In this document: positions 1-49,008 of the stretch, piece after piece
How the letters are laid out: each line of letters begins with the position of its first letter
How positions within the stretch are numbered: position 1 is the first letter of the stretch
Assembly: GCA_030018435.1 (NCBI GenBank)
Contig: JASEEY010000009.1
Span: 1-49,008, forward strand
Length of the DNA: 49,008 nt
Direction of reading: 5' to 3'
Source: Methanocellales archaeon
GTDB taxonomy: Archaea > Halobacteriota > UBA148 > JAUWXC01
Made by a program: the position numbers and the translations under genes
Notes under the pieces: model-generated
The model's input: only the letters and a program-made list of their open reading frames with translations
Told to the model about the DNA's origin: nothing
Database searches by the model: none

Positions 1-531
<531 letters not shown>

Positions 532-684
532 AACGAAATTAAAAAGGGATGACCAATCGAAGCTGAAAAACTGTCAGAGCAGGCATTTACGTAGATTCGC
601 CGGGTCAACCCACAGGGTCTTGAGGGCTTGTGCAGCGCATGTCCGAAATGTATATAGTACATTGAGGATTAGCGGATTGTGCTG
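532..684 (+). other. 16S to tRNA-Ala internal transcribed spacer
   Basis: Spacer of about 150 nt. No open reading frame or RNA gene is recognised. It should carry the 3' strand of the 16S processing stem, whose 5' partner is outside the window. Confidence 0.6.
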
Positions 685-794
685 GGGCTCGTAGCTCAGT
701 TGGAAGAGCGTCGCCTTTGCGATGCACGCGGTTCGAAGAAGCGCCGTGCACACAAAACAGGCGAAGGCCCTGGGTTCAAATCCCAGCGAGTCCA
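685..794 (+). tRNA. tRNA-Ala(TGC) with a 37-nt intron
   Basis: Located in the rRNA spacer, the usual euryarchaeal place for tRNA-Ala. Acceptor stem GGGCTCG (685-691) pairs with CGAGTCC (787-793); discriminator A794; D-stem GCTC at 694-697; anticodon stem TCGCC (711-715) with GGCGA (760-764); T-arm CTGGG/CCCAG. The loop places anticodon TGC at 718-720 and G37 at 721. An intron fills 722-758, at the canonical 37/38 site. It contains the hairpin TGCACG (723-728)/CGTGCA (745-750). CCA is not encoded. Confidence 0.95.
722..758 (+). other. tRNA-Ala intron
   Basis: Intron of 37 nt between tRNA positions 37 and 38. Its 6-bp hairpin (723-728 with 745-750) is typical of the central helix of archaeal tRNA introns cut by the splicing endonuclease. 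Exact ends are inferred from the tRNA fold. Confidence 0.85.
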
Positions 795-1007
795 TCAAAC
801 TTTTAAAAAAGTTTGATCAAAAAAAGAAAAAGTGCACCCGAAGTGGTGCACGAACGATCAACCCTTTCGAGGGTTGTGGTGCACTTGGCGAAGCAATTCG
901 TCAAGGAAGGGTAGATGGCGGATTAATTAGACTCGTAATCTCGCTAGGTGAAGCCGTGTATAGGTGGTATTTCGAAAGAAACAAGCGACCCGGACGCTCA
1001 CTGAGTT
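795..1007 (+). other. tRNA-Ala to 23S spacer with tandem hairpins
   Basis: This spacer is largely a string of perfect inverted repeats: TCAAACTTTT (795-804)/AAAAGTTTGA (807-816), GTGCACC (832-838)/GGTGCAC (845-851), and CAACCCT (859-865)/AGGGTTG (870-876) with a TTCG loop. GGTGCAC occurs again at 878-884. The sequence before the 23S includes TAAACTGGCA (1011-1020), which pairs with TGCCAGTTA after the 23S (3986-3994) and belongs to the terminal stem. The 852-879 segment recurs in the tRNA-Gly intron on the opposite strand. Confidence 0.75.
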
Positions 1008-3997
<2,990 letters not shown>

Positions 3998-4071
3998 AGC
4001 TCAGGCGATATTCGGGTCGCACAGCATTCTTTCGAATGCAACGTGTGCACGGTTTTAAAGCTCGCTTTTAC

Positions 4072-4165
4072 GCCAAGGTGGCGGAATGGCTAACGCAGCC
4101 GCCTGCAGGCAAAAAGGAAAAGGGTGGAGAGCGGCTTTTTGCCGGTTCAATTCCGGTCCTTGGCT
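4072..4165 (+). tRNA. tRNA-Cys(GCA) with a 21-nt intron
   Basis: Acceptor stem GCCAAGG (4072-4078) pairs with CCTTGGC (4158-4164); discriminator T4165, as expected for tRNA-Cys. D-stem GCG/CGC; anticodon stem GCCGC (4098-4102)/GCGGC (4131-4135); anticodon GCA at 4105-4107; T-arm GCCGG/CCGGT. An intron at 4109-4129 sits at the canonical 37/38 site. The gene lies between 23S and 5S. It is the substrate expected for the SepRS/SepCysS pathway, whose SepCysS is encoded at 41691-42836. CCA is not encoded. Confidence 0.93.
4109..4129 (+). other. tRNA-Cys intron
   Basis: Purine-rich 21-nt intron after G37. The ends follow from the tRNA fold. It is short even for an archaeal tRNA intron and shows no hairpin of its own. 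Confidence 0.8.
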
Positions 4166-4215
4166 TACGAGACTGCGAGCGAAGCGAGTAGTCGAGGTAA
4201 TAAAATTCACGTATG

Positions 4216-4344
4216 AGGTCATGACGGCCATAGCTACGGGGGAACTCCTGGTCTCATCCCGAACCCAGAAGATAAGCCCGTACACGTTCCATGTGGTACT
4301 AAAGTGCGCGAGCCTTTGGGAAGTATGGATCGCTGTCATGACCA
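4216..4344 (+). rRNA. 5S ribosomal RNA
   Basis: Terminal helix GGTCATGACGGC (4217-4228) pairs with GCTGTCATGACC (4332-4343). Between them are the conserved CCCGAACCCAGAAG-type loop and the GTACTAAAGTGCGCG arm. Length of about 127 nt fits archaeal 5S. A T-rich stretch at about 4346-4357 directly after the helix could end transcription. Confidence 0.95.
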
Positions 4345-4357
4345 CCTCCCCCTTTTA
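4345..4357 (+). terminator. Possible rRNA operon terminator
   Basis: Pyrimidine-rich run ending in TTTT immediately after the 5S terminal helix. Archaeal termination often uses T-runs, so this is a plausible rRNA stop, but the T-run is short. Confidence 0.4.
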
Positions 4358-4401
4358 GGATAAAATCAGGGTTAATCCCCGTGTCCTCAGACATGGGATA
4401 C

Positions 4402-4486
4402 ACTTCGTTTAAGCTGCGCATACCACTTCGTTTAAGATTCGCGGTATGCCCTTCAGGCTTAAGCATTCACTTTGTGAATGCGTACA
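4402..4486. repeat. Dispersed three-part repeat, copy A
   Basis: Contains ACTTCGTTTAAG twice (4402-4413 and 4425-4436), the linker TATGCCCTTCAGGCTTAAGC (4445-4464), and a GAATGCGTAC end (4476-4485). The same order of parts occurs at 10023-10091, where the linker differs at 2 of 20 positions. A hairpin GCATTCAC/GTGAATGC sits in the last unit. Not CRISPR: unit spacing is irregular and there are no spacers. Confidence 0.75.
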
Positions 4487-4520
4487 GCCCGTAATAGTTT
4501 CACGCCGCTTTTGGGAAAAG

Positions 4521-4530
4521 CACATATAAA
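4521..4530 (+). promoter_or_regulatory. TATA box upstream of structured leader
   Basis: CACATATAAA is a good archaeal TATA element. A start of transcription about 26 nt later (near 4552) would give a leader of over 200 nt before the TTG start at 4777, or a separate RNA. Confidence 0.5.
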
Positions 4531-4551
4531 CACCATGCACATCTGCTATCA

Positions 4552-4776
4552 AAGTTCCATCGGGAGCGCATGGCATGGCAACCGTGTTGCCGATAAGTCG
4601 TGTGTTCTGTGGAGATAAAAATTATCTCCGATGCCGAGATGACTGGCTAAAAGTGCAGATGAACCAGATGAAGAATCCGGTGAGTGCACAAGATGGATGC
4701 CCATCATTTTAATGATGGGAAAAGGTCACTCGAAAGTTATAACCGCCATAATGCAGTAGAGCAATTTGGTGTTAGC
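4552..4776 (+). ncRNA. Candidate structured leader or small RNA
   Basis: No protein is supported here. The stretch holds perfect hairpins GGAGATAA (4611-4618)/TTATCTCC (4622-4629) and CCCATCATT (4700-4708)/AATGATGGG (4711-4719). The second is enclosed by GAGTG (4682-4686)/CACTC (4727-4731) with an asymmetric internal loop of 13 and 7 nt. It follows a TATA box and precedes the sugar nucleotidyltransferase gene. It could be a regulatory 5' leader or an independent RNA. No known archaeal RNA family (SRP, RNase P, box C/D, H/ACA) is recognised. Confidence 0.4.
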
Positions 4777-5952
4777 TTGAAGGCTTGTATCATGTGTGGT
4801 GGCGTTGGAACTAGGCTACGCCCACTTACATTTGAGAGACCCAAGCCCAATATTCCTCTTTTGAATAAACCGTCGATAGAACATTTAGTCGAGCGACTAT
4901 CTGCCAAGGGATTTGATGACATAGTGATAACCTTGGGCTATCTTGGAGAGAAAATTGAAGAATCTCTCGGAGATGGCTCGATTTTTGGCGTGTCGATCAA
5001 GTACGTATATGAGAAAAAAAGACTCGAAACTGCTGGCAGCGTGAGGAATGCGAAGAAGTATCTGGAGGATGCACCTTTTTTGGTCGTCGGAGGGGATCAC
5101 GTACTTGACTTGAATCTGCGGGAGTTTTATCACTTTCATAAGCAGCGCGATGGCATCATCACAATAGGTCTTATCCCCATCGATGACCCTAAGGAATACG
5201 GCATTGCAAGCATAGACGTAGGCAATAGAATCACCAGATTCAGGGAGAAGCCACCTCCAGGACAGATATTCAGCAATTTGGCAAGTACGGGAATATATGT
5301 ATGTGATCCAGAGATCTTTGACTGGATACCAGAGGGACGATACGACTTCGCCAAGAATCTGTTTCCAGCTTTGCTGCGAGCTAACGAGCCCATATACGGG
5401 TGGCTGGCAAGAGGACCGTGGACAGATCTCGGAAATCCAAGGGATTATAGGGCGGCATCGAAATGGATGCTCGAAAATCTGGAGGGCACCGAAATAGCAG
5501 GACATTTGCACCTTGAGGAGGCAAGATTGATGGGACCGATGGTACTAGAACGCAATGTCTCGCTGGGATCAAACTCTGCTGTTATCGGGCCGGTGGTGAT
5601 TGGTGAGAACACGAAGATTGGAGGCAACGTTTTAATTGGTCCCTACACCACGATTGGAGAGAATTGCGAAATCCAGGATAACTCGCAGGTTTTATCCTCG
5701 TACGTCTACAATGGCGTTCGAATCGGGAGCAACACGTCTGTATGTGGTGTGATAATTGATAATGACACCATCATAGGGGATAATTGTGTATTAGAGAACG
5801 GAACGGTCATCGGTCCCAGGGTTAGGATTCGGGACAAAGTAACCATCCACTCTGACGTTCGGGTCTGGCCCGAAATCCTCATAGAATCTGGAAAAAAGAT
5901 ACGAAAAGATGTATTGAACGAGGCATTCGAAATCTCCACGACTGGATCATAG
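4777..5952 (+). CDS. NDP-sugar pyrophosphorylase with left-handed beta-helix domain
   Basis: Sugar-phosphate nucleotidyltransferase of 391 aa: it joins an NTP and a sugar 1-phosphate to give an activated sugar and pyrophosphate. The N-terminal Rossmann-like domain has the signature GGVGTRLRPLT (about residues 8-18), the FERPKPNIPLLNKP substrate segment, a GGDHVLDLN metal/sugar site and a REKP motif. Residues from about 245 onward are I-G-x-x hexapeptide repeats of a left-handed beta-helix. The TTG start at 4777 is chosen because family members start at MKACIMCGG and GGTG lies just upstream; an in-frame GTG at 4684 would add unrelated sequence. The sugar is not identifiable: mannose-1-P guanylyltransferase or GlcNAc-1-P uridylyltransferase types are both possible. 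Confidence 0.85.
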   Translation: MKACIMCGGVGTRLRPLTFERPKPNIPLLNKPSIEHLVERLSAKGFDDIVITLGYLGEKIEESLGDGSIFGVSIKYVYEKKRLETAGSVRNAKKYLEDAPFLVVGGDHVLDLNLREFYHFHKQRDGIITIGLIPIDDPKEYGIASIDVGNRITRFREKPPPGQIFSNLASTGIYVCDPEIFDWIPEGRYDFAKNLFPALLRANEPIYGWLARGPWTDLGNPRDYRAASKWMLENLEGTEIAGHLHLEEARLMGPMVLERNVSLGSNSAVIGPVVIGENTKIGGNVLIGPYTTIGENCEIQDNSQVLSSYVYNGVRIGSNTSVCGVIIDNDTIIGDNCVLENGTVIGPRVRIRDKVTIHSDVRVWPEILIESGKKIRKDVLNEAFEISTTGS

Positions 5953-6384
5953 GTCCAAAATGGAGTGTTTTATCTCGTTTTTATCCACCGCGGCTGCATC
6001 GATCACGCTCTTTCTCACCAATATTTCTGCGTCAGCTCGGAGCGCCAATGCAATACAATCGCTTGGTCTTGCATCTAATTCTTTCTTACTTCCATCCATC
6101 TGGACGATTAAACGTGCATAATAGATGCCATCATTTAGGTCATCGATTATCACGCCATCAATCCTGGCATTCAGGCTTTCCAGTAGCGAAACCACGAGGT
6201 CATGGGTCATCGGCCTTGGTGGAGTTTCATTGCGCAATGCGCCGTTGATCGAGATGGCCTCGCTAATTCCTATATAAATGGGTAGCATTTTGTCCCCATA
6301 TCCAAGCATGACCACAGGCGTGGCTCCTGAAGGAGAGGACATCATATATACGCCTTTAACGGTGACTGCAACCGTGTCGCTCAT
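5947..6384 (-). CDS. DUF151 bifunctional-nuclease family protein
   Basis: Protein of 145 aa resembling the DUF151 family (bifunctional nuclease domain). Visible family features are the N-terminal strand pattern ending in MLPIYIG, the DLVVSLLESL helix, and the segment ELDARPSDCIALALRADAEI, the best conserved part of the family. The enzymatic role of archaeal members is not established. It is convergent with the upstream pyrophosphorylase gene and overlaps its 3' end by 6 bp. Confidence 0.85.
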   Translation of the reverse strand: MSDTVAVTVKGVYMMSSPSGATPVVMLGYGDKMLPIYIGISEAISINGALRNETPPRPMTHDLVVSLLESLNARIDGVIIDDLNDGIYYARLIVQMDGSKKELDARPSDCIALALRADAEILVRKSVIDAAAVDKNEIKHSILDL

Positions 6385-6474
6385 CTCTTACCTATGAGGT
6401 CATCGGGGTATATTAATCTGTTCCACAACTGAAAATTTTAAGGTGTCTTGGATAGTTGTGATATTGGTGATGAA

Positions 6475-6999
6475 ATGACAAAGTTGCTGATGATCATAGC
6501 CCCTCGAAATTTCAGGGATGAAGAATTTCAAGAGTCATTTGACGTATGCAAAAAAGCTAACTTTGATGTAACAGTTGCGAGCGTGACAACCGATACATGC
6601 GTTGGTATGTTCGGAGCCAGAGTTACGCCGGACCGTAATGTAGACGAGATTGATGCAAGCCAATTTGATGCAGTCATCATCATTGGAGGTGCCGGCACCC
6701 CTGTTCTGAAGCAGTACCCCAAGGTGCTACAAATAATTCAGAACGCAGCAGAGCAAAACAAGGTTCTGGCAGCGATTTGCCTTGGACCGATCGTGCTCGC
6801 CAAAGCTGGTGTACTAAAAGGAAAGAGGGCAACAGTATTTTCGTCTGGCGTTTCTGAAATTAAGAGTGGTGGAGCCGAATACGTGCCAGAGCATGTAGTC
6901 CTCGACGGAAATCTGATAACTGCCGATGGACCAGGTGCGGCTGCTAAGTTCGGAGAGGCGATCGTTAAAGCGCTTACAAGCAAGTCACGATTTCAGTGA
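6475..6999 (+). CDS. DJ-1/PfpI family protein
   Basis: Class I glutamine amidotransferase-like protein of 174 aa. The nucleophile elbow is AAICLGP with Cys102. Glu16/Glu17 in the first loop could supply the acidic partner of the cysteine. The PfpI-type histidine after the cysteine (CHGP) is Leu here, so protease activity of the PfpI kind is doubtful; a DJ-1-like glyoxalase, deglycase or chaperone role is possible. The ATG at 6475 is preferred over TTG 6448 because GGTGATG lies just before it. The 3' end overlaps the convergent flippase gene by 15 bp. Confidence 0.85.
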   Translation: MTKLLMIIAPRNFRDEEFQESFDVCKKANFDVTVASVTTDTCVGMFGARVTPDRNVDEIDASQFDAVIIIGGAGTPVLKQYPKVLQIIQNAAEQNKVLAAICLGPIVLAKAGVLKGKRATVFSSGVSEIKSGGAEYVPEHVVLDGNLITADGPGAAAKFGEAIVKALTSKSRFQ

Positions 7000-8007
7000 A
7001 CTCTCTATCAATCTCGTGTCCCTGAGTATCTTCAGGCTGACGATGCCACCGACAACGACATTTAAATAATATGTCATTGCTCTCCATGCAACCACGAGTA
7101 TACCAAGGATAGAGGATCTAACAAACGTCGTGTATAGGGAGATTATGCCCAGCTCTACGAGACCACTGCTTCCTGGAGTGATCGGTAGCATTATGATTAC
7201 CATCAGGACGAACTGCGCCATGATGGAAAACACCCATATCGGATTTGCCCCCAGTCCCAGGAGGATAAGGGATGGAATCATAAACTCCAAAAGCCAGAAG
7301 GCAATGGTGCACACCATGGCAAGTGAGAGAGCAACTCTCCCCTCCCTGGTAAACGTCCACAGACTGTCGTGAAAGTGGTCAATTTCGTCGTTGATTCTTT
7401 CGATGATGTGATCGATGGATTTGCTGGTGAATTTGGGTATGATGACTTTGATACGCGAAACCCAGCTCTTGACATCATCCGGGCGATACATGGCATAGAC
7501 CGTAAGACCAAATACGGCGCAGAACAGCACTCCTGCGAGTGCAAAGGTTATACTCAATGGCAGATTGTGTCTCATCAAGTCTTTGAACACGAACAGAGCT
7601 ATCGGTACAGCTAACCCCAAGAGCAGTGCATCTAATAGTCGTTCTCCAAAAACGACGGCAGTGGCATCTCCAATCGTTATGCCGTTCCTGCTCAACAGGT
7701 GTATTCTAACCGGCTCACCTCCCGCATGGGAGGGAGTCACGGCAGCAGCAAGTAGGTTGGAAATGACGATCTCGGTGGACTCTCCCAAGCTGATTTTACC
7801 ACCAAGCGATTCTGTTAGCAATTTCATGCGCAAACCCCAAACAAACCACGAGAGAACATGGACGCCGATCGCGATGAAAAGGTAGATGGGCCGGATTCGT
7901 CTCAAACTATTGATCGTATCACTGTCTACGGTGAAAATTAAAATTAATATGGCAGATATGATGCTGATCGCCAGCCCCATCGCCAACCATCTTTTCAATC
8001 TATTCAT
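6985..8007 (-). CDS. Flippase-like membrane protein (UPF0104/LPG synthase TM family)
   Basis: Integral membrane protein of 340 aa with about eight hydrophobic segments. Features of the lysylphosphatidylglycerol synthase transmembrane (AglD C-terminal-like) family are visible: the SHAGGEPVR motif near residues 98-106, the G-E-R-L-LDALLLG segment, and PITPGSSGLVELG near 277-289. Family members act next to glycosyltransferases in archaeal lipid-linked glycan or glycolipid assembly. Third gene of a minus-strand set after the 97-residue protein and the GT2 (gap of 8 bp), which suggests a joint role in moving or modifying a lipid-linked sugar. Confidence 0.85.
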   Translation of the reverse strand: MNRLKRWLAMGLAISIISAILILIFTVDSDTINSLRRIRPIYLFIAIGVHVLSWFVWGLRMKLLTESLGGKISLGESTEIVISNLLAAAVTPSHAGGEPVRIHLLSRNGITIGDATAVVFGERLLDALLLGLAVPIALFVFKDLMRHNLPLSITFALAGVLFCAVFGLTVYAMYRPDDVKSWVSRIKVIIPKFTSKSIDHIIERINDEIDHFHDSLWTFTREGRVALSLAMVCTIAFWLLEFMIPSLILLGLGANPIWVFSIMAQFVLMVIIMLPITPGSSGLVELGIISLYTTFVRSSILGILVVAWRAMTYYLNVVVGGIVSLKILRDTRLIESSLKS

Positions 8008-8015
8008 TGCAATAC

Positions 8016-8987
8016 CTACACGTTAGACCGACGCATTTCTTTCCACTTTACGCCCATATTAAATAATTGTCTGAACAATACTATCAAGCCACATATTTGT
8101 AGTATCCAGGCGTGCACGATTAGTCCAAACAATTTAATCGTGAAATCCATTGTATCATCAGATAACCGCCACAATCGTATGCCATATAGTAATACTATGG
8201 GGCTGAACAGGAATATGAAAAAAGGTATTATCATCGCAGAAAACCATGTGATTTTTCGACTCATGGGAATTTTTACCCGTTTGAATTTTGCGACGTTCTT
8301 CAACCCTTCGTAAGCTCCTGTTAGCCATCTCACCCTTTGGTGATAATAGTCCTTTGTGGATATAGGAGCTTGCTCGCCTACGCGCGTTGTATCTACGAGG
8401 ACTGCGGTTTTTCCCTCTAAATAGAACTGCTGCATCAAGTCTACATCTTCGCAGGTCGCATCCTCATTCAATCGTCTGTCCGTGAAAATTCTCGCATCTA
8501 AGACGCTGATCAAGCCGTTAAACTGCTTGAATCCGTCACAGCGCTCAAGCAGCCTGTACAAATCTGACATGAGAGCATATTCCGCCGCAACGATCCTCGT
8601 GGTTATGCTGGCTAGGGGATTTGTGATATATCTCGGCGCGCTGGCGATCACAGCACCGTCTCCTAATGCCTTGATGCATTCGATCAGAAAATTTTTTTCT
8701 GGGCGACTATCAACATCAAAGAAGGCGAGATAATCTGTCTCGCCTATTGAATCCAGCGCATCGTTGATCGCACCCGCCCTTCTTCCACGCCTGCTATGCC
8801 TGACGATCACGTTAACGTTCTTGGCCTGTAGGAACTCTACACGCGGGTCCTCGCCTGCGACATCGATGACGTACGTCATGCGTACGTTTAGGTCTCCGCG
8901 TTCTAACTTGGATAAGGACTCAAAAGACCTCTCCACCAGTGAGAGCGGCTCATTTGGTGATACGGGAACGACGACATCCAATTTCAT
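8016..8987 (-). CDS. Processive-type GT2 glycosyltransferase
   Basis: Membrane-bound glycosyltransferase of 323 aa. A GT-A fold domain occupies about residues 1-245, with an acidic nucleotide-sugar motif FFDVDSRPE (DxD), a second acidic NEDATCEDVDL site, and QRVRW matching the QxxRW motif of cellulose synthase-like processive enzymes. Two transmembrane helices follow near 250-275 and 288-310. The start ATG lies 2 nt after the stop of the upstream 97-residue gene. Substrate unknown; the neighbouring flippase-like gene suggests an envelope or lipid-linked glycan. Confidence 0.85.
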   Translation of the reverse strand: MKLDVVVPVSPNEPLSLVERSFESLSKLERGDLNVRMTYVIDVAGEDPRVEFLQAKNVNVIVRHSRRGRRAGAINDALDSIGETDYLAFFDVDSRPEKNFLIECIKALGDGAVIASAPRYITNPLASITTRIVAAEYALMSDLYRLLERCDGFKQFNGLISVLDARIFTDRRLNEDATCEDVDLMQQFYLEGKTAVLVDTTRVGEQAPISTKDYYHQRVRWLTGAYEGLKNVAKFKRVKIPMSRKITWFSAMIIPFFIFLFSPIVLLYGIRLWRLSDDTMDFTIKLFGLIVHAWILQICGLIVLFRQLFNMGVKWKEMRRSNV

Positions 8988-8989
8988 GA

Positions 8990-9283
8990 TCAGAGTCCGA
9001 GTTGTGAGATTATGAGGGTTACGAGGTCTGTTCCAATAAATGCCTCGGTCATCACATTCAAGACAATTCCAATTATCGCTCCACTAATAAGGCTGCTGAT
9101 GATGCGGATCTTGATTATGAGAACTGCCGCTATGACCAGCGAAACTATCAACGTTGCACCAGAACTAAGAGCTGAAAAAGTCTCGACAGAGCCTTGAAGC
9201 AGGCTTAAGAGCGTGGTAACTGCGCTCGCTCCAAACAATATACCAACAACCACACCTATTACAGTAAACAGCGTATCCTTCAT
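8990..9283 (-). CDS. Small membrane protein of unknown function
   Basis: 97 aa, almost entirely hydrophobic, with three predicted membrane segments (about 5-28, 38-60 and 62-80) and a short hydrophilic tail. First gene of the set that continues into the GT2 and flippase genes. No family is recognised. A role linked to membrane glycan synthesis is suggested only by position. Confidence 0.7.
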   Translation of the reverse strand: MKDTLFTVIGVVVGILFGASAVTTLLSLLQGSVETFSALSSGATLIVSLVIAAVLIIKIRIISSLISGAIIGIVLNVMTEAFIGTDLVTLIISQLGL

Positions 9284-9356
9284 TTACCATCCCCCATATA
9301 TCAATTGCATAGCTGGGATATTTACTTTGTGATATCAAGTAGGAAAGGTATATCTT

Positions 9357-10028
9357 GTGCTGGTAGTAATGGTTGATAAAATGGTGACGATAGTCCTTCC
9401 CACCAAGAACGAGGAAAAGAGTATAGGCAAGGCCATAGATGCGATTAAGGGATTTGGTTATAGGATTCTCGTGGTGGATGCACATTCCTCTGACAGAACG
9501 GTTGAAATTGCGCATGCAAAAGGTGTAGAAGTAATCTATGATCATGGGAAGGGTAAGGGAGAAGCTCTTATAACTGCCTTTAAGTATGCAGGTGATGATG
9601 TGGTTTACGTTGACCCCGATATGACGTATCCTCTCGAAAAGATTTCAGAGTTCGTTGAGGCGCTGACAGAGGGCTATGATGTCGTAACAGGCGATAGAGC
9701 CGCGTTTGGCAAAAAGGCGTTGCCAAGGGCGTTGCGTGTTGGCGATAGAATATCCAGGACTCTCTTTAGACTCATATACGGCAGGGCAGTGGACAATCTC
9801 TCCGGCTTCAGAGGCCTGTCTAAGAGGGCGATTGAAAAAATGAAGCTCAAAGAGGAGGGATTCGGAATAGAGACTGAGATAAGCGCAAAAGCAGCCAGGC
9901 TAAATATGAGGATGAAGAACATTCCGATCACGTATCGGCCCAGGTTGGGCAAAGCAAAATTCAGGCCCGTAACCGATGGTTTGATCGTTTTGAAAACGAT
10001 ATTAAAATACAAGTTACACTCCGTTTAA
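9357..10028 (+). CDS. GT2 family dolichol-phosphate sugar transferase-like enzyme
   Basis: Soluble GT2 enzyme of 223 aa resembling DPM1/AglJ-type polyprenyl-phosphate glycosyltransferases. It has IVLPTKNEEKSIG near the N terminus, DAHSSDRT, GKGKGEAL, the acidic VDPDMTYP motif (DxD equivalent) and SGFRGLSK in the acceptor region. There is no C-terminal membrane domain. GTG 9357 is used because AGGAAAGG lies about 8 nt upstream; ATG 9369 or 9381 are alternatives. The stop codon lies within copy 1 of a direct repeat (10023-10040). Confidence 0.85.
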   Translation: MLVVMVDKMVTIVLPTKNEEKSIGKAIDAIKGFGYRILVVDAHSSDRTVEIAHAKGVEVIYDHGKGKGEALITAFKYAGDDVVYVDPDMTYPLEKISEFVEALTEGYDVVTGDRAAFGKKALPRALRVGDRISRTLFRLIYGRAVDNLSGFRGLSKRAIEKMKLKEEGFGIETEISAKAARLNMRMKNIPITYRPRLGKAKFRPVTDGLIVLKTILKYKLHSV

Positions 10029-10091
10029 GCGAATGCGTACACTTTAGTTTAAGCGAATGCGTACGCCCTTCGGGCTTAAGCGAATGCGTAC
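10023..10091. repeat. Dispersed three-part repeat, copy B
   Basis: Three direct copies of an 18-mer G(T/C)TTAAGCGAATGCGTAC at 10023-10040, 10047-10064 and 10074-10091, separated by 6 and 9 nt. The last gap forms GCCC-TTC-GGGC. The composite matches the organisation at 4402-4486. Copy 1 contains the stop codon of the plus-strand GT2 gene and copy 3 contains the stop and last five codons of the minus-strand DUF89 gene. Confidence 0.85.
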
Positions 10092-10939
10092 AGGATTGCC
10101 ACATTCCAACCTTTTTTCACACCGAGGGATGCCGCTATGGGCTCGCACTTTGCCCGAAGAAGATATGCAATTGGCCTAAAATCGTATTCTGACAGCGCCT
10201 CGTAATTTGCCATGCCCTTGCTGATGATCAGCGAGGCATTTTTCAGCGCCTTCACCAATTCATCTGGTGCTTCATCCAGATCAACGCCTACGGCATTTGA
10301 CCCTGTAGTTAGCACCCTATCCGCCTTTTTGCTGATCCCCGTCTCCTCTGCTTCCTTCAGAGTGGCATCCGTGAGTATTGGAGCCCCTTTTACCACCAAC
10401 GTCACCTTTCCACCCAGTCTCTTGATCTGGTCTAGCACCAGTCCATCAAAGACGATCTCTCCACAGTTATCGGCGATATAGAGAACATCATCTAAAAGCC
10501 CCTTCATTTTATCCGTATCGTCAACGTCCAACCCTTTTTTGAACACATCCATGAGGTAGACATCAAATCGTTCCTCGGGCTCGAATCCAAGCACACCGAA
10601 GTCAAGCGTGTTTCCAACAATGGATGCGATGATACTTCTGCGAAACGCATCATCTTCGTTTACCATTTTCTCTGCCATTGGAAGCACTTTCAGCGCGATT
10701 TCATTGCTCATTTTCTTCTTTGCGGCATATGGGTCCTCGTCGCCAAGAACCTCGTATGCTCTCCTATGTATTCCAGTTGAGATATATGTGGCTGGCGTGT
10801 TTATGGAAAAACTATCATCCAACCATCGAACACCTGCTTGAACAGCCCTCTGCTGAAGCTCCGGGTCATCCGTAGACAGCGTTGCTTCATAATGCACCCT
10901 GGCTAGTAGACACGGTGCACATCTCGGGTATGCTTTCAA
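10076..10939 (-). CDS. DUF89 metal-dependent phosphatase
   Basis: Damage-control phosphatase of the DUF89/ARMT1-like family, 287 aa, which hydrolyses phosphate from damaged or surplus phosphometabolites using a divalent metal. N-terminal CAPC motif; the metal-binding segment IADNCGEIVFD; VVKGAPILTDAT; and a C-terminal ISKGMANYEAL segment. The TTG start at 10939 gives MKAYPRCAPCLL, the normal family start, with GGTGAT just before it. A much longer in-frame extension to 11329 is only the complement of the plus-strand coiled-coil gene. The last codons lie in a dispersed repeat, so the native C terminus may have been altered. Confidence 0.88.
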   Translation of the reverse strand: MKAYPRCAPCLLARVHYEATLSTDDPELQQRAVQAGVRWLDDSFSINTPATYISTGIHRRAYEVLGDEDPYAAKKKMSNEIALKVLPMAEKMVNEDDAFRRSIIASIVGNTLDFGVLGFEPEERFDVYLMDVFKKGLDVDDTDKMKGLLDDVLYIADNCGEIVFDGLVLDQIKRLGGKVTLVVKGAPILTDATLKEAEETGISKKADRVLTTGSNAVGVDLDEAPDELVKALKNASLIISKGMANYEALSEYDFRPIAYLLRAKCEPIAASLGVKKGWNVAILYAFA

Positions 10940-10997
10940 TCGATCACCGCACCGAAGTTTTAATGTAATAGGACATAAAGATTGTTTGGGATTTAAT

Positions 10998-11345
10998 ATG
11001 CCGAAGGAAAAAAGTCCAAAAGAATTGAAGTTAGACGAATTGAAAAAATACGTTGACCAAAAATTCAAGGAACTGGAGACAGCACTGCGAGAGTTGGAGA
11101 CAAAGGTGGTAAAAGAGCCCATTAGCAAGAGTTTAGAAGAGCCACTCAAGAAATTTGAGGACCTTGCCATTTCGTTATCGGCGCTGGCACTCGGCGTAGC
11201 ATCCGATGTGGCATCCAGGCTTAGTGAGACGGAGACGGGCAAAGAATACGCAAAACTTGCCTCTGAGTTGGGGGAGAAAGGAAAAGAGGCAAAGCTTAAA
11301 CTGGCAGACAGTCTAGAGGCTCTAGCCAAAAAGTTGAGAGAGTGA
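10998..11345 (+). CDS. Coiled-coil protein of unknown function
   Basis: 115 aa, highly charged, rich in Lys, Glu and Leu. Helical heptad patterns run through about residues 8-45 and 80-115, separated by a more hydrophobic ISLSALALGVASDVA segment. ATG 10998 is chosen over TTG 10986. Divergent from the DUF89 gene with only 58 bp between starts. No known family is recognised; the pattern suggests a homo-oligomeric helical bundle. Confidence 0.75.
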   Translation: MPKEKSPKELKLDELKKYVDQKFKELETALRELETKVVKEPISKSLEEPLKKFEDLAISLSALALGVASDVASRLSETETGKEYAKLASELGEKGKEAKLKLADSLEALAKKLRE

Positions 11346-11376
11346 GTTTCTCTTAATGTTTCTCTTTAGTCAATTA

Positions 11377-11384
11377 TTTATATA
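11377..11384 (+). promoter_or_regulatory. TATA box for phosphatase-like gene
   Basis: TTTATATA centred about 25 nt before the GTG start at 11405. At the usual archaeal spacing, transcription would start at or next to the start codon, so the message is probably leaderless. This agrees with the lack of a Shine-Dalgarno sequence. Confidence 0.6.
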
Positions 11385-11404
11385 AACGAGTTTCACTCAC
11401 CCAT

Positions 11405-12754
11405 GTGCAAGCCCGCCAAGTAGTATTGATATCGTTGATCGTGTGCTTCATACTTCCGATAGCATGCGCTGTGGATGTCGTCATCAATCCTGTGCCAAGT
11501 CCCAATGGTGCGGTCCTGCTAATTGTGGACGGTTTCGGTTCGTGCTATTTTTATCCAGAGTTTGTGCCACACGACTTAGATGGAAATGAATTGATGAGGG
11601 GCGAGGCAAACAATATCATGTTAATCGCCGACGGTGGAGTACGCGTTTTAGATATCACCGCGCCCCAGCCAAGAACTGCACTAGGACACTCGGTCCTCGT
11701 TACCGGTTACTCTCATGCGGATCCCTTGCTGGTGGGATTTGATGATGCGACAATTTTTGATGCCACACGTAAGCACAATTACCTGTGCATAGGGGTGATG
11801 CAAAAGGGCGATTTTGAGTCTCTTAGGGCAAAACAGGATGGCATTCTCTTTGATAGTTCCAACTCGATTAAAACGCCAACAGCAAAACTGGAGGTCAATG
11901 CCCAAGTGCCAGCAGATGTGATTGAGTTAATGCAGGAGTGGCAAAACGATCTTCCAAGTTATTTAGATGGCAAGGAAGGGGTTGAGCGATACACCGCTTA
12001 TAACAGATGGGGCATCGATGCATCGGATGCGATCGCGCGCTATATGTGCGACAACCATCCAGATCGGAAATTCTTACTTACTGTGAACGTCGGCGCGGTA
12101 GATTTAGCTGGCCATCATATGGGGCCAGAGCGATACATAGAATTGATAGGAGAGCTGGATGAGGATGTGTGCAATCTTTATCTCACCTGTCTTGAGAATA
12201 ATTTGGCGCTCATCATAACCGCAGATCATGGAATGGCTTTTGCTATGACGGAAAAGGGCAGGTATGTGGGAGGGCATGCCTCGGATAAGTATGCAGGTGC
12301 CGTGGAAAGCCAGCGAATTCCACTGATAGTGAGCAGCCCCAACATACGAATTGGCGTGATCGACGGCACATACGGGCAAGAGGATGTTGCACCGACGCTA
12401 CTCAGCATCTTGGATGTACCTGAAGCGTTGCAGTACTCTGATGGGGACATCATTCCTGTCAAGAAATACGCTAATCTGCGCGTCATTGCTGAATCTCCCA
12501 TAAAGATAACGCTGCAAAATAATGACGCAACCCTGTATTCCATTACTGATGAAGATGTCACATTCGTTGGACTGACGCTTGGGAATTACACAGTTTCAAC
12601 AGGGAGACGTACGATGAGCGTGAATTTACGTTCAGATCAAGTGATTGAAATCGAGACGTCCTCATACGATAGGACAGTTCTCGCGGCCATGATGATATCC
12701 ATGATTATGGTTGGTGGTGGATTGACGATCAGAAGAATTATGAGAGAGGACTAA
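11405..12754 (+). CDS. Secreted alkaline-phosphatase-superfamily protein
   Basis: 449 aa with an N-terminal signal peptide (hydrophobic 5-22) and a C-terminal membrane helix (about 425-442) followed by RRIMRED, so the catalytic domain lies outside the cell, membrane-anchored. The core resembles alkaline phosphatase/nucleotide pyrophosphatase/phosphoglycerate mutase enzymes: LLIVDGFGS at the first metal site, PRTALGHSVLVTGYSH where the nucleophile Thr/Ser is expected, VNVGAVDLAGHHMG and IITADHGMAF supplying Asp/His metal ligands, and GGHAS further on. Substrate unknown. GTG start follows a TATA box at leaderless distance. Confidence 0.8.
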   Translation: MQARQVVLISLIVCFILPIACAVDVVINPVPSPNGAVLLIVDGFGSCYFYPEFVPHDLDGNELMRGEANNIMLIADGGVRVLDITAPQPRTALGHSVLVTGYSHADPLLVGFDDATIFDATRKHNYLCIGVMQKGDFESLRAKQDGILFDSSNSIKTPTAKLEVNAQVPADVIELMQEWQNDLPSYLDGKEGVERYTAYNRWGIDASDAIARYMCDNHPDRKFLLTVNVGAVDLAGHHMGPERYIELIGELDEDVCNLYLTCLENNLALIITADHGMAFAMTEKGRYVGGHASDKYAGAVESQRIPLIVSSPNIRIGVIDGTYGQEDVAPTLLSILDVPEALQYSDGDIIPVKKYANLRVIAESPIKITLQNNDATLYSITDEDVTFVGLTLGNYTVSTGRRTMSVNLRSDQVIEIETSSYDRTVLAAMMISMIMVGGGLTIRRIMRED

Positions 12755-12762
12755 AAGCATCT

Positions 12763-13329
12763 TTACAGTCGAACGATCTTTAGCAAATCCGCTTTTGTTA
12801 TTATGCCCGTCGTCATCCCCTTTTTTATTGTTAGTACTGCTGGGCTGTATTGTAAGAGCGGAACTACTATCTCCACTGGCGCGTCCTCACTTATCTGAGG
12901 TAATCCCTCTTCCATCACCTTCTCTATGGGCATTTTTGATAGTTTCTTTGGGTCTTTCTTTTGCGCTATATGGTTGGTTATGACTTTTTCCGTAATACTC
13001 CCAACAGGTGTATTTTCATCATATACTGGCAGCTGTGAGATCTCATATTTTCGCATGAGTTCTATTGCCCTATGAACCGGATCTTTTTTACCCACACCGA
13101 TGACCTTTTTGCTGCTTATTTCCCTTGCCAATATTGCCTTTTTTTGTTTGGTCATCTCCTTGTCCAATGCTTCGAATATTCTTTTGACATTTCTATAAGA
13201 GGGGTCGATTTTTCCACCCTCTATCTTTGCTATCAATGACTGGCTCACGCCTGCATACAATGCCAGTTGTTTTTGCGAAAGACCGAAACTTCTTCTTCTT
13301 TTTTGTATTTCTCCTAGATCCGGAAGCAT
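12763..13329 (-). CDS. XRE helix-turn-helix regulator with CBS pair
   Basis: 188 aa. Residues about 4-60 form a Cro/XRE-type HTH (RRSFGLSQKQLALYAGVSQSLIAKIEGGKIDPS, given in parts: SQKQLALYAGVS is the first two helices). Residues about 70-188 form two CBS motifs, which usually bind adenosyl ligands such as AMP or SAM. ATG 13329 is preferred over an upstream TTG. It is divergent from the homocysteine operon, whose first enzyme also carries a CBS pair, so a role as ligand-responsive regulator of that operon is a reasonable inference. Confidence 0.88.
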   Translation of the reverse strand: MLPDLGEIQKRRRSFGLSQKQLALYAGVSQSLIAKIEGGKIDPSYRNVKRIFEALDKEMTKQKKAILAREISSKKVIGVGKKDPVHRAIELMRKYEISQLPVYDENTPVGSITEKVITNHIAQKKDPKKLSKMPIEKVMEEGLPQISEDAPVEIVVPLLQYSPAVLTIKKGMTTGIITKADLLKIVRL

Positions 13330-13351
13330 AGTCGTTAGTATGTAAATCAAG

Positions 13352-13357
13352 TATATA
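13352..13357 (-). promoter_or_regulatory. TATA box for HTH-CBS gene
   Basis: TATATA on the minus strand, centred about 26 nt before ATG 13329. This spacing predicts a leaderless message. Confidence 0.55.
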
Positions 13358-13388
13358 TTCTCTTTGGAATATTTTATGCAACAATCTA

Positions 13389-13396
13389 TTTATATC
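13389..13396 (+). promoter_or_regulatory. TATA box for homocysteine operon
   Basis: TTTATATC, with transcription expected near 13418, which leaves a short leader holding the Shine-Dalgarno sequence GGAGG (13431-13435) before ATG 13442. The two divergent promoters share only 112 bp, so a single regulator could control both. Confidence 0.55.
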
Positions 13397-13441
13397 GGAA
13401 TAACAAAAGTGATACCAAGATATCATATAAGGAGGGGCGGA

Positions 13442-14944
13442 ATGGTAGAAAAAACAGTCCAAGAAATCAATCAGAAAATCAGGGATGGTAGTGTCCACGT
13501 TGTCACCGCCGAGGAGATGACAGAAATAGTGGAGACACTCGGCCCAAAGGGTGCAGCCAAAGAAGTGGATGTGGTCACCACTGGCACGTTCGGCGCGATG
13601 TGCTCTTCAGGTGCAATACTCAATTTTGGACACGCAGACCCGCCGATAAAAATGCAAAAAGTCTGGCTAAACGATGTGGAGGCATATGCAGGTCTGGCGG
13701 CGGTGGATGCATATATCGGCGCCACGCAGCTGTCCGAATCGAGGGGGATGGAATACGGCGGTGGGCATGTAATAGAGGATTTGGTGGCAGGGAAATCAGT
13801 GGAGCTAAGGGCTATAGCGTATGGAACTGATTGCTATCCTCGTCGCAATATCGAAACTTCGCTCACCCTTAGTGATGTAAATCAAGCGGTTATGATCAAT
13901 CCTAGAAATGCGTACCAAAGATACAATGTAGCAACCAACTCGTCGGATCGAATATTGCACACATATATGGGCCCTTTGCTCCCGAATCTTGGCAATGCGA
14001 TATACTCGGGATCCGGAGCTCTGTCACCGCTCTTCAATGATCCGACATATGCTACCATTGGGATTGGAACACGCATCTTTTTGTGCGGCGCTCATGGCTA
14101 CATAATAGGTGAGGGGACGCAACATGATCCAACGCATAACCTCGGGACTTTAATGGTCCAAGGGAATCTGAAGGAGATGAGCACTGATTTCGTGAGGGGG
14201 GCGTCCCTTTATAAATATGGAACGACGCTATACGTGGGTCTCAGCATACCTATACCAATTCTGAACGAAAATATCGCAAAACGAACAGGCATCAAGGATG
14301 CAGATATATCCACCAATGTCTTGGATTACAGCGTTCCACGTCGTTCTAGACCCACACTCGCTCGTGTCACATATGAAGAGCTAAAATCAGGAGGCATCGT
14401 CATTGGAAAGAAAGAAATTCGCACATCATCCTTGTCGAGTTTACATAAAGCTAGAGAGGTCGCCGAAACTCTTCGCGAAAGGATTAAAAAAGGTGAGTTT
14501 TACTTGAGCGAGCCTGTCGGCAAAATCTCAACTAAGACCGTATTCAAACCAATGAGGCAAACGGGCGGGCTACCGCTTGTCAAGGATGTCATGACGGATG
14601 GTATCGGCACAATAAAACCAGATGTGAGCATCGAAGAGGCGGCGAAGAGAATCATAAAGGGGGGATTCAACCATCTCCCAGTGGTATCCGATGATGGTAG
14701 GTTAGTCGGCATCGTCACCGCCTGGGACATATCAAAGGCAGTTGCTATGAAAAAGCGGGGCAAAGTGGAGCAGATCATGACGCGCAAGGTTATCGTGGTT
14801 AGCCCGAGTGACCCCATAGACATAGCTGCCCGCAAATTAGAACAGTACAACATCTCTGCACTGCCAGTAGTCGATGCCAAGCGAAAGGTCATCGGCATTA
14901 TCACCAGCGAGGACCTGAGCAAATTGCTCGCAGGAGGGACGTAA
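13442..14944 (+). CDS. L-aspartate semialdehyde sulfurtransferase (DUF39) with CBS pair
   Basis: Homologue of Methanosarcina MA1821 (COG1900, DUF39), which makes homocysteine from aspartate semialdehyde and a reduced sulfur source. 500 aa: DUF39 domain at about 1-370, then two CBS motifs at about 380-500. Cys54 (in GAMCSSGA) and Cys131 (in GTDCYPR) occupy the positions of the two functionally important cysteines recalled for MA1821. Another Cys occurs in FLCGAHG. ATG 13442 has GGAGG 7 nt upstream; a longer in-frame start at 13364 is less likely. First gene of a three-gene operon. Confidence 0.92.
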   Translation: MVEKTVQEINQKIRDGSVHVVTAEEMTEIVETLGPKGAAKEVDVVTTGTFGAMCSSGAILNFGHADPPIKMQKVWLNDVEAYAGLAAVDAYIGATQLSESRGMEYGGGHVIEDLVAGKSVELRAIAYGTDCYPRRNIETSLTLSDVNQAVMINPRNAYQRYNVATNSSDRILHTYMGPLLPNLGNAIYSGSGALSPLFNDPTYATIGIGTRIFLCGAHGYIIGEGTQHDPTHNLGTLMVQGNLKEMSTDFVRGASLYKYGTTLYVGLSIPIPILNENIAKRTGIKDADISTNVLDYSVPRRSRPTLARVTYEELKSGGIVIGKKEIRTSSLSSLHKAREVAETLRERIKKGEFYLSEPVGKISTKTVFKPMRQTGGLPLVKDVMTDGIGTIKPDVSIEEAAKRIIKGGFNHLPVVSDDGRLVGIVTAWDISKAVAMKKRGKVEQIMTRKVIVVSPSDPIDIAARKLEQYNISALPVVDAKRKVIGIITSEDLSKLLAGGT

Positions 14945-15331
14945 ATGAAGATGCTATTGCATTTCAACCCCCAGATAATAAAAAAACCGCTGATCGCAGA
15001 AGTTGTATTAGAAACAGGCGTTTTAGTGAACATCAATAAAGCGACTATAGATACTGCCGGCGGCAAGTTAATCATAAACGTTCCTGATAAAGATGCAAAG
15101 AAGGTGATTAAATCATTTAAATCACGTGGGGTTGACGTCGTCACTCTGGAAAAACCGATTATTATGATAGATGAGGAGTGTGTGCATTGCGGCGCTTGCA
15201 TCTCAGTCTGCCCAACCAACGTGTTTAAGTATGAGGCCGACGGCAGCGTCTCCGTAGATTATAAGGAGTGTATCCAATGTGGAGCATGCATAACAGCCTG
15301 TCCGCACAACGCTCTTAAACTGTCTGAGTGA
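14945..15331 (+). CDS. NIL domain and two-[4Fe-4S] ferredoxin, homocysteine synthesis partner
   Basis: 128 aa, homologue of MA1822. N-terminal NIL domain (about 1-75), then two CxxCxxCxxxCP clusters (CVHCGACISVCP and CIQCGACITACP) binding two [4Fe-4S] centres. It supplies electrons to the DUF39 enzyme, probably for persulfide reduction. The start ATG follows the upstream stop codon directly, which implies translational coupling. Confidence 0.93.
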   Translation: MKMLLHFNPQIIKKPLIAEVVLETGVLVNINKATIDTAGGKLIINVPDKDAKKVIKSFKSRGVDVVTLEKPIIMIDEECVHCGACISVCPTNVFKYEADGSVSVDYKECIQCGACITACPHNALKLSE

Positions 15332-15333
15332 GT

Positions 15334-16047
15334 ATGAAAACTAGATTTCAGTTAAAGGAGACCATCGTAACGATCATCTCCGATGCTCCGTATATAGAGA
15401 CCATCCGGCAAGCGATTGTGGAGCACAGAAGACAACTTGAGCAGTACATCACATTCGACCCATTTTTTAGGGTTACGATGGAACCATATCCCCTACCAGA
15501 GGATGGACCAGAAATCGTGAAAAGATTGGTCTTGGCGGGGAATGCTGTTGGCACAGGTCCAATGGCCGCTGTAGCCGGCACCTTAGCAGAACTGGCCGTA
15601 GAGGCAGCGCTGCGCAAAGGTGCAAAGCACGTGGTAGTAGATAATGGCGGAGATATAGCATTATTCACCGATAGGCCCATATTAGTTGGAATATATGCTG
15701 GCGAGTCAGCTGTTAATAACCTGGCTTTTCAGATTGAGGCGCGGGAATCAATAATGGGGATATGCACATCCTCAGGCAAGATAGGACATTCGATCAGTTT
15801 TGGCAACGTAGATGCGGCTACGGTCGTATCCAAAAGCGCATCGCTCGCGGATGCTGCCGCGACGGCATTGGGCAATGCAGTCATTGATGACTCGAAGAAG
15901 GATATAGAAAAAGCATTCGACGTGATAAATGGTGTGGACGACATAGAGGGTGCTCTCATAATCAAAGGTAAGCACATAGGACTGTGGGGGAAACTCCCAA
16001 AGATGGTGAAGGTACCTGTAAATCCAGATTTAATCACCCGGCCATAA
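15334..16047 (+). CDS. UPF0280 (ApbE-like) protein of homocysteine synthesis
   Basis: 237 aa, COG2122/UPF0280, homologue of MA1715, genetically linked to homocysteine synthesis in Methanosarcina. ApbE-like core with NAVGTGPMAAVAGTLAELAVEAAL and HVVVDNGGDIAL; later ATVVSKSASLADAAATALGN. ATG 15334 gives MKTRFQLKET, the usual family start; GTG 15328 overlapping the upstream stop is an alternative. In M. acetivorans this gene is apart from MA1821-1822; here the three are contiguous, which supports a common function. Confidence 0.9.
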   Translation: MKTRFQLKETIVTIISDAPYIETIRQAIVEHRRQLEQYITFDPFFRVTMEPYPLPEDGPEIVKRLVLAGNAVGTGPMAAVAGTLAELAVEAALRKGAKHVVVDNGGDIALFTDRPILVGIYAGESAVNNLAFQIEARESIMGICTSSGKIGHSISFGNVDAATVVSKSASLADAAATALGNAVIDDSKKDIEKAFDVINGVDDIEGALIIKGKHIGLWGKLPKMVKVPVNPDLITRP

Positions 16048-16090
16048 TACTGACGAGCTTTTATGAAGATGCAAAATCTAGCGAAATCTA

Positions 16091-16134
16091 TTTATACAAG
16101 TAATACATAAAATAATACAAAAAATATTACAAAA
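16091..16134 (+). promoter_or_regulatory. Promoter region with TAATAC repeats
   Basis: A TATA-like TTTATACA (16091-16098) is followed by an AT-rich stretch with TAATAC twice and TATTAC once, so GTAATA and TATTAC form a loose inverted pair. This lies before the AbrB-like gene at 16168 and could be an autoregulatory operator. Functional assignment is inference only. Confidence 0.4.
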
Positions 16135-16167
16135 AACGATATATGAAGGTATAGGGGCAATATAAGT

Positions 16168-16368
16168 ATGAAATTCAGAACAAAATTGTGGCAGAGGGGT
16201 AAAACGAGTTTTGCGTCTACGATTCCTCGTATTGCTTTATTGCATTTGAATCCTGAAGAAAAAGAATATCATGTGGTCTGGGAGTTTAGCGAGCCCAACA
16301 AATTGATTGTAACCTTGGAGGAATCAGAGTCAAAAACCCGTCGTCCATCTGATAAAAAAGGTCTATGA
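16168..16368 (+). CDS. Small AbrB-like protein
   Basis: 66 aa. The start MKFRTKLWQRGKTSFASTIP resembles the swapped-hairpin AbrB/SpoVT fold, in which a K/R-x-S/T-x-x-x-(T/V)-P-x motif binds DNA, and matches a short archaeal group beginning MKFxTKLWQR. Residues 35-50 form the second strand pair; the tail is basic. First gene of the pilin cassette, so it may regulate it. Some such proteins serve as antitoxins, but no toxin is adjacent. Confidence 0.65.
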   Translation: MKFRTKLWQRGKTSFASTIPRIALLHLNPEEKEYHVVWEFSEPNKLIVTLEESESKTRRPSDKKGL

Positions 16369-16370
16369 AA

Positions 16371-16379
16371 AGGAGGTGA
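16371..16379 (+). promoter_or_regulatory. Perfect Shine-Dalgarno sequence before a 28-codon gene
   Basis: AGGAGGTGA is fully complementary to the 16S 3' end (TCACCTCCT) and lies 6 nt before ATG 16386. It is among the strongest ribosome-binding sites in the window and supports translation of the tiny gene that follows. Confidence 0.8.
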
Positions 16380-16385
16380 AAGTTG

Positions 16386-16472
16386 ATGAGCGATCCGCTC
16401 CTAGTGGTTCACGAAACTGCGGCTGTAACCATTTCCACCATAGTCGCACTTGCCATTCTGTTTGGATGGTAA
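16386..16472 (+). CDS. 28-residue membrane peptide
   Basis: Encodes 28 aa beginning MSDPLLVVHETAAV and ending in a hydrophobic stretch of about 15 residues that stops at FGW. Predicted single membrane helix with a short acidic N-terminal segment outside or inside the membrane. Support for a real gene is a perfect 9-nt Shine-Dalgarno match and its position just after the AbrB-like gene. No family recognised. It may be a small membrane partner of the pilin machinery or a regulatory or toxic peptide. Confidence 0.6.
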   Translation: MSDPLLVVHETAAVTISTIVALAILFGW

Positions 16473-16691
16473 TCTAAGGTGAGAATCTGATAAACGGGCA
16501 GCTAATTAACTTACTAAGACTGCAGTGATGGTGGTCAATTCTCTTTACTCAGTTGACGTTTTTACTATGTCACAGGTTATCCCTCTGCCACCATCACGCA
16601 GTTCAAATTTCTTTTTTGAAAAAGTACAATCTACTAAAAACAACCTTCACAACACTTTTAAGCAGGAAGCATTATATTTAATCGAAGAATC

Positions 16692-17168
16692 ATGCCAGGA
16701 AACATAATACATATTTGCGGCCCAGAACGTTCTGGAAAGACATATATGGCGCTTGGTCTGGCCGAAAGGCTAGAGAAGGATTTTGATTTATCGCATGTAA
16801 TCGTCGGCGTTGATGATATCCTTGCTATACAGAAAAAATTGAAAAAAGGAAAGCCTACGACGATAGTGGTAGACGCGCCAAAGGGTACGCCACACTCAAC
16901 CGCCAGTAAATACAAGCTCGTCGAAACCATGATTCATTTAGCAGCTAGAGGCAACAACGTAATAATGACCGGGTATCCTGGCAATGGTCTATATGAAGCG
17001 CTGGTTGAAACGTCGATCAAGTTCGTGGCTTCGCGCGACATCAACATAATCGGGATCGATCTGCACAGTTACAACGAACCCGATTATCTGAGGGTACTGG
17101 GTATAGAACCAAGTAAAGGTCTTATGAACAAGTACGATACGAAATTCAAAGAAGCCATAAAGAAGTAG
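16692..17168 (+). CDS. P-loop NTPase of the pilin cassette
   Basis: 158 aa with a Walker A motif GPERSGKT (residues 10-17) and a Walker B-like hydrophobic strand TTIVVDAP at about 56-63. A second strand NNVIMTGYPG could be a sensor. Shorter than hexameric secretion ATPases and lacking their Asp/His boxes, so it is not the pilus motor itself. Preceding 219 bp hold no supported gene. Placed directly before the prepilin peptidase (8 bp gap). Specific function unknown. Confidence 0.7.
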   Translation: MPGNIIHICGPERSGKTYMALGLAERLEKDFDLSHVIVGVDDILAIQKKLKKGKPTTIVVDAPKGTPHSTASKYKLVETMIHLAARGNNVIMTGYPGNGLYEALVETSIKFVASRDINIIGIDLHSYNEPDYLRVLGIEPSKGLMNKYDTKFKEAIKK

Positions 17169-17176
17169 GCTCTTGC

Positions 17177-17947
17177 ATGGCGCCGAACCTCGACGAAATA
17201 AGGATATTGGTATGCATCCCCTTTTTACTGTATTCGTGCTACTCGGATTTTAAAACCAGGCGGGTTCCCAACAAGATATGGATGCCGCTGTTTAGCGTTG
17301 GCGCAATCCTGGCGCTCCTCGATTTTTACACCCATGGAACGGACTTTCTCATGAGATTTGCACTCTCCGTGACCCTGCTCTCTACACTCGCATACCCACT
17401 CTTCAAGATAAACGCCTTTGGCGGCGCAGACGCCAAAGCCATCATCGCCCTCTCCATACTGGTTCCGACGTTTCCTTCTTTTGGTCTGTTGGGATACGAT
17501 CTCCCGCTAACCGGCATTCCGCCGCTTAATCTGTTCGCGTTCAGCGCCTTCGGAAATGCCGTATTGCTGACCCTTGTAGTGCCGGTTTCGCTCTTCATTT
17601 ACAATCTAACCCGATTAAGTCCAGAAGAATTGGCTGAAAAACCACCATATTTGTTCATAGGCTACAAATCAGAGATATCCAAACTGAAAAATCGGCACAT
17701 AAGATTAATCCAGGATTTCATTGAACAAAATGGCAATGTCATCCCAAAGTTCAGGTTTAGTGGTGTCCGGGTAGATGATGCACTCATAGAAAGACTGCAG
17801 CGCCTATCCAAAGACGGAAAAATCCCGGAAAAGGTATGGGTAATGCCTGGCATGCCTTTTATGATTTCATTATCGGTGGGATTTGCCATTACCATGGTCT
17901 ATGGAGATCTCGTCTATTTGATCACTGCACATATGTTGGGGATGTGA
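17177..17947 (+). CDS. Archaeal prepilin peptidase (A24 family)
   Basis: Membrane aspartyl protease of 256 aa that removes the class III signal of archaeal pilins or archaellins. Catalytic Asp residues are expected at YSDFKTRRVPN (Asp about 24) and in the GGADAKA motif (GxGD equivalent, Asp about 88). About six membrane helices, with a soluble insert of about 75 residues (150-225) before the last helix, as in EppA/FlaK-type enzymes. Followed by five pilin-like genes, which are its likely substrates. Confidence 0.85.
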   Translation: MAPNLDEIRILVCIPFLLYSCYSDFKTRRVPNKIWMPLFSVGAILALLDFYTHGTDFLMRFALSVTLLSTLAYPLFKINAFGGADAKAIIALSILVPTFPSFGLLGYDLPLTGIPPLNLFAFSAFGNAVLLTLVVPVSLFIYNLTRLSPEELAEKPPYLFIGYKSEISKLKNRHIRLIQDFIEQNGNVIPKFRFSGVRVDDALIERLQRLSKDGKIPEKVWVMPGMPFMISLSVGFAITMVYGDLVYLITAHMLGM

Positions 17948-17971
17948 ACCTAAAAAAGATTAAGGCATGAG

Positions 17972-18802
17972 TTGATATCTGTAATGATGCAAGCGATGCT
18001 AAATTCAGAGGAGGGCGTCTCACCAGTGGTTGGGATGCTCCTGATATTAACCATTATAATACTCTCAATAACGGTCATCTGTGTTGGGGGATTGCCTTTA
18101 ATAAATGCTGCGAGAGAGTCTGCCCACCTTCAAGGAATGCGCAACGTCTTTAATGTGCTCCATGCTGACATAGAAGAGGTGGTCAGAGGTCCTGTGACGG
18201 GCGTGGGACCTGCCAGAATCACGAGAATGAACATTGGTGGTGGTGCGTTAAGTGTGGATTCGAATCCCATTATTGGCAGATTTACGGTGAATAATGGAAC
18301 TAGTGTACTTGACGTCAATCCTGGCACCATCACATACGAATACGCTGAGCAAACGATCGCCTATGAGAACGGTGCGACGTTCTCGCAATACCAGTCTGGC
18401 TCGGTTATGGATTGCACTCCTTTGATATATACCCAGAAGGCGGATGGCGATAACATCACCGTCATGATTCACGTGATCAACATCATAGGAACAGATTCAT
18501 CTGTTGGCGGAGAGGGATTTGCAAGAGTGCTGACAAATCATACAGAATTTAATCCAATGGTCAGCACCACTGTACCAAATGCGAATTATGTGAATATTAC
18601 CATTCAAAGCGAATACTATGATGCGTGGAGTGATTACTTTATACGAGAACTTGAGCGCATCGACAAATATGATGACCTCAATATGGTAACCGAGGACTCG
18701 AACACCAAGACGGTGACGGTAACAATTAGAAACACAGGCCCAGGAATAACTGACATCTACCTGTGCGTCTATGAAACCCGGATCAGCGCGCAGGTGGAGT
18801 GA
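17972..18802 (+). CDS. Archaeal type IV pilin-like protein 1
   Basis: 276 aa. Near the N terminus, EEGVSPVVGMLLILTIIILS is the pilin N-terminal motif: cleavage before a short charged/Gly segment followed by a 20-residue hydrophobic helix. The rest is a beta-rich extracellular domain with many NxT/S sequons. TTG 17972 has AAGG about 8 nt upstream; the ATG pair at 17984 is an alternative. Likely the largest soluble pilin domain of the set. Confidence 0.8.
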   Translation: MISVMMQAMLNSEEGVSPVVGMLLILTIIILSITVICVGGLPLINAARESAHLQGMRNVFNVLHADIEEVVRGPVTGVGPARITRMNIGGGALSVDSNPIIGRFTVNNGTSVLDVNPGTITYEYAEQTIAYENGATFSQYQSGSVMDCTPLIYTQKADGDNITVMIHVINIIGTDSSVGGEGFARVLTNHTEFNPMVSTTVPNANYVNITIQSEYYDAWSDYFIRELERIDKYDDLNMVTEDSNTKTVTVTIRNTGPGITDIYLCVYETRISAQVE

Positions 18803-18806
18803 TCTC

Positions 18807-19292
18807 ATGTCCTCTCTTAAGCGATTTGCCAAGGATGAGAACGCCCAGGCGGTGACACTGGACTACATCCTCATACTCTCGCTGACCGCAATTTTTCTGG
18901 GCGGGTTACTCCTATCATTCGGCATGGTGAAAGACGTCGTCTCGGCGCAAGCGATGATGATGCAATACAGAGATGTCGGGAACGATATAGCCGGAACAAT
19001 CGCTGATGTGTACATGACCGGATTGCATAATGGAACTGCCACAAAAACGATTCAAATTCCCCTTCAAGTAGCCGGACAAAGTTACATTATCGAAACTGAC
19101 GATGGAACGCTCTATCCAGGTAGCGCGTTGCAAGCCCTTAAAATCTCGGCAGGTCGCACCGACGTTGAGGTCTACATTCTGCTTAATAACATCGACAAAA
19201 GCGTCAATGTCTCTGGTGTAGTTACCAGCAGTGCAGGGCGAATCGTGGTGCGATATGACGGGACCAATATAAACCTCAGGAGTGCTGATTAA
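18807..19292 (+). CDS. Pilin-like protein 2
   Basis: 161 aa. N terminus DENAQAVTLDYILILSLTAIF fits a class III signal: charged lead, small residues around the cleavage site, then a hydrophobic helix. C-terminal beta-rich domain with NGT and NVS sequons. ATG 18807 preceded by GGTGGAGTGAT; a longer in-frame start overlapping the upstream gene is less likely. Part of the tightly packed pilin run. Confidence 0.75.
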   Translation: MSSLKRFAKDENAQAVTLDYILILSLTAIFLGGLLLSFGMVKDVVSAQAMMMQYRDVGNDIAGTIADVYMTGLHNGTATKTIQIPLQVAGQSYIIETDDGTLYPGSALQALKISAGRTDVEVYILLNNIDKSVNVSGVVTSSAGRIVVRYDGTNINLRSAD

Positions 19293-19293
19293 G

Positions 19294-19869
19294 ATGCGCG
19301 ATATGAAGACTGATCAAACTGCTACGATCAGTGTCGACTTTATGATCGCCATCGCAATTTTTGTGGTTGCATTTCTATACGTCGCCTACTCACTTGTCGG
19401 TGCAATTACACCATATGCTGGTGAATCCAAGGAGATTTTTCCCATTGCAAGCAGGGTGAGCGAAATGCTGGTGAGCGATCCTGGAATGCCAGAGGATTGG
19501 GGGGCGCTTTGGAGTGCGAATCCTAAGGATGTCGAAAGGATTGGTTTCGCAATAAACGATGAGAACCACAACGTTCTCAATCGAGATAAAGTAAATGCGC
19601 TTATGTATGCTCATCAAGATGGCTGGTGGGAGTTCGGTGCAAAGACGAATACATCAGACGAATATGAAAATGCCACCAGAGCTCTCGGTATAAAACCCTA
19701 TGACTTTTACATGCAAATTCGTCCGATTGATGGATTCGATGCAACGGTGGCAGACGAACAGGCGGAGCAAAACATCACCAGTGCTGGTGATATCATCAAA
19801 ATAGAGCGAATCGTCACGATAAAAGATGAGGCGTATGCTGAGTATAGACTCATCCTGTGGATGTGGTAA
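19294..19869 (+). CDS. Pilin-like protein 3
   Basis: 191 aa. MKTDQTATISVDFMIAIAIF gives a short charged lead and an N-terminal hydrophobic helix with pilin character. The extracellular part is mixed alpha/beta and rich in Asp and Asn. ATG 19294 has AGGAGTG at 19278-19284, 9 nt upstream. Lies 1 bp after the previous stop and 1 bp before the next start. Confidence 0.75.
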   Translation: MRDMKTDQTATISVDFMIAIAIFVVAFLYVAYSLVGAITPYAGESKEIFPIASRVSEMLVSDPGMPEDWGALWSANPKDVERIGFAINDENHNVLNRDKVNALMYAHQDGWWEFGAKTNTSDEYENATRALGIKPYDFYMQIRPIDGFDATVADEQAEQNITSAGDIIKIERIVTIKDEAYAEYRLILWMW

Positions 19870-19870
19870 A

Positions 19871-20263
19871 ATGCTTCTTTCAGACAACAAAGCGCAGATG
19901 CATACCTTGGAGGCGATAATCGCTGCGATCCTGATGGTCGGCGCCGTGACATTTGTTACCATGACCGCGCCCATGGGCATACAACCTGCTCAGCGGTATT
20001 CAGAGGTGCAACTGAAGCTTTACGGGAGAGATGCGTTGAACGTGCTGAGCGCTGAAGGCGAACTTCAGATAAATGAGTCAGATGGCAATCTCAGAAGACT
20101 CCTGCCAGAAAACGTGGAATATGACATCATCGTCTACGATGACGCAGGCACCATCGCCTTAGATACTAACAGAATGCCTGCACCAAATGCCGTAGTTGTG
20201 TACAATATCATATCAACTGAGGATGGAATCCACGAGATCAGAGTAACGTTGTGGTACAAATGA
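19871..20263 (+). CDS. Pilin-like protein 4
   Basis: 130 aa. SDNKAQMHTLEAIIAAILM has the NxAQ-x-x-TLEAI pattern typical of archaeal pilin-like proteins (charged lead, Gln, Glu near position 5 of the helix). Short beta-rich C-terminal domain. ATG 19871 is preferred over an upstream in-frame start inside the previous gene because GGATGTGGT precedes it. Overlaps the next gene's start by 4 bp. Confidence 0.75.
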   Translation: MLLSDNKAQMHTLEAIIAAILMVGAVTFVTMTAPMGIQPAQRYSEVQLKLYGRDALNVLSAEGELQINESDGNLRRLLPENVEYDIIVYDDAGTIALDTNRMPAPNAVVVYNIISTEDGIHEIRVTLWYK

Positions 20264-21192
20264 TGCGAAACTTTAGAAATGATAGGGGAGCACAGATAAT
20301 CACTCTTGTTGGAGTGATAGTAGCACTTACCATAGTGCTTCTCGCCATCGTGATCAATGCCGCAGCAATCTCCGGGCAGAAGACGGTGGCCCAAGAAGTC
20401 GATGATGTGCATTACGTCTTTAAAAATGTGCGGGATGTGTATGGAGATGTGTTGAGGCAGGTTTCTGACAATGGGAGTGTCAATCCCTTTAATCCTAGTT
20501 TAACAGCTGCCGAGCTAAACATGACGAGGATGTGTAACGCTCATGGATATGCAATCCTCTTCAGAGACAAGTTCTATGATGGTTTTAATGCCACAGCTAA
20601 AATAATATTTTCAGATGGTCAGACAGTGTATACAGATACTGTAGTGTACAGGTTGCGGGCAATCCATGTCTATGATTTCGCCACTGGAGCAGGGATTGAT
20701 AAATGGGCATACAAGCCTCAGTGCAGTCCTAAACCGCCGACCAGTAACGATGTACCAAATACAGAATTTACATCAAATGACTATAACAACATATCATCAG
20801 ATGATGGAATAATGCAGGAAGATTCTGCTCAGCAAAAATATTATGCTGCCCACAGATTCAATTTCACTATAGAGGAGGATGCTCAAAACATAAATCAAAT
20901 CCATGTTTTTTGGAATGGTAAAGGGATTAATTGGAAGTCAAAAGATAATGGTGCAACGCTATATATCTGGAATTATACGTCAAATTCATATAAAGAATTC
21001 AGTTCGAATTCAAATGAAAGCGAAGTTAATTTGACAGGAACAATAACCTCCAATGTCGGAGATTACATCGATAACGGCTATCTAATTATACTGGTTGAAC
21101 AGAATGGTAGCGCCAATCCTCAGCCTTGGCAATATTCAAAAATTTATACTGACTATGTCAAAGTTGAGGTACTCTACCAAATATATGATTAA
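20260..21192 (+). CDS. Pilin-like protein 5 with large extracellular domain
   Basis: 310 aa. NDRGAQIITLVGVIVALTIVL is the class III-type segment, followed by an extracellular region with numerous N-glycosylation sequons (NMT, NAT, NIS, NFT, NYT, NLT). The ATG ATG pair at 20260/20263 overlaps the previous stop. Towards the 3' end base composition becomes AT-richer. A reading frame without a start codon follows directly in another frame (21189-21455), so the original protein may have been longer. Confidence 0.75.
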   Translation: MMRNFRNDRGAQIITLVGVIVALTIVLLAIVINAAAISGQKTVAQEVDDVHYVFKNVRDVYGDVLRQVSDNGSVNPFNPSLTAAELNMTRMCNAHGYAILFRDKFYDGFNATAKIIFSDGQTVYTDTVVYRLRAIHVYDFATGAGIDKWAYKPQCSPKPPTSNDVPNTEFTSNDYNNISSDDGIMQEDSAQQKYYAAHRFNFTIEEDAQNINQIHVFWNGKGINWKSKDNGATLYIWNYTSNSYKEFSSNSNESEVNLTGTITSNVGDYIDNGYLIILVEQNGSANPQPWQYSKIYTDYVKVEVLYQIYD

Positions 21193-21455
21193 GGACGTTT
21201 CTAAACTATAATGTCAAGGGATATGCCCTAGAAACTTTTCAAGTTGCTGCGAAGAACTCTATAATTAATGCAAACCAATTACTCCAAATCCCTTTATGGG
21301 AGTTTAACGTCACAAAGGGGTTGTCAAATGGATTTTGGCTCGAACTTGAAGTTACTTCAAAAGTAGATGTGAGGATAGTAACTAGCGAGGAAGAGATAAT
21401 AGAACTAGCAACATTGGGTTATGATTGCCAACCTATTGGCACAAATAAAGGTTGA
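21189..21455 (+). pseudogene. Start-less reading frame after the pilin cassette
   Basis: An open frame of 88 codons ends at TGA 21453-21455 and begins right after a stop at 21186-21188, overlapping the pilin 5 stop. No ATG or GTG lies near its beginning. The translation is protein-like (for example YALETFQVAAKNSIINANQ and GFWLELEVTSKVDVRIV). It may be the C-terminal part of pilin 5 separated by a frameshift, or a remnant of another gene. The remaining bases to 21493 show nothing recognisable. Confidence 0.5.
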
Positions 21456-21493
21456 TGAAAAGAAAAAAATACTTGAGTAAGAATGAGTTCACC

Positions 21494-21940
21494 CTAGAAA
21501 AAACCTACAGAAATTGTTCCTGCGGTTGAGGTTAGTATACTCATAGTTCCTCCTGACACTTCTGTAGTAATAGTTCTGGGTGGCACCCCTCCATAACCAA
21601 CCGCGTAATCATGCACTTCTGGTGGAACTGGGAGGGCTTGCGGCGTTTCTGCTTGAGTTGTTATGCGAACGGTAACCCTTGGCTTTATATCCCCATTGTC
21701 TACCCATCTTTTAGCTATTGGGTCATAATGCTCTTGATCAATATGATTTACTCTTCCGCCTATAGAATGGGCTGATAAAGAAACTGCAATAGGATTTTTC
21801 GGCTTTAACTTTGAACGCCCATTTTTAAGCTCAATCGCTTTAAAAGGCTTACCATCTACCACTATATCTCTTTTCTCCTTTTTCATACTATCCATATGAG
21901 ATGCGCTAAGTATATTTAACACATTCGTTAAAGTGTACAT
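21494..21940 (-). CDS. Hypothetical protein
   Basis: 148 aa. No family recognised. A basic N-terminal part (MDSMKKEKRD onward) is followed by a Pro-rich middle and a Gly/Thr/Ser-rich C-terminal end. ATG 21895 (residue 16) is an alternative start, with AAATATAC about 20 nt upstream. No signal peptide or membrane helix. Lies on the opposite strand to the pilin cassette, at the start of an AT-rich block of unknown genes. Confidence 0.5.
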   Translation of the reverse strand: MYTLTNVLNILSASHMDSMKKEKRDIVVDGKPFKAIELKNGRSKLKPKNPIAVSLSAHSIGGRVNHIDQEHYDPIAKRWVDNGDIKPRVTVRITTQAETPQALPVPPEVHDYAVGYGGVPPRTITTEVSGGTMSILTSTAGTISVGFF

Positions 21941-22007
21941 TTACTACAATTGAAATGAGAAGGAGTTTAAGACAGATATCCTGCGCAGAGGTATGGTGAC
22001 TTGAGAC

Positions 22008-22487
22008 ATGTTAAGCAGAGACGATGAAATTAAAATCGAACAATATCGTAGATGCAGCGAGGACATACGACATTTTGATCGAGGAGTTTGGCAAATAGCA
22101 TCTATAGCTACTACAGTCGCTGGAATAATGCTTGGGATCGCCTTCACGTATTTGTCTGGAATTGTCAGGGTTTTAACCCTCTTGTCAACTTTTCTACTCC
22201 TATTGGCTTTTACAATTACCATCTCAAAGTACATCCATTTTGATGCAGCAAGAGGCATATTTATGGGGCAAATTGAAGAAGATTATTTCAAAGTGAGACG
22301 AGTTCCAGCAAAAACTCAGGATGTTAAAAAATTTTTAGAAAAGCAAAAAGAGTCACCAGTTAAACCACCAGCTAGTTGGTTTGTAAGCCAAAAAGCACAC
22401 CAATGGCTGGGAGTGGCTATATTAGGTATGACGTTATTCATGGCATTCATCACTATCTATGCTATCTATAATATCATTTATCTATAA
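22008..22487 (+). CDS. Three-helix membrane protein of unknown function
   Basis: 159 aa. Two adjacent membrane helices (about 27-48 and 52-73) and a third at the C terminus (about 134-156), with a charged cytoplasmic segment of about 55 residues between. The start region has YRRCSEDIRHFDRGVWQIAS. The layout recalls 2TM-type SLATT-like membrane proteins, but the match is too weak to name. No linked nucleotide cyclase or other defence gene is seen. Confidence 0.6.
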   Translation: MLSRDDEIKIEQYRRCSEDIRHFDRGVWQIASIATTVAGIMLGIAFTYLSGIVRVLTLLSTFLLLLAFTITISKYIHFDAARGIFMGQIEEDYFKVRRVPAKTQDVKKFLEKQKESPVKPPASWFVSQKAHQWLGVAILGMTLFMAFITIYAIYNIIYL

Positions 22488-22634
22488 TGCTATTCCAGAC
22501 CTATTATCCTATTTTAAAGTAATGTGACCTAGGAAGTTTGAACATGGTATAAGCACAAAAGGGTTCCATAAAATAGTCACGTAACTCACCAATAAATCTA
22601 AAATCGATGAACGTAAAGTTAGGTTTGGTAATCC

Positions 22635-22955
22635 ATGAAAACAAAAATCAGGAAATTTAAGGAAACAGATTTAGAAACCGTTCTGGACATCGACAGAGAA
22701 TTTCCTCCAACGTCCAGAGGGTTGATAACGAAAGATGATGCTGTGCGCTTATCTAAACAAAGCCCCAAAACGTGTTTGGTCGCGGAAAAAGGGGGCAAAG
22801 TGATTGGGTTCATATTTGGCGAACTGGGAGAGGATTCGTGTGTTGTAAGATTTCTCCAGGTTCTTCCAGAGTATTTGGGCGAAGGTATCGTTACTGACCT
22901 GATTGACGAGGTCGAAAAGTTGACGAATGCAAGAGTTTTGTTGAAAGGTAAGTAA
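22635..22955 (+). CDS. GNAT-fold protein, short
   Basis: 106 aa resembling GNAT N-acetyltransferases: IRKFKETDLETVLDID at the start, CLVAEKGGKVIGFIFGEL for strands 2-4, and RFLQVLPEYLGEGIVTDLID where motif A should be. The acetyl-CoA loop Q/RxxGxG/A is degenerate (YLGEGI), and the C-terminal part after motif A is nearly absent; typical members have about 150 aa. It may be a truncated or inactive derivative. Confidence 0.65.
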   Translation: MKTKIRKFKETDLETVLDIDREFPPTSRGLITKDDAVRLSKQSPKTCLVAEKGGKVIGFIFGELGEDSCVVRFLQVLPEYLGEGIVTDLIDEVEKLTNARVLLKGK

Positions 22956-23007
22956 AAGTATCGCTTTGAGGTGTAGTTGTTAAAGTGAAATGATAGGTGA
23001 TGGTTCG

Positions 23008-23553
23008 ATGTTACTTGAATTATTGATCCGATTTTTCCCTTCTAGAATTATTTTATGGCTTCTTTCTATAGTAATAGCTCCTCTTCAGAAAGCAGTATTA
23101 AACAGCATCTCCCACCAGGTGAAGATAAAAGAGATTGAAAGTCATCTTGAAACTGCCTATGCACATCCGCTAGTATCTTTTCGAGTTCTTTTGGATAGTA
23201 AAGCACCTATTAAACTAAGAACAGAGCGAGTCGTGGTGAGTATCAATTTAGAGGGGATACCTTTTGATAAGTTCATTTGGTCTCGAGAGGATAAAGGAAT
23301 ACACGAAGAGTTCTTAGGCGCCGTAGATGATGTGCCCGCTCTAGAGAGCGGAAATATCGTGTTTAAATATGCCCTACCCATATATTCTTATTTTAATATT
23401 GCCAGAATATACCTAAGAGGCTATATCAGATTCAGATGTTTGTTTGGTGCTTTTAATTTATTGATAAAGATAAAAGAACCGATTAAGATAAAAGATGATG
23501 AGAAAGATAAGGCTATAAGGAAGATTAAAGAATACTATAAGGATTTCTTCTAA
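23008..23553 (+). CDS. Hypothetical membrane-anchored protein
   Basis: 181 aa. A single hydrophobic N-terminal segment (about 8-30), a beta-rich middle (35-150) and a lysine-rich helical tail. ATG 23008 is chosen because GGTGATGG lies just upstream. No family recognised. Base composition is AT-rich like its neighbours. Confidence 0.55.
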   Translation: MLLELLIRFFPSRIILWLLSIVIAPLQKAVLNSISHQVKIKEIESHLETAYAHPLVSFRVLLDSKAPIKLRTERVVVSINLEGIPFDKFIWSREDKGIHEEFLGAVDDVPALESGNIVFKYALPIYSYFNIARIYLRGYIRFRCLFGAFNLLIKIKEPIKIKDDEKDKAIRKIKEYYKDFF

Positions 23554-23649
23554 GAAACCCTACAAATTTCATCTTTTTGTTCATTTACAAAAGTTTAAAA
23601 AGCAAAAGGTTAAAACCTACATTAGTATCTACTGTTGAGGGTGTTGAAA

Positions 23650-23931
23650 ATGGACAATAAGCATCATGTAAGGAGACAAAACAGATTCATGCCTAAAGTT
23701 ATTGATAATTTATTTACAGAAAGTAATTCTGAAATTGCGAGAAAAGTAAATGAAGATAAAGATTCAATGTCCCCTAAAGTGCCAGGAATAAATCATCGAA
23801 CTCATGGACATGGAGTAGGGTCTAATATCAAATATCTTCAAAAATATAGATTAAGAGGATGGAAAGCTGGAATTCAGCATGACCTGGATGATGTCAGAGA
23901 TACATTGGGGAGATACATTGGGAAGAGATGA
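23650..23931 (+). CDS. Small basic hypothetical protein
   Basis: 93 aa, rich in His, Lys and Arg, with an HRTHGHGVGSN segment in the middle. GAGGGTG precedes ATG 23650. AT-rich. No family recognised; the histidine cluster could bind metal but nothing else supports that. Confidence 0.5.
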   Translation: MDNKHHVRRQNRFMPKVIDNLFTESNSEIARKVNEDKDSMSPKVPGINHRTHGHGVGSNIKYLQKYRLRGWKAGIQHDLDDVRDTLGRYIGKR

Positions 23932-24017
23932 TAAAAGTAAAATAGGACTTGTAAAAGAATTAATTAATGTCCGAAGAAGGAAAAAGAAATTCAATAAAAA
24001 GCAATCCTCAAAGCAAA

Positions 24018-24443
24018 CTAACTCCCCTTTGGAATCGGATCAATGACCTCTAAACCGAGAGTCTTAAAAGCTTTGTCATGCGTCAAAATTCTTGTCGTGT
24101 GGTTTTTCTTCATCATGGCGACTATAGTAGTATCTCTGCCACCAATTGGCTTCTGCCATGACGTGGAAAGTTCATCGATAGATGCATCCAGATCGGATAG
24201 ATCAAACGGTTCTATCGCCATCGTAGACAGGCGCATCAATTTCTTGATTTTATTTTTGAGCTCCTCCCTAGGCATGTCCGAAACTTTGTAAAGATAATGA
24301 GAGACCTCCATCCATATGATGGTATTGGTCAGAATTTTCTCGCCAGCCCCAATAATTTCATCGACCATCGGTTTCACATATCGATGTTCTTTGGTAGATT
24401 GATCCAAGTAATAACAGAGGATATTGGCATCAATAACGATCAT
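24018..24443 (-). CDS. PIN-domain ribonuclease (VapC-like toxin)
   Basis: 141 aa PIN domain. Acidic residues expected for the metal site are visible: Asp5 in VIDANIL, Glu46 in WMEVSHY, Asp in GGRDTTIVAMM and Asp in ILTHDKAF. Ribonuclease toxins of this type cleave RNA and are restrained by an AbrB-type antitoxin. The antitoxin gene ends 4 bp upstream, and the pair is read in the order antitoxin-toxin as usual. Confidence 0.88.
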   Translation of the reverse strand: MIVIDANILCYYLDQSTKEHRYVKPMVDEIIGAGEKILTNTIIWMEVSHYLYKVSDMPREELKNKIKKLMRLSTMAIEPFDLSDLDASIDELSTSWQKPIGGRDTTIVAMMKKNHTTRILTHDKAFKTLGLEVIDPIPKGS

Positions 24444-24447
24444 TCGC

Positions 24448-24699
24448 TCACAGATTCCGTGTCCATATTTCTTTGATCTTTAGAGGGTCGATCTCCCTGA
24501 CCTTGGTTTTTTTAATCTTTTTTGCTAAATCCTCAGCCTCTTTTATGAATTCCCTTGGACTTATTGGCTTGGTGATTACAATCTCGTCATCTCGCCCCTC
24601 TATGATGACTTCGTCATTTGGTTCTATACCTGCTTTTTCCCTGATCTCACTGGGGAGTGTCAGTCTACTTCTATTATCTATCTTGGTCACTATACCCAT
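24448..24699 (-). CDS. AbrB/MazE-type antitoxin (VapB-like)
   Basis: 83 aa. The N-terminal SpoVT-AbrB fold MGIVTKIDNRSRLTLPSEIR binds DNA as a swapped dimer; the C-terminal charged helix (about 50-83) would wrap the PIN toxin. ATG 24699 is chosen for the GAGGG six nt upstream; an in-frame start 12 nt earlier is less likely. Expected to repress its own operon. Confidence 0.88.
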   Translation of the reverse strand: MGIVTKIDNRSRLTLPSEIREKAGIEPNDEVIIEGRDDEIVITKPISPREFIKEAEDLAKKIKKTKVREIDPLKIKEIWTRNL

Positions 24700-24744
24700 T
24701 GCTTCCCTCAATTACCCATAATGTGGGATTATATAAAAAGTTTT

Positions 24745-25398
24745 CTACTTCACGCCCTGAATCAGCGTGATAACCTCGTTGAACTCTTCTTCTCCATCAA
24801 TCTGGACGATTGTAGTTCCTTGATATGTGAGGTCTTCAACTGGAGTCACCGCGAACACTATGATGGTCGATCCATTGGCATTCCACATCGCCAAGATGCT
24901 CTTTACTTTTACAGAGCCGCCTTCATAGTTGATGGTACCTTCATAAATCCTGGCGTTTGCTGTATGTCCGCCAGTGATTGAGATCGTCCTGGCGTCTGTC
25001 TGTTGCAAATCAGGAACGAGTTCTCGTGCCTTTTGCAGGAACTGCTCCTCTCCTAAGCCAAATACCAAATCGGCTGGTGGGCTGATTCCCAATGGCAGCA
25101 CTAGCCGAAGGGTCATCAGGTGAGATGACACACCTGATACCAATCCCCCTGTATCGCGTGCTATCCTGCCCTCTAGAGCCTTGTCCTTGTAGACCACCAT
25201 CGAGGTATTTACCTTAATCGTGAGCCCAGATACACTCATTTCCAGCGTCTGCTTCTGCACATCTCCTTCTTGAGCCCATCCAAGCTGCGCGAGTGTAGCT
25301 TCATTTATCGTCGCGGGAGGTGCTTCTTTGGGTTCCAAACAACCAGTTGTGGCTATGAGAATCGTCAAAACGATTAGAGCTGCAATTATCTTCCTCAT
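24745..25398 (-). CDS. Secreted lipoprotein
   Basis: 217 aa. A lipoprotein signal peptide with hydrophobic core and lipobox IATTGC, Cys20 as the lipidation site. The mature part is beta-rich with no catalytic motif and a repeated strand pattern; it resembles small archaeal lipoproteins of the DUF6517 type, though this is uncertain. Faces outside the membrane. Regulation not visible. Confidence 0.75.
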   Translation of the reverse strand: MRKIIAALIVLTILIATTGCLEPKEAPPATINEATLAQLGWAQEGDVQKQTLEMSVSGLTIKVNTSMVVYKDKALEGRIARDTGGLVSGVSSHLMTLRLVLPLGISPPADLVFGLGEEQFLQKARELVPDLQQTDARTISITGGHTANARIYEGTINYEGGSVKVKSILAMWNANGSTIIVFAVTPVEDLTYQGTTIVQIDGEEEFNEVITLIQGVK

Positions 25399-25484
25399 GG
25401 TATTACATTCTATCTCACAAGTGTCTATTAAATTTTCGTGCTAACCTTCATAATACATTATGACACTAAGATGCAATCGACGTT

Positions 25485-26594
25485 ATGAGACCTAATACAC
25501 TACTTCTCACTGGAAACAGCATGCACGATGCCAACCTGTATTTTTTCACGAGATTTCTAACGTCAAGCACATTCACCTATATAAGAAAGGGCAAAAGGGA
25601 GTTCATCGTGCTCTCTCAGATGGAGGTAGAGAGGGCAAAGAAGGGGTCAAGAGTCAAGGATGTCAGATCTACTACCGACTATGGGATCAAGGAGTTGATT
25701 AAAAAATATCAGGACCAAAAAAGAGTTCGCTGCGAGCTGTTATACAAGATTCTACGCGAGGAGGGGGTGGAGCAGATAGAGGTGCCTGACAATTTTCCGT
25801 TTTTTCTCGCAGAAGGACTGCGGAAAAGGGGCATCAATATAACATTGGCAGAAGGGCTCGAGAAGGTTAGAGAGGTTAAGAGCAAAGCTGAAATAGAGTA
25901 CATCATTAGGGCACAACGCGCCTGCGAAAAAGCGATGAAGGCTGCAATAGATGCTATCAAAAGCGCAAAGGTAAGGGGAGATTCTTTAGACACCACATCT
26001 GAAAGGGTGAAGTTCATCATAGAACATTCGTTGGTGGATGAGCAGTGCGCAGCTAATGACACCATTGTGGCATGTGGCAAGCAGGCAAGCAACCCTCATT
26101 GTACAGGTCACGGAATGTTGAAAAAGGATGCACCGATCATCATCGACATATTCCCGTATCATAGAAAGGAGCGCTACCACGCAGACATGAGCAGGACCGT
26201 TCTGAGAGGTGATGCAACAGCAGAGATTGTCGACATGTACCAGGCGGTGTTGGATGCGCAGAATGTTGCATTCGACACCATCAAGGTGGGCGTTACAGGC
26301 GAGGATGTGCACAATGCCGTATGTGATTTATTTGAAAGGCGCGGATACGACACTGAGAGGAAAGGGGCAAAAATAGGATTCATCCACTCCACAGGGCATG
26401 GTGTCGGCATCGAGATTCATGAAGGACCATCTTTAAGTATGGGAGGCAGCACGCTGAGGGCTGGCAACGTCGTCACTGTGGAGCCCGGATTATACTACCC
26501 CGACATAGGAGGGGTTAGGGTAGAGGATATCGTCCTTGTCACCGCCAAAGGTTGTAAAAATCTTACGAAGTTTCCGAAGCAGTTGGTGATATGA
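25485..26594 (+). CDS. Xaa-Pro aminopeptidase/dipeptidase, M24 family
   Basis: 369 aa metallopeptidase with a creatinase N-terminal domain (about 1-125) and a pita-bread catalytic domain. Metal ligands are visible: Asp in IIDIFPY, Asp in HADMSRT, His in STGHGVG, Glu in TVEPGLY and Glu in VRVEDIV. It should cleave N-terminal residues before proline. Overlaps the following methionine aminopeptidase by 4 bp, so the two M24 enzymes form an operon for peptide maturation. Confidence 0.88.
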   Translation: MRPNTLLLTGNSMHDANLYFFTRFLTSSTFTYIRKGKREFIVLSQMEVERAKKGSRVKDVRSTTDYGIKELIKKYQDQKRVRCELLYKILREEGVEQIEVPDNFPFFLAEGLRKRGINITLAEGLEKVREVKSKAEIEYIIRAQRACEKAMKAAIDAIKSAKVRGDSLDTTSERVKFIIEHSLVDEQCAANDTIVACGKQASNPHCTGHGMLKKDAPIIIDIFPYHRKERYHADMSRTVLRGDATAEIVDMYQAVLDAQNVAFDTIKVGVTGEDVHNAVCDLFERRGYDTERKGAKIGFIHSTGHGVGIEIHEGPSLSMGGSTLRAGNVVTVEPGLYYPDIGGVRVEDIVLVTAKGCKNLTKFPKQLVI

Positions 26595-27466
26595 TGGATG
26601 TAGAAGTGATTGAAAAGTATCGCAAAGCGGGCAAGATTCTAGCCGAGGTCAGGACAGAGGCGGTAAAGAAAGTGAAACCAGGTGTTCCATTATTAGAGGT
26701 TGCAGAATTCGTGGAGGCGCTCATCAAGGAGAGGGGGGGCGTACCTGCATTCCCGTGCAATATTTCGCGAAACGATGAGGCGGCACATTCAACTCCTTCA
26801 GCCAACGATGCTACAGTCTTCGACGAAGACATGGTGAAACTCGACATAGGCGTGCACGTAGATGGCTACATTGCCGATACAGCCATAACCGTTGATTTAA
26901 GCGAAAACCCTGAGTTGGTAAAAGCATCTGAAGCCGCACTGAAAAACGCCATTGAGATCGTTCATGCAGGTACCAGCACCGCTGAGATAGGTGATGTAAT
27001 AGAAAAGACCATAAATGAATTTGACTATAAGCCCGTGGCAAATCTTACTGGGCATGGACTCGATAGATATGTGCAGCACGCAGCTCCATCCATTCCAAAC
27101 AGGCACGTTGAGCAAGGCGTAATCCTTAAAGCAGGAGATGTCATTGCTATCGAGCCATTTGCGACGAATGGTGCAGGACATGTCCATGAGAGCGGGACGG
27201 CCGAGATATACAGGGTGGAGAGATTAAAACCAGTGCGACTGCCCGCTGCAAGGCAGTTGCTAAAGGAGATCGAGAAGTATAAAATGCTCCCCTTCGCGAA
27301 GAGATGGTTGCATCATGCCAGATTGGATTTCACGTTGAATAAATTGGAGGCGATGGGAATTCTTCGCTCCTATCCTGTGCTAAGGGAGGATTCGGGGGGG
27401 TTAATCTCGCAGGCAGAACACACGGTCATAGTGGAAGAAGGGGGATGTCAGATAATTTCCAGATAA
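26591..27466 (+). CDS. map: Methionine aminopeptidase type II
   Basis: 291 aa. Removes initiator Met from new proteins. Metal ligands: Asp in KLDIGVH, Asp in IADTAIT, His in LTGHGLD, Glu in AIEPFA and Glu in VIVEEGG near the C terminus; substrate His in EAAHSTPS. The helical insertion of about 60 residues between the last two ligands marks type II, as in all archaea. Start ATG overlaps the upstream peptidase stop. Confidence 0.95.
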   Translation: MMDVEVIEKYRKAGKILAEVRTEAVKKVKPGVPLLEVAEFVEALIKERGGVPAFPCNISRNDEAAHSTPSANDATVFDEDMVKLDIGVHVDGYIADTAITVDLSENPELVKASEAALKNAIEIVHAGTSTAEIGDVIEKTINEFDYKPVANLTGHGLDRYVQHAAPSIPNRHVEQGVILKAGDVIAIEPFATNGAGHVHESGTAEIYRVERLKPVRLPAARQLLKEIEKYKMLPFAKRWLHHARLDFTLNKLEAMGILRSYPVLREDSGGLISQAEHTVIVEEGGCQIISR

Positions 27467-27527
27467 AATAATCCGTCCCCTTTAAGAGGATAAACGCATA
27501 TTTATGCTGTGTTTGGGGTCATACTAA

Positions 27528-28442
27528 ATGGTAAATGTTGAGCAGTTTATAAAACAGGGTATAGGGGAAATCAGGCAAAATGTCAAGGACAAGGCCATCA
27601 TCGCCCTCTCGGGTGGAGTTGACAGTTCAGTGTGTGCAGTGCTAGCGCACAGAGCCATCGGAGACAGATTGATCCCCATCTTCGTTGACACGGGATTGAT
27701 GCGCAAGGGTGAAGTTGAGCGGATCAAGAAAACATTTGGGTACATGAATCCACGCTTCATAGATGCAAGCGAGCGGTTTTTGAATGCGTTGAGAGGTGTG
27801 AAGGACCCGGAGAAGAAGCGGAAGATTATAGGTGAGACGTTCATCAGGGTATTTGAGGATGCGGCAAAAAAGGAGAACGTGCGCTACCTCATCCAGGGAA
27901 CCATCTATCCTGACCGGATTGAGTCCGAGGGTGGAATCAAATCGCATCACAATGTAGGTGGGCTGCCTACAAAGATGGGGTTTGATGCCATCATAGAACC
28001 ACTGCGCGATTTGTACAAAGACGAGGTGCGAGAAGTTGCAAAAGCATTGAACCTGCCAAAGGGGATATGCGAAAGAATGCCGTTTCCAGGCCCTGGATTA
28101 GCGGTTAGGGTAATTGGTGAGGTAACAGAAGAGAAGTTGAGAGTAGTAAGAGAGGCAAACGCCATCGTTGAGGAGGAGATAGTAGAGGAGTTTCACCCTT
28201 GGCAGACGTTTGCTGCTGTGCTCGAGAAGGGGACGGGTGTGAAAGGAGACAGACGCATCCATGGTTGGATCATCGCTGTTAGGGCGGTAGAATCGAGAGA
28301 TGGCATGACAGCTACGCCGATGATGCTGCCCCAGGATAAACTGAAGCGCATAGCATCCAGAATAGCTAATGAGATTCCAGATGTGGCAAGGATCGTGTAT
28401 GATATAACTCCAAAACCGCCTGCAACCATAGAGTTTGAGTGA
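27528..28442 (+). CDS. guaAb: GMP synthase, ATP-pyrophosphatase subunit
   Basis: 304 aa. Converts XMP to GMP using ammonia delivered by a separate glutaminase subunit, the split form common in archaea. PP-loop SGGVDSS near residue 27; the dimerisation domain ends with [12 protein letters not shown]. The glutaminase subunit is not in this window. Followed at 4 bp by an aminotransferase gene. Confidence 0.93.
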
Positions 28443-28446
28443 GATA

Positions 28447-29598
28447 ATGATGAGCGAGAAGGATGTGATAAAGAGATATGCAAGATATGTGATGCAGACA
28501 TATGCGCGCCAGCCCATCGTGCTAAAAGAGGGAAAAGGAGCAGTCGTAAAAGACGTCAATGGCAGGGAGTATATAGACTGCGTGGCTGGCATTGCAGTCA
28601 ATAACGTAGGTCACTGTCACCCAAAGGTCGTTTCCGCAATCAAAGAGCAAGTAGGACAGTTGATACATACCTCCAATTTGTATTATAGCGGGATGCAGGC
28701 TCAACTGGCGGAAAAAATAGCGGAACTAACGCCCATGGACAGTGTCTTTTTCTGCAACTCCGGCACAGAGGCGGTCGAGGCGGCGCTAAAACTCGCCAGA
28801 AAGGCATCCAGCAAGGAAGGGTTCGTCGCTGCCGAAGGTTCTTTCCATGGCAGGACTCTTGGAGCGCTGAGCATCACCTACAAGGAGAGATATAGGAAAC
28901 CATTTGAGCCGCTGATCCCTGGCGCCAAGTTTGTGCCATACAACGATGTTGATGCAATACAAGACGCGATAACCAATGAAACGGCAGCCGTCATATTAGA
29001 GCCTATCCAAGGCGAAAGTGGCGTGTGCATACCATCAGATGATTATCTGAGGGCTGTGAGAGATGTCTGTGATGACACGGGCACGTTACTAATCCTCGAT
29101 GAGATACAGACAGGTTTTGGTAGGACCGGAAAGTGGTTCGCATTTGAGCACTATGGTATAGAGCCGGATATGATGACCATGGCAAAGGCGCTGGGCGGAG
29201 GTTTTCCCATAGGCGCGATGTGCGCCAAGGAAGACATAGCCAAAAACTTCCAGATCGGAGACCATGCCTCGACATTTGGTGGAAATCCTCTGGCATGCGC
29301 AGCCGCCTTGGGAGCGATATCTGCAATGGAAGAAGAAAAATTGGTGGAAAGGGCAAAGAAACTGGGAACGTATTTCATGCAAAAGTTGCGCGATTTGAGG
29401 CACGAGTACATCACGGAGATAAGGGGCAAGGGGTTGATGATAGGAATGGAACTGAGCATAGACGGCAACATCATCGTTGATATGGCCAGAGAAAAAGGCG
29501 TGCTGATCAACTGCATCTCGGATAATGTTATCCGGATCGTGCCACCACTCGTCATCACAGGGCGGCAAATCGACAAGGTGGTGGAAGTGCTTGGTTAG
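28447..29598 (+). CDS. argD: Class III aminotransferase, acetylornithine type
   Basis: 383 aa PLP enzyme resembling acetylornithine aminotransferase. PLP phosphate site NSGTEAVEAALKLAR; SFHGRTLG; Asp in LILDEIQTGFGRTG; catalytic Lys in MAKALGGGFPIGA. It transfers the amino group from glutamate in arginine synthesis, though lysine or 4-aminobutyrate-type substrates cannot be excluded by sequence. The tandem ATGs at 28447/28450 follow a GAGTGAGAT sequence. Overlaps the next gene by 8 bp. Confidence 0.82.
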   Translation: MMSEKDVIKRYARYVMQTYARQPIVLKEGKGAVVKDVNGREYIDCVAGIAVNNVGHCHPKVVSAIKEQVGQLIHTSNLYYSGMQAQLAEKIAELTPMDSVFFCNSGTEAVEAALKLARKASSKEGFVAAEGSFHGRTLGALSITYKERYRKPFEPLIPGAKFVPYNDVDAIQDAITNETAAVILEPIQGESGVCIPSDDYLRAVRDVCDDTGTLLILDEIQTGFGRTGKWFAFEHYGIEPDMMTMAKALGGGFPIGAMCAKEDIAKNFQIGDHASTFGGNPLACAAALGAISAMEEEKLVERAKKLGTYFMQKLRDLRHEYITEIRGKGLMIGMELSIDGNIIVDMAREKGVLINCISDNVIRIVPPLVITGRQIDKVVEVLG

Positions 29599-30667
29599 GA
29601 TAAGAAAGAGCATAGAAGACGTCCAAGAGTATATACCGGGCAAAACCATTGAAGAAGTGGCAAAGCGGTACGGCGTTCGCCCCGAAAACGTCATCAAGCT
29701 GGCATCAAACGAGAACCCCCTAGGACCAAGTCCCAAGGTTGTAAAAGCTATTAAGGAGAACGCTACGCTTGCAAACAGATACCCCCCTGCAGATGCCGGA
29801 GAACTCAGGGAGGCGCTGTCCAAGTACGTTGGCTTTCCTCCAGACCAGATAGTAGCAGGAGCGGGTGCGGATGGTGTGATGGACGTCGTAACACGCCTGT
29901 TCATCGAGAAAGGACATGAGGTTCTCATTCCAATTCCCACGTTCCCATATTATGAGATTTTTGCTAGGGCATGCGGTGGAACGCTGAGATTCATTAGTAG
30001 AGACGAAAATTTCGATGTTAGTGCTGATGACGTACTTTCTGCCACAACAAAAAAAACGAAGATGGTCATCATATGCTCGCCAAATAACCCGACAGGGAAT
30101 CAGATGAGTGTATCTGAGCTGAAGAAAATCTTAGATGAGGTAAACGTTGCGGTCATGGTGGACGAAGCATATGTGGAGTTTGCTGATTTTTCTGTTACGC
30201 CACTCGTAAGAGAGTATGAAAACCTAATCGTCGTCAGGACTATGTCGAAGGCATTTGGATTGGCGGGGTTGAGGATTGGCTATGGGATTCTTCCTGCCAA
30301 AATCGCCAGAGAATATATGAAAATAGCCCCGGCATTCAGCGTTAACAAGTTGGGCATAGCTGCTGGTATTGCCGCGCTAGGCGATAAAAAGCACCTGCAC
30401 AAGACGCAGGAAATCGTGAAGAAGGGTAGAGCATTCCTTCAAAACAATATCCCCTTTAAAACGTATCCCTCGCAGGCGAACTTCGTGTTAATGGATGTCT
30501 CACCGTTAACCGCTGAGGAGGTATGCGAAGCCCTGATGAAAAAAGGCATCATCGTGCGGGATTGCAGTTCCTTTAGGGGTGCAGGCAACTCTTTGATTCG
30601 CGTGAGTGTTGGTACAAGCGATGAGAATCAGTGCGTTGTAGGAGCGTTAAGAGAGGTCAGCTCTTGA
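29591..30667 (+). CDS. hisC: Histidinol-phosphate aminotransferase
   Basis: 358 aa class II PLP enzyme of histidine synthesis. SNENPLGPSP near residue 38; DEAYVEFAD; catalytic Lys in RTMSKAFGLAGLRIGYG. The TTG start at 29591, inside the end of the upstream aminotransferase gene, gives MVRIRKSIEDVQEYIPGK, the usual family start; a longer extension to 29525 reads the other gene's frame and is rejected. Overlaps the following kinase gene by 4 bp. Confidence 0.92.
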   Translation: MVRIRKSIEDVQEYIPGKTIEEVAKRYGVRPENVIKLASNENPLGPSPKVVKAIKENATLANRYPPADAGELREALSKYVGFPPDQIVAGAGADGVMDVVTRLFIEKGHEVLIPIPTFPYYEIFARACGGTLRFISRDENFDVSADDVLSATTKKTKMVIICSPNNPTGNQMSVSELKKILDEVNVAVMVDEAYVEFADFSVTPLVREYENLIVVRTMSKAFGLAGLRIGYGILPAKIAREYMKIAPAFSVNKLGIAAGIAALGDKKHLHKTQEIVKKGRAFLQNNIPFKTYPSQANFVLMDVSPLTAEEVCEALMKKGIIVRDCSSFRGAGNSLIRVSVGTSDENQCVVGALREVSS

Positions 30668-31191
30668 AAATAGCCATTACTGGAACGCCTGGTACTGGTA
30701 AAAGTTCCGTCTGCAAGATTCTTAAGAGGCATTATCCAGTTATTGACCTGAACAAACTCATCGAGAAGAAAAAACTCTATACTGGGGTGGACAAAGAACG
30801 AGGGTCCAAGATTGTGGATATAGGTGCACTCATAGAGCACGTAACTCATTTAAACCTAAAAAATACAATCGTATTCGATGGGCATATAGCACATTATTTG
30901 CCCGTTGATATCGTTATCGTGCTCAGGGCATCGCCATCTGAACTTAGGAGGCGATTGGACAAACAAGGATTTAGTGAGGCAAAGATCAAGGAGAACGTCG
31001 AGGCGGAGGCGCTGGACGTCATTTTGGTAGAGGCGGTTGAAAGAAGCGATAACGTATATGAGATTGACACATCCGGTAAAGAGGTCGAAGAAGTCGCGGA
31101 GTGTGTCATGGAGATAATCAAAGACCCAAATAAGCATAGGGATAGATATAAAACCGGAAGCGTCGACTGGAGCGAAGAGGTGTTTGGGTGA
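30664..31191 (+). CDS. AK6/Fap7-type nucleotide kinase
   Basis: 175 aa P-loop kinase. Walker A GTPGTGKS at residues 7-14, DLNKLI in the NMP region, VFDGHIAHYLP and VLRASPSELRRRL. Archaeal AK6/Fap7 homologues have adenylate kinase/ATPase activity and act in small-subunit ribosome maturation. The TTG start overlaps the hisC stop (TTGA) with GAGGT upstream. Shorter than bacterial adenylate kinases, as expected for AK6. Confidence 0.88.
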   Translation: MKIAITGTPGTGKSSVCKILKRHYPVIDLNKLIEKKKLYTGVDKERGSKIVDIGALIEHVTHLNLKNTIVFDGHIAHYLPVDIVIVLRASPSELRRRLDKQGFSEAKIKENVEAEALDVILVEAVERSDNVYEIDTSGKEVEEVAECVMEIIKDPNKHRDRYKTGSVDWSEEVFG

Positions 31192-31799
31192 CGCTAAATT
31201 CACTAAGGCCCCAGGCAGAAAAATTGATGATGCCGTTAGTAAAGGCATTGGAGCGCATGGGAGTAGCACCGAATCTGCTGTCGATCGCATCCCTCATATC
31301 TGCCGTGCTGGCGGGCGTTTTCTTTTATTACTCATTCAGCAAGACGTTTCTGTTCCTCGCTGCATTAATGGTACTGCTGAATGCGTTCTTCGATGCAACA
31401 GACGGTGCATTAGCAACCCTAATCGGCGCGACGAAAAAGGGCGACTTCCTGGATCATGTGCTTGACAGATATTCAGATACTTTCATAATATGCGGTATCT
31501 TTTTTGGCGGCTATGCCCCTTGGCAGGTTGGCGTAGTGGCCATAATAGGTGTCTTGCTGACAAGTTATATGGGAACACAGGCGCAAGCCCTCGATATAGG
31601 ACGGTATTATGGTGGTATTCTGGGCAGAGCTGATAGGTTGATGATGATATTTCTCGCCACCATCGCGAATCTCGTGTACACAAACGAAATCTATGGAATG
31701 TCGATCCTGGGGTGGATGTTGGTGATAGTGGCAATCACAAGTCATCTAACCGCCATCCAGCGATTTGCGCATGTCTGGAAAAAGCTATCAAAAAAATGA
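31188..31799 (+). CDS. CDP-alcohol phosphatidyltransferase, archaetidylinositol-phosphate synthase type
   Basis: 203 aa membrane enzyme with about six helices. The catalytic signature is intact: DATDGALA, then GDFLDHVLD, giving the D-x-x-D-G-x-x-A ... G-x-x-x-D-x-x-x-D pattern, where the last Asp is the base. It joins a CDP-activated archaeol to an alcohol such as inositol 1-phosphate. Size and order of motifs fit archaetidylinositol phosphate synthase; serine or glycerol phosphate cannot be ruled out. The GTG start overlaps the kinase stop by 4 bp. Confidence 0.78.
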   Translation: MTLNSLRPQAEKLMMPLVKALERMGVAPNLLSIASLISAVLAGVFFYYSFSKTFLFLAALMVLLNAFFDATDGALATLIGATKKGDFLDHVLDRYSDTFIICGIFFGGYAPWQVGVVAIIGVLLTSYMGTQAQALDIGRYYGGILGRADRLMMIFLATIANLVYTNEIYGMSILGWMLVIVAITSHLTAIQRFAHVWKKLSKK

Positions 31800-31816
31800 T
31801 TCGTTGCCAGAAGTTT

Positions 31817-32656
31817 CTAGTAGATCGCCCTACCAAACTCTTTTTTGGCCTCTTTGAATTTCGCCAATCCCTCTTCGCTCACCGTTGGCTCGTGCTGTCT
31901 TATGACCTTTATAAAGTCCTCGGTGGTAGCTGCGTACTCCTCCTTTTGGAAGTATTCCTTTTCGAATCCCATCTGAGCGACCCTATTACAAACCTCAACG
32001 ATGTCGGCGGGTGTAAACCCTTCTGTTTCCTTTGCTAAAGCCTCAAGGTTCATGTCACCCACGACCATATTTTTGAGCCGAATCCTAAAAACCTCCTTGC
32101 GAGCATCGAAGTCCGGTAAATCCACGGGCATTATGTAGTCAAATCTACCGGGACGTAGCGCCGCGGGATCCATTTGCTCCACATAGTTGGTTGCACACAC
32201 GACCAAAATGTCCTCGGTCTTTCTTAGCTCAGGCAATTGTCTCAAAAATTCATTGGTCACCTGTCGATCTACATCGCTTGCTTCTTTGGTGCGACGTCTA
32301 ACCAGTTCCTCCAACTCATCAAAGAATATCACTGTCTTACTTTTCCGCCGAAGATCCTCCATTAATTGCTGGACGCCTTTGGCTCTCTCCCCATAACAGC
32401 CAGAGCGGATGTCGATGCTGGAAATTCCTATCAGAGACCAACCCAATCTTTTGGCAATTGCCCGTGCAAAGATCGTCTTTCCCGTGCCAGGAGGACCGAA
32501 TAAGAGAATCGTTTTTGGAATGATTACGCCATGTTTCTCAGCCAACTCCCTGTTCTGCAAGGGCAGCAGTATCTTGTGCTCGATTAAATCCTTAAGCTCA
32601 TACATGCCCCCGATGTTTTTCCATGCCTCCTCACCTACAAGCTTCTTTCTAGGCAT
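31817..32656 (-). CDS. AAA ATPase with a single Cdc48-like module
   Basis: 279 aa. One AAA domain: Walker A GPPGTGKT, Walker B VIFFDELEEL, sensor 1 VVCATN and the arginine-finger region RPGRFD, then a C-terminal helical lid. A short N-terminal segment (about 1-35) replaces a substrate domain. The GGMYELKDLI lead resembles Cdc48/Vps4-type modules. It lies 118 bp downstream of PAN on the same strand, so a shared role in protein unfolding or assembly control is possible. ATG 32656 has GAGGG 7 nt upstream. Confidence 0.85.
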   Translation of the reverse strand: MPRKKLVGEEAWKNIGGMYELKDLIEHKILLPLQNRELAEKHGVIIPKTILLFGPPGTGKTIFARAIAKRLGWSLIGISSIDIRSGCYGERAKGVQQLMEDLRRKSKTVIFFDELEELVRRRTKEASDVDRQVTNEFLRQLPELRKTEDILVVCATNYVEQMDPAALRPGRFDYIMPVDLPDFDARKEVFRIRLKNMVVGDMNLEALAKETEGFTPADIVEVCNRVAQMGFEKEYFQKEEYAATTEDFIKVIRQHEPTVSEEGLAKFKEAKKEFGRAIY

Positions 32657-32774
32657 CGAAGACCCTCTTTGAAGTGGGAGTATTTGAACTTTTGCACGGC
32701 ATCTCTCAGCAAGAATGGTCAAACAAAAAAGAATTGGACCGACTCTAGCTACCACTCTTCTTTCTCAAACTTCT

Positions 32775-33998
32775 TCATGCGAACATCACACCAGTATCAC
32801 GTGATGGTTGCATCTTCTGTGTGGTCAGAACCTTCTTTACTGCCTCTTCAAAGTCACTCATCGTCACCAGGTCCTTATCTGAGCGGACTGCAAACATACC
32901 TGCTTCCATCGCAATCGCCTTCAGGTCAGCACCACTCACGCCCTCTGTGATAGATGCTATATGCTCAAACTTGATGTCATCTGCGAGATTCATGCCCTTG
33001 GTGTGAATCTTGAGTATCTCTATTCTTGCATCAAAATCAGGCAAAGTCACCTCGATCATCCGATCGAATCGGCCTGGGCGAAGCAATGCCGGATCGAGAA
33101 TGTCCAATCGATTGGTCGCTCCTATGATCCTGACGTCTCCCCTTACATCGAAGCCGTCCATTTCGGCTAATAGTTGCATGAGCGTTCGCTGGACTTCCCT
33201 ATCGCCAGATGTAGCGCTTTCGAGTCGCTTCGCACCTATCGCATCCAGCTCATCAACGAAGATGATGGAAGGGGATTTCTCCCTTGCCATCTCAAATAGT
33301 TCGCGAACAAGTCTGGCACCTTCACCAATGTACTTCTGCACTAGTTCGGAGCCTACAACTCTAATGAACGTGGCATTCGTTCTGTTTGCGACTGCCTTGG
33401 CAAGCAGCGTCTTTCCAGAACCAGGAGGGCCATGGAGCAAAACGCCCTTAGGGGGCTCGATTCCCACCTTTGCAAACGCATCCGGCTTTATCAGCGGCAA
33501 CTCGACTGCTTCTCTTAGCTCTTGTATCTGCGCCTTGAGGCCACCTATTTGATCATAATCCACAGAAGGAGACTCGATGATCTCCATGCCATAAACCGTT
33601 GGATCCTTAGGTGATGATAGCACGCCAACAACGGCAAGCGTCTGCTGGTTTAGTGCAACCCTCGTGCCAGGTTGCAAATCAGTTCCGTCTATGAACTGCG
33701 ACGAGCCGACAACAAATCTCGGTCCTGTGCTGCTCTTGATCACGACCTTGCCGTTTTCCAGAACATCCAAAATGGTCCCAATGACTAACGGAGGCGTCTT
33801 CAATCTCTCAAGCTCGCTTCTTAACTTCCTGACTTCGCGTTCATACCTTAACTTTTCACTTTCCGCAGACCGCTTTTCGGATTCTACCCTACTGTATTCC
33901 TCCCTGAGCTTGAGGTTTCGTTCCTCAAGCTGCCTGACCTTATCAAGGAGGTATCTTGAAAAGTCTGAACTTGATTCGTCGCTTGAGACGTCGGCCAT
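32775..33998 (-). CDS. pan: Proteasome-activating nucleotidase
   Basis: 407 aa AAA+ unfoldase that feeds proteins into the 20S proteasome. N-terminal coiled coil (about 15-70), OB domain with [18 protein letters not shown], and AAA domain with Walker A GPPGSGKT, Walker [33 protein letters not shown] and [14 protein letters not shown]. The C terminus is MFA rather than the usual hydrophobic-Tyr-X docking motif, a Phe variant. ATG 33998 has GGAGGT just upstream. Divergent from the MBF1 gene. Confidence 0.95.
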
Positions 33999-34030
33999 AA
34001 CGACCTCCAAATGTTATTTAAATTATTCTC

Positions 34031-34037
34031 CTATATA
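34031..34037 (+). promoter_or_regulatory. TATA box between pan and mbf1
   Basis: TATATAT centred about 22 nt before ATG 34056, which points to a very short or absent leader for mbf1. On the minus strand the same AT-rich element could start pan transcription near 34008, leaving room for its Shine-Dalgarno sequence. Confidence 0.45.
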
Positions 34038-34055
34038 TGTTTATATGCGTTTTGT

Positions 34056-34517
34056 ATGGTCGACGGGAATTGCGAGATATGTGGCACAGAAATAAAAGGC
34101 AAGCTTCACAGAATACGAATAGAAAGGTCTGAACTGAGTGTGTGCAACGATTGCGCACGATATGGAGATGTCCTAAAGCCCAAAGTCGAGATGAAGAAGG
34201 CCAGAGTGAAAGTGCCCGGGCGAGGAAACGTCTACGATGTGGATGAAATCGTTTCCAACTATTCACAAGTTATCCGCAAAGCTCGCCAGCTCAGAAATTT
34301 GACCATAGAGGAGCTGGCAGCAAACATCAAAGAGAGAGCATCGCTGATAAAGAGGATAGAGAGGGGCAAAATAATACCTGAGGAGAGCGTGAGAAAGAAA
34401 CTTGAGCGATTTCTGAGTATTAAGCTGACAGAACCCATTGAAAAGATAGAGTTAACGCATAGCACCCCCAAGACGCTCACGCTGGGTGATGTTGCCGCGA
34501 TCAAACGTAAACGCTAG
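34056..34517 (+). CDS. Multiprotein bridging factor 1-like transcription factor
   Basis: 153 aa. N-terminal zinc ribbon CEICGTEI ... CNDC, a flexible linker, and a C-terminal HTH_3 domain (VIRKARQLRNLTIEELAANIKE, in which TIEELAANI is the core, followed by LIKRIERGKIIPEES). This matches archaeal aMBF1. ATG 34056 is chosen over an upstream in-frame start because of the promoter position. The 3' end overlaps the convergent DUF356-like gene by 4 bp. Confidence 0.92.
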   Translation: MVDGNCEICGTEIKGKLHRIRIERSELSVCNDCARYGDVLKPKVEMKKARVKVPGRGNVYDVDEIVSNYSQVIRKARQLRNLTIEELAANIKERASLIKRIERGKIIPEESVRKKLERFLSIKLTEPIEKIELTHSTPKTLTLGDVAAIKRKR

Positions 34518-34891
34518 AGGTCTTTATGGGAGGTTGAGGTTCTCCTGTATCCTTCCAGCGTCGGCAGGGTGTCAACGCTATCCAGCAATTCGTTAAATAC
34601 CGCATACCTAGGACTGATTATGATAATATGTGCAGGTGGGTGAATCCTTTTCAACTTGTCTATAGCGGCACCAGCACTATCGTGCAATGGCACGATCGCG
34701 GCAGCTTTGCACTCCCATCGCAGCTCATCTTCTCTAAGTTGCATGATGTCGAGCAGTATTCTATCCGCAAAATCTGGGTTCAGCTCCTTGGGCGTATCCA
34801 CAAATGTTAGACCGCCATGACGTTCGAGGTCGGCTAAAGCAGTTTTTAATTTAGAGGTATCATCCGCTCTGACTACAGCAAATGATTCCAT
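34514..34891 (-). CDS. DUF356-like conserved archaeal protein
   Basis: 125 aa. AVVRADDTSKLKTALADLERHGGL and KLKRIHPPAHIIIISP (each given in parts) recall the methanogen DUF356 family. No catalytic residues are assigned in that family. Alpha/beta with no membrane segment. The family match rests on memory of a few members. Confidence 0.6.
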   Translation of the reverse strand: MESFAVVRADDTSKLKTALADLERHGGLTFVDTPKELNPDFADRILLDIMQLREDELRWECKAAAIVPLHDSAGAAIDKLKRIHPPAHIIIISPRYAVFNELLDSVDTLPTLEGYRRTSTSHKDL

Positions 34892-34960
34892 TTTCCACCC
34901 TTGTGATTGTGATGATGCTTATTAGGTAAGTATATTTCTATATGAGGTATATGGGTAACC

Positions 34961-35545
34961 ATGCGAGAGGCGATAGATGACATCAAGCAAGCTATTGATA
35001 TCCTCAGAAACGGTGGCGTCGTTGTATACCCTACTGAGACCGTGTATGGCCTGGGTGCCGATGCCCTTTCAGAACGTGCAGTAAAAAAAGTCTACGACAT
35101 AAAGAAGAGGGCGCTGGACGAGCCCATATCCCTTGCGGTCTCCTCTTATGAGATGATGGAACAGGTTGCATATGTGGATTCACTGGAGCTAATAAAACGT
35201 TTCCTGCCGGGACCAGTTACAATCTTGCTCAGGAAGCGGGATAGCGTTCCAGATGTATTGACCGCGGGCTCAGAACTCGTTGGAGTAAGGCTGCCGGTAC
35301 ATCCTATTGCTATGCAATTGATTGAATCGTTCGGGTCGGCGATCACATCGACGAGCGCTAACATCTCAGGCTCAGCACCACCAAGAAAAGTAGATGAAGT
35401 AAAGGTCGCTGCGGATTTAGTGCTTGATGGTGGCGTATGTAAATATGGGATCCCTTCCACAGTCGTTGACCTGGTGAATATGAAGATTGTGCGAAAAGGC
35501 GCCAATTACGATGAAGTCAAGATGCTGATAGAACGGTATGGATAA
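34961..35545 (+). CDS. Threonylcarbamoyl-AMP synthase (Sua5/YrdC family)
   Basis: 194 aa. Makes threonylcarbamoyl-AMP from threonine, bicarbonate and ATP for t6A37 of tRNAs. YrdC domain signatures: VVYPTETVYGLGADA, KKRALDEPISLAVSS, LPGPVTILL, VGVRLPVHP, SANISGSAPP and IPSTVVDL. No Sua5 C-terminal domain. TATA-like AAGTATATTTC lies upstream of the ATG. Confidence 0.92.
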   Translation: MREAIDDIKQAIDILRNGGVVVYPTETVYGLGADALSERAVKKVYDIKKRALDEPISLAVSSYEMMEQVAYVDSLELIKRFLPGPVTILLRKRDSVPDVLTAGSELVGVRLPVHPIAMQLIESFGSAITSTSANISGSAPPRKVDEVKVAADLVLDGGVCKYGIPSTVVDLVNMKIVRKGANYDEVKMLIERYG

Positions 35546-35559
35546 ATGTGATATAACAC

Positions 35560-36111
35560 TTAAAGCAAAAACACGGCAGTCGCCAGCACAGTAGTCCACA
35601 ACCCGTTTTTGTCCCCGAGTGCGGATTGGGTCACATTTGTCGTCTTGACTATTTTATCGCTAATTCTCCAAAACTCCTTCCTTTCGTCATAGCTCGTATT
35701 TGGATCGAACGGAACACCTAAGGTCGAGGCGAGCATCGATGCAGCCAGATCCTCTGCGTAATCGCCTGCCTTCTGTTCCGTCTCACCAAAGGAGTGGTGC
35801 TCGCTCAGGTAACCATATGCGTTTGGGTCGGCAGGAATTGCGCATCCAACAGAAGCAGCAACTAATCTATTGGGCTCGTTTGTAGCATTTTTCGCCATTA
35901 CACAAAATACCACCTGGCCAGGTTCTAACAAACTTAAACCCTTGACTTTTGGAACCATTTTACACCCAGAGGGGTAAATGCTGGAAACCGGGACGAGATT
36001 GTATTTCTCTATTCCTGCATCCCTTAGCGCCAGCTCAAACGAACTTAACATCTCTTTATGTCTGCCAACGCCCCTTGTGAAAAACATCCTCTTTGGTATC
36101 AACGCGTCCAT
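35560..36111 (-). CDS. pdaD: Pyruvoyl-dependent arginine decarboxylase
   Basis: 183 aa proenzyme. Self-cleavage between the two Ser of VSSIYP (Ser43-Ser44) would create the pyruvoyl cofactor on the larger chain. The [15 protein letters not shown] and [12 protein letters not shown] segments fit the family. The product agmatine leads to polyamines. Divergent from the nrdD gene. Confidence 0.92.
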
Positions 36112-36134
36112 GTAATATCGTGATGCGTTTTTAG

Positions 36135-36143
36135 AATATAAAA
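36135..36143 (+). promoter_or_regulatory. TATA box for nrdD
   Basis: AATATAAAA predicts transcription start near 36165, between the candidate GTG 36150 and ATG 36171 starts, which argues against the GTG. Confidence 0.45.
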
Positions 36144-36170
36144 TATTAGGTGGACCGTGAACACCTTTAT

Positions 36171-37988
36171 ATGTTCAAAATCAATACTTGTTTGGTTTGC
36201 ATGCCATCCAAGAAATCGGTTGACCGGCTTGATTTTGTCGGTACAAGGGAATTGATAGAAGACGTATTAACGAAAAGGAGCTGGCTTACCAAAGAGAACT
36301 CAAACACACGTGTCAGCCCTTCGCTTATAGACCTGCACGTTGCATCGCAGGCCAAGAAGAGATATGCATTGGAAAAACTCTACAGCAAAAAGGTGGCGCA
36401 GAATCACATAGACGGATACATACACATCCACGATCTGCATAGCCCATTTAGTCCTTATTGCACAGGACACGATGGCCGCGTGTTTCTTCTCGATGGATTG
36501 AGATTTCCGGATGTAAGAAGCAATCCAGCAAAAAAGTTTGAAGCTGCCGTTTACCACACGATGGCATTCATGTTTCACGCCCAGCAGTTTTTTGCTGGTG
36601 CCCAGGCAGTGGATGTCTTTAACTGGTTGCTCGCACCCCACCTTCATTACGATGATCTGAGCTTGGAACAGACAGAACAAATCCTGCAGGGATTTTGCTT
36701 CCAGATGAATGAATCCAACAGAATTGGCTCACAAAGTGCTTTCACCAATATTGGCATGAGAACGAGATGCCCGCCCTATCTCAAGGATGAACCTGTGGTA
36801 TGGGCCGGAAAGCGACTGGATGAGACGTATGATGATTTTGAGGAGGAAGCAAGAATCATCTACCAAACCCTGATGAAGGTCATGGGAGAGGGGGATGCAG
36901 ATGGTGCGCCCTTTACATTTCCACTTGTGACGACCGCTATAACCAAGGATTTGGACTGGGATGACCCGTTATGGGATGCCACGATGGAGGCGGCTGCACA
37001 AACTGGTGCGCCATACTTCCTGAATCTGGCTGCCGATTATCTCGACGAGGGTTTCGTACAGGCAATGTGTTGCAGATTGCTCGTTGCTCACGCAGGTGGG
37101 ATATGGACGGCCGGTGGCATGGGAACTGGTTCAAATAAGATCATCACATTAAATTTGCCCAGAATTGCGCTGGAGTTAAAGGATGAGTCGGGATTCTTCG
37201 AATTGCTGGATGAGAAGCTAGGAGTAGTACGCCTCGGGTTGCTCGAAAGCAACAAAATCATCAAAAAGTCGTTGGACGAATGGGATCTTCTCTCCTGGCT
37301 GAAATTGAAGACCAAAGACGGAATGCCCTACTATGATTTCAAGAGCAGAAGACTGACGTTTGGTATGGCGGGATTAAACGAATGCCTATACAATCTGACA
37401 GGGGAGGGTTTAATCACACAAAACAAAATTGGAATAAATATCATAAAACACATGTTGGATAGAATTGACGAGTTTTCCAAGAAAGATGGGGTCGTGTACA
37501 CCTTTGAGCAAACGCCAGCAGAGAGTACGGCACACCGATTCGCCATGCTCGATAAATCCCGTTTCCCCAAGAAAGCATATGTTCAGGGCTCTAATGATAG
37601 GGTCTATTACACAAACAGCACGCATGTACCATATCATTCCGATGTATCCTTGATCGACAAGATTGAAATCGAGGCTGAGTTTCACCTCTATTTCACAGGA
37701 GGTGCAATATGCCATATATGGATGGGAGAGAGTAGGCCCGACCCTGACGGACTGAAGGAGTTCGTCCGGAATCTATCAAACACGAAACTGGCATACTTCA
37801 CATTCTCGCCAGATTTTAGCGTGTGTGAGAATGGGCATGTGTCAAGGGGCAAGAACAAGCGATGCCCAACCTGTAAGGGAAAGATCGTCGATCACATTTC
37901 TAGGGTTACAGGTTATTATGGTCGCACAAGTCACTGGAATCCTGGTAAACGAGAGGAATATGAAAACAGAAAGAGGTACATGGTGTAA
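36171..37988 (+). CDS. nrdD: Anaerobic ribonucleoside-triphosphate reductase
   Basis: About 605 aa glycyl-radical enzyme making dNTPs under anoxia. The radical Gly lies in RVTGYYG near the C terminus (about residue 581). Just before it are the zinc cysteines CENGH and CPTC. Conserved core segments [18 protein letters not shown] and ESTAHRFA are visible. There is no N-terminal ATP-cone, and an unusual CLVC pair sits near the N terminus. Start uncertain: ATG 36171 or 36201, or GTG 36150. No nrdG activase gene is adjacent. Separated by 2 bp from the next gene. Confidence 0.92.
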
Positions 37989-37990
37989 CA

Positions 37991-38764
37991 ATGAGAGTTG
38001 CGATCATAGGCGGAAGCGGGGTTTACGACCTTGACATATTGGATAACCCCCAGGAGAGGGTCATCGAGACGGAATACGGCACTGCAGAGGTGAAGATGGG
38101 GTCATACGAGGGGCAAGAGATCGTTTTCTTAGCAAGGCATGAGAAAGTACATGCACTGCCACCACACAAAATCAATTACAGGGCCAACATCGCTGCGCTG
38201 AAGAAGTTGGACGTCGAGAGGATTATTGGAACGACCACGGTCGGAGGAATAAATTCCAGTTTAAAAACTGGCGATTTGGTTCTGCTGGACCAGTTTATAG
38301 ATTTCACGAAAAATCGAGCATGTACATTTTATGATGATAAAGTTGCACACACCGACATGACAAACCCATATTGTTCGGAGATTCGAGAGAACATCATAAA
38401 GGCGGCGAAGATATTGGGCATCGACATACATGAAAAAGCGACATACGTCTGTACAGAGGGACCGAGATTTGAGACTAGCGCCGAGATAAAGATGTTCTCA
38501 CTCCTAGGCGGTGACGTCATCGGTATGACAAATATTCCTGAATGTGTTCTGGCAAGAGAGCTGGGCATTTGCTACGCCGCAGTGGCGGTGGTTGCGAATC
38601 CCGCCGCTGGATACGCGCCCGAGATTCCGGAGATCCGCCGGATAATTGCCCTAATGAAGAGCAAACAGAAAACGCTCATTCAACTCCTTATGAAGGCAAT
38701 CTCATTAATGCCAGAAGAGAGGGGTTGCACGTGCAAGGATGCGCTAGAGAGGGCACGCATCTGA
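37991..38764 (+). CDS. Methylthioinosine phosphorylase-like enzyme (MTAP family)
   Basis: 257 aa purine nucleoside phosphorylase of the MTAP/MTIP group: IGGSGVYDL, RHEKVHALPPHKINYRAN, GTTTVGGI, GPRFET and GMTNIPECVLAREL. Where adenine-specific MTAP has a TDYD motif, this protein reads VVANPAAG, closer to the N-x-A-(A/T)-G of 6-oxopurine enzymes, so S-methyl-5'-thioinosine is the likelier substrate. Role: recycling methylthioadenosine from polyamine and other SAM reactions. Confidence 0.82.
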   Translation: MRVAIIGGSGVYDLDILDNPQERVIETEYGTAEVKMGSYEGQEIVFLARHEKVHALPPHKINYRANIAALKKLDVERIIGTTTVGGINSSLKTGDLVLLDQFIDFTKNRACTFYDDKVAHTDMTNPYCSEIRENIIKAAKILGIDIHEKATYVCTEGPRFETSAEIKMFSLLGGDVIGMTNIPECVLARELGICYAAVAVVANPAAGYAPEIPEIRRIIALMKSKQKTLIQLLMKAISLMPEERGCTCKDALERARI

Positions 38765-38777
38765 AATCGGTGAGCAA

Positions 38778-39365
38778 ATGATCGAAATTTTTGGATTCTT
38801 CAGGGCCTTCGTCGCGCTTCTCATCATCGTTGACCCGTTTGGCAATCTTCCCATATTTATAAGTTTGACTGAAGGCTTAACAGAGAGCGAAAGATTAAGC
38901 GCCTTCAGGACAGCGACACTGGCAGGTCTCACCCTCCTAATTTTGTTCGTTTTTGCCGGGACAGCCATCCTTCATTTGTTTGGAATAACGCTCCAGGATT
39001 TTACGATCGCCGGGGGAATCCTACTGCTGGTGATCGCCATAAAAATTCTGGTGGGTGAAAAGTGGACATTGAAGGTTAGTTCCGAGGAGGTCGGAGCCGT
39101 TCCACTAGCATGTCCCCTCTTGACCGGCCCAGGCGCAATAACTACCACCATGGTTTTGATGGGGACAGTCGGATGGCTGAACACATTACTAGGCGTGTTT
39201 GCCTGTTTTGGGGTGACCTGGATCACACTTAAAAAGTCTGCTGGTATCTACAATTTCCTTGGAAAAAGTGGGACTTTGATAATAGCCAAGATAACGGCCA
39301 TTTTAATAGCAGCAATAGCCATTCAATTTATCCGAAGGGGGATTGAAGGAGCATGGATACTTTAG
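38778..39365 (+). CDS. MarC/UPF0056 family membrane protein
   Basis: 195 aa with six membrane helices. VDPFGNLPIFISLT near the start and CPLLTGPGAITTTMVL in the middle are the family's two repeated signatures. Function unknown; an early link to multiple antibiotic resistance was withdrawn. The stop codon lies 1 bp before the 3' end of the convergent tRNA-Gly gene. Confidence 0.92.
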   Translation: MIEIFGFFRAFVALLIIVDPFGNLPIFISLTEGLTESERLSAFRTATLAGLTLLILFVFAGTAILHLFGITLQDFTIAGGILLLVIAIKILVGEKWTLKVSSEEVGAVPLACPLLTGPGAITTTMVLMGTVGWLNTLLGVFACFGVTWITLKKSAGIYNFLGKSGTLIIAKITAILIAAIAIQFIRRGIEGAWIL

Positions 39366-39366
39366 G

Positions 39367-39587
39367 TGCGGCTGCCGGGATTTGAACCCGGGCTTCAAGC
39401 TATTTCCGCAACCCTCAAAAGGGTTGATCGTTTCAACGACCTATCTCACTTCGCTCGATAGGTCATGGACTGTTTTTTTAAACGGTGTTTTTGATAGTGC
39501 TGCCGAGCGAATGTAACACCTTTTGATCAACCTTTTCGTAAAAGGTTGGTTGGGAAGCTTGAGTCCTAACCACTAGACTACAGCCGC
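39367..39587 (-). tRNA. tRNA-Gly(CCC) with a 149-nt intron
   Basis: On the minus strand: acceptor GCGGCTG pairs with CAGCCGC; D-stem GTC/GAC; anticodon stem CAAGC/GCTTG; anticodon CCC; T-arm CCGGG/CCCGG with TTCAAAT loop; discriminator A. The exons together give a normal 72-nt tRNA. An intron at 39402-39550 sits at the canonical 37/38 site. CC but not CCA follows the discriminator. The 3' end is directly against the marC stop. Confidence 0.9.
39402..39550 (-). other. tRNA-Gly intron made of four hairpins
   Basis: 149 nt, long for an archaeal tRNA intron. Perfect inverted pairs, in plus coordinates: CAACCCT (39409-39415)/AGGGTTG (39420-39426); GACCTATC (39438-39445)/GATAGGTC (39457-39464); GGTGTT (39484-39489)/AACACC (39515-39520); AACCTTTT (39529-39536)/AAAAGGTT (39540-39547). 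No reading frame and no box C/D or H/ACA pattern is seen. Segment 39406-39433 matches the rRNA spacer at 852-879 in reverse orientation (25 of 28 positions). Confidence 0.82.
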
Positions 39588-39659
39588 ATGGATTATCACG
39601 ATAGACTATTCGCCTACGAATATTTATTGTATTCTACAAAGCATTAACGAGTGAGTGAA

Positions 39660-40940
39660 ATGGTGATAAAACGAGACCTCAAACTAAAAAGGGAAATTGG
39701 ACTATTTGAGGCAACCGCCTATGGCGTTGGAATGATCCTCGGCGCCGGTATCTACGTTTTAATCGGAAAGGCAGCCGGCATGGCTGGAAATGCTACCTGG
39801 CTCTCGTTTCTCATTGCAGCGATCGTCGCATCATTTACGGGACTTGCATATGCGGAGCTATCATCAATGCTACCGAGGAGTGCCGCCGAATACCATTATG
39901 TAAAGGAGTCGTTTGGCAGCGAGCGGTTTGCATTTATAACCGGATGGTTGATCATCTTCGTCGAAATTGTAGCAACTGCCACGGTATCGCTCGGATTTGC
40001 TGGATATTTTAAGAGTATCCTTAATGCCCCAATCATCCCAACTGCATTATGCTTGATTGCCACTCTATCTTTTGTGAACTTTTATGGAATAGGGGAATCA
40101 TCAAAGGTAAACATCGCGTTTACCATGTTAGAGACGTTCGGACTGATCCTGATAATTAGTCTGAGCCTGAACTCATTGGGATCTGTAGACTATTTTGAGA
40201 TGCCGGTGGGATTCACGGGAGTCATGGGCGCAGCTGCACTGATATTCTTTGCATATCTTGGGTTTGAAGATGTGGCCAATCTCGCAGAAGAAGCGAAGAA
40301 ACCATCAAAAACGATACCCAAGGCACTGATGATATCGGTTGCCATAACGACTATTTTGTACATTTTGGTCGCGATCTCAGTCGTGAGTTTGGCTGACTGG
40401 AGTGAACTAGGACGTTCTGATGCACCCCTGACACTCGCCACCGCGGGCATCATGAATCCATTGATCATGTCCTTTATCGCCCTATTTGCAACGGCAAATA
40501 CCGTTCTGATACTGCTCATCGTGACGTCCAGAATGATGTATGGAATGGGTGTCGATCGGTCCCTTCCCCCAATACTGGCGATGGTGCATGCAAAAAGGAG
40601 GACTCCCTGGGTAGCGATCTTAGCCGTGATGGTCCTGTCAATGTGCTTCGTTTCGATCGGGGATATCAAATTGGTCGCAAGCATAACCGATGTCGGATCA
40701 CTGGTCATCTTTGCACTGGTAAACTTTTCACTAATTCTGCTTAGATACAAGAGACCGGAGTGGAAAAGACCGTTCAAGGTTCCACTTAACATTGACAATC
40801 AATCTATAATACCGTTTTGTGGGTTGTTTTCGTGTATGTTCATGTTGCTCTATTTTGATCCAAGAGCGATACTGCTTGGCATTTTTATGCTAATATTTGG
40901 CATATTGTTTTACCAAGCCAAATGGTGGATTTGCAAATGA
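39660..40940 (+). CDS. Amino-acid permease, APC family
   Basis: 426 aa with about twelve membrane helices. GVGMILGAGIYVLIGKAAG is the helix 1 substrate-binding region of the APC superfamily; AALIFFAYLGFEDVANLAEE matches helix 6; KPSKTIPKAL follows it. It should import an amino acid or polyamine with H+ or Na+, substrate unknown. GTG 39651 is an alternative start. Overlaps the radical SAM gene by 4 bp. Confidence 0.88.
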   Translation: MVIKRDLKLKREIGLFEATAYGVGMILGAGIYVLIGKAAGMAGNATWLSFLIAAIVASFTGLAYAELSSMLPRSAAEYHYVKESFGSERFAFITGWLIIFVEIVATATVSLGFAGYFKSILNAPIIPTALCLIATLSFVNFYGIGESSKVNIAFTMLETFGLILIISLSLNSLGSVDYFEMPVGFTGVMGAAALIFFAYLGFEDVANLAEEAKKPSKTIPKALMISVAITTILYILVAISVVSLADWSELGRSDAPLTLATAGIMNPLIMSFIALFATANTVLILLIVTSRMMYGMGVDRSLPPILAMVHAKRRTPWVAILAVMVLSMCFVSIGDIKLVASITDVGSLVIFALVNFSLILLRYKRPEWKRPFKVPLNIDNQSIIPFCGLFSCMFMLLYFDPRAILLGIFMLIFGILFYQAKWWICK

Positions 40941-41686
40941 CATATGATCCTCTAAAGGTCGCAGCGCAACTTGAACGAATCGTAACGAAGGAGAATACGA
41001 GGAAATATTACCGATTCAGAGCCGACAGGTGGTATGGTGGCATCGCCACCGCAGATTGTGTGGGCTGCCCGCTGAGATGCGTATTCTGCTGGAGCGATTT
41101 CCCGCGCGATCATCCCCGCAAGGCAGGAAAATTTTACACCCCAGAAGACGTTTTCAATCGTTTAGATTCGATAGCCAGGAAACGCAATCTCGCTCAACTA
41201 AGGATAAGCGGAAACGAGCCCACGCTCGGAAAGGAGCATCTCTTAAAAGTGCTGACGTTGGTAGAACAAAGTAACTACTCGTTCATGCTGGAGACATCCG
41301 GCGTTTTGATAGATGAAGAGTATGCGAGATCGCTGGCACCATTCAAGAACGTCCATGTGAGGGTATCGCTTAAAGGCACCACCCCAGAAGAATTTTCAAA
41401 ATTGACTGGAGCATCTCCGAGAACCTTCAAACTTCAATTAGATGCCATAGCGCACTGCCTGGATGCGGGCGTTAGCGCCCACCCATCTGCGATGCTTTCG
41501 TTCAGCTCAAGGGAGAACATTCAAAAACTGCTTGATCAACTGGAGAGCGTCAAGCCAGGACTTTCAAGAGAACTAGAAAAAGAATACGTGATTTTATATC
41601 CCAATGTGATCAAACGACTAAAAGATGCGGGCATCAAGCCGCATACAGCCTACAGGCCAGATGGGGTGCCATTGGAATTGATATAA
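40937..41686 (+). CDS. Radical SAM protein
   Basis: 249 aa. The [4Fe-4S] motif is CPLRCVFC (CxxxCxxC), preceded by an extra Cys in ADCVGC. RISGNEPTLG carries the GGEP-type SAM-binding motif as GNEP. A partial TIM barrel continues with MLETSGVLI and HVRVSLKGT. It resembles archaeal pyruvate-formate-lyase-activating-like enzymes, but nrdG function is not supported because nrdD is over 2.9 kb away. ATG 40937 overlaps the upstream stop (ATGA) and has GGTGGAT upstream. Confidence 0.82.
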   Translation: MTYDPLKVAAQLERIVTKENTRKYYRFRADRWYGGIATADCVGCPLRCVFCWSDFPRDHPRKAGKFYTPEDVFNRLDSIARKRNLAQLRISGNEPTLGKEHLLKVLTLVEQSNYSFMLETSGVLIDEEYARSLAPFKNVHVRVSLKGTTPEEFSKLTGASPRTFKLQLDAIAHCLDAGVSAHPSAMLSFSSRENIQKLLDQLESVKPGLSRELEKEYVILYPNVIKRLKDAGIKPHTAYRPDGVPLELI

Positions 41687-41690
41687 AGCA

Positions 41691-43426
<1,736 letters not shown>

Positions 43427-43428
43427 CG

Positions 43429-43707
43429 TTATTGCGCCTTCTTCTTAAACTTCCTTTTGAACTCATCGCATTGCTTGCTCAGCAGGGCAGATGCGTCCTT
43501 CAGCGCTTCAATTGGGTCGGTGTCTTTCGTCCGCACATACAATACAGGATCGCTGATGCCAGGGTACTCGATGTCATAGGTAGCGATTTTCACTCCTTCA
43601 TTTTGAAGAAGTGCTGACTTCAGCGCATTCAAGAACGTATGATCCTCGCCCTTAAGCTCCAACTCGAGCTCCTGCTTCGTTTTCCTCAAGATTTTTATTT
43701 CGCCCAT
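43429..43707 (-). CDS. rpoL: DNA-directed RNA polymerase subunit L
   Basis: 92 aa, homologue of eukaryotic Rpb11/Rpc19, which pairs with subunit D to nucleate RNA polymerase assembly. ELELELKGEDHTFLNALKSALLQ and IEYPGISDPVLYVRT (the latter given as the core GISDPVLYVRT) are conserved. ATG 43707 follows AGGTGG; an upstream extension is not supported. Followed by DUF99. Confidence 0.94.
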   Translation of the reverse strand: MGEIKILRKTKQELELELKGEDHTFLNALKSALLQNEGVKIATYDIEYPGISDPVLYVRTKDTDPIEALKDASALLSKQCDEFKRKFKKKAQ

Positions 43708-43717
43708 ATCATTCCAC

Positions 43718-44287
43718 CTAAACAGTTCCAGAGCCATAATCCTCTGCAATTTTTCGCGTTTCCATATGCCTGCACTTCGGGCACTCAAGTTTGTCGCCCT
43801 TTCTTTTTAACGCAGTCGTGCACTTGGAACAAAAGGCCTTGATGACGCCTAGGTCCCTGCCGTCAGTGCTGAGCCGCAAGGTCTTGGCGTCGATTACCTT
43901 GGCCCTTACGATGTCTTGATAGCCAAACTCATGGGCAAGATCCCTGACATATGCATTCTTCACATTGGAAATGTGAATGGCACCCTGCTCGGGAGTGGCA
44001 ATCTCCCTATCCTCTTGGCCCTTAATGCGCGCAATATCTACAAGGGCAACTGAGCCTTTAATGTCCGAGACGCGTCCTATGACGATATCTCCCACTTTAG
44101 GGATCGGGGGCACATCCGTCCTGGGCAGGATTGATGCGCTTCTCTCTTTTAGATTGATCTGAACAGTACCAACGTTCGCCGCATAGATATTCCCATCAGC
44201 CTCGTAAGTGCCTGAACCTGGAAGAAATTCTTCAGACGTCCCGATAAAATCGCCTGGTAGAACAAGATCACCCTTTGTTTTTTGCAT
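43718..44287 (-). CDS. csl4: Exosome RNA-binding protein Csl4
   Basis: 189 aa. N-terminal domain (1-65), S1 RNA-binding domain (about 65-150) with [21 protein letters not shown], and a C-terminal zinc ribbon CSKC ... CPKC. It forms the cap of the archaeal RNA exosome and recruits substrates. ATG 44287 is inside the end of the upstream methyltransferase gene (20-bp overlap) with GGAGAG upstream. Confidence 0.93.
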
Positions 44288-44900
44288 CCTTCTCTCTCCG
44301 CTCAAGTCTGTATAATTCTACATTCACCATTTCTATATCTTTTTTGTGGAATTCAAACGTTCGCTTCATCGGAAATCCCATCTTGGCACAATCAGTTATA
44401 ATGGCGTAGGGCTGGATGTACTTGCTGACGAACTCCATACTACCAACGTTATGAAGCGAGTAGATGGTCTTTCCGATTTCCAGCGCCTTTCGCAGGAACG
44501 GTCGATCACTTCCTTTTATTTGTGCCCCGAAGGGAGGATTCATTATTACTGTGGGGTTGATGCTCCGATGCTCATGAATTGCAAAGTCCATAACATCACA
44601 ACAGATGAATTCGACGTCAACTCCAAGATTTTTGGCATTGGCCCTTGCGATACGCAGCGCCCCTAAATCGCTGTCCACCCCTATAACCTTTTCCGCTCCC
44701 AGCAACTTCGCCCCTATGGCAAGGATGCCAGTGCCGCATCCAAGGTCGCACACCGTGCCGCTAAGATCGCCCCTCATGTGAGCAAAATGAAGCAGTTCGG
44801 CAGCGATGGGCGCGGGCGTTAAATATTGCTCCCTGCGCAAATCCGGTTTGTAAAAGCCTTGAACCCCTTCCAAGAGGATTTCGAGTTGTTTTTTCTTCAT
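44268..44900 (-). CDS. METTL5-like RNA N6-adenine methyltransferase
   Basis: 210 aa class I SAM methyltransferase. SAM motif [16 protein letters not shown]; acidic VIGVDSD; catalytic NPPFG, the adenine-N6 type. Order and size match the archaeal COG2263 group, homologous to METTL5, which methylates small-subunit rRNA. A C-terminal segment of about 50 residues carries basic residues for RNA binding. Overlaps dph2 by 4 bp. Confidence 0.9.
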
Positions 44901-45877
44901 CGAGTCCCACCCAGAATCTCATCAAATTTGATCTCACTCCAGTCCCGCTCGCCCAGAACGATCTCGAACTCGATGGGCGTAAGTACCGGCTTCTTAAACA
45001 ATGCAACGTCATCGATAGCTATGCGTGGGCAAGCAGTGCTAACGAATGCATCCACCTTGAATTGAGCTAACATCTCAGGTTTGACTTCGTCCATAAAGAT
45101 CATGTGGGTATCGATATCTCTTTTTTGAGCCTTCTGACACAATTTCTCTGCCATCCCCAACCTCATCTGAAGCCTCTTGGTGCTGACTATTATTCCAAAT
45201 GACTTTGCATCCAGCGCTTTAGCGATAATAGCATGCCTCTGCCGCAGAATTAGTTTAGGTTCAACCTCCCTCGCTTCATTCAGCGTGGGATCTGCAACTA
45301 TGACGCGCTTTCCAGTGGCAAGCGCTATGCCCAAAGGATGAAAATCGCCACTGCCGATATAAACGAATTCGTCCGCATTTACACATGCAACAGAAAAATT
45401 GCAACCTAGTACCTGTCCATTATATCTAATCCGCGAGTCGCCCCTTCCAACAATGCACGTCTTCCCGTGCTTGGTGAGAAAATCCTTTGCCTCATCCAAT
45501 TTATGAACGTGCTGAACCGTCGTGACCAATCCGATGCTATCTCCTTTAAGCATCTTGAGCGCCTGTCTCAACGCTGGAATTATATCTGCATTCGATCTAA
45601 CCTCGATGAACACCACTTTATCGATGGGCTCCATCTCTGCGTGTCCGAAGTGGAATAAGATGTCAACATAAGCGCGCAGCACATCGTCCACATCGCATGC
45701 ACCATAGCAAGAACTCCCTGAGATGTACGTAATAGCTCCTGTCCGTTCTTGAGTTTCCTTGGCTATTTTTAGTCCAGACCGCTTGAGCCCTGCCGGGAAT
45801 TGTAACCCGACTTTTTTGGCGCTCCGTTCTCCTATGATGGATGTGATGCGCCCCATATCAAAATCAAGACCGTTCAT
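44897..45877 (-). CDS. dph2: Diphthamide synthesis radical SAM enzyme Dph2
   Basis: 326 aa. Transfers the 3-amino-3-carboxypropyl group of SAM to His of elongation factor 2. The unusual [4Fe-4S] cluster is bound by three distant Cys, seen in [15 protein letters not shown] and STACPRI. Three similar domains. ATG 45877 has GGAGTG upstream; a longer frame overlaps the upstream PRTase gene and is rejected. Overlaps the PRTase gene by 14 bp. Confidence 0.92.
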
Positions 45878-46436
45878 CTGCACTCCGCTTGATGATGACT
45901 TCGCCCCCATAGACGTCGACTTCAATTAATGCCTTTACGTCGTGCCCCATCTTCCTGACGTCCTCGATACCCTTGCCCCTGCTGAACACGACGAAGATGT
46001 CTCTGATCTCTGCGCCAGCGGTCTTGAGTGCTCCTATCGTTGCCCGCATCGTTCCACCAGTAGAAATGACGTCATCGACTATCAACACTTTATCTCCTCT
46101 GTGAATGCCATTCAGGTATAACTCGCCCTTGGAATAGCCAGTCACCTGATGTACGGCGATTTCACCAGGCAATCCATATCTCTTTTTCCTGATGATCACC
46201 AAGGGTATACCCGTTGCTAACGAGAGGGCTGTTCCGATATGAATCCCCATTGCCTCTATCGTGACGATTCTGTCCACGTTTGTATCCGCGTTTTTGGTAA
46301 TGTAGGATGTTATCTCTTCGATAAGACCTGGTTGCAACTCCGGTACGCCATCGGTTATGGGATGGACGAAATAGTGATAATCACCCCTTCTAACGATTGG
46401 CACACCCTTCAACGATGCCTTTAGCATATCTAACAT
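45864..46436 (-). CDS. hpt: Purine phosphoribosyltransferase (hypoxanthine/guanine type)
   Basis: 190 aa type I PRTase. The PRPP loop [14 protein letters not shown] has the two Asp and the TGGT pattern; [12 protein letters not shown] precedes it. The start [28 protein letters not shown] matches methanogen purine PRTases. No N-terminal HTH, so not GfcR/PurR type. Role: purine salvage with PRPP. Gap of 4 bp after mfnA. Confidence 0.88.
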
Positions 46437-46440
46437 CAGC

Positions 46441-47565
46441 TCACCCCAGTATCTCTCTTAAATCAGTGAGGAATGTATTCAAGATTTCCTCTGTTATGTG
46501 AGGCATGATGACCAGTCGCAGAGATTTGGGTCTTAATGTAGTGGACACATACCAGTTTCGCTCTCTGAGTTTAGATGCAACCTCCTCCGGAGAATCAACT
46601 CGCAATGCGATGACATTGGTCACCGGTTGAATGACGAGGGGGATACCCATATCGGCTACCCTTTTTTCGATCATCGAGACCAATTTCATGCAGCGCGCTA
46701 CGATGCGTTTATATCCGCTTTGTCCGAGATGTTTGAAAACAGCATATGTCGCCGCTATGGATGCGCCAGTCCTTGTCCCTGCAAGCGTGTGCTGCATCCT
46801 CGAAGCCAAATATGGCGTTGATGTAGCAAGCGCACCCAAGCACGCTTCATCCCTGAAGAGTAGAGCGCTTGAAGGGATGGTGCCGGCACCCATCTTGTGC
46901 GGGTCAATGGTAAGCGATGACACTCCTTTTACCTTGAAATCGAATGGATATTCTTCTTCTAAAAATGGGATTACAAGACCGCCAAATGCGGCATCCACAT
47001 GCAGGAATATGTCACGGGATAATGCTATCTTTGACAACTCATCTATCGGGTCGACCTGTCCGAATTCAGTAGTACCAGCTGTTCCCACAAGAGCTATGGT
47101 GTTTTCATCAATCAGCATCTCCACAGATGCTGGGTCTACTTTGAGACTTTCGTCCAGCTGGGCTTTTTTGATTTTTATGCCCAGAATATCTGCAGCCTTA
47201 TCAAATGAGAAGTGCGCTGACCCTGGAACGATGACGTTTGGATTTTTTTTCCCGCTTAGATTCCTTGCTGCTCTGATGGCTTGAATATTTGACTCCGTAC
47301 CACCAGTCGTGATGTAACCATGAGCATTTGGCGCATGTAAAAGGGCGGAGAGCATGGCTATTACGCTCTCCTCCAGCCCCTTGGTGCCCGGAAAAAGGGT
47401 TGGGTCACCTAAATTCGTTTCTATAAACTCCATGTGTGCTTGGATCGCCAAAGGATGGGGCATGGTACACATCGAGCTGAGGATTCGCTCAAAGGGCATG
47501 TCCCTTTCCTTGATTCTGCGTAGAAGACCAAGGACTTCGGTTTCCGTAACCCCAGTTTCATCCAT
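46441..47565 (-). CDS. mfnA: L-tyrosine/L-aspartate decarboxylase MfnA
   Basis: 374 aa PLP group II decarboxylase. Conserved [25 protein letters not shown], and PLP Lys in [13 protein letters not shown]. Methanogen enzymes make tyramine for methanofuran (and can decarboxylate aspartate to beta-alanine for CoA). Presence of this gene supports a methanofuran-using organism. ATG 47565 follows GGGG. Confidence 0.9.
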
Positions 47566-47574
47566 CACTTACCC

Positions 47575-48657
47575 CTACAATGATTTTCTTGCGGTATCGA
47601 GAAGTATTCGCTGCTCTGTCCTAACGACCATCTCTCGAACCGCCTCAACGGCATCGATGTTTGCGGAGATACTGGAAATGCCCATCTCCACTAACTTCTG
47701 TGCCATCTGGGGATATGACCCGGCCTGCCCACAGATGGATGTTTTCACGCCCGCTTTATTGCACTCATCGATCACGTATTTGATGAGTTTCAGAACCGCA
47801 GGATGGGTCTCGTCATACAAATAGGCCACGTTCTCGTTGTTTCTGTCTACTGCCAGCGTATACTGTGTTAGATCGTTGGTGCCGAACGACACGAAATCCA
47901 AGCCTTCTTTGATGAATTGGTCGACGATCAGCGCAGATGCAGGGGTTTCGACCATTATACCTATCTCGATTTTATCCGTGTTCAATCCAACCTCCCTCAT
48001 GAGGTCCTTGGCCTTACGCAGCTCTTCCGGATGCTGTACCAGCGGTAGCATAATTCCTACATTGTTATATCCCATCTCATACAGCTTCTTGAACGCCTGT
48101 AACTCAAGTTTGAAGTGTTCTGCCTCGGTCAAGTCCCTTCGAATGCCTCTCCAGCCCAGCATTGGATTTGGCTCCTCTGGTTCATTCTCGCCACCTTTCA
48201 TGCTCCTGAACTCGTCCGTTGGAGCATCAAGCGTCCTGACCCACACCGACTTTGGATAAAAGGCATCAGCGACAGTCTGGATACCCTTGACCAATTCGGC
48301 CACGTATTCGTCTGATTTGCCCTCTTTGATGTACAGCAGAGGGTGCTTGTTCAATCCCAGGATCATGTGCTCGATTCTAAGTAGCCCTACTCCGTCGGCC
48401 CCTGTTGCCGCTGCTTTCTGCGCCGCCTCTGGAATGGATATGTTCACCTTCACCTCTGTCACCGTAATGGGCTTTGCCTTTGTGATTGCAGGAGCAACCG
48501 CGGGCCTCTCTTCAACTCGCTCCAACACCCCTTCATACACATGCCCCTTCTCACCATTTACTGTCACCATCATATCCTCTTTCAGCACCTTTGTAGCTTT
48601 CTTAGTTCCTACGATGCAGGGTGTACCGAGTTCACGTGATACGATGGCGGCATGACA
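47575..48657 (-). CDS. ppsA: Phosphoenolpyruvate synthase, C-terminal extein
   Basis: The C-terminal 360 residues of PEP synthase, which makes PEP from pyruvate and ATP for gluconeogenesis. The extein begins at Cys (48655-48657) followed by the catalytic phosphohistidine (codon 48652-48654) in CHAAIVSRELGTPCIVG. PEP-binding barrel motifs: GLLRIEHMILG, WRGIRRDL, GIMVETPASAL, GTNDLTQYTLAVDR and SICGQAG with the catalytic Cys. The N-terminal ATP-grasp domain lies beyond the window, upstream of the intein. Followed by mfnA after 9 bp. Confidence 0.93.
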   Translation of the reverse strand, partial: CHAAIVSRELGTPCIVGTKKATKVLKEDMMVTVNGEKGHVYEGVLERVEERPAVAPAITKAKPITVTEVKVNISIPEAAQKAAATGADGVGLLRIEHMILGLNKHPLLYIKEGKSDEYVAELVKGIQTVADAFYPKSVWVRTLDAPTDEFRSMKGGENEPEEPNPMLGWRGIRRDLTEAEHFKLELQAFKKLYEMGYNNVGIMLPLVQHPEELRKAKDLMREVGLNTDKIEIGIMVETPASALIVDQFIKEGLDFVSFGTNDLTQYTLAVDRNNENVAYLYDETHPAVLKLIKYVIDECNKAGVKTSICGQAGSYPQMAQKLVEMGISSISANIDAVEAVREMVVRTEQRILLDTARKSL

Positions 48658-49008
48658 ATTGTTCACGAGAATTGGCGTCAAATGCTCTGTAAAGACTATA
48701 TAGTTGTGATTGTCCTCTACTTCGATGTTGAACACTGTCTTCTCTCCCAATTCCTTCAGTTTTCTGATCCTTTGCATCCTTAGGCCGGAGTTAACAATCC
48801 TCTCTAACTCGATCTTAGATCTCCCCTTGGCCAAAGGTAAGACGTGTTTTTCCAACTTGTCCGCGCCGATTAAGAGGTTGTTGTTCACATATGGCTTGAT
48901 TTTTCCACCATTGTTCACGTCGTTCACGATGTCACCGAGAATCTGACTTGCTGCAAACAGTTTAGTTCCAAGCACCTTATCACGAGGTTTGCCCTTTACC
49001 CGTTGTGT
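48658..49008 (-). CDS. Intein in PEP synthase, C-terminal part
   Basis: The reading frame is open to the window edge, giving 117 intein residues in frame with ppsA. Block F reads NIEVEDNHNYIVFTEHL and block G LTPILVNN, followed by Cys+1 of the extein. The usual penultimate His is Asn here. N-terminal splicing blocks A and B and any homing endonuclease lie mostly outside the window. The insertion point is immediately before the Cys-His pair of the phosphohistidine motif, the site also used by the PEP synthase intein known from Methanocaldococcus. Confidence 0.9.

Follow-up and report, generated by a model that had tools for sequence, protein, structure and literature searches.

The peptide gene and its ribosome-binding site

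The window (the whole stretch of DNA analysed, 49,008 nt) carries a very short gene between a gene for a 66-residue protein and a pilin cassette. The first-pass annotation had placed an open reading frame of 28 codons plus TAA at 16386-16472, and this placement is exact. The locus comprises the following features:

16089..16096, forward strand: TATA-like box TATTTATA, invariant in all four congeneric genomes (identified by eye against the archaeal consensus)
16102..16131, forward strand: operator-like repeats, AATACA (at 16102 and 16114) and ATATTACA (at 16124), with a period of about 12 nt
16168..16368, forward strand: upstream cistron, 66-aa small protein, its stop 17 nt before the peptide ATG
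16371..16379, forward strand: Shine-Dalgarno sequence AGGAGGTGA, a 9-nt complement of the 16S tail
16386..16472, forward strand: peptide gene of 28 codons plus TAA, encoding MSDPLLVVHETAAVTISTIVALAILFGW, with a predicted membrane helix at about residues 11-28
16518..16603, forward strand: inverted repeat, a potential RNA hairpin with arms at 16518-16535 and 16587-16603
16656..16662, forward strand: TATA-like element TTTTAAG, invariant in four genomes and also found before the ATPase gene at loci L004 and L005 (by eye)
16692..17168, forward strand: P-loop NTPase (ATPase), the next gene downstream, truncated in genome G003
523..531, forward strand: anti-Shine-Dalgarno sequence TCACCTCCT, the last nucleotides of the window's 16S rRNA match

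The 3' tail of the 16S rRNA lies within the window (the SSU match ends at 531) and reads ...GGATCACCTCCT. Its segment TCACCTCCT is the exact complement of the Shine-Dalgarno (SD) sequence AGGAGGTGA, and a 6-nt spacer, AAGTTG, separates the latter from ATG 16386, confirming the 9-nt anti-16S match and 6-nt spacing described earlier. The duplex of the SD with the anti-SD has an energy of -15.9 kcal/mol. Among the 2049 ATGs on both strands of the window, the peptide's own is the only one with an SD at least this strong. None of the 50 long non-overlapping ORFs outside the rRNA operon reaches this energy, and because a script picked the best start for each ORF of a mechanical list, the SD strengths of the long ORFs are, if anything, overstated. 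A first-order Markov model predicts 0.36 copies of the SD 9-mer per window and 0.055 copies with an ATG starting 4-9 nt behind. The window holds two copies on its two strands, the second being the antisense of the 16S tail itself.

Genome-wide (1.02 Mb), the SD followed by 4-8 nt and ATG occurs five times, against one occurrence of a reversed-pattern control. The other four sites head frames of 195, 56, 110 and 127 codons, which by eye we take to be a nitroreductase-like gene, a fragment inside a larger gene, a DUF5320-like gene and a desulfoferrodoxin, respectively; three look like ordinary genes and the remaining one is the 56-codon frame. The related genomes G001, G002 and G003 contain 2, 4 and 3 copies of the pattern, one per genome being the peptide's, and 0 of the controls. 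Taken together, these counts, controls and led frames indicate that perfect SDs are uncommon here and that most of them belong to real genes.

The encoded peptide has an estimated mass of about 2.9 kDa and contains no Lys and no Arg. It has one predicted hydrophobic segment of helix length, as the first-pass annotation had it, and this segment is kept in the three distinct forms of the peptide (best 17-residue mean hydropathy 2.13, 1.96 and 2.51). We also considered the in-frame TTG at 16383, three bases earlier, as the start; it is unconserved (TTG, TTA, TCG, TCG), whereas ATG 16386 is conserved.

Conservation and selection within one genus

The congeneric set consists of the window genome (G000), G001, G002 and G003, which is every genome of the genus examined, and the loci were located through matches to the ATPase and the 66-aa protein. 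The peptide frame is present in all four with equal length, ATG, TAA, SD and position, and AGGAGGTGAA (16371-16380) is invariant. A frame broken in relatives was the refutation that the first-pass annotation had set for itself; the frame is unbroken in 4/4 genomes at the same place, which supports the original claim of a real gene below the usual limits of annotation. All five other frames are interrupted by a stop in one or more of the four genomes. Identity to the window peptide is 89, 61 and 61% in the other congeners, and 17 of the 28 residues are invariant. Eight positions always carry a small residue, and 13, 17 and 21 belong to them. G001 and G003 are only about 2% apart around the peptide gene, so that the four genomes represent three independent lineages; the G003 peptide is identical to that of G001, with one synonymous difference in 87 nt.

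None of the 87 columns of the peptide gene is gapped, which is unremarkable given that the next 88 nt have one gapped column per pair; at 16561-16640, 3 columns are gapped against G002 and 39 against G001. Substitutions between G000 and G002 number 7/87 in the peptide and 16/88 in the nucleotides behind it, and those between G000 and G001 number 21/87 and 28/87.

Nei-Gojobori estimates of dN/dS for the peptide are 0.24 for G000-G002, 0.57 and 0.68 for G000 against G001 and G003, and 0.29-0.34 for G002 against G001 and G003. Between lineages the ratio (0.24-0.68) is not strongly low. The mean BLOSUM score over changed codons is 2.76, compared with 0.29 under column permutation, and only 3 of 20000 permutations score as high. 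An open frame together with the pairwise score is reached in 41/20000 permutations and an open frame alone in 2839/20000 (14%). Because hydrophobic codons share T in the middle position, we also used a stricter null, in which the codons are kept and the observed number of changes is placed at random. Under this null the open frame alone survives in 68-87% of the random-mutation runs. Score and open frame together give P = 0.004, 0.010 and 0.004, and residue identity alone gives P = 0.15, 0.21 and 0.015, each for three pairs that are not independent. Purifying selection on the peptide is supported, at a modest significance (P 0.004-0.010 for the conservative amino-acid changes). As judged from these alignments, the chemistry of the peptide is conserved more than its exact letters, as a membrane helix would predict.

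A profile search of the order matched the peptide in 4 of 11 genomes, all of them the congeners, and the other seven genomes gave no match at E <= 1 (two of these seven are 76% complete). Across 392 genomes of the phylum, 16 match at E <= 0.1, namely the four congeners and 12 with partial matches. The latter have per-genome E values of 0.009-0.1, and in 11 of the 12 genomes the match lies in a frame of more than 100 codons; this is the chance level for so many genomes, and these matches were rejected. Searches of viral contigs for relatives of the peptide and of PDB sequences with the peptide returned no match. Among the genomes searched, the peptide is found in one genus only.

Genes and elements around the peptide

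The 66-aa gene and the peptide form an apparent two-gene unit with a promoter of its own, as suggested by the TATA-like box and the repeats upstream. AATACA together with a further AATACA/TATTAC-type element precedes 7/7 intact relatives of the 66-aa gene in three genera; this list of loci was hand-picked, includes G009a, G009b and G007 of two other genera, and leaves out the degraded copies L016, L017, L019 and L020. Over its first 59 codons the 66-aa gene has a dN/dS of 0.03-0.28. The first-pass annotation had placed the peptide between an AbrB-like protein and the pilin cassette. The placement holds; the AbrB label was not confirmed by Pfam, NCBIfam, PDB or a low-confidence structure model. 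For the 66-aa protein of the window, Pfam and NCBIfam gave nothing at E <= 1, one of four members of its family has a weak Pfam match (AAA_24, E 0.0064), and a PDB sequence search gave no match. Its model has four strands and a mean pLDDT of 63.8, which is too weak to use; Foldseek with this weak model gave 808 matches at E <= 10 and none at E <= 0.001, and no AbrB entry is among the 50 best of the 808.

Across 392 genomes the 66-aa family yields 29 matches, many of which are partial, spread over 12 genomes; viral contigs and phage records contain no relatives. In sister genera its members are scattered and often partial. Behind one intact copy, L014, lies a 92-aa gene, itself preceded by an SD, whose C-terminus resembles a zinc finger by eye. 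The scattered copies and the context of L014 suggest a repeatedly copied regulator. G001 and G003 are about 2% apart in the flanks, whereas their 66-aa genes show 37 differences over 201 positions (dS 0.51). The divergence spans the equivalent of 16200-16368 of the window (L012/L013) and ends at the peptide SD, which looks like a local gene replacement or conversion restricted to that gene.

Behind the peptide, GTGAGAATCTG (16479-16489) follows the stop immediately and is invariant in four genomes. In the hairpin at 16518-16603, all four genomes retain 10 of the 11 inner pairs; for five of these, two genomes carry a substitution on one side only that leaves a G-U type pair. Of the 6 outer pairs, 5 are lost in between one and three genomes, and no two-sided pair change occurs among the four. 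Across the 17 pairs, 82.4% of cells pair, compared with 35-58% in slid controls; in a shuffle control the mean is 83.1% and 500/500 shuffles reach the observed value. The single-sequence fold behind the peptide is unremarkable (z -0.88). The hairpin is a possible terminator or structured 3' UTR element. The invariant TTTTAAG suggests a separate promoter for the ATPase gene. A DNA search with the region behind the peptide returned the same locus in the four congeners and matches of 15-26 bases elsewhere.

Several candidates in this region were set aside. An Rfam search of the surrounding 851 bases returned as its one match a CRISPR repeat model with E 9.6 and a score of 15 bits, below the gathering score of 39, and this match was rejected; a second short frame behind the peptide is not kept in relatives (by eye), and the region of a 60-aa ORF at 16525-16707 is gapped in relatives. 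Bacterial-type promoter and terminator scans are uninformative for an archaeon.

The ATPase has matches in 6/100 genomes, the match in G003 covering only the first 33 residues. Prepilin peptidase is present in G000, G001, G002, G004 and G009, partial or with stops in G005 and G008, and without a match in G003. The pilin at 17972 was searched in six genomes and has no match in G003. Compared with the window DNA, the G003 locus has no alignment to 16787-22660 and none to 22960-24757. This locus (L082) lacks the window-equivalent of 16787-22660, which comprises the pilin region, the prepilin peptidase and the greater part of the ATPase; at its break the start of the ATPase continues in frame into another stretch of about 95 codons. 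G003 is an 86%-complete genome in a single contig, though an assembly error could conceivably account for the deletion; the pilus genes searched there are the ATPase, prepilin peptidase and one pilin (17972).

Interpretation and alternatives

G003 keeps the peptide despite the missing pilus genes, which argues for a real small protein but makes a part of the pilus unlikely. We regard the peptide as very probably a real small-protein gene, and it is probably not a pilus part. The first-pass annotation had suggested a regulatory or assembly peptide, and the idea of an accessory or assembly peptide for the downstream type IV pilin cassette draws on the adjacency of this cassette, on the same strand, in the 3 of 4 congeners that retain it. 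This role is largely refuted by G003, which has the peptide without the ATPase body, the prepilin peptidase and this pilin. The reverse holds in G004 and G009, where ATPase and prepilin peptidase are present and the order-wide profile search found no peptide, so that peptide and pilus genes do not co-occur across genomes; we consider this role highly improbable. The same low probability attaches to a non-coding origin, in which a chance frame beside a chance SD-like motif is conserved through kinship of the genomes. The genomes are few, an open frame would not by itself be improbable and residue identity taken alone gives weak evidence, all of which would fit such an origin, but it would have to account for the SD energy, the conserved SD and ATG, the conservative codon changes and the conserved hydropathy in combination.

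Two further alternatives concern the neighbours on either side. The peptide might be the membrane-depolarising toxin of a toxin-antitoxin pair with the 66-aa protein as antitoxin-repressor, as the antitoxin-first order, the 17-nt gap, the operator-like repeats before the first gene, the hydrophobic product, the scattered and often partial 66-aa family and the local replacement between G001 and G003 would allow. Most small membrane toxins, however, carry Lys or Arg, and the peptide carries neither. Moreover, it is single-copy at one fixed locus in 4/4 congeners, the viral contigs hold no relative of the peptide, and neither viral contigs nor phage records hold one of the 66-aa protein. Outside the genus, 12 loci were given, of which L053, L054, L059, L061, L067 and L071 missed the search pattern and were therefore unscored; the six scored loci (L014-L019, seven frames) have no peptide-like frame behind the first gene, and the putative toxin gene does not travel with the antitoxin gene there. 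On balance we find a toxin-antitoxin pair unlikely. A leader peptide or regulatory 3' region, in which translation of the ORF controls the hairpin and expression of the downstream ATPase, is slightly more doubtful still. It would make sense of a hairpin right behind the ORF with most inner pairs kept, partly through G-U type changes, and of the invariant GTGAGAATCTG. Against it, TTTTAAG is kept before the ATPase in six genomes, including two in which no peptide was found, which suggests a promoter of its own for the ATPase. G003 retains peptide and hairpin although its ATPase is truncated, the amino-acid chemistry is kept beyond what translation alone would need, and the hairpin is without two-sided covariation, not above its shuffle control and unremarkable in fold.

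The best reading is that the peptide may be a subunit or regulator of a larger membrane protein; this partner is putative and is probably not the pilus machinery. From the observed sequence, SD, conservation of the frame, context and chemistry, we propose a genus-specific single-pass membrane small protein that docks onto its partner, and we give this two-cistron docking model as a whole a probability of roughly 0.55. The two genes would be transcribed from their own promoter, and the first cistron, as its context suggests, may encode a probable DNA-binding autoregulator of 66 aa. The very strong SD would drive efficient initiation on the second cistron, and the peptide would consequently be made in excess over its upstream 66-aa partner. 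The 28-residue product is predicted to insert as one helix. Its acidic N-terminal tail (D3, E10) would probably lie outside and its C-terminus at the cytoplasmic face, because it has no positive residues and by parallel with YohP. The helix may dock sideways through a small-residue face of our choosing (A13, S/T17, A/S21), and the invariant HETAAV and LFG segments may also contact the larger membrane protein. Once docked, the peptide would act as a subunit or activity modulator. In a bolder version, the peptide would be the membrane tether and the 66-aa protein the repressor of a single two-part transcription switch in an archaeon with a genome of about 1 Mb: on a change in some membrane condition, the helix would draw the repressor away from its AATACA operators to the membrane. 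This version strikes us as improbable.

Single-helix small proteins are already known as a kind, and the peptide is an addition from one genus. KdpF, CydX and AcrZ have a few tens of residues and one helix and bind a larger transporter or oxidase. Their partners are known, whereas that of the peptide is putative. Almost equal in size is YohP of Escherichia coli, with 27 aa and essentially a single membrane helix; it is reported to be inserted SRP-dependently with N-out/C-in topology, which shows that a peptide of this kind can enter the membrane, and its authors state that its physiological function needs more study (PMC7549839). YohP is bacterial and the peptide archaeal, and the likeness is one of size and helix, with no homology claimed. 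In Methanosarcina mazei, MtrR (49 aa) is described as modulating Mtr (PMC13370731) and sP36 (61 aa) as modulating AmtB1 (PMC10714827), both sitting at or moving to the membrane, and half of 314 unannotated sORF products are reported to have at most 30 aa, sORF_05 occurring mainly in the membrane fraction (PMC11456600). As far as these accounts go, they resemble the proposed peptide in being small proteins of a methanogenic archaeon at the membrane; the parallel is by function only, and MtrR and sP36 are longer than its 28 residues. Met12, of the same order as the window genome, is reported to be without Mtr (PMC11176372). MtrI of M. mazei (68 aa) is said to bind the cytosolic domain of MtrA and was found bound to a core membrane complex (PMC12774963); like the peptide, it is described as a stand-alone small-protein gene limited to part of one order. 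Our literature searches found nothing joining AbrB, archaea and a small membrane protein, which does not imply absence from print, and the titles listed for Methanocellales small proteins and type IV pili include no such peptide; otherwise they returned general papers on small proteins.

Annotation of archaeal genomes easily overlooks genes of fewer than 30 codons. In the present case the support comes from sequence alone, through complementarity to the rRNA of the same window and conservation across the genus genomes examined, and the peptide gene stands apart from its neighbours in being retained where the pilus genes beside it are missing. It offers a clean, small test object in reduced-genome archaea related to Methanocellales, and a partner, if found, would place it among the few archaeal small proteins known to modulate membrane complexes.

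As a side observation on the genomic setting, Met12 is also reported to be without methanogenesis (PMC11176372). In the window, the stretch upstream of the two-gene unit (13364-16047) holds clustered genes matching methanogenesis marker 16 (below cut-off), a NIL/4Fe-4S protein and PRK04334 (above cut-off).

Follow-up and report, generated by a model that had tools for sequence, protein, structure and literature searches.

REP-type elements are short dispersed palindromes that have no gene of their own and are moved by Y1 (TnpA-REP) transposases. Mitochondrial genomes carry repetitive hairpin and double-hairpin elements, short palindromes that reside in spacers and rRNA genes, vary between species and encode no enzyme, and their mechanism is unknown (PMC2800124). 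The gain of tRNA and rRNA introns in archaea is an open question. Transposition of tRNA introns was described in Thermoproteales (Fujishima et al. 2010); a review gives its mechanism as unknown (PMC4090602), and it is also named in PMC4731332. BHB introns of 16S rRNA, including short hairpin introns of less than 50 nt, were found in Thermoproteales and Desulfurococcales-like sequences, with locus 1093 among the 13 known loci (PMC4496867). In Caldiarchaeum, the gain of a tRNA-Thr intron, seen as presence and absence at the population level, was attributed to the integrase-driven integration of a mobile element (PMC3293823).

We analyzed a window of 49,008 nt, the whole stretch of DNA under study, which corresponds to contig C29 in the draft genome of an archaeon (G000; 1.02 Mb, 29 contigs, 95% complete). 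The window starts inside the 16S rRNA gene of an rRNA operon with the order 16S, tRNA-Ala, 23S, tRNA-Cys and 5S. Hairpin copies were identified with a strict pattern, GATCAANCNTTT-n-AAANGNTTG, and with R1, a covariance model built from equal-length hairpin copies, whose E-values are rough. The consensus of the hairpin designated hp1 is CAAMCTTTT-n-AAAAGKTTG-ATCAAAA. Genome-wide counts come from a search of the whole genome, and the context within the genome was read in 389 kb of stretches that include the window. The genome-wide strict count is the figure to trust for enrichment, because tRNA and hairpin hits had guided the choice of the 389 kb.

Architecture of the tRNA-Gly(CCC) intron

The gene and the components of its intron are as follows.

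39367 to 39587, minus strand: tRNA-Gly(CCC) gene (Rfam RF00005, 49.8 bits; ARAGORN anticodon ccc)
39402 to 39550, minus strand: 149-nt intron at position 37/38 with a BHB motif (ARAGORN i(38,149); BHB scan; intron-free orthologues in four related genomes)
39521 to 39548, minus strand: hp1, the 5' hairpin module, CAACCTTTT-acg-AAAAGGTTG-ATCAAAA, with a 9-bp stem (R1, 48.2 bits; strict pattern)
39484 to 39520, minus strand: hp2, the second palindrome, GGTGTT...AACACC, with a 6-bp stem and a long loop containing ATTCGCTCG (read from the sequence)
39438 to 39464, minus strand: third palindrome, GACCTATC-gagcgaagtga-GATAGGTC, with an 8-bp stem (count of CGAGCGNAGYGAG in the genome against a control)
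39409 to 39429, minus strand: 3' hairpin, of the hp1 type in reverse orientation, GATCAACCCTTTTGAGGGTTG, with a 7-bp stem (strict form; related copies in introns)

Rfam and ARAGORN called the gene independently and on the same strand. An earlier note had described a 149-nt intron built of four hairpins; ARAGORN placed the intron at exactly 39402-39550, the BHB motif fits this position, and all four hairpins were located. The insert has the features of a BHB intron, namely two 3-nt bulges (CAA and AUA) around a 4-bp central helix formed by exon UUCC and intron GGAA, an outer flanking helix (CAACC/GGUUG), and a predicted removal that restores the intron-free RNA, a normal tRNA-Gly. The endonuclease gene is also present in the genome, as EndA was recognized by two PF01974 matches in one frame (C23:27256-28053). 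From the BHB geometry and this splicing endonuclease gene, we infer that the insert may be tolerated because it is spliced, as the earlier note had proposed.

The structure of the intron revealed that its first and last hairpins belong to a single kind of element and point in opposite directions. In the minimum-energy fold, these two hairpins pair with each other over a long range, with a predicted energy of -45.7 kcal/mol compared with -42.2 kcal/mol for local hairpins only. This calculated gap is small, yet the long-range form would be the one presenting the splice motif, which suits a BHB intron. The strict form of the 3' hairpin has only two copies in the genome, at 39409-39429 and at 856-876 in the window, and related copies are present in the introns of tRNA-Met (C7) and tRNA-Thr (C11). 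Additionally, hp2 lies within a 72% match (positions 37-209) to the tRNA-Ile intron at C1:25766-25942.

Copies of the modules in the genome and among relatives

The following features of the rRNA operon were compared with the intron.

42 to 86, plus strand: 45-nt insert in 16S rRNA with BHB geometry (CUGU/GCAG and ACCC/GGGU), containing GCAAAAGCGTTTACGGAAAA (empty sites in relatives)
685 to 794, plus strand: tRNA-Ala gene of the rRNA operon, with an intron of its own (Rfam RF00005)
796 to 822, plus strand: hp1 copy of the rRNA spacer, immediately following the tRNA-Ala gene (R1, 42 bits)
852 to 879, plus strand: copy of the 3' hairpin in the rRNA spacer, 25/28 identical (match search, shuffles)
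3592 to 3643, plus strand: 52-nt insert in 23S rRNA with BHB geometry (GCAG/CUGU and AACC/GGUU) (empty site in relatives)
4171 to 4193, plus strand: hairpin between tRNA-Cys and 5S rRNA with an CGAGCGAAGCGAG loop (read from the sequence; also carried by G001 and G003)

The inverse match between 39406-39433 and 852-879 that the earlier note had reported was confirmed at 25 of 28 positions. With up to three mismatches, only these two sites were found in the window, and 0.00 were expected from 100 shuffles. Although inverted relative to each other on the plus strand, the two copies read in the same sense within their respective transcripts. The spacer hp1 and the hp1 in the intron of tRNA-Lys(CTT) are identical at all 27 positions. 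The 12-mer GAGCGAAGYGAG, which the note had regarded as shared with the region after tRNA-Cys, is weak when taken alone and not significant in the window (0.57 expected at one mismatch); what stood was the wider sharing, as CGAGCGNAGYGAG was found five times in the genome and not once in the control, with three of the five copies in tRNA introns.

The inserts in 16S and 23S rRNA, on which the note had also relied, proved to be real. The exact empty site of the 16S insert, CATCCTGTTAAGTCAGGCAACGAG, is present in G001, G003, G005 and G009, and that of the 23S insert is present in G001 and G003, two genomes of the genus to which G000 belongs; a cut at the predicted BHB of either insert gives the empty-site sequence of the intron-free orthologue. 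The GCAAAAGCGTTTACGGAAAA core of the 16S insert is common to the introns of tRNA-Pro (22/23) and tRNA-Ser (19/20), and four genome copies were counted with one mismatch allowed, compared with none in the control. The 23S insert contains an hp1-like hairpin at 3592-3619, a weak match (R1, 26.4 bits, E=0.03). An inverted hp1 pair was also found inside the RNase P RNA gene of this genome (C12; L205:1050-1481), which is confirmed by Rfam and is 432 nt long; the RNase P RNA of G003 is 312 nt long and has one hp1 copy.

The strict pattern was found 10 times in the 1.02-Mb genome and not at all in the control; nine of these copies lie in tRNA introns, and the rRNA spacer holds the tenth. This placement is far from chance, because tRNA introns make up only about 0.17% of the genome and hold nine of the ten copies (binomial, about 1e-24); the tRNA-intron total is a lower bound, since ARAGORN missed a few introns. 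The R1 search revealed 21 matches, which correspond to 17 distinct places once duplicates from both strands were merged. All 17 lie in tRNA introns (including three D-loop introns of tRNA-Leu), the rRNA spacer, the 23S insert or RNase P RNA, and none lies in a protein gene of this genome. In the 389 kb, palindromes ending in TTGATC were found 15 times, compared with once in the reversed sequence; tRNA introns hold 12 of them, the rRNA spacer holds two, and the remaining one is an imperfect copy in the ORF at 8016-8987. Both orientations of the modules occur. The modules are of several kinds and nested in one another (hp1, hp2, a 51-nt double hairpin and the 16S-type module), and on sequence grounds they appear to form a dispersed family.

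Two further arrangements were observed in this genome. The three tRNA-Leu genes with D-loop hairpin introns, a non-canonical position, are located at C26:22381, C22:11589 and C23:69959. A long nested array of modules, with hairpins within the loops of other hairpins, directly adjoins the end of the tRNA-Arg(CCT) gene around C26:45495.

Comparison with close relatives revealed filled and empty sites with exact boundaries. The tRNA-Gly(CCC) gene has no intron in G005, G007, G008 and G010, whereas its intron is 27 nt long in G006, 28 nt in G009, 47 nt in G001, 54 nt in G003, 106 nt in G002, about 110 nt in G004 and 149 nt in G000. Between G000 and G002, the tRNA-Gln(TTG) sequences match at 149 of 153 positions once a single 51-nt hairpin block is set aside, and those of tRNA-Met match at 101 of 103 once a single 112-nt block is set aside; the G002 tRNA-Met block holds the composite that is also present in the G000 rRNA spacer (92% over 64 nt). 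In tRNA-Ile, all 138 aligned bases are identical, and the two genes differ by a 51-nt double hairpin on the G002 side and a 105-nt block on the G000 side. Because every relative with a readable site is intron-free, the simplest reading of the 16S and 23S inserts is that the G000 lineage gained them. The spacer hp1 is present in G000 and G003 and absent in G001, where it looks like a loss between ATCAAA repeats. Some presence/absence differences, such as this one, could be deletions instead of gains, and both gain and loss of modules probably occur. Judging from these alignments, the modules appear to be recently active in this genus. The idea of the earlier note that a mobile hairpin family had spread into RNA genes is supported by the enrichment in these genes and the differences between close relatives; further copies exist elsewhere in the genome, and a chance origin of the shared hairpins was ruled out by the shuffles and controls.

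Two observations were made in single relatives. The predicted intron of the G004 tRNA-Met gene (L219:1144-1508) is 290 nt long, which seems long for an archaeal tRNA. In G001, an hp1-like match (L215:991-1018, 32 bits) lies in frame in a hisD-like gene, and the protein is approximately six residues longer at this place than that of one Altiarchaeales relative; this could be a coding insertion or chance.

Across 60 genomes of the phylum, R1 found many copies in the order of this archaeon and in one further family (f8) and near zero elsewhere. The f8 genomes G015, G024 and G042 contain 12-18 R1 copies each. Of the f8 copies that were read, the majority are not within tRNA genes, among them two that start 2 nt after a tRNA end, and in these three genomes ATGCTTCGC often follows the hairpin. 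Among the matches listed from a scan of 84,980 genomes, the strict pattern was present in Methanosarcina, Altiarchaeota, Woesearchaeota, Thermococcus and Methanobrevibacter, and also, with several copies, in some bacteria of the Oscillospiraceae (including Acutalibacter) and Aminicenantes; only three strict-pattern matches were found in viral contigs. The AAAAAGTGCACC sequence that adjoins hp1 in the rRNA spacer of this genome was 93% identical over 44 nt to a Woesearchaeota sequence (L110, 6672-6753) that carries this hairpin as well, which hints that the distant copies may be homologous rather than convergent. The letters of the hairpin were not found in the open literature; subscription papers were mostly outside this search, so this is weak evidence for novelty.

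Explanations for the spread of the modules

We consider it likely, with a probability of roughly 0.8, that the BHB introns of this archaeon are built and enlarged by mobile palindromic modules that are common to RNA genes. Shared sequence, near-exclusive placement in RNA genes and clean presence/absence between close relatives support this reading. Similar introns were found across tRNA isodecoders in an all-against-all comparison, and some were apparently gained recently relative to close relatives, as in transposed tRNA introns. The 149-nt insert would have grown from a minimal form of approximately 27 nt, which persists in related genomes, by acquiring palindromic modules. Long-range pairing of the inverted hp1 pair at the intron ends would provide the splice motif with its outer helix, and EndA and the RtcB ligase could thereby excise the cargo in its entirety. 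Where the module lies in a spacer or in RNase P RNA, it may instead fold as an extra helix. The places in which modules are found are presumably those where splicing by EndA or folding neutralizes them, and insertions elsewhere in the genome would be eliminated by selection.

The modules may be copied at the DNA level, perhaps by an enzyme acting in trans or by recombination or template switching at palindromes. In the 51-nt double hairpin of two tRNA introns, inspection by eye showed the local hp1 arm three times, in direct, inverted and again direct orientation (AAGG-CCTT-AAGG; AAGTT-AACTT-AAGTT), a pattern that might reflect template switching at a palindrome. Mobilization of the Y1/REP type was rejected, as no Y1 transposase was found in G000, G002, G003 and G004 (genomes 63-97% complete) and no hp1 was found next to the Y1 genes of relatives. 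A MITE of the transposase type was also discarded: the boundaries differ, and there is no target duplication of fixed length, as repeats of AAGG, AAAGTT or ATCAAA are present in some cases and none are present at the 16S and 23S inserts. Spread of the retroelement type was likewise rejected, as no reverse transcriptase (PF00078) was found in six genomes of the order, including this one.

Gene conversion or homologous recombination between tRNA paralogues could also copy whole introns, with the hairpins as passive cargo. The tRNA exons offer the homology for such recombination, and along most of their length (72%) the tRNA-Gly(CCC) and tRNA-Ile introns carry their modules in the same order, which is what copying of an entire intron would give. 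However, modules are also present at sites that have no homology to tRNA (16S, 23S, RNase P RNA and the rRNA spacer), both orientations of the modules are found, and single blocks set apart introns that are otherwise near-identical; this explanation is already weakened, and we regard it as quite unlikely. Another possibility is that excised introns enter other RNAs by the reverse action of EndA and RtcB and are then copied into DNA by reverse transcription or recombination. Such a route would explain why the new 16S and 23S introns hold modules of tRNA introns and why their sites are precisely those at which a BHB forms, but a search of six genomes of the order found no reverse transcriptase, and many events place a module into an existing intron away from the splice site; mobility at the RNA level is thus improbable.

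Two other explanations were weighed. Since a BHB needs complementary ends, CAACC/GGTTG stems could have been selected repeatedly, and the shared sequence would be a preference of EndA or an RNA-binding site. The hp1 arms are indeed the outer BHB helix in many introns; nevertheless, conservation extends to parts that belong to no BHB (the core GCAAAAGCGTTNACGGAAAA, hp2 and the ATCAAAA tail), and neither the rRNA-spacer copies nor those in RNase P RNA are introns. Such convergence, already weakened by these copies, seems very unlikely. The hairpins might otherwise have an ordinary role near RNA genes, reused there as transcription terminators or RNA-stability elements, which would agree with their location in f8 (G015, G024 and G042) and Methanosarcina, where they lie outside tRNA introns and sometimes just after a tRNA gene. 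However, termination within tRNA introns, 23S rRNA and RNase P RNA would be harmful, and sister genomes differ in the presence of the hairpin at the same gene, which leaves this reading highly improbable as well.

Within the preferred reading of mobile modules that build BHB introns, we tentatively propose a more specific form, which we hold to be somewhat less likely than not. In this form, the modules would be non-coding mobile palindromes specialized for genes of structured RNAs, whose inverted ends also serve as the splice-motif helix; by landing in a tRNA or rRNA, such an element would create or enlarge a spliceable intron. They would represent a selfish element made safe by EndA and RtcB, with related hairpins across several archaeal phyla.

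Comparison with known systems

REP-type elements resemble the modules as dispersed palindromes and differ from them in that no Y1 gene was found in the present genome, no hp1 was found at the Y1 genes of relatives, and the location is in RNA genes. The mitochondrial hairpin elements resemble the modules in their description, and they differ in that they were not described in spliceable introns (PMC2800124). The Caldiarchaeum case is similar in the presence and absence of an intron in a tRNA gene, whereas small palindromes are involved here (PMC3293823). The 45-nt hairpin BHB intron of 16S rRNA is, by our own reading of the sequence, at about the same locus as the short introns reported previously (E. 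coli 1092/1093), but it belongs to another phylum and its core is common to tRNA introns (PMC4496867). Short hairpin introns in 16S and 23S rRNA outside Thermoproteales matter for primer design and rRNA annotation.

The presence of filled and empty sites in the same genus, of nested modules and of modules across RNA genes allows gains, losses and boundaries to be followed at single-base resolution. Intron transposition in Thermoproteales is similar in that very similar BHB introns occur across tRNA isodecoders and were gained recently (PMC4090602; PMC4731332). Compared with that precedent, the new features are another phylum, a palindromic unit that also nests in introns, and targets that extend to the rRNA spacer, 16S, 23S and RNase P RNA. 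By analogy, the present case is a variant of archaeal intron transposition that combines features of known systems in one genome of another phylum.
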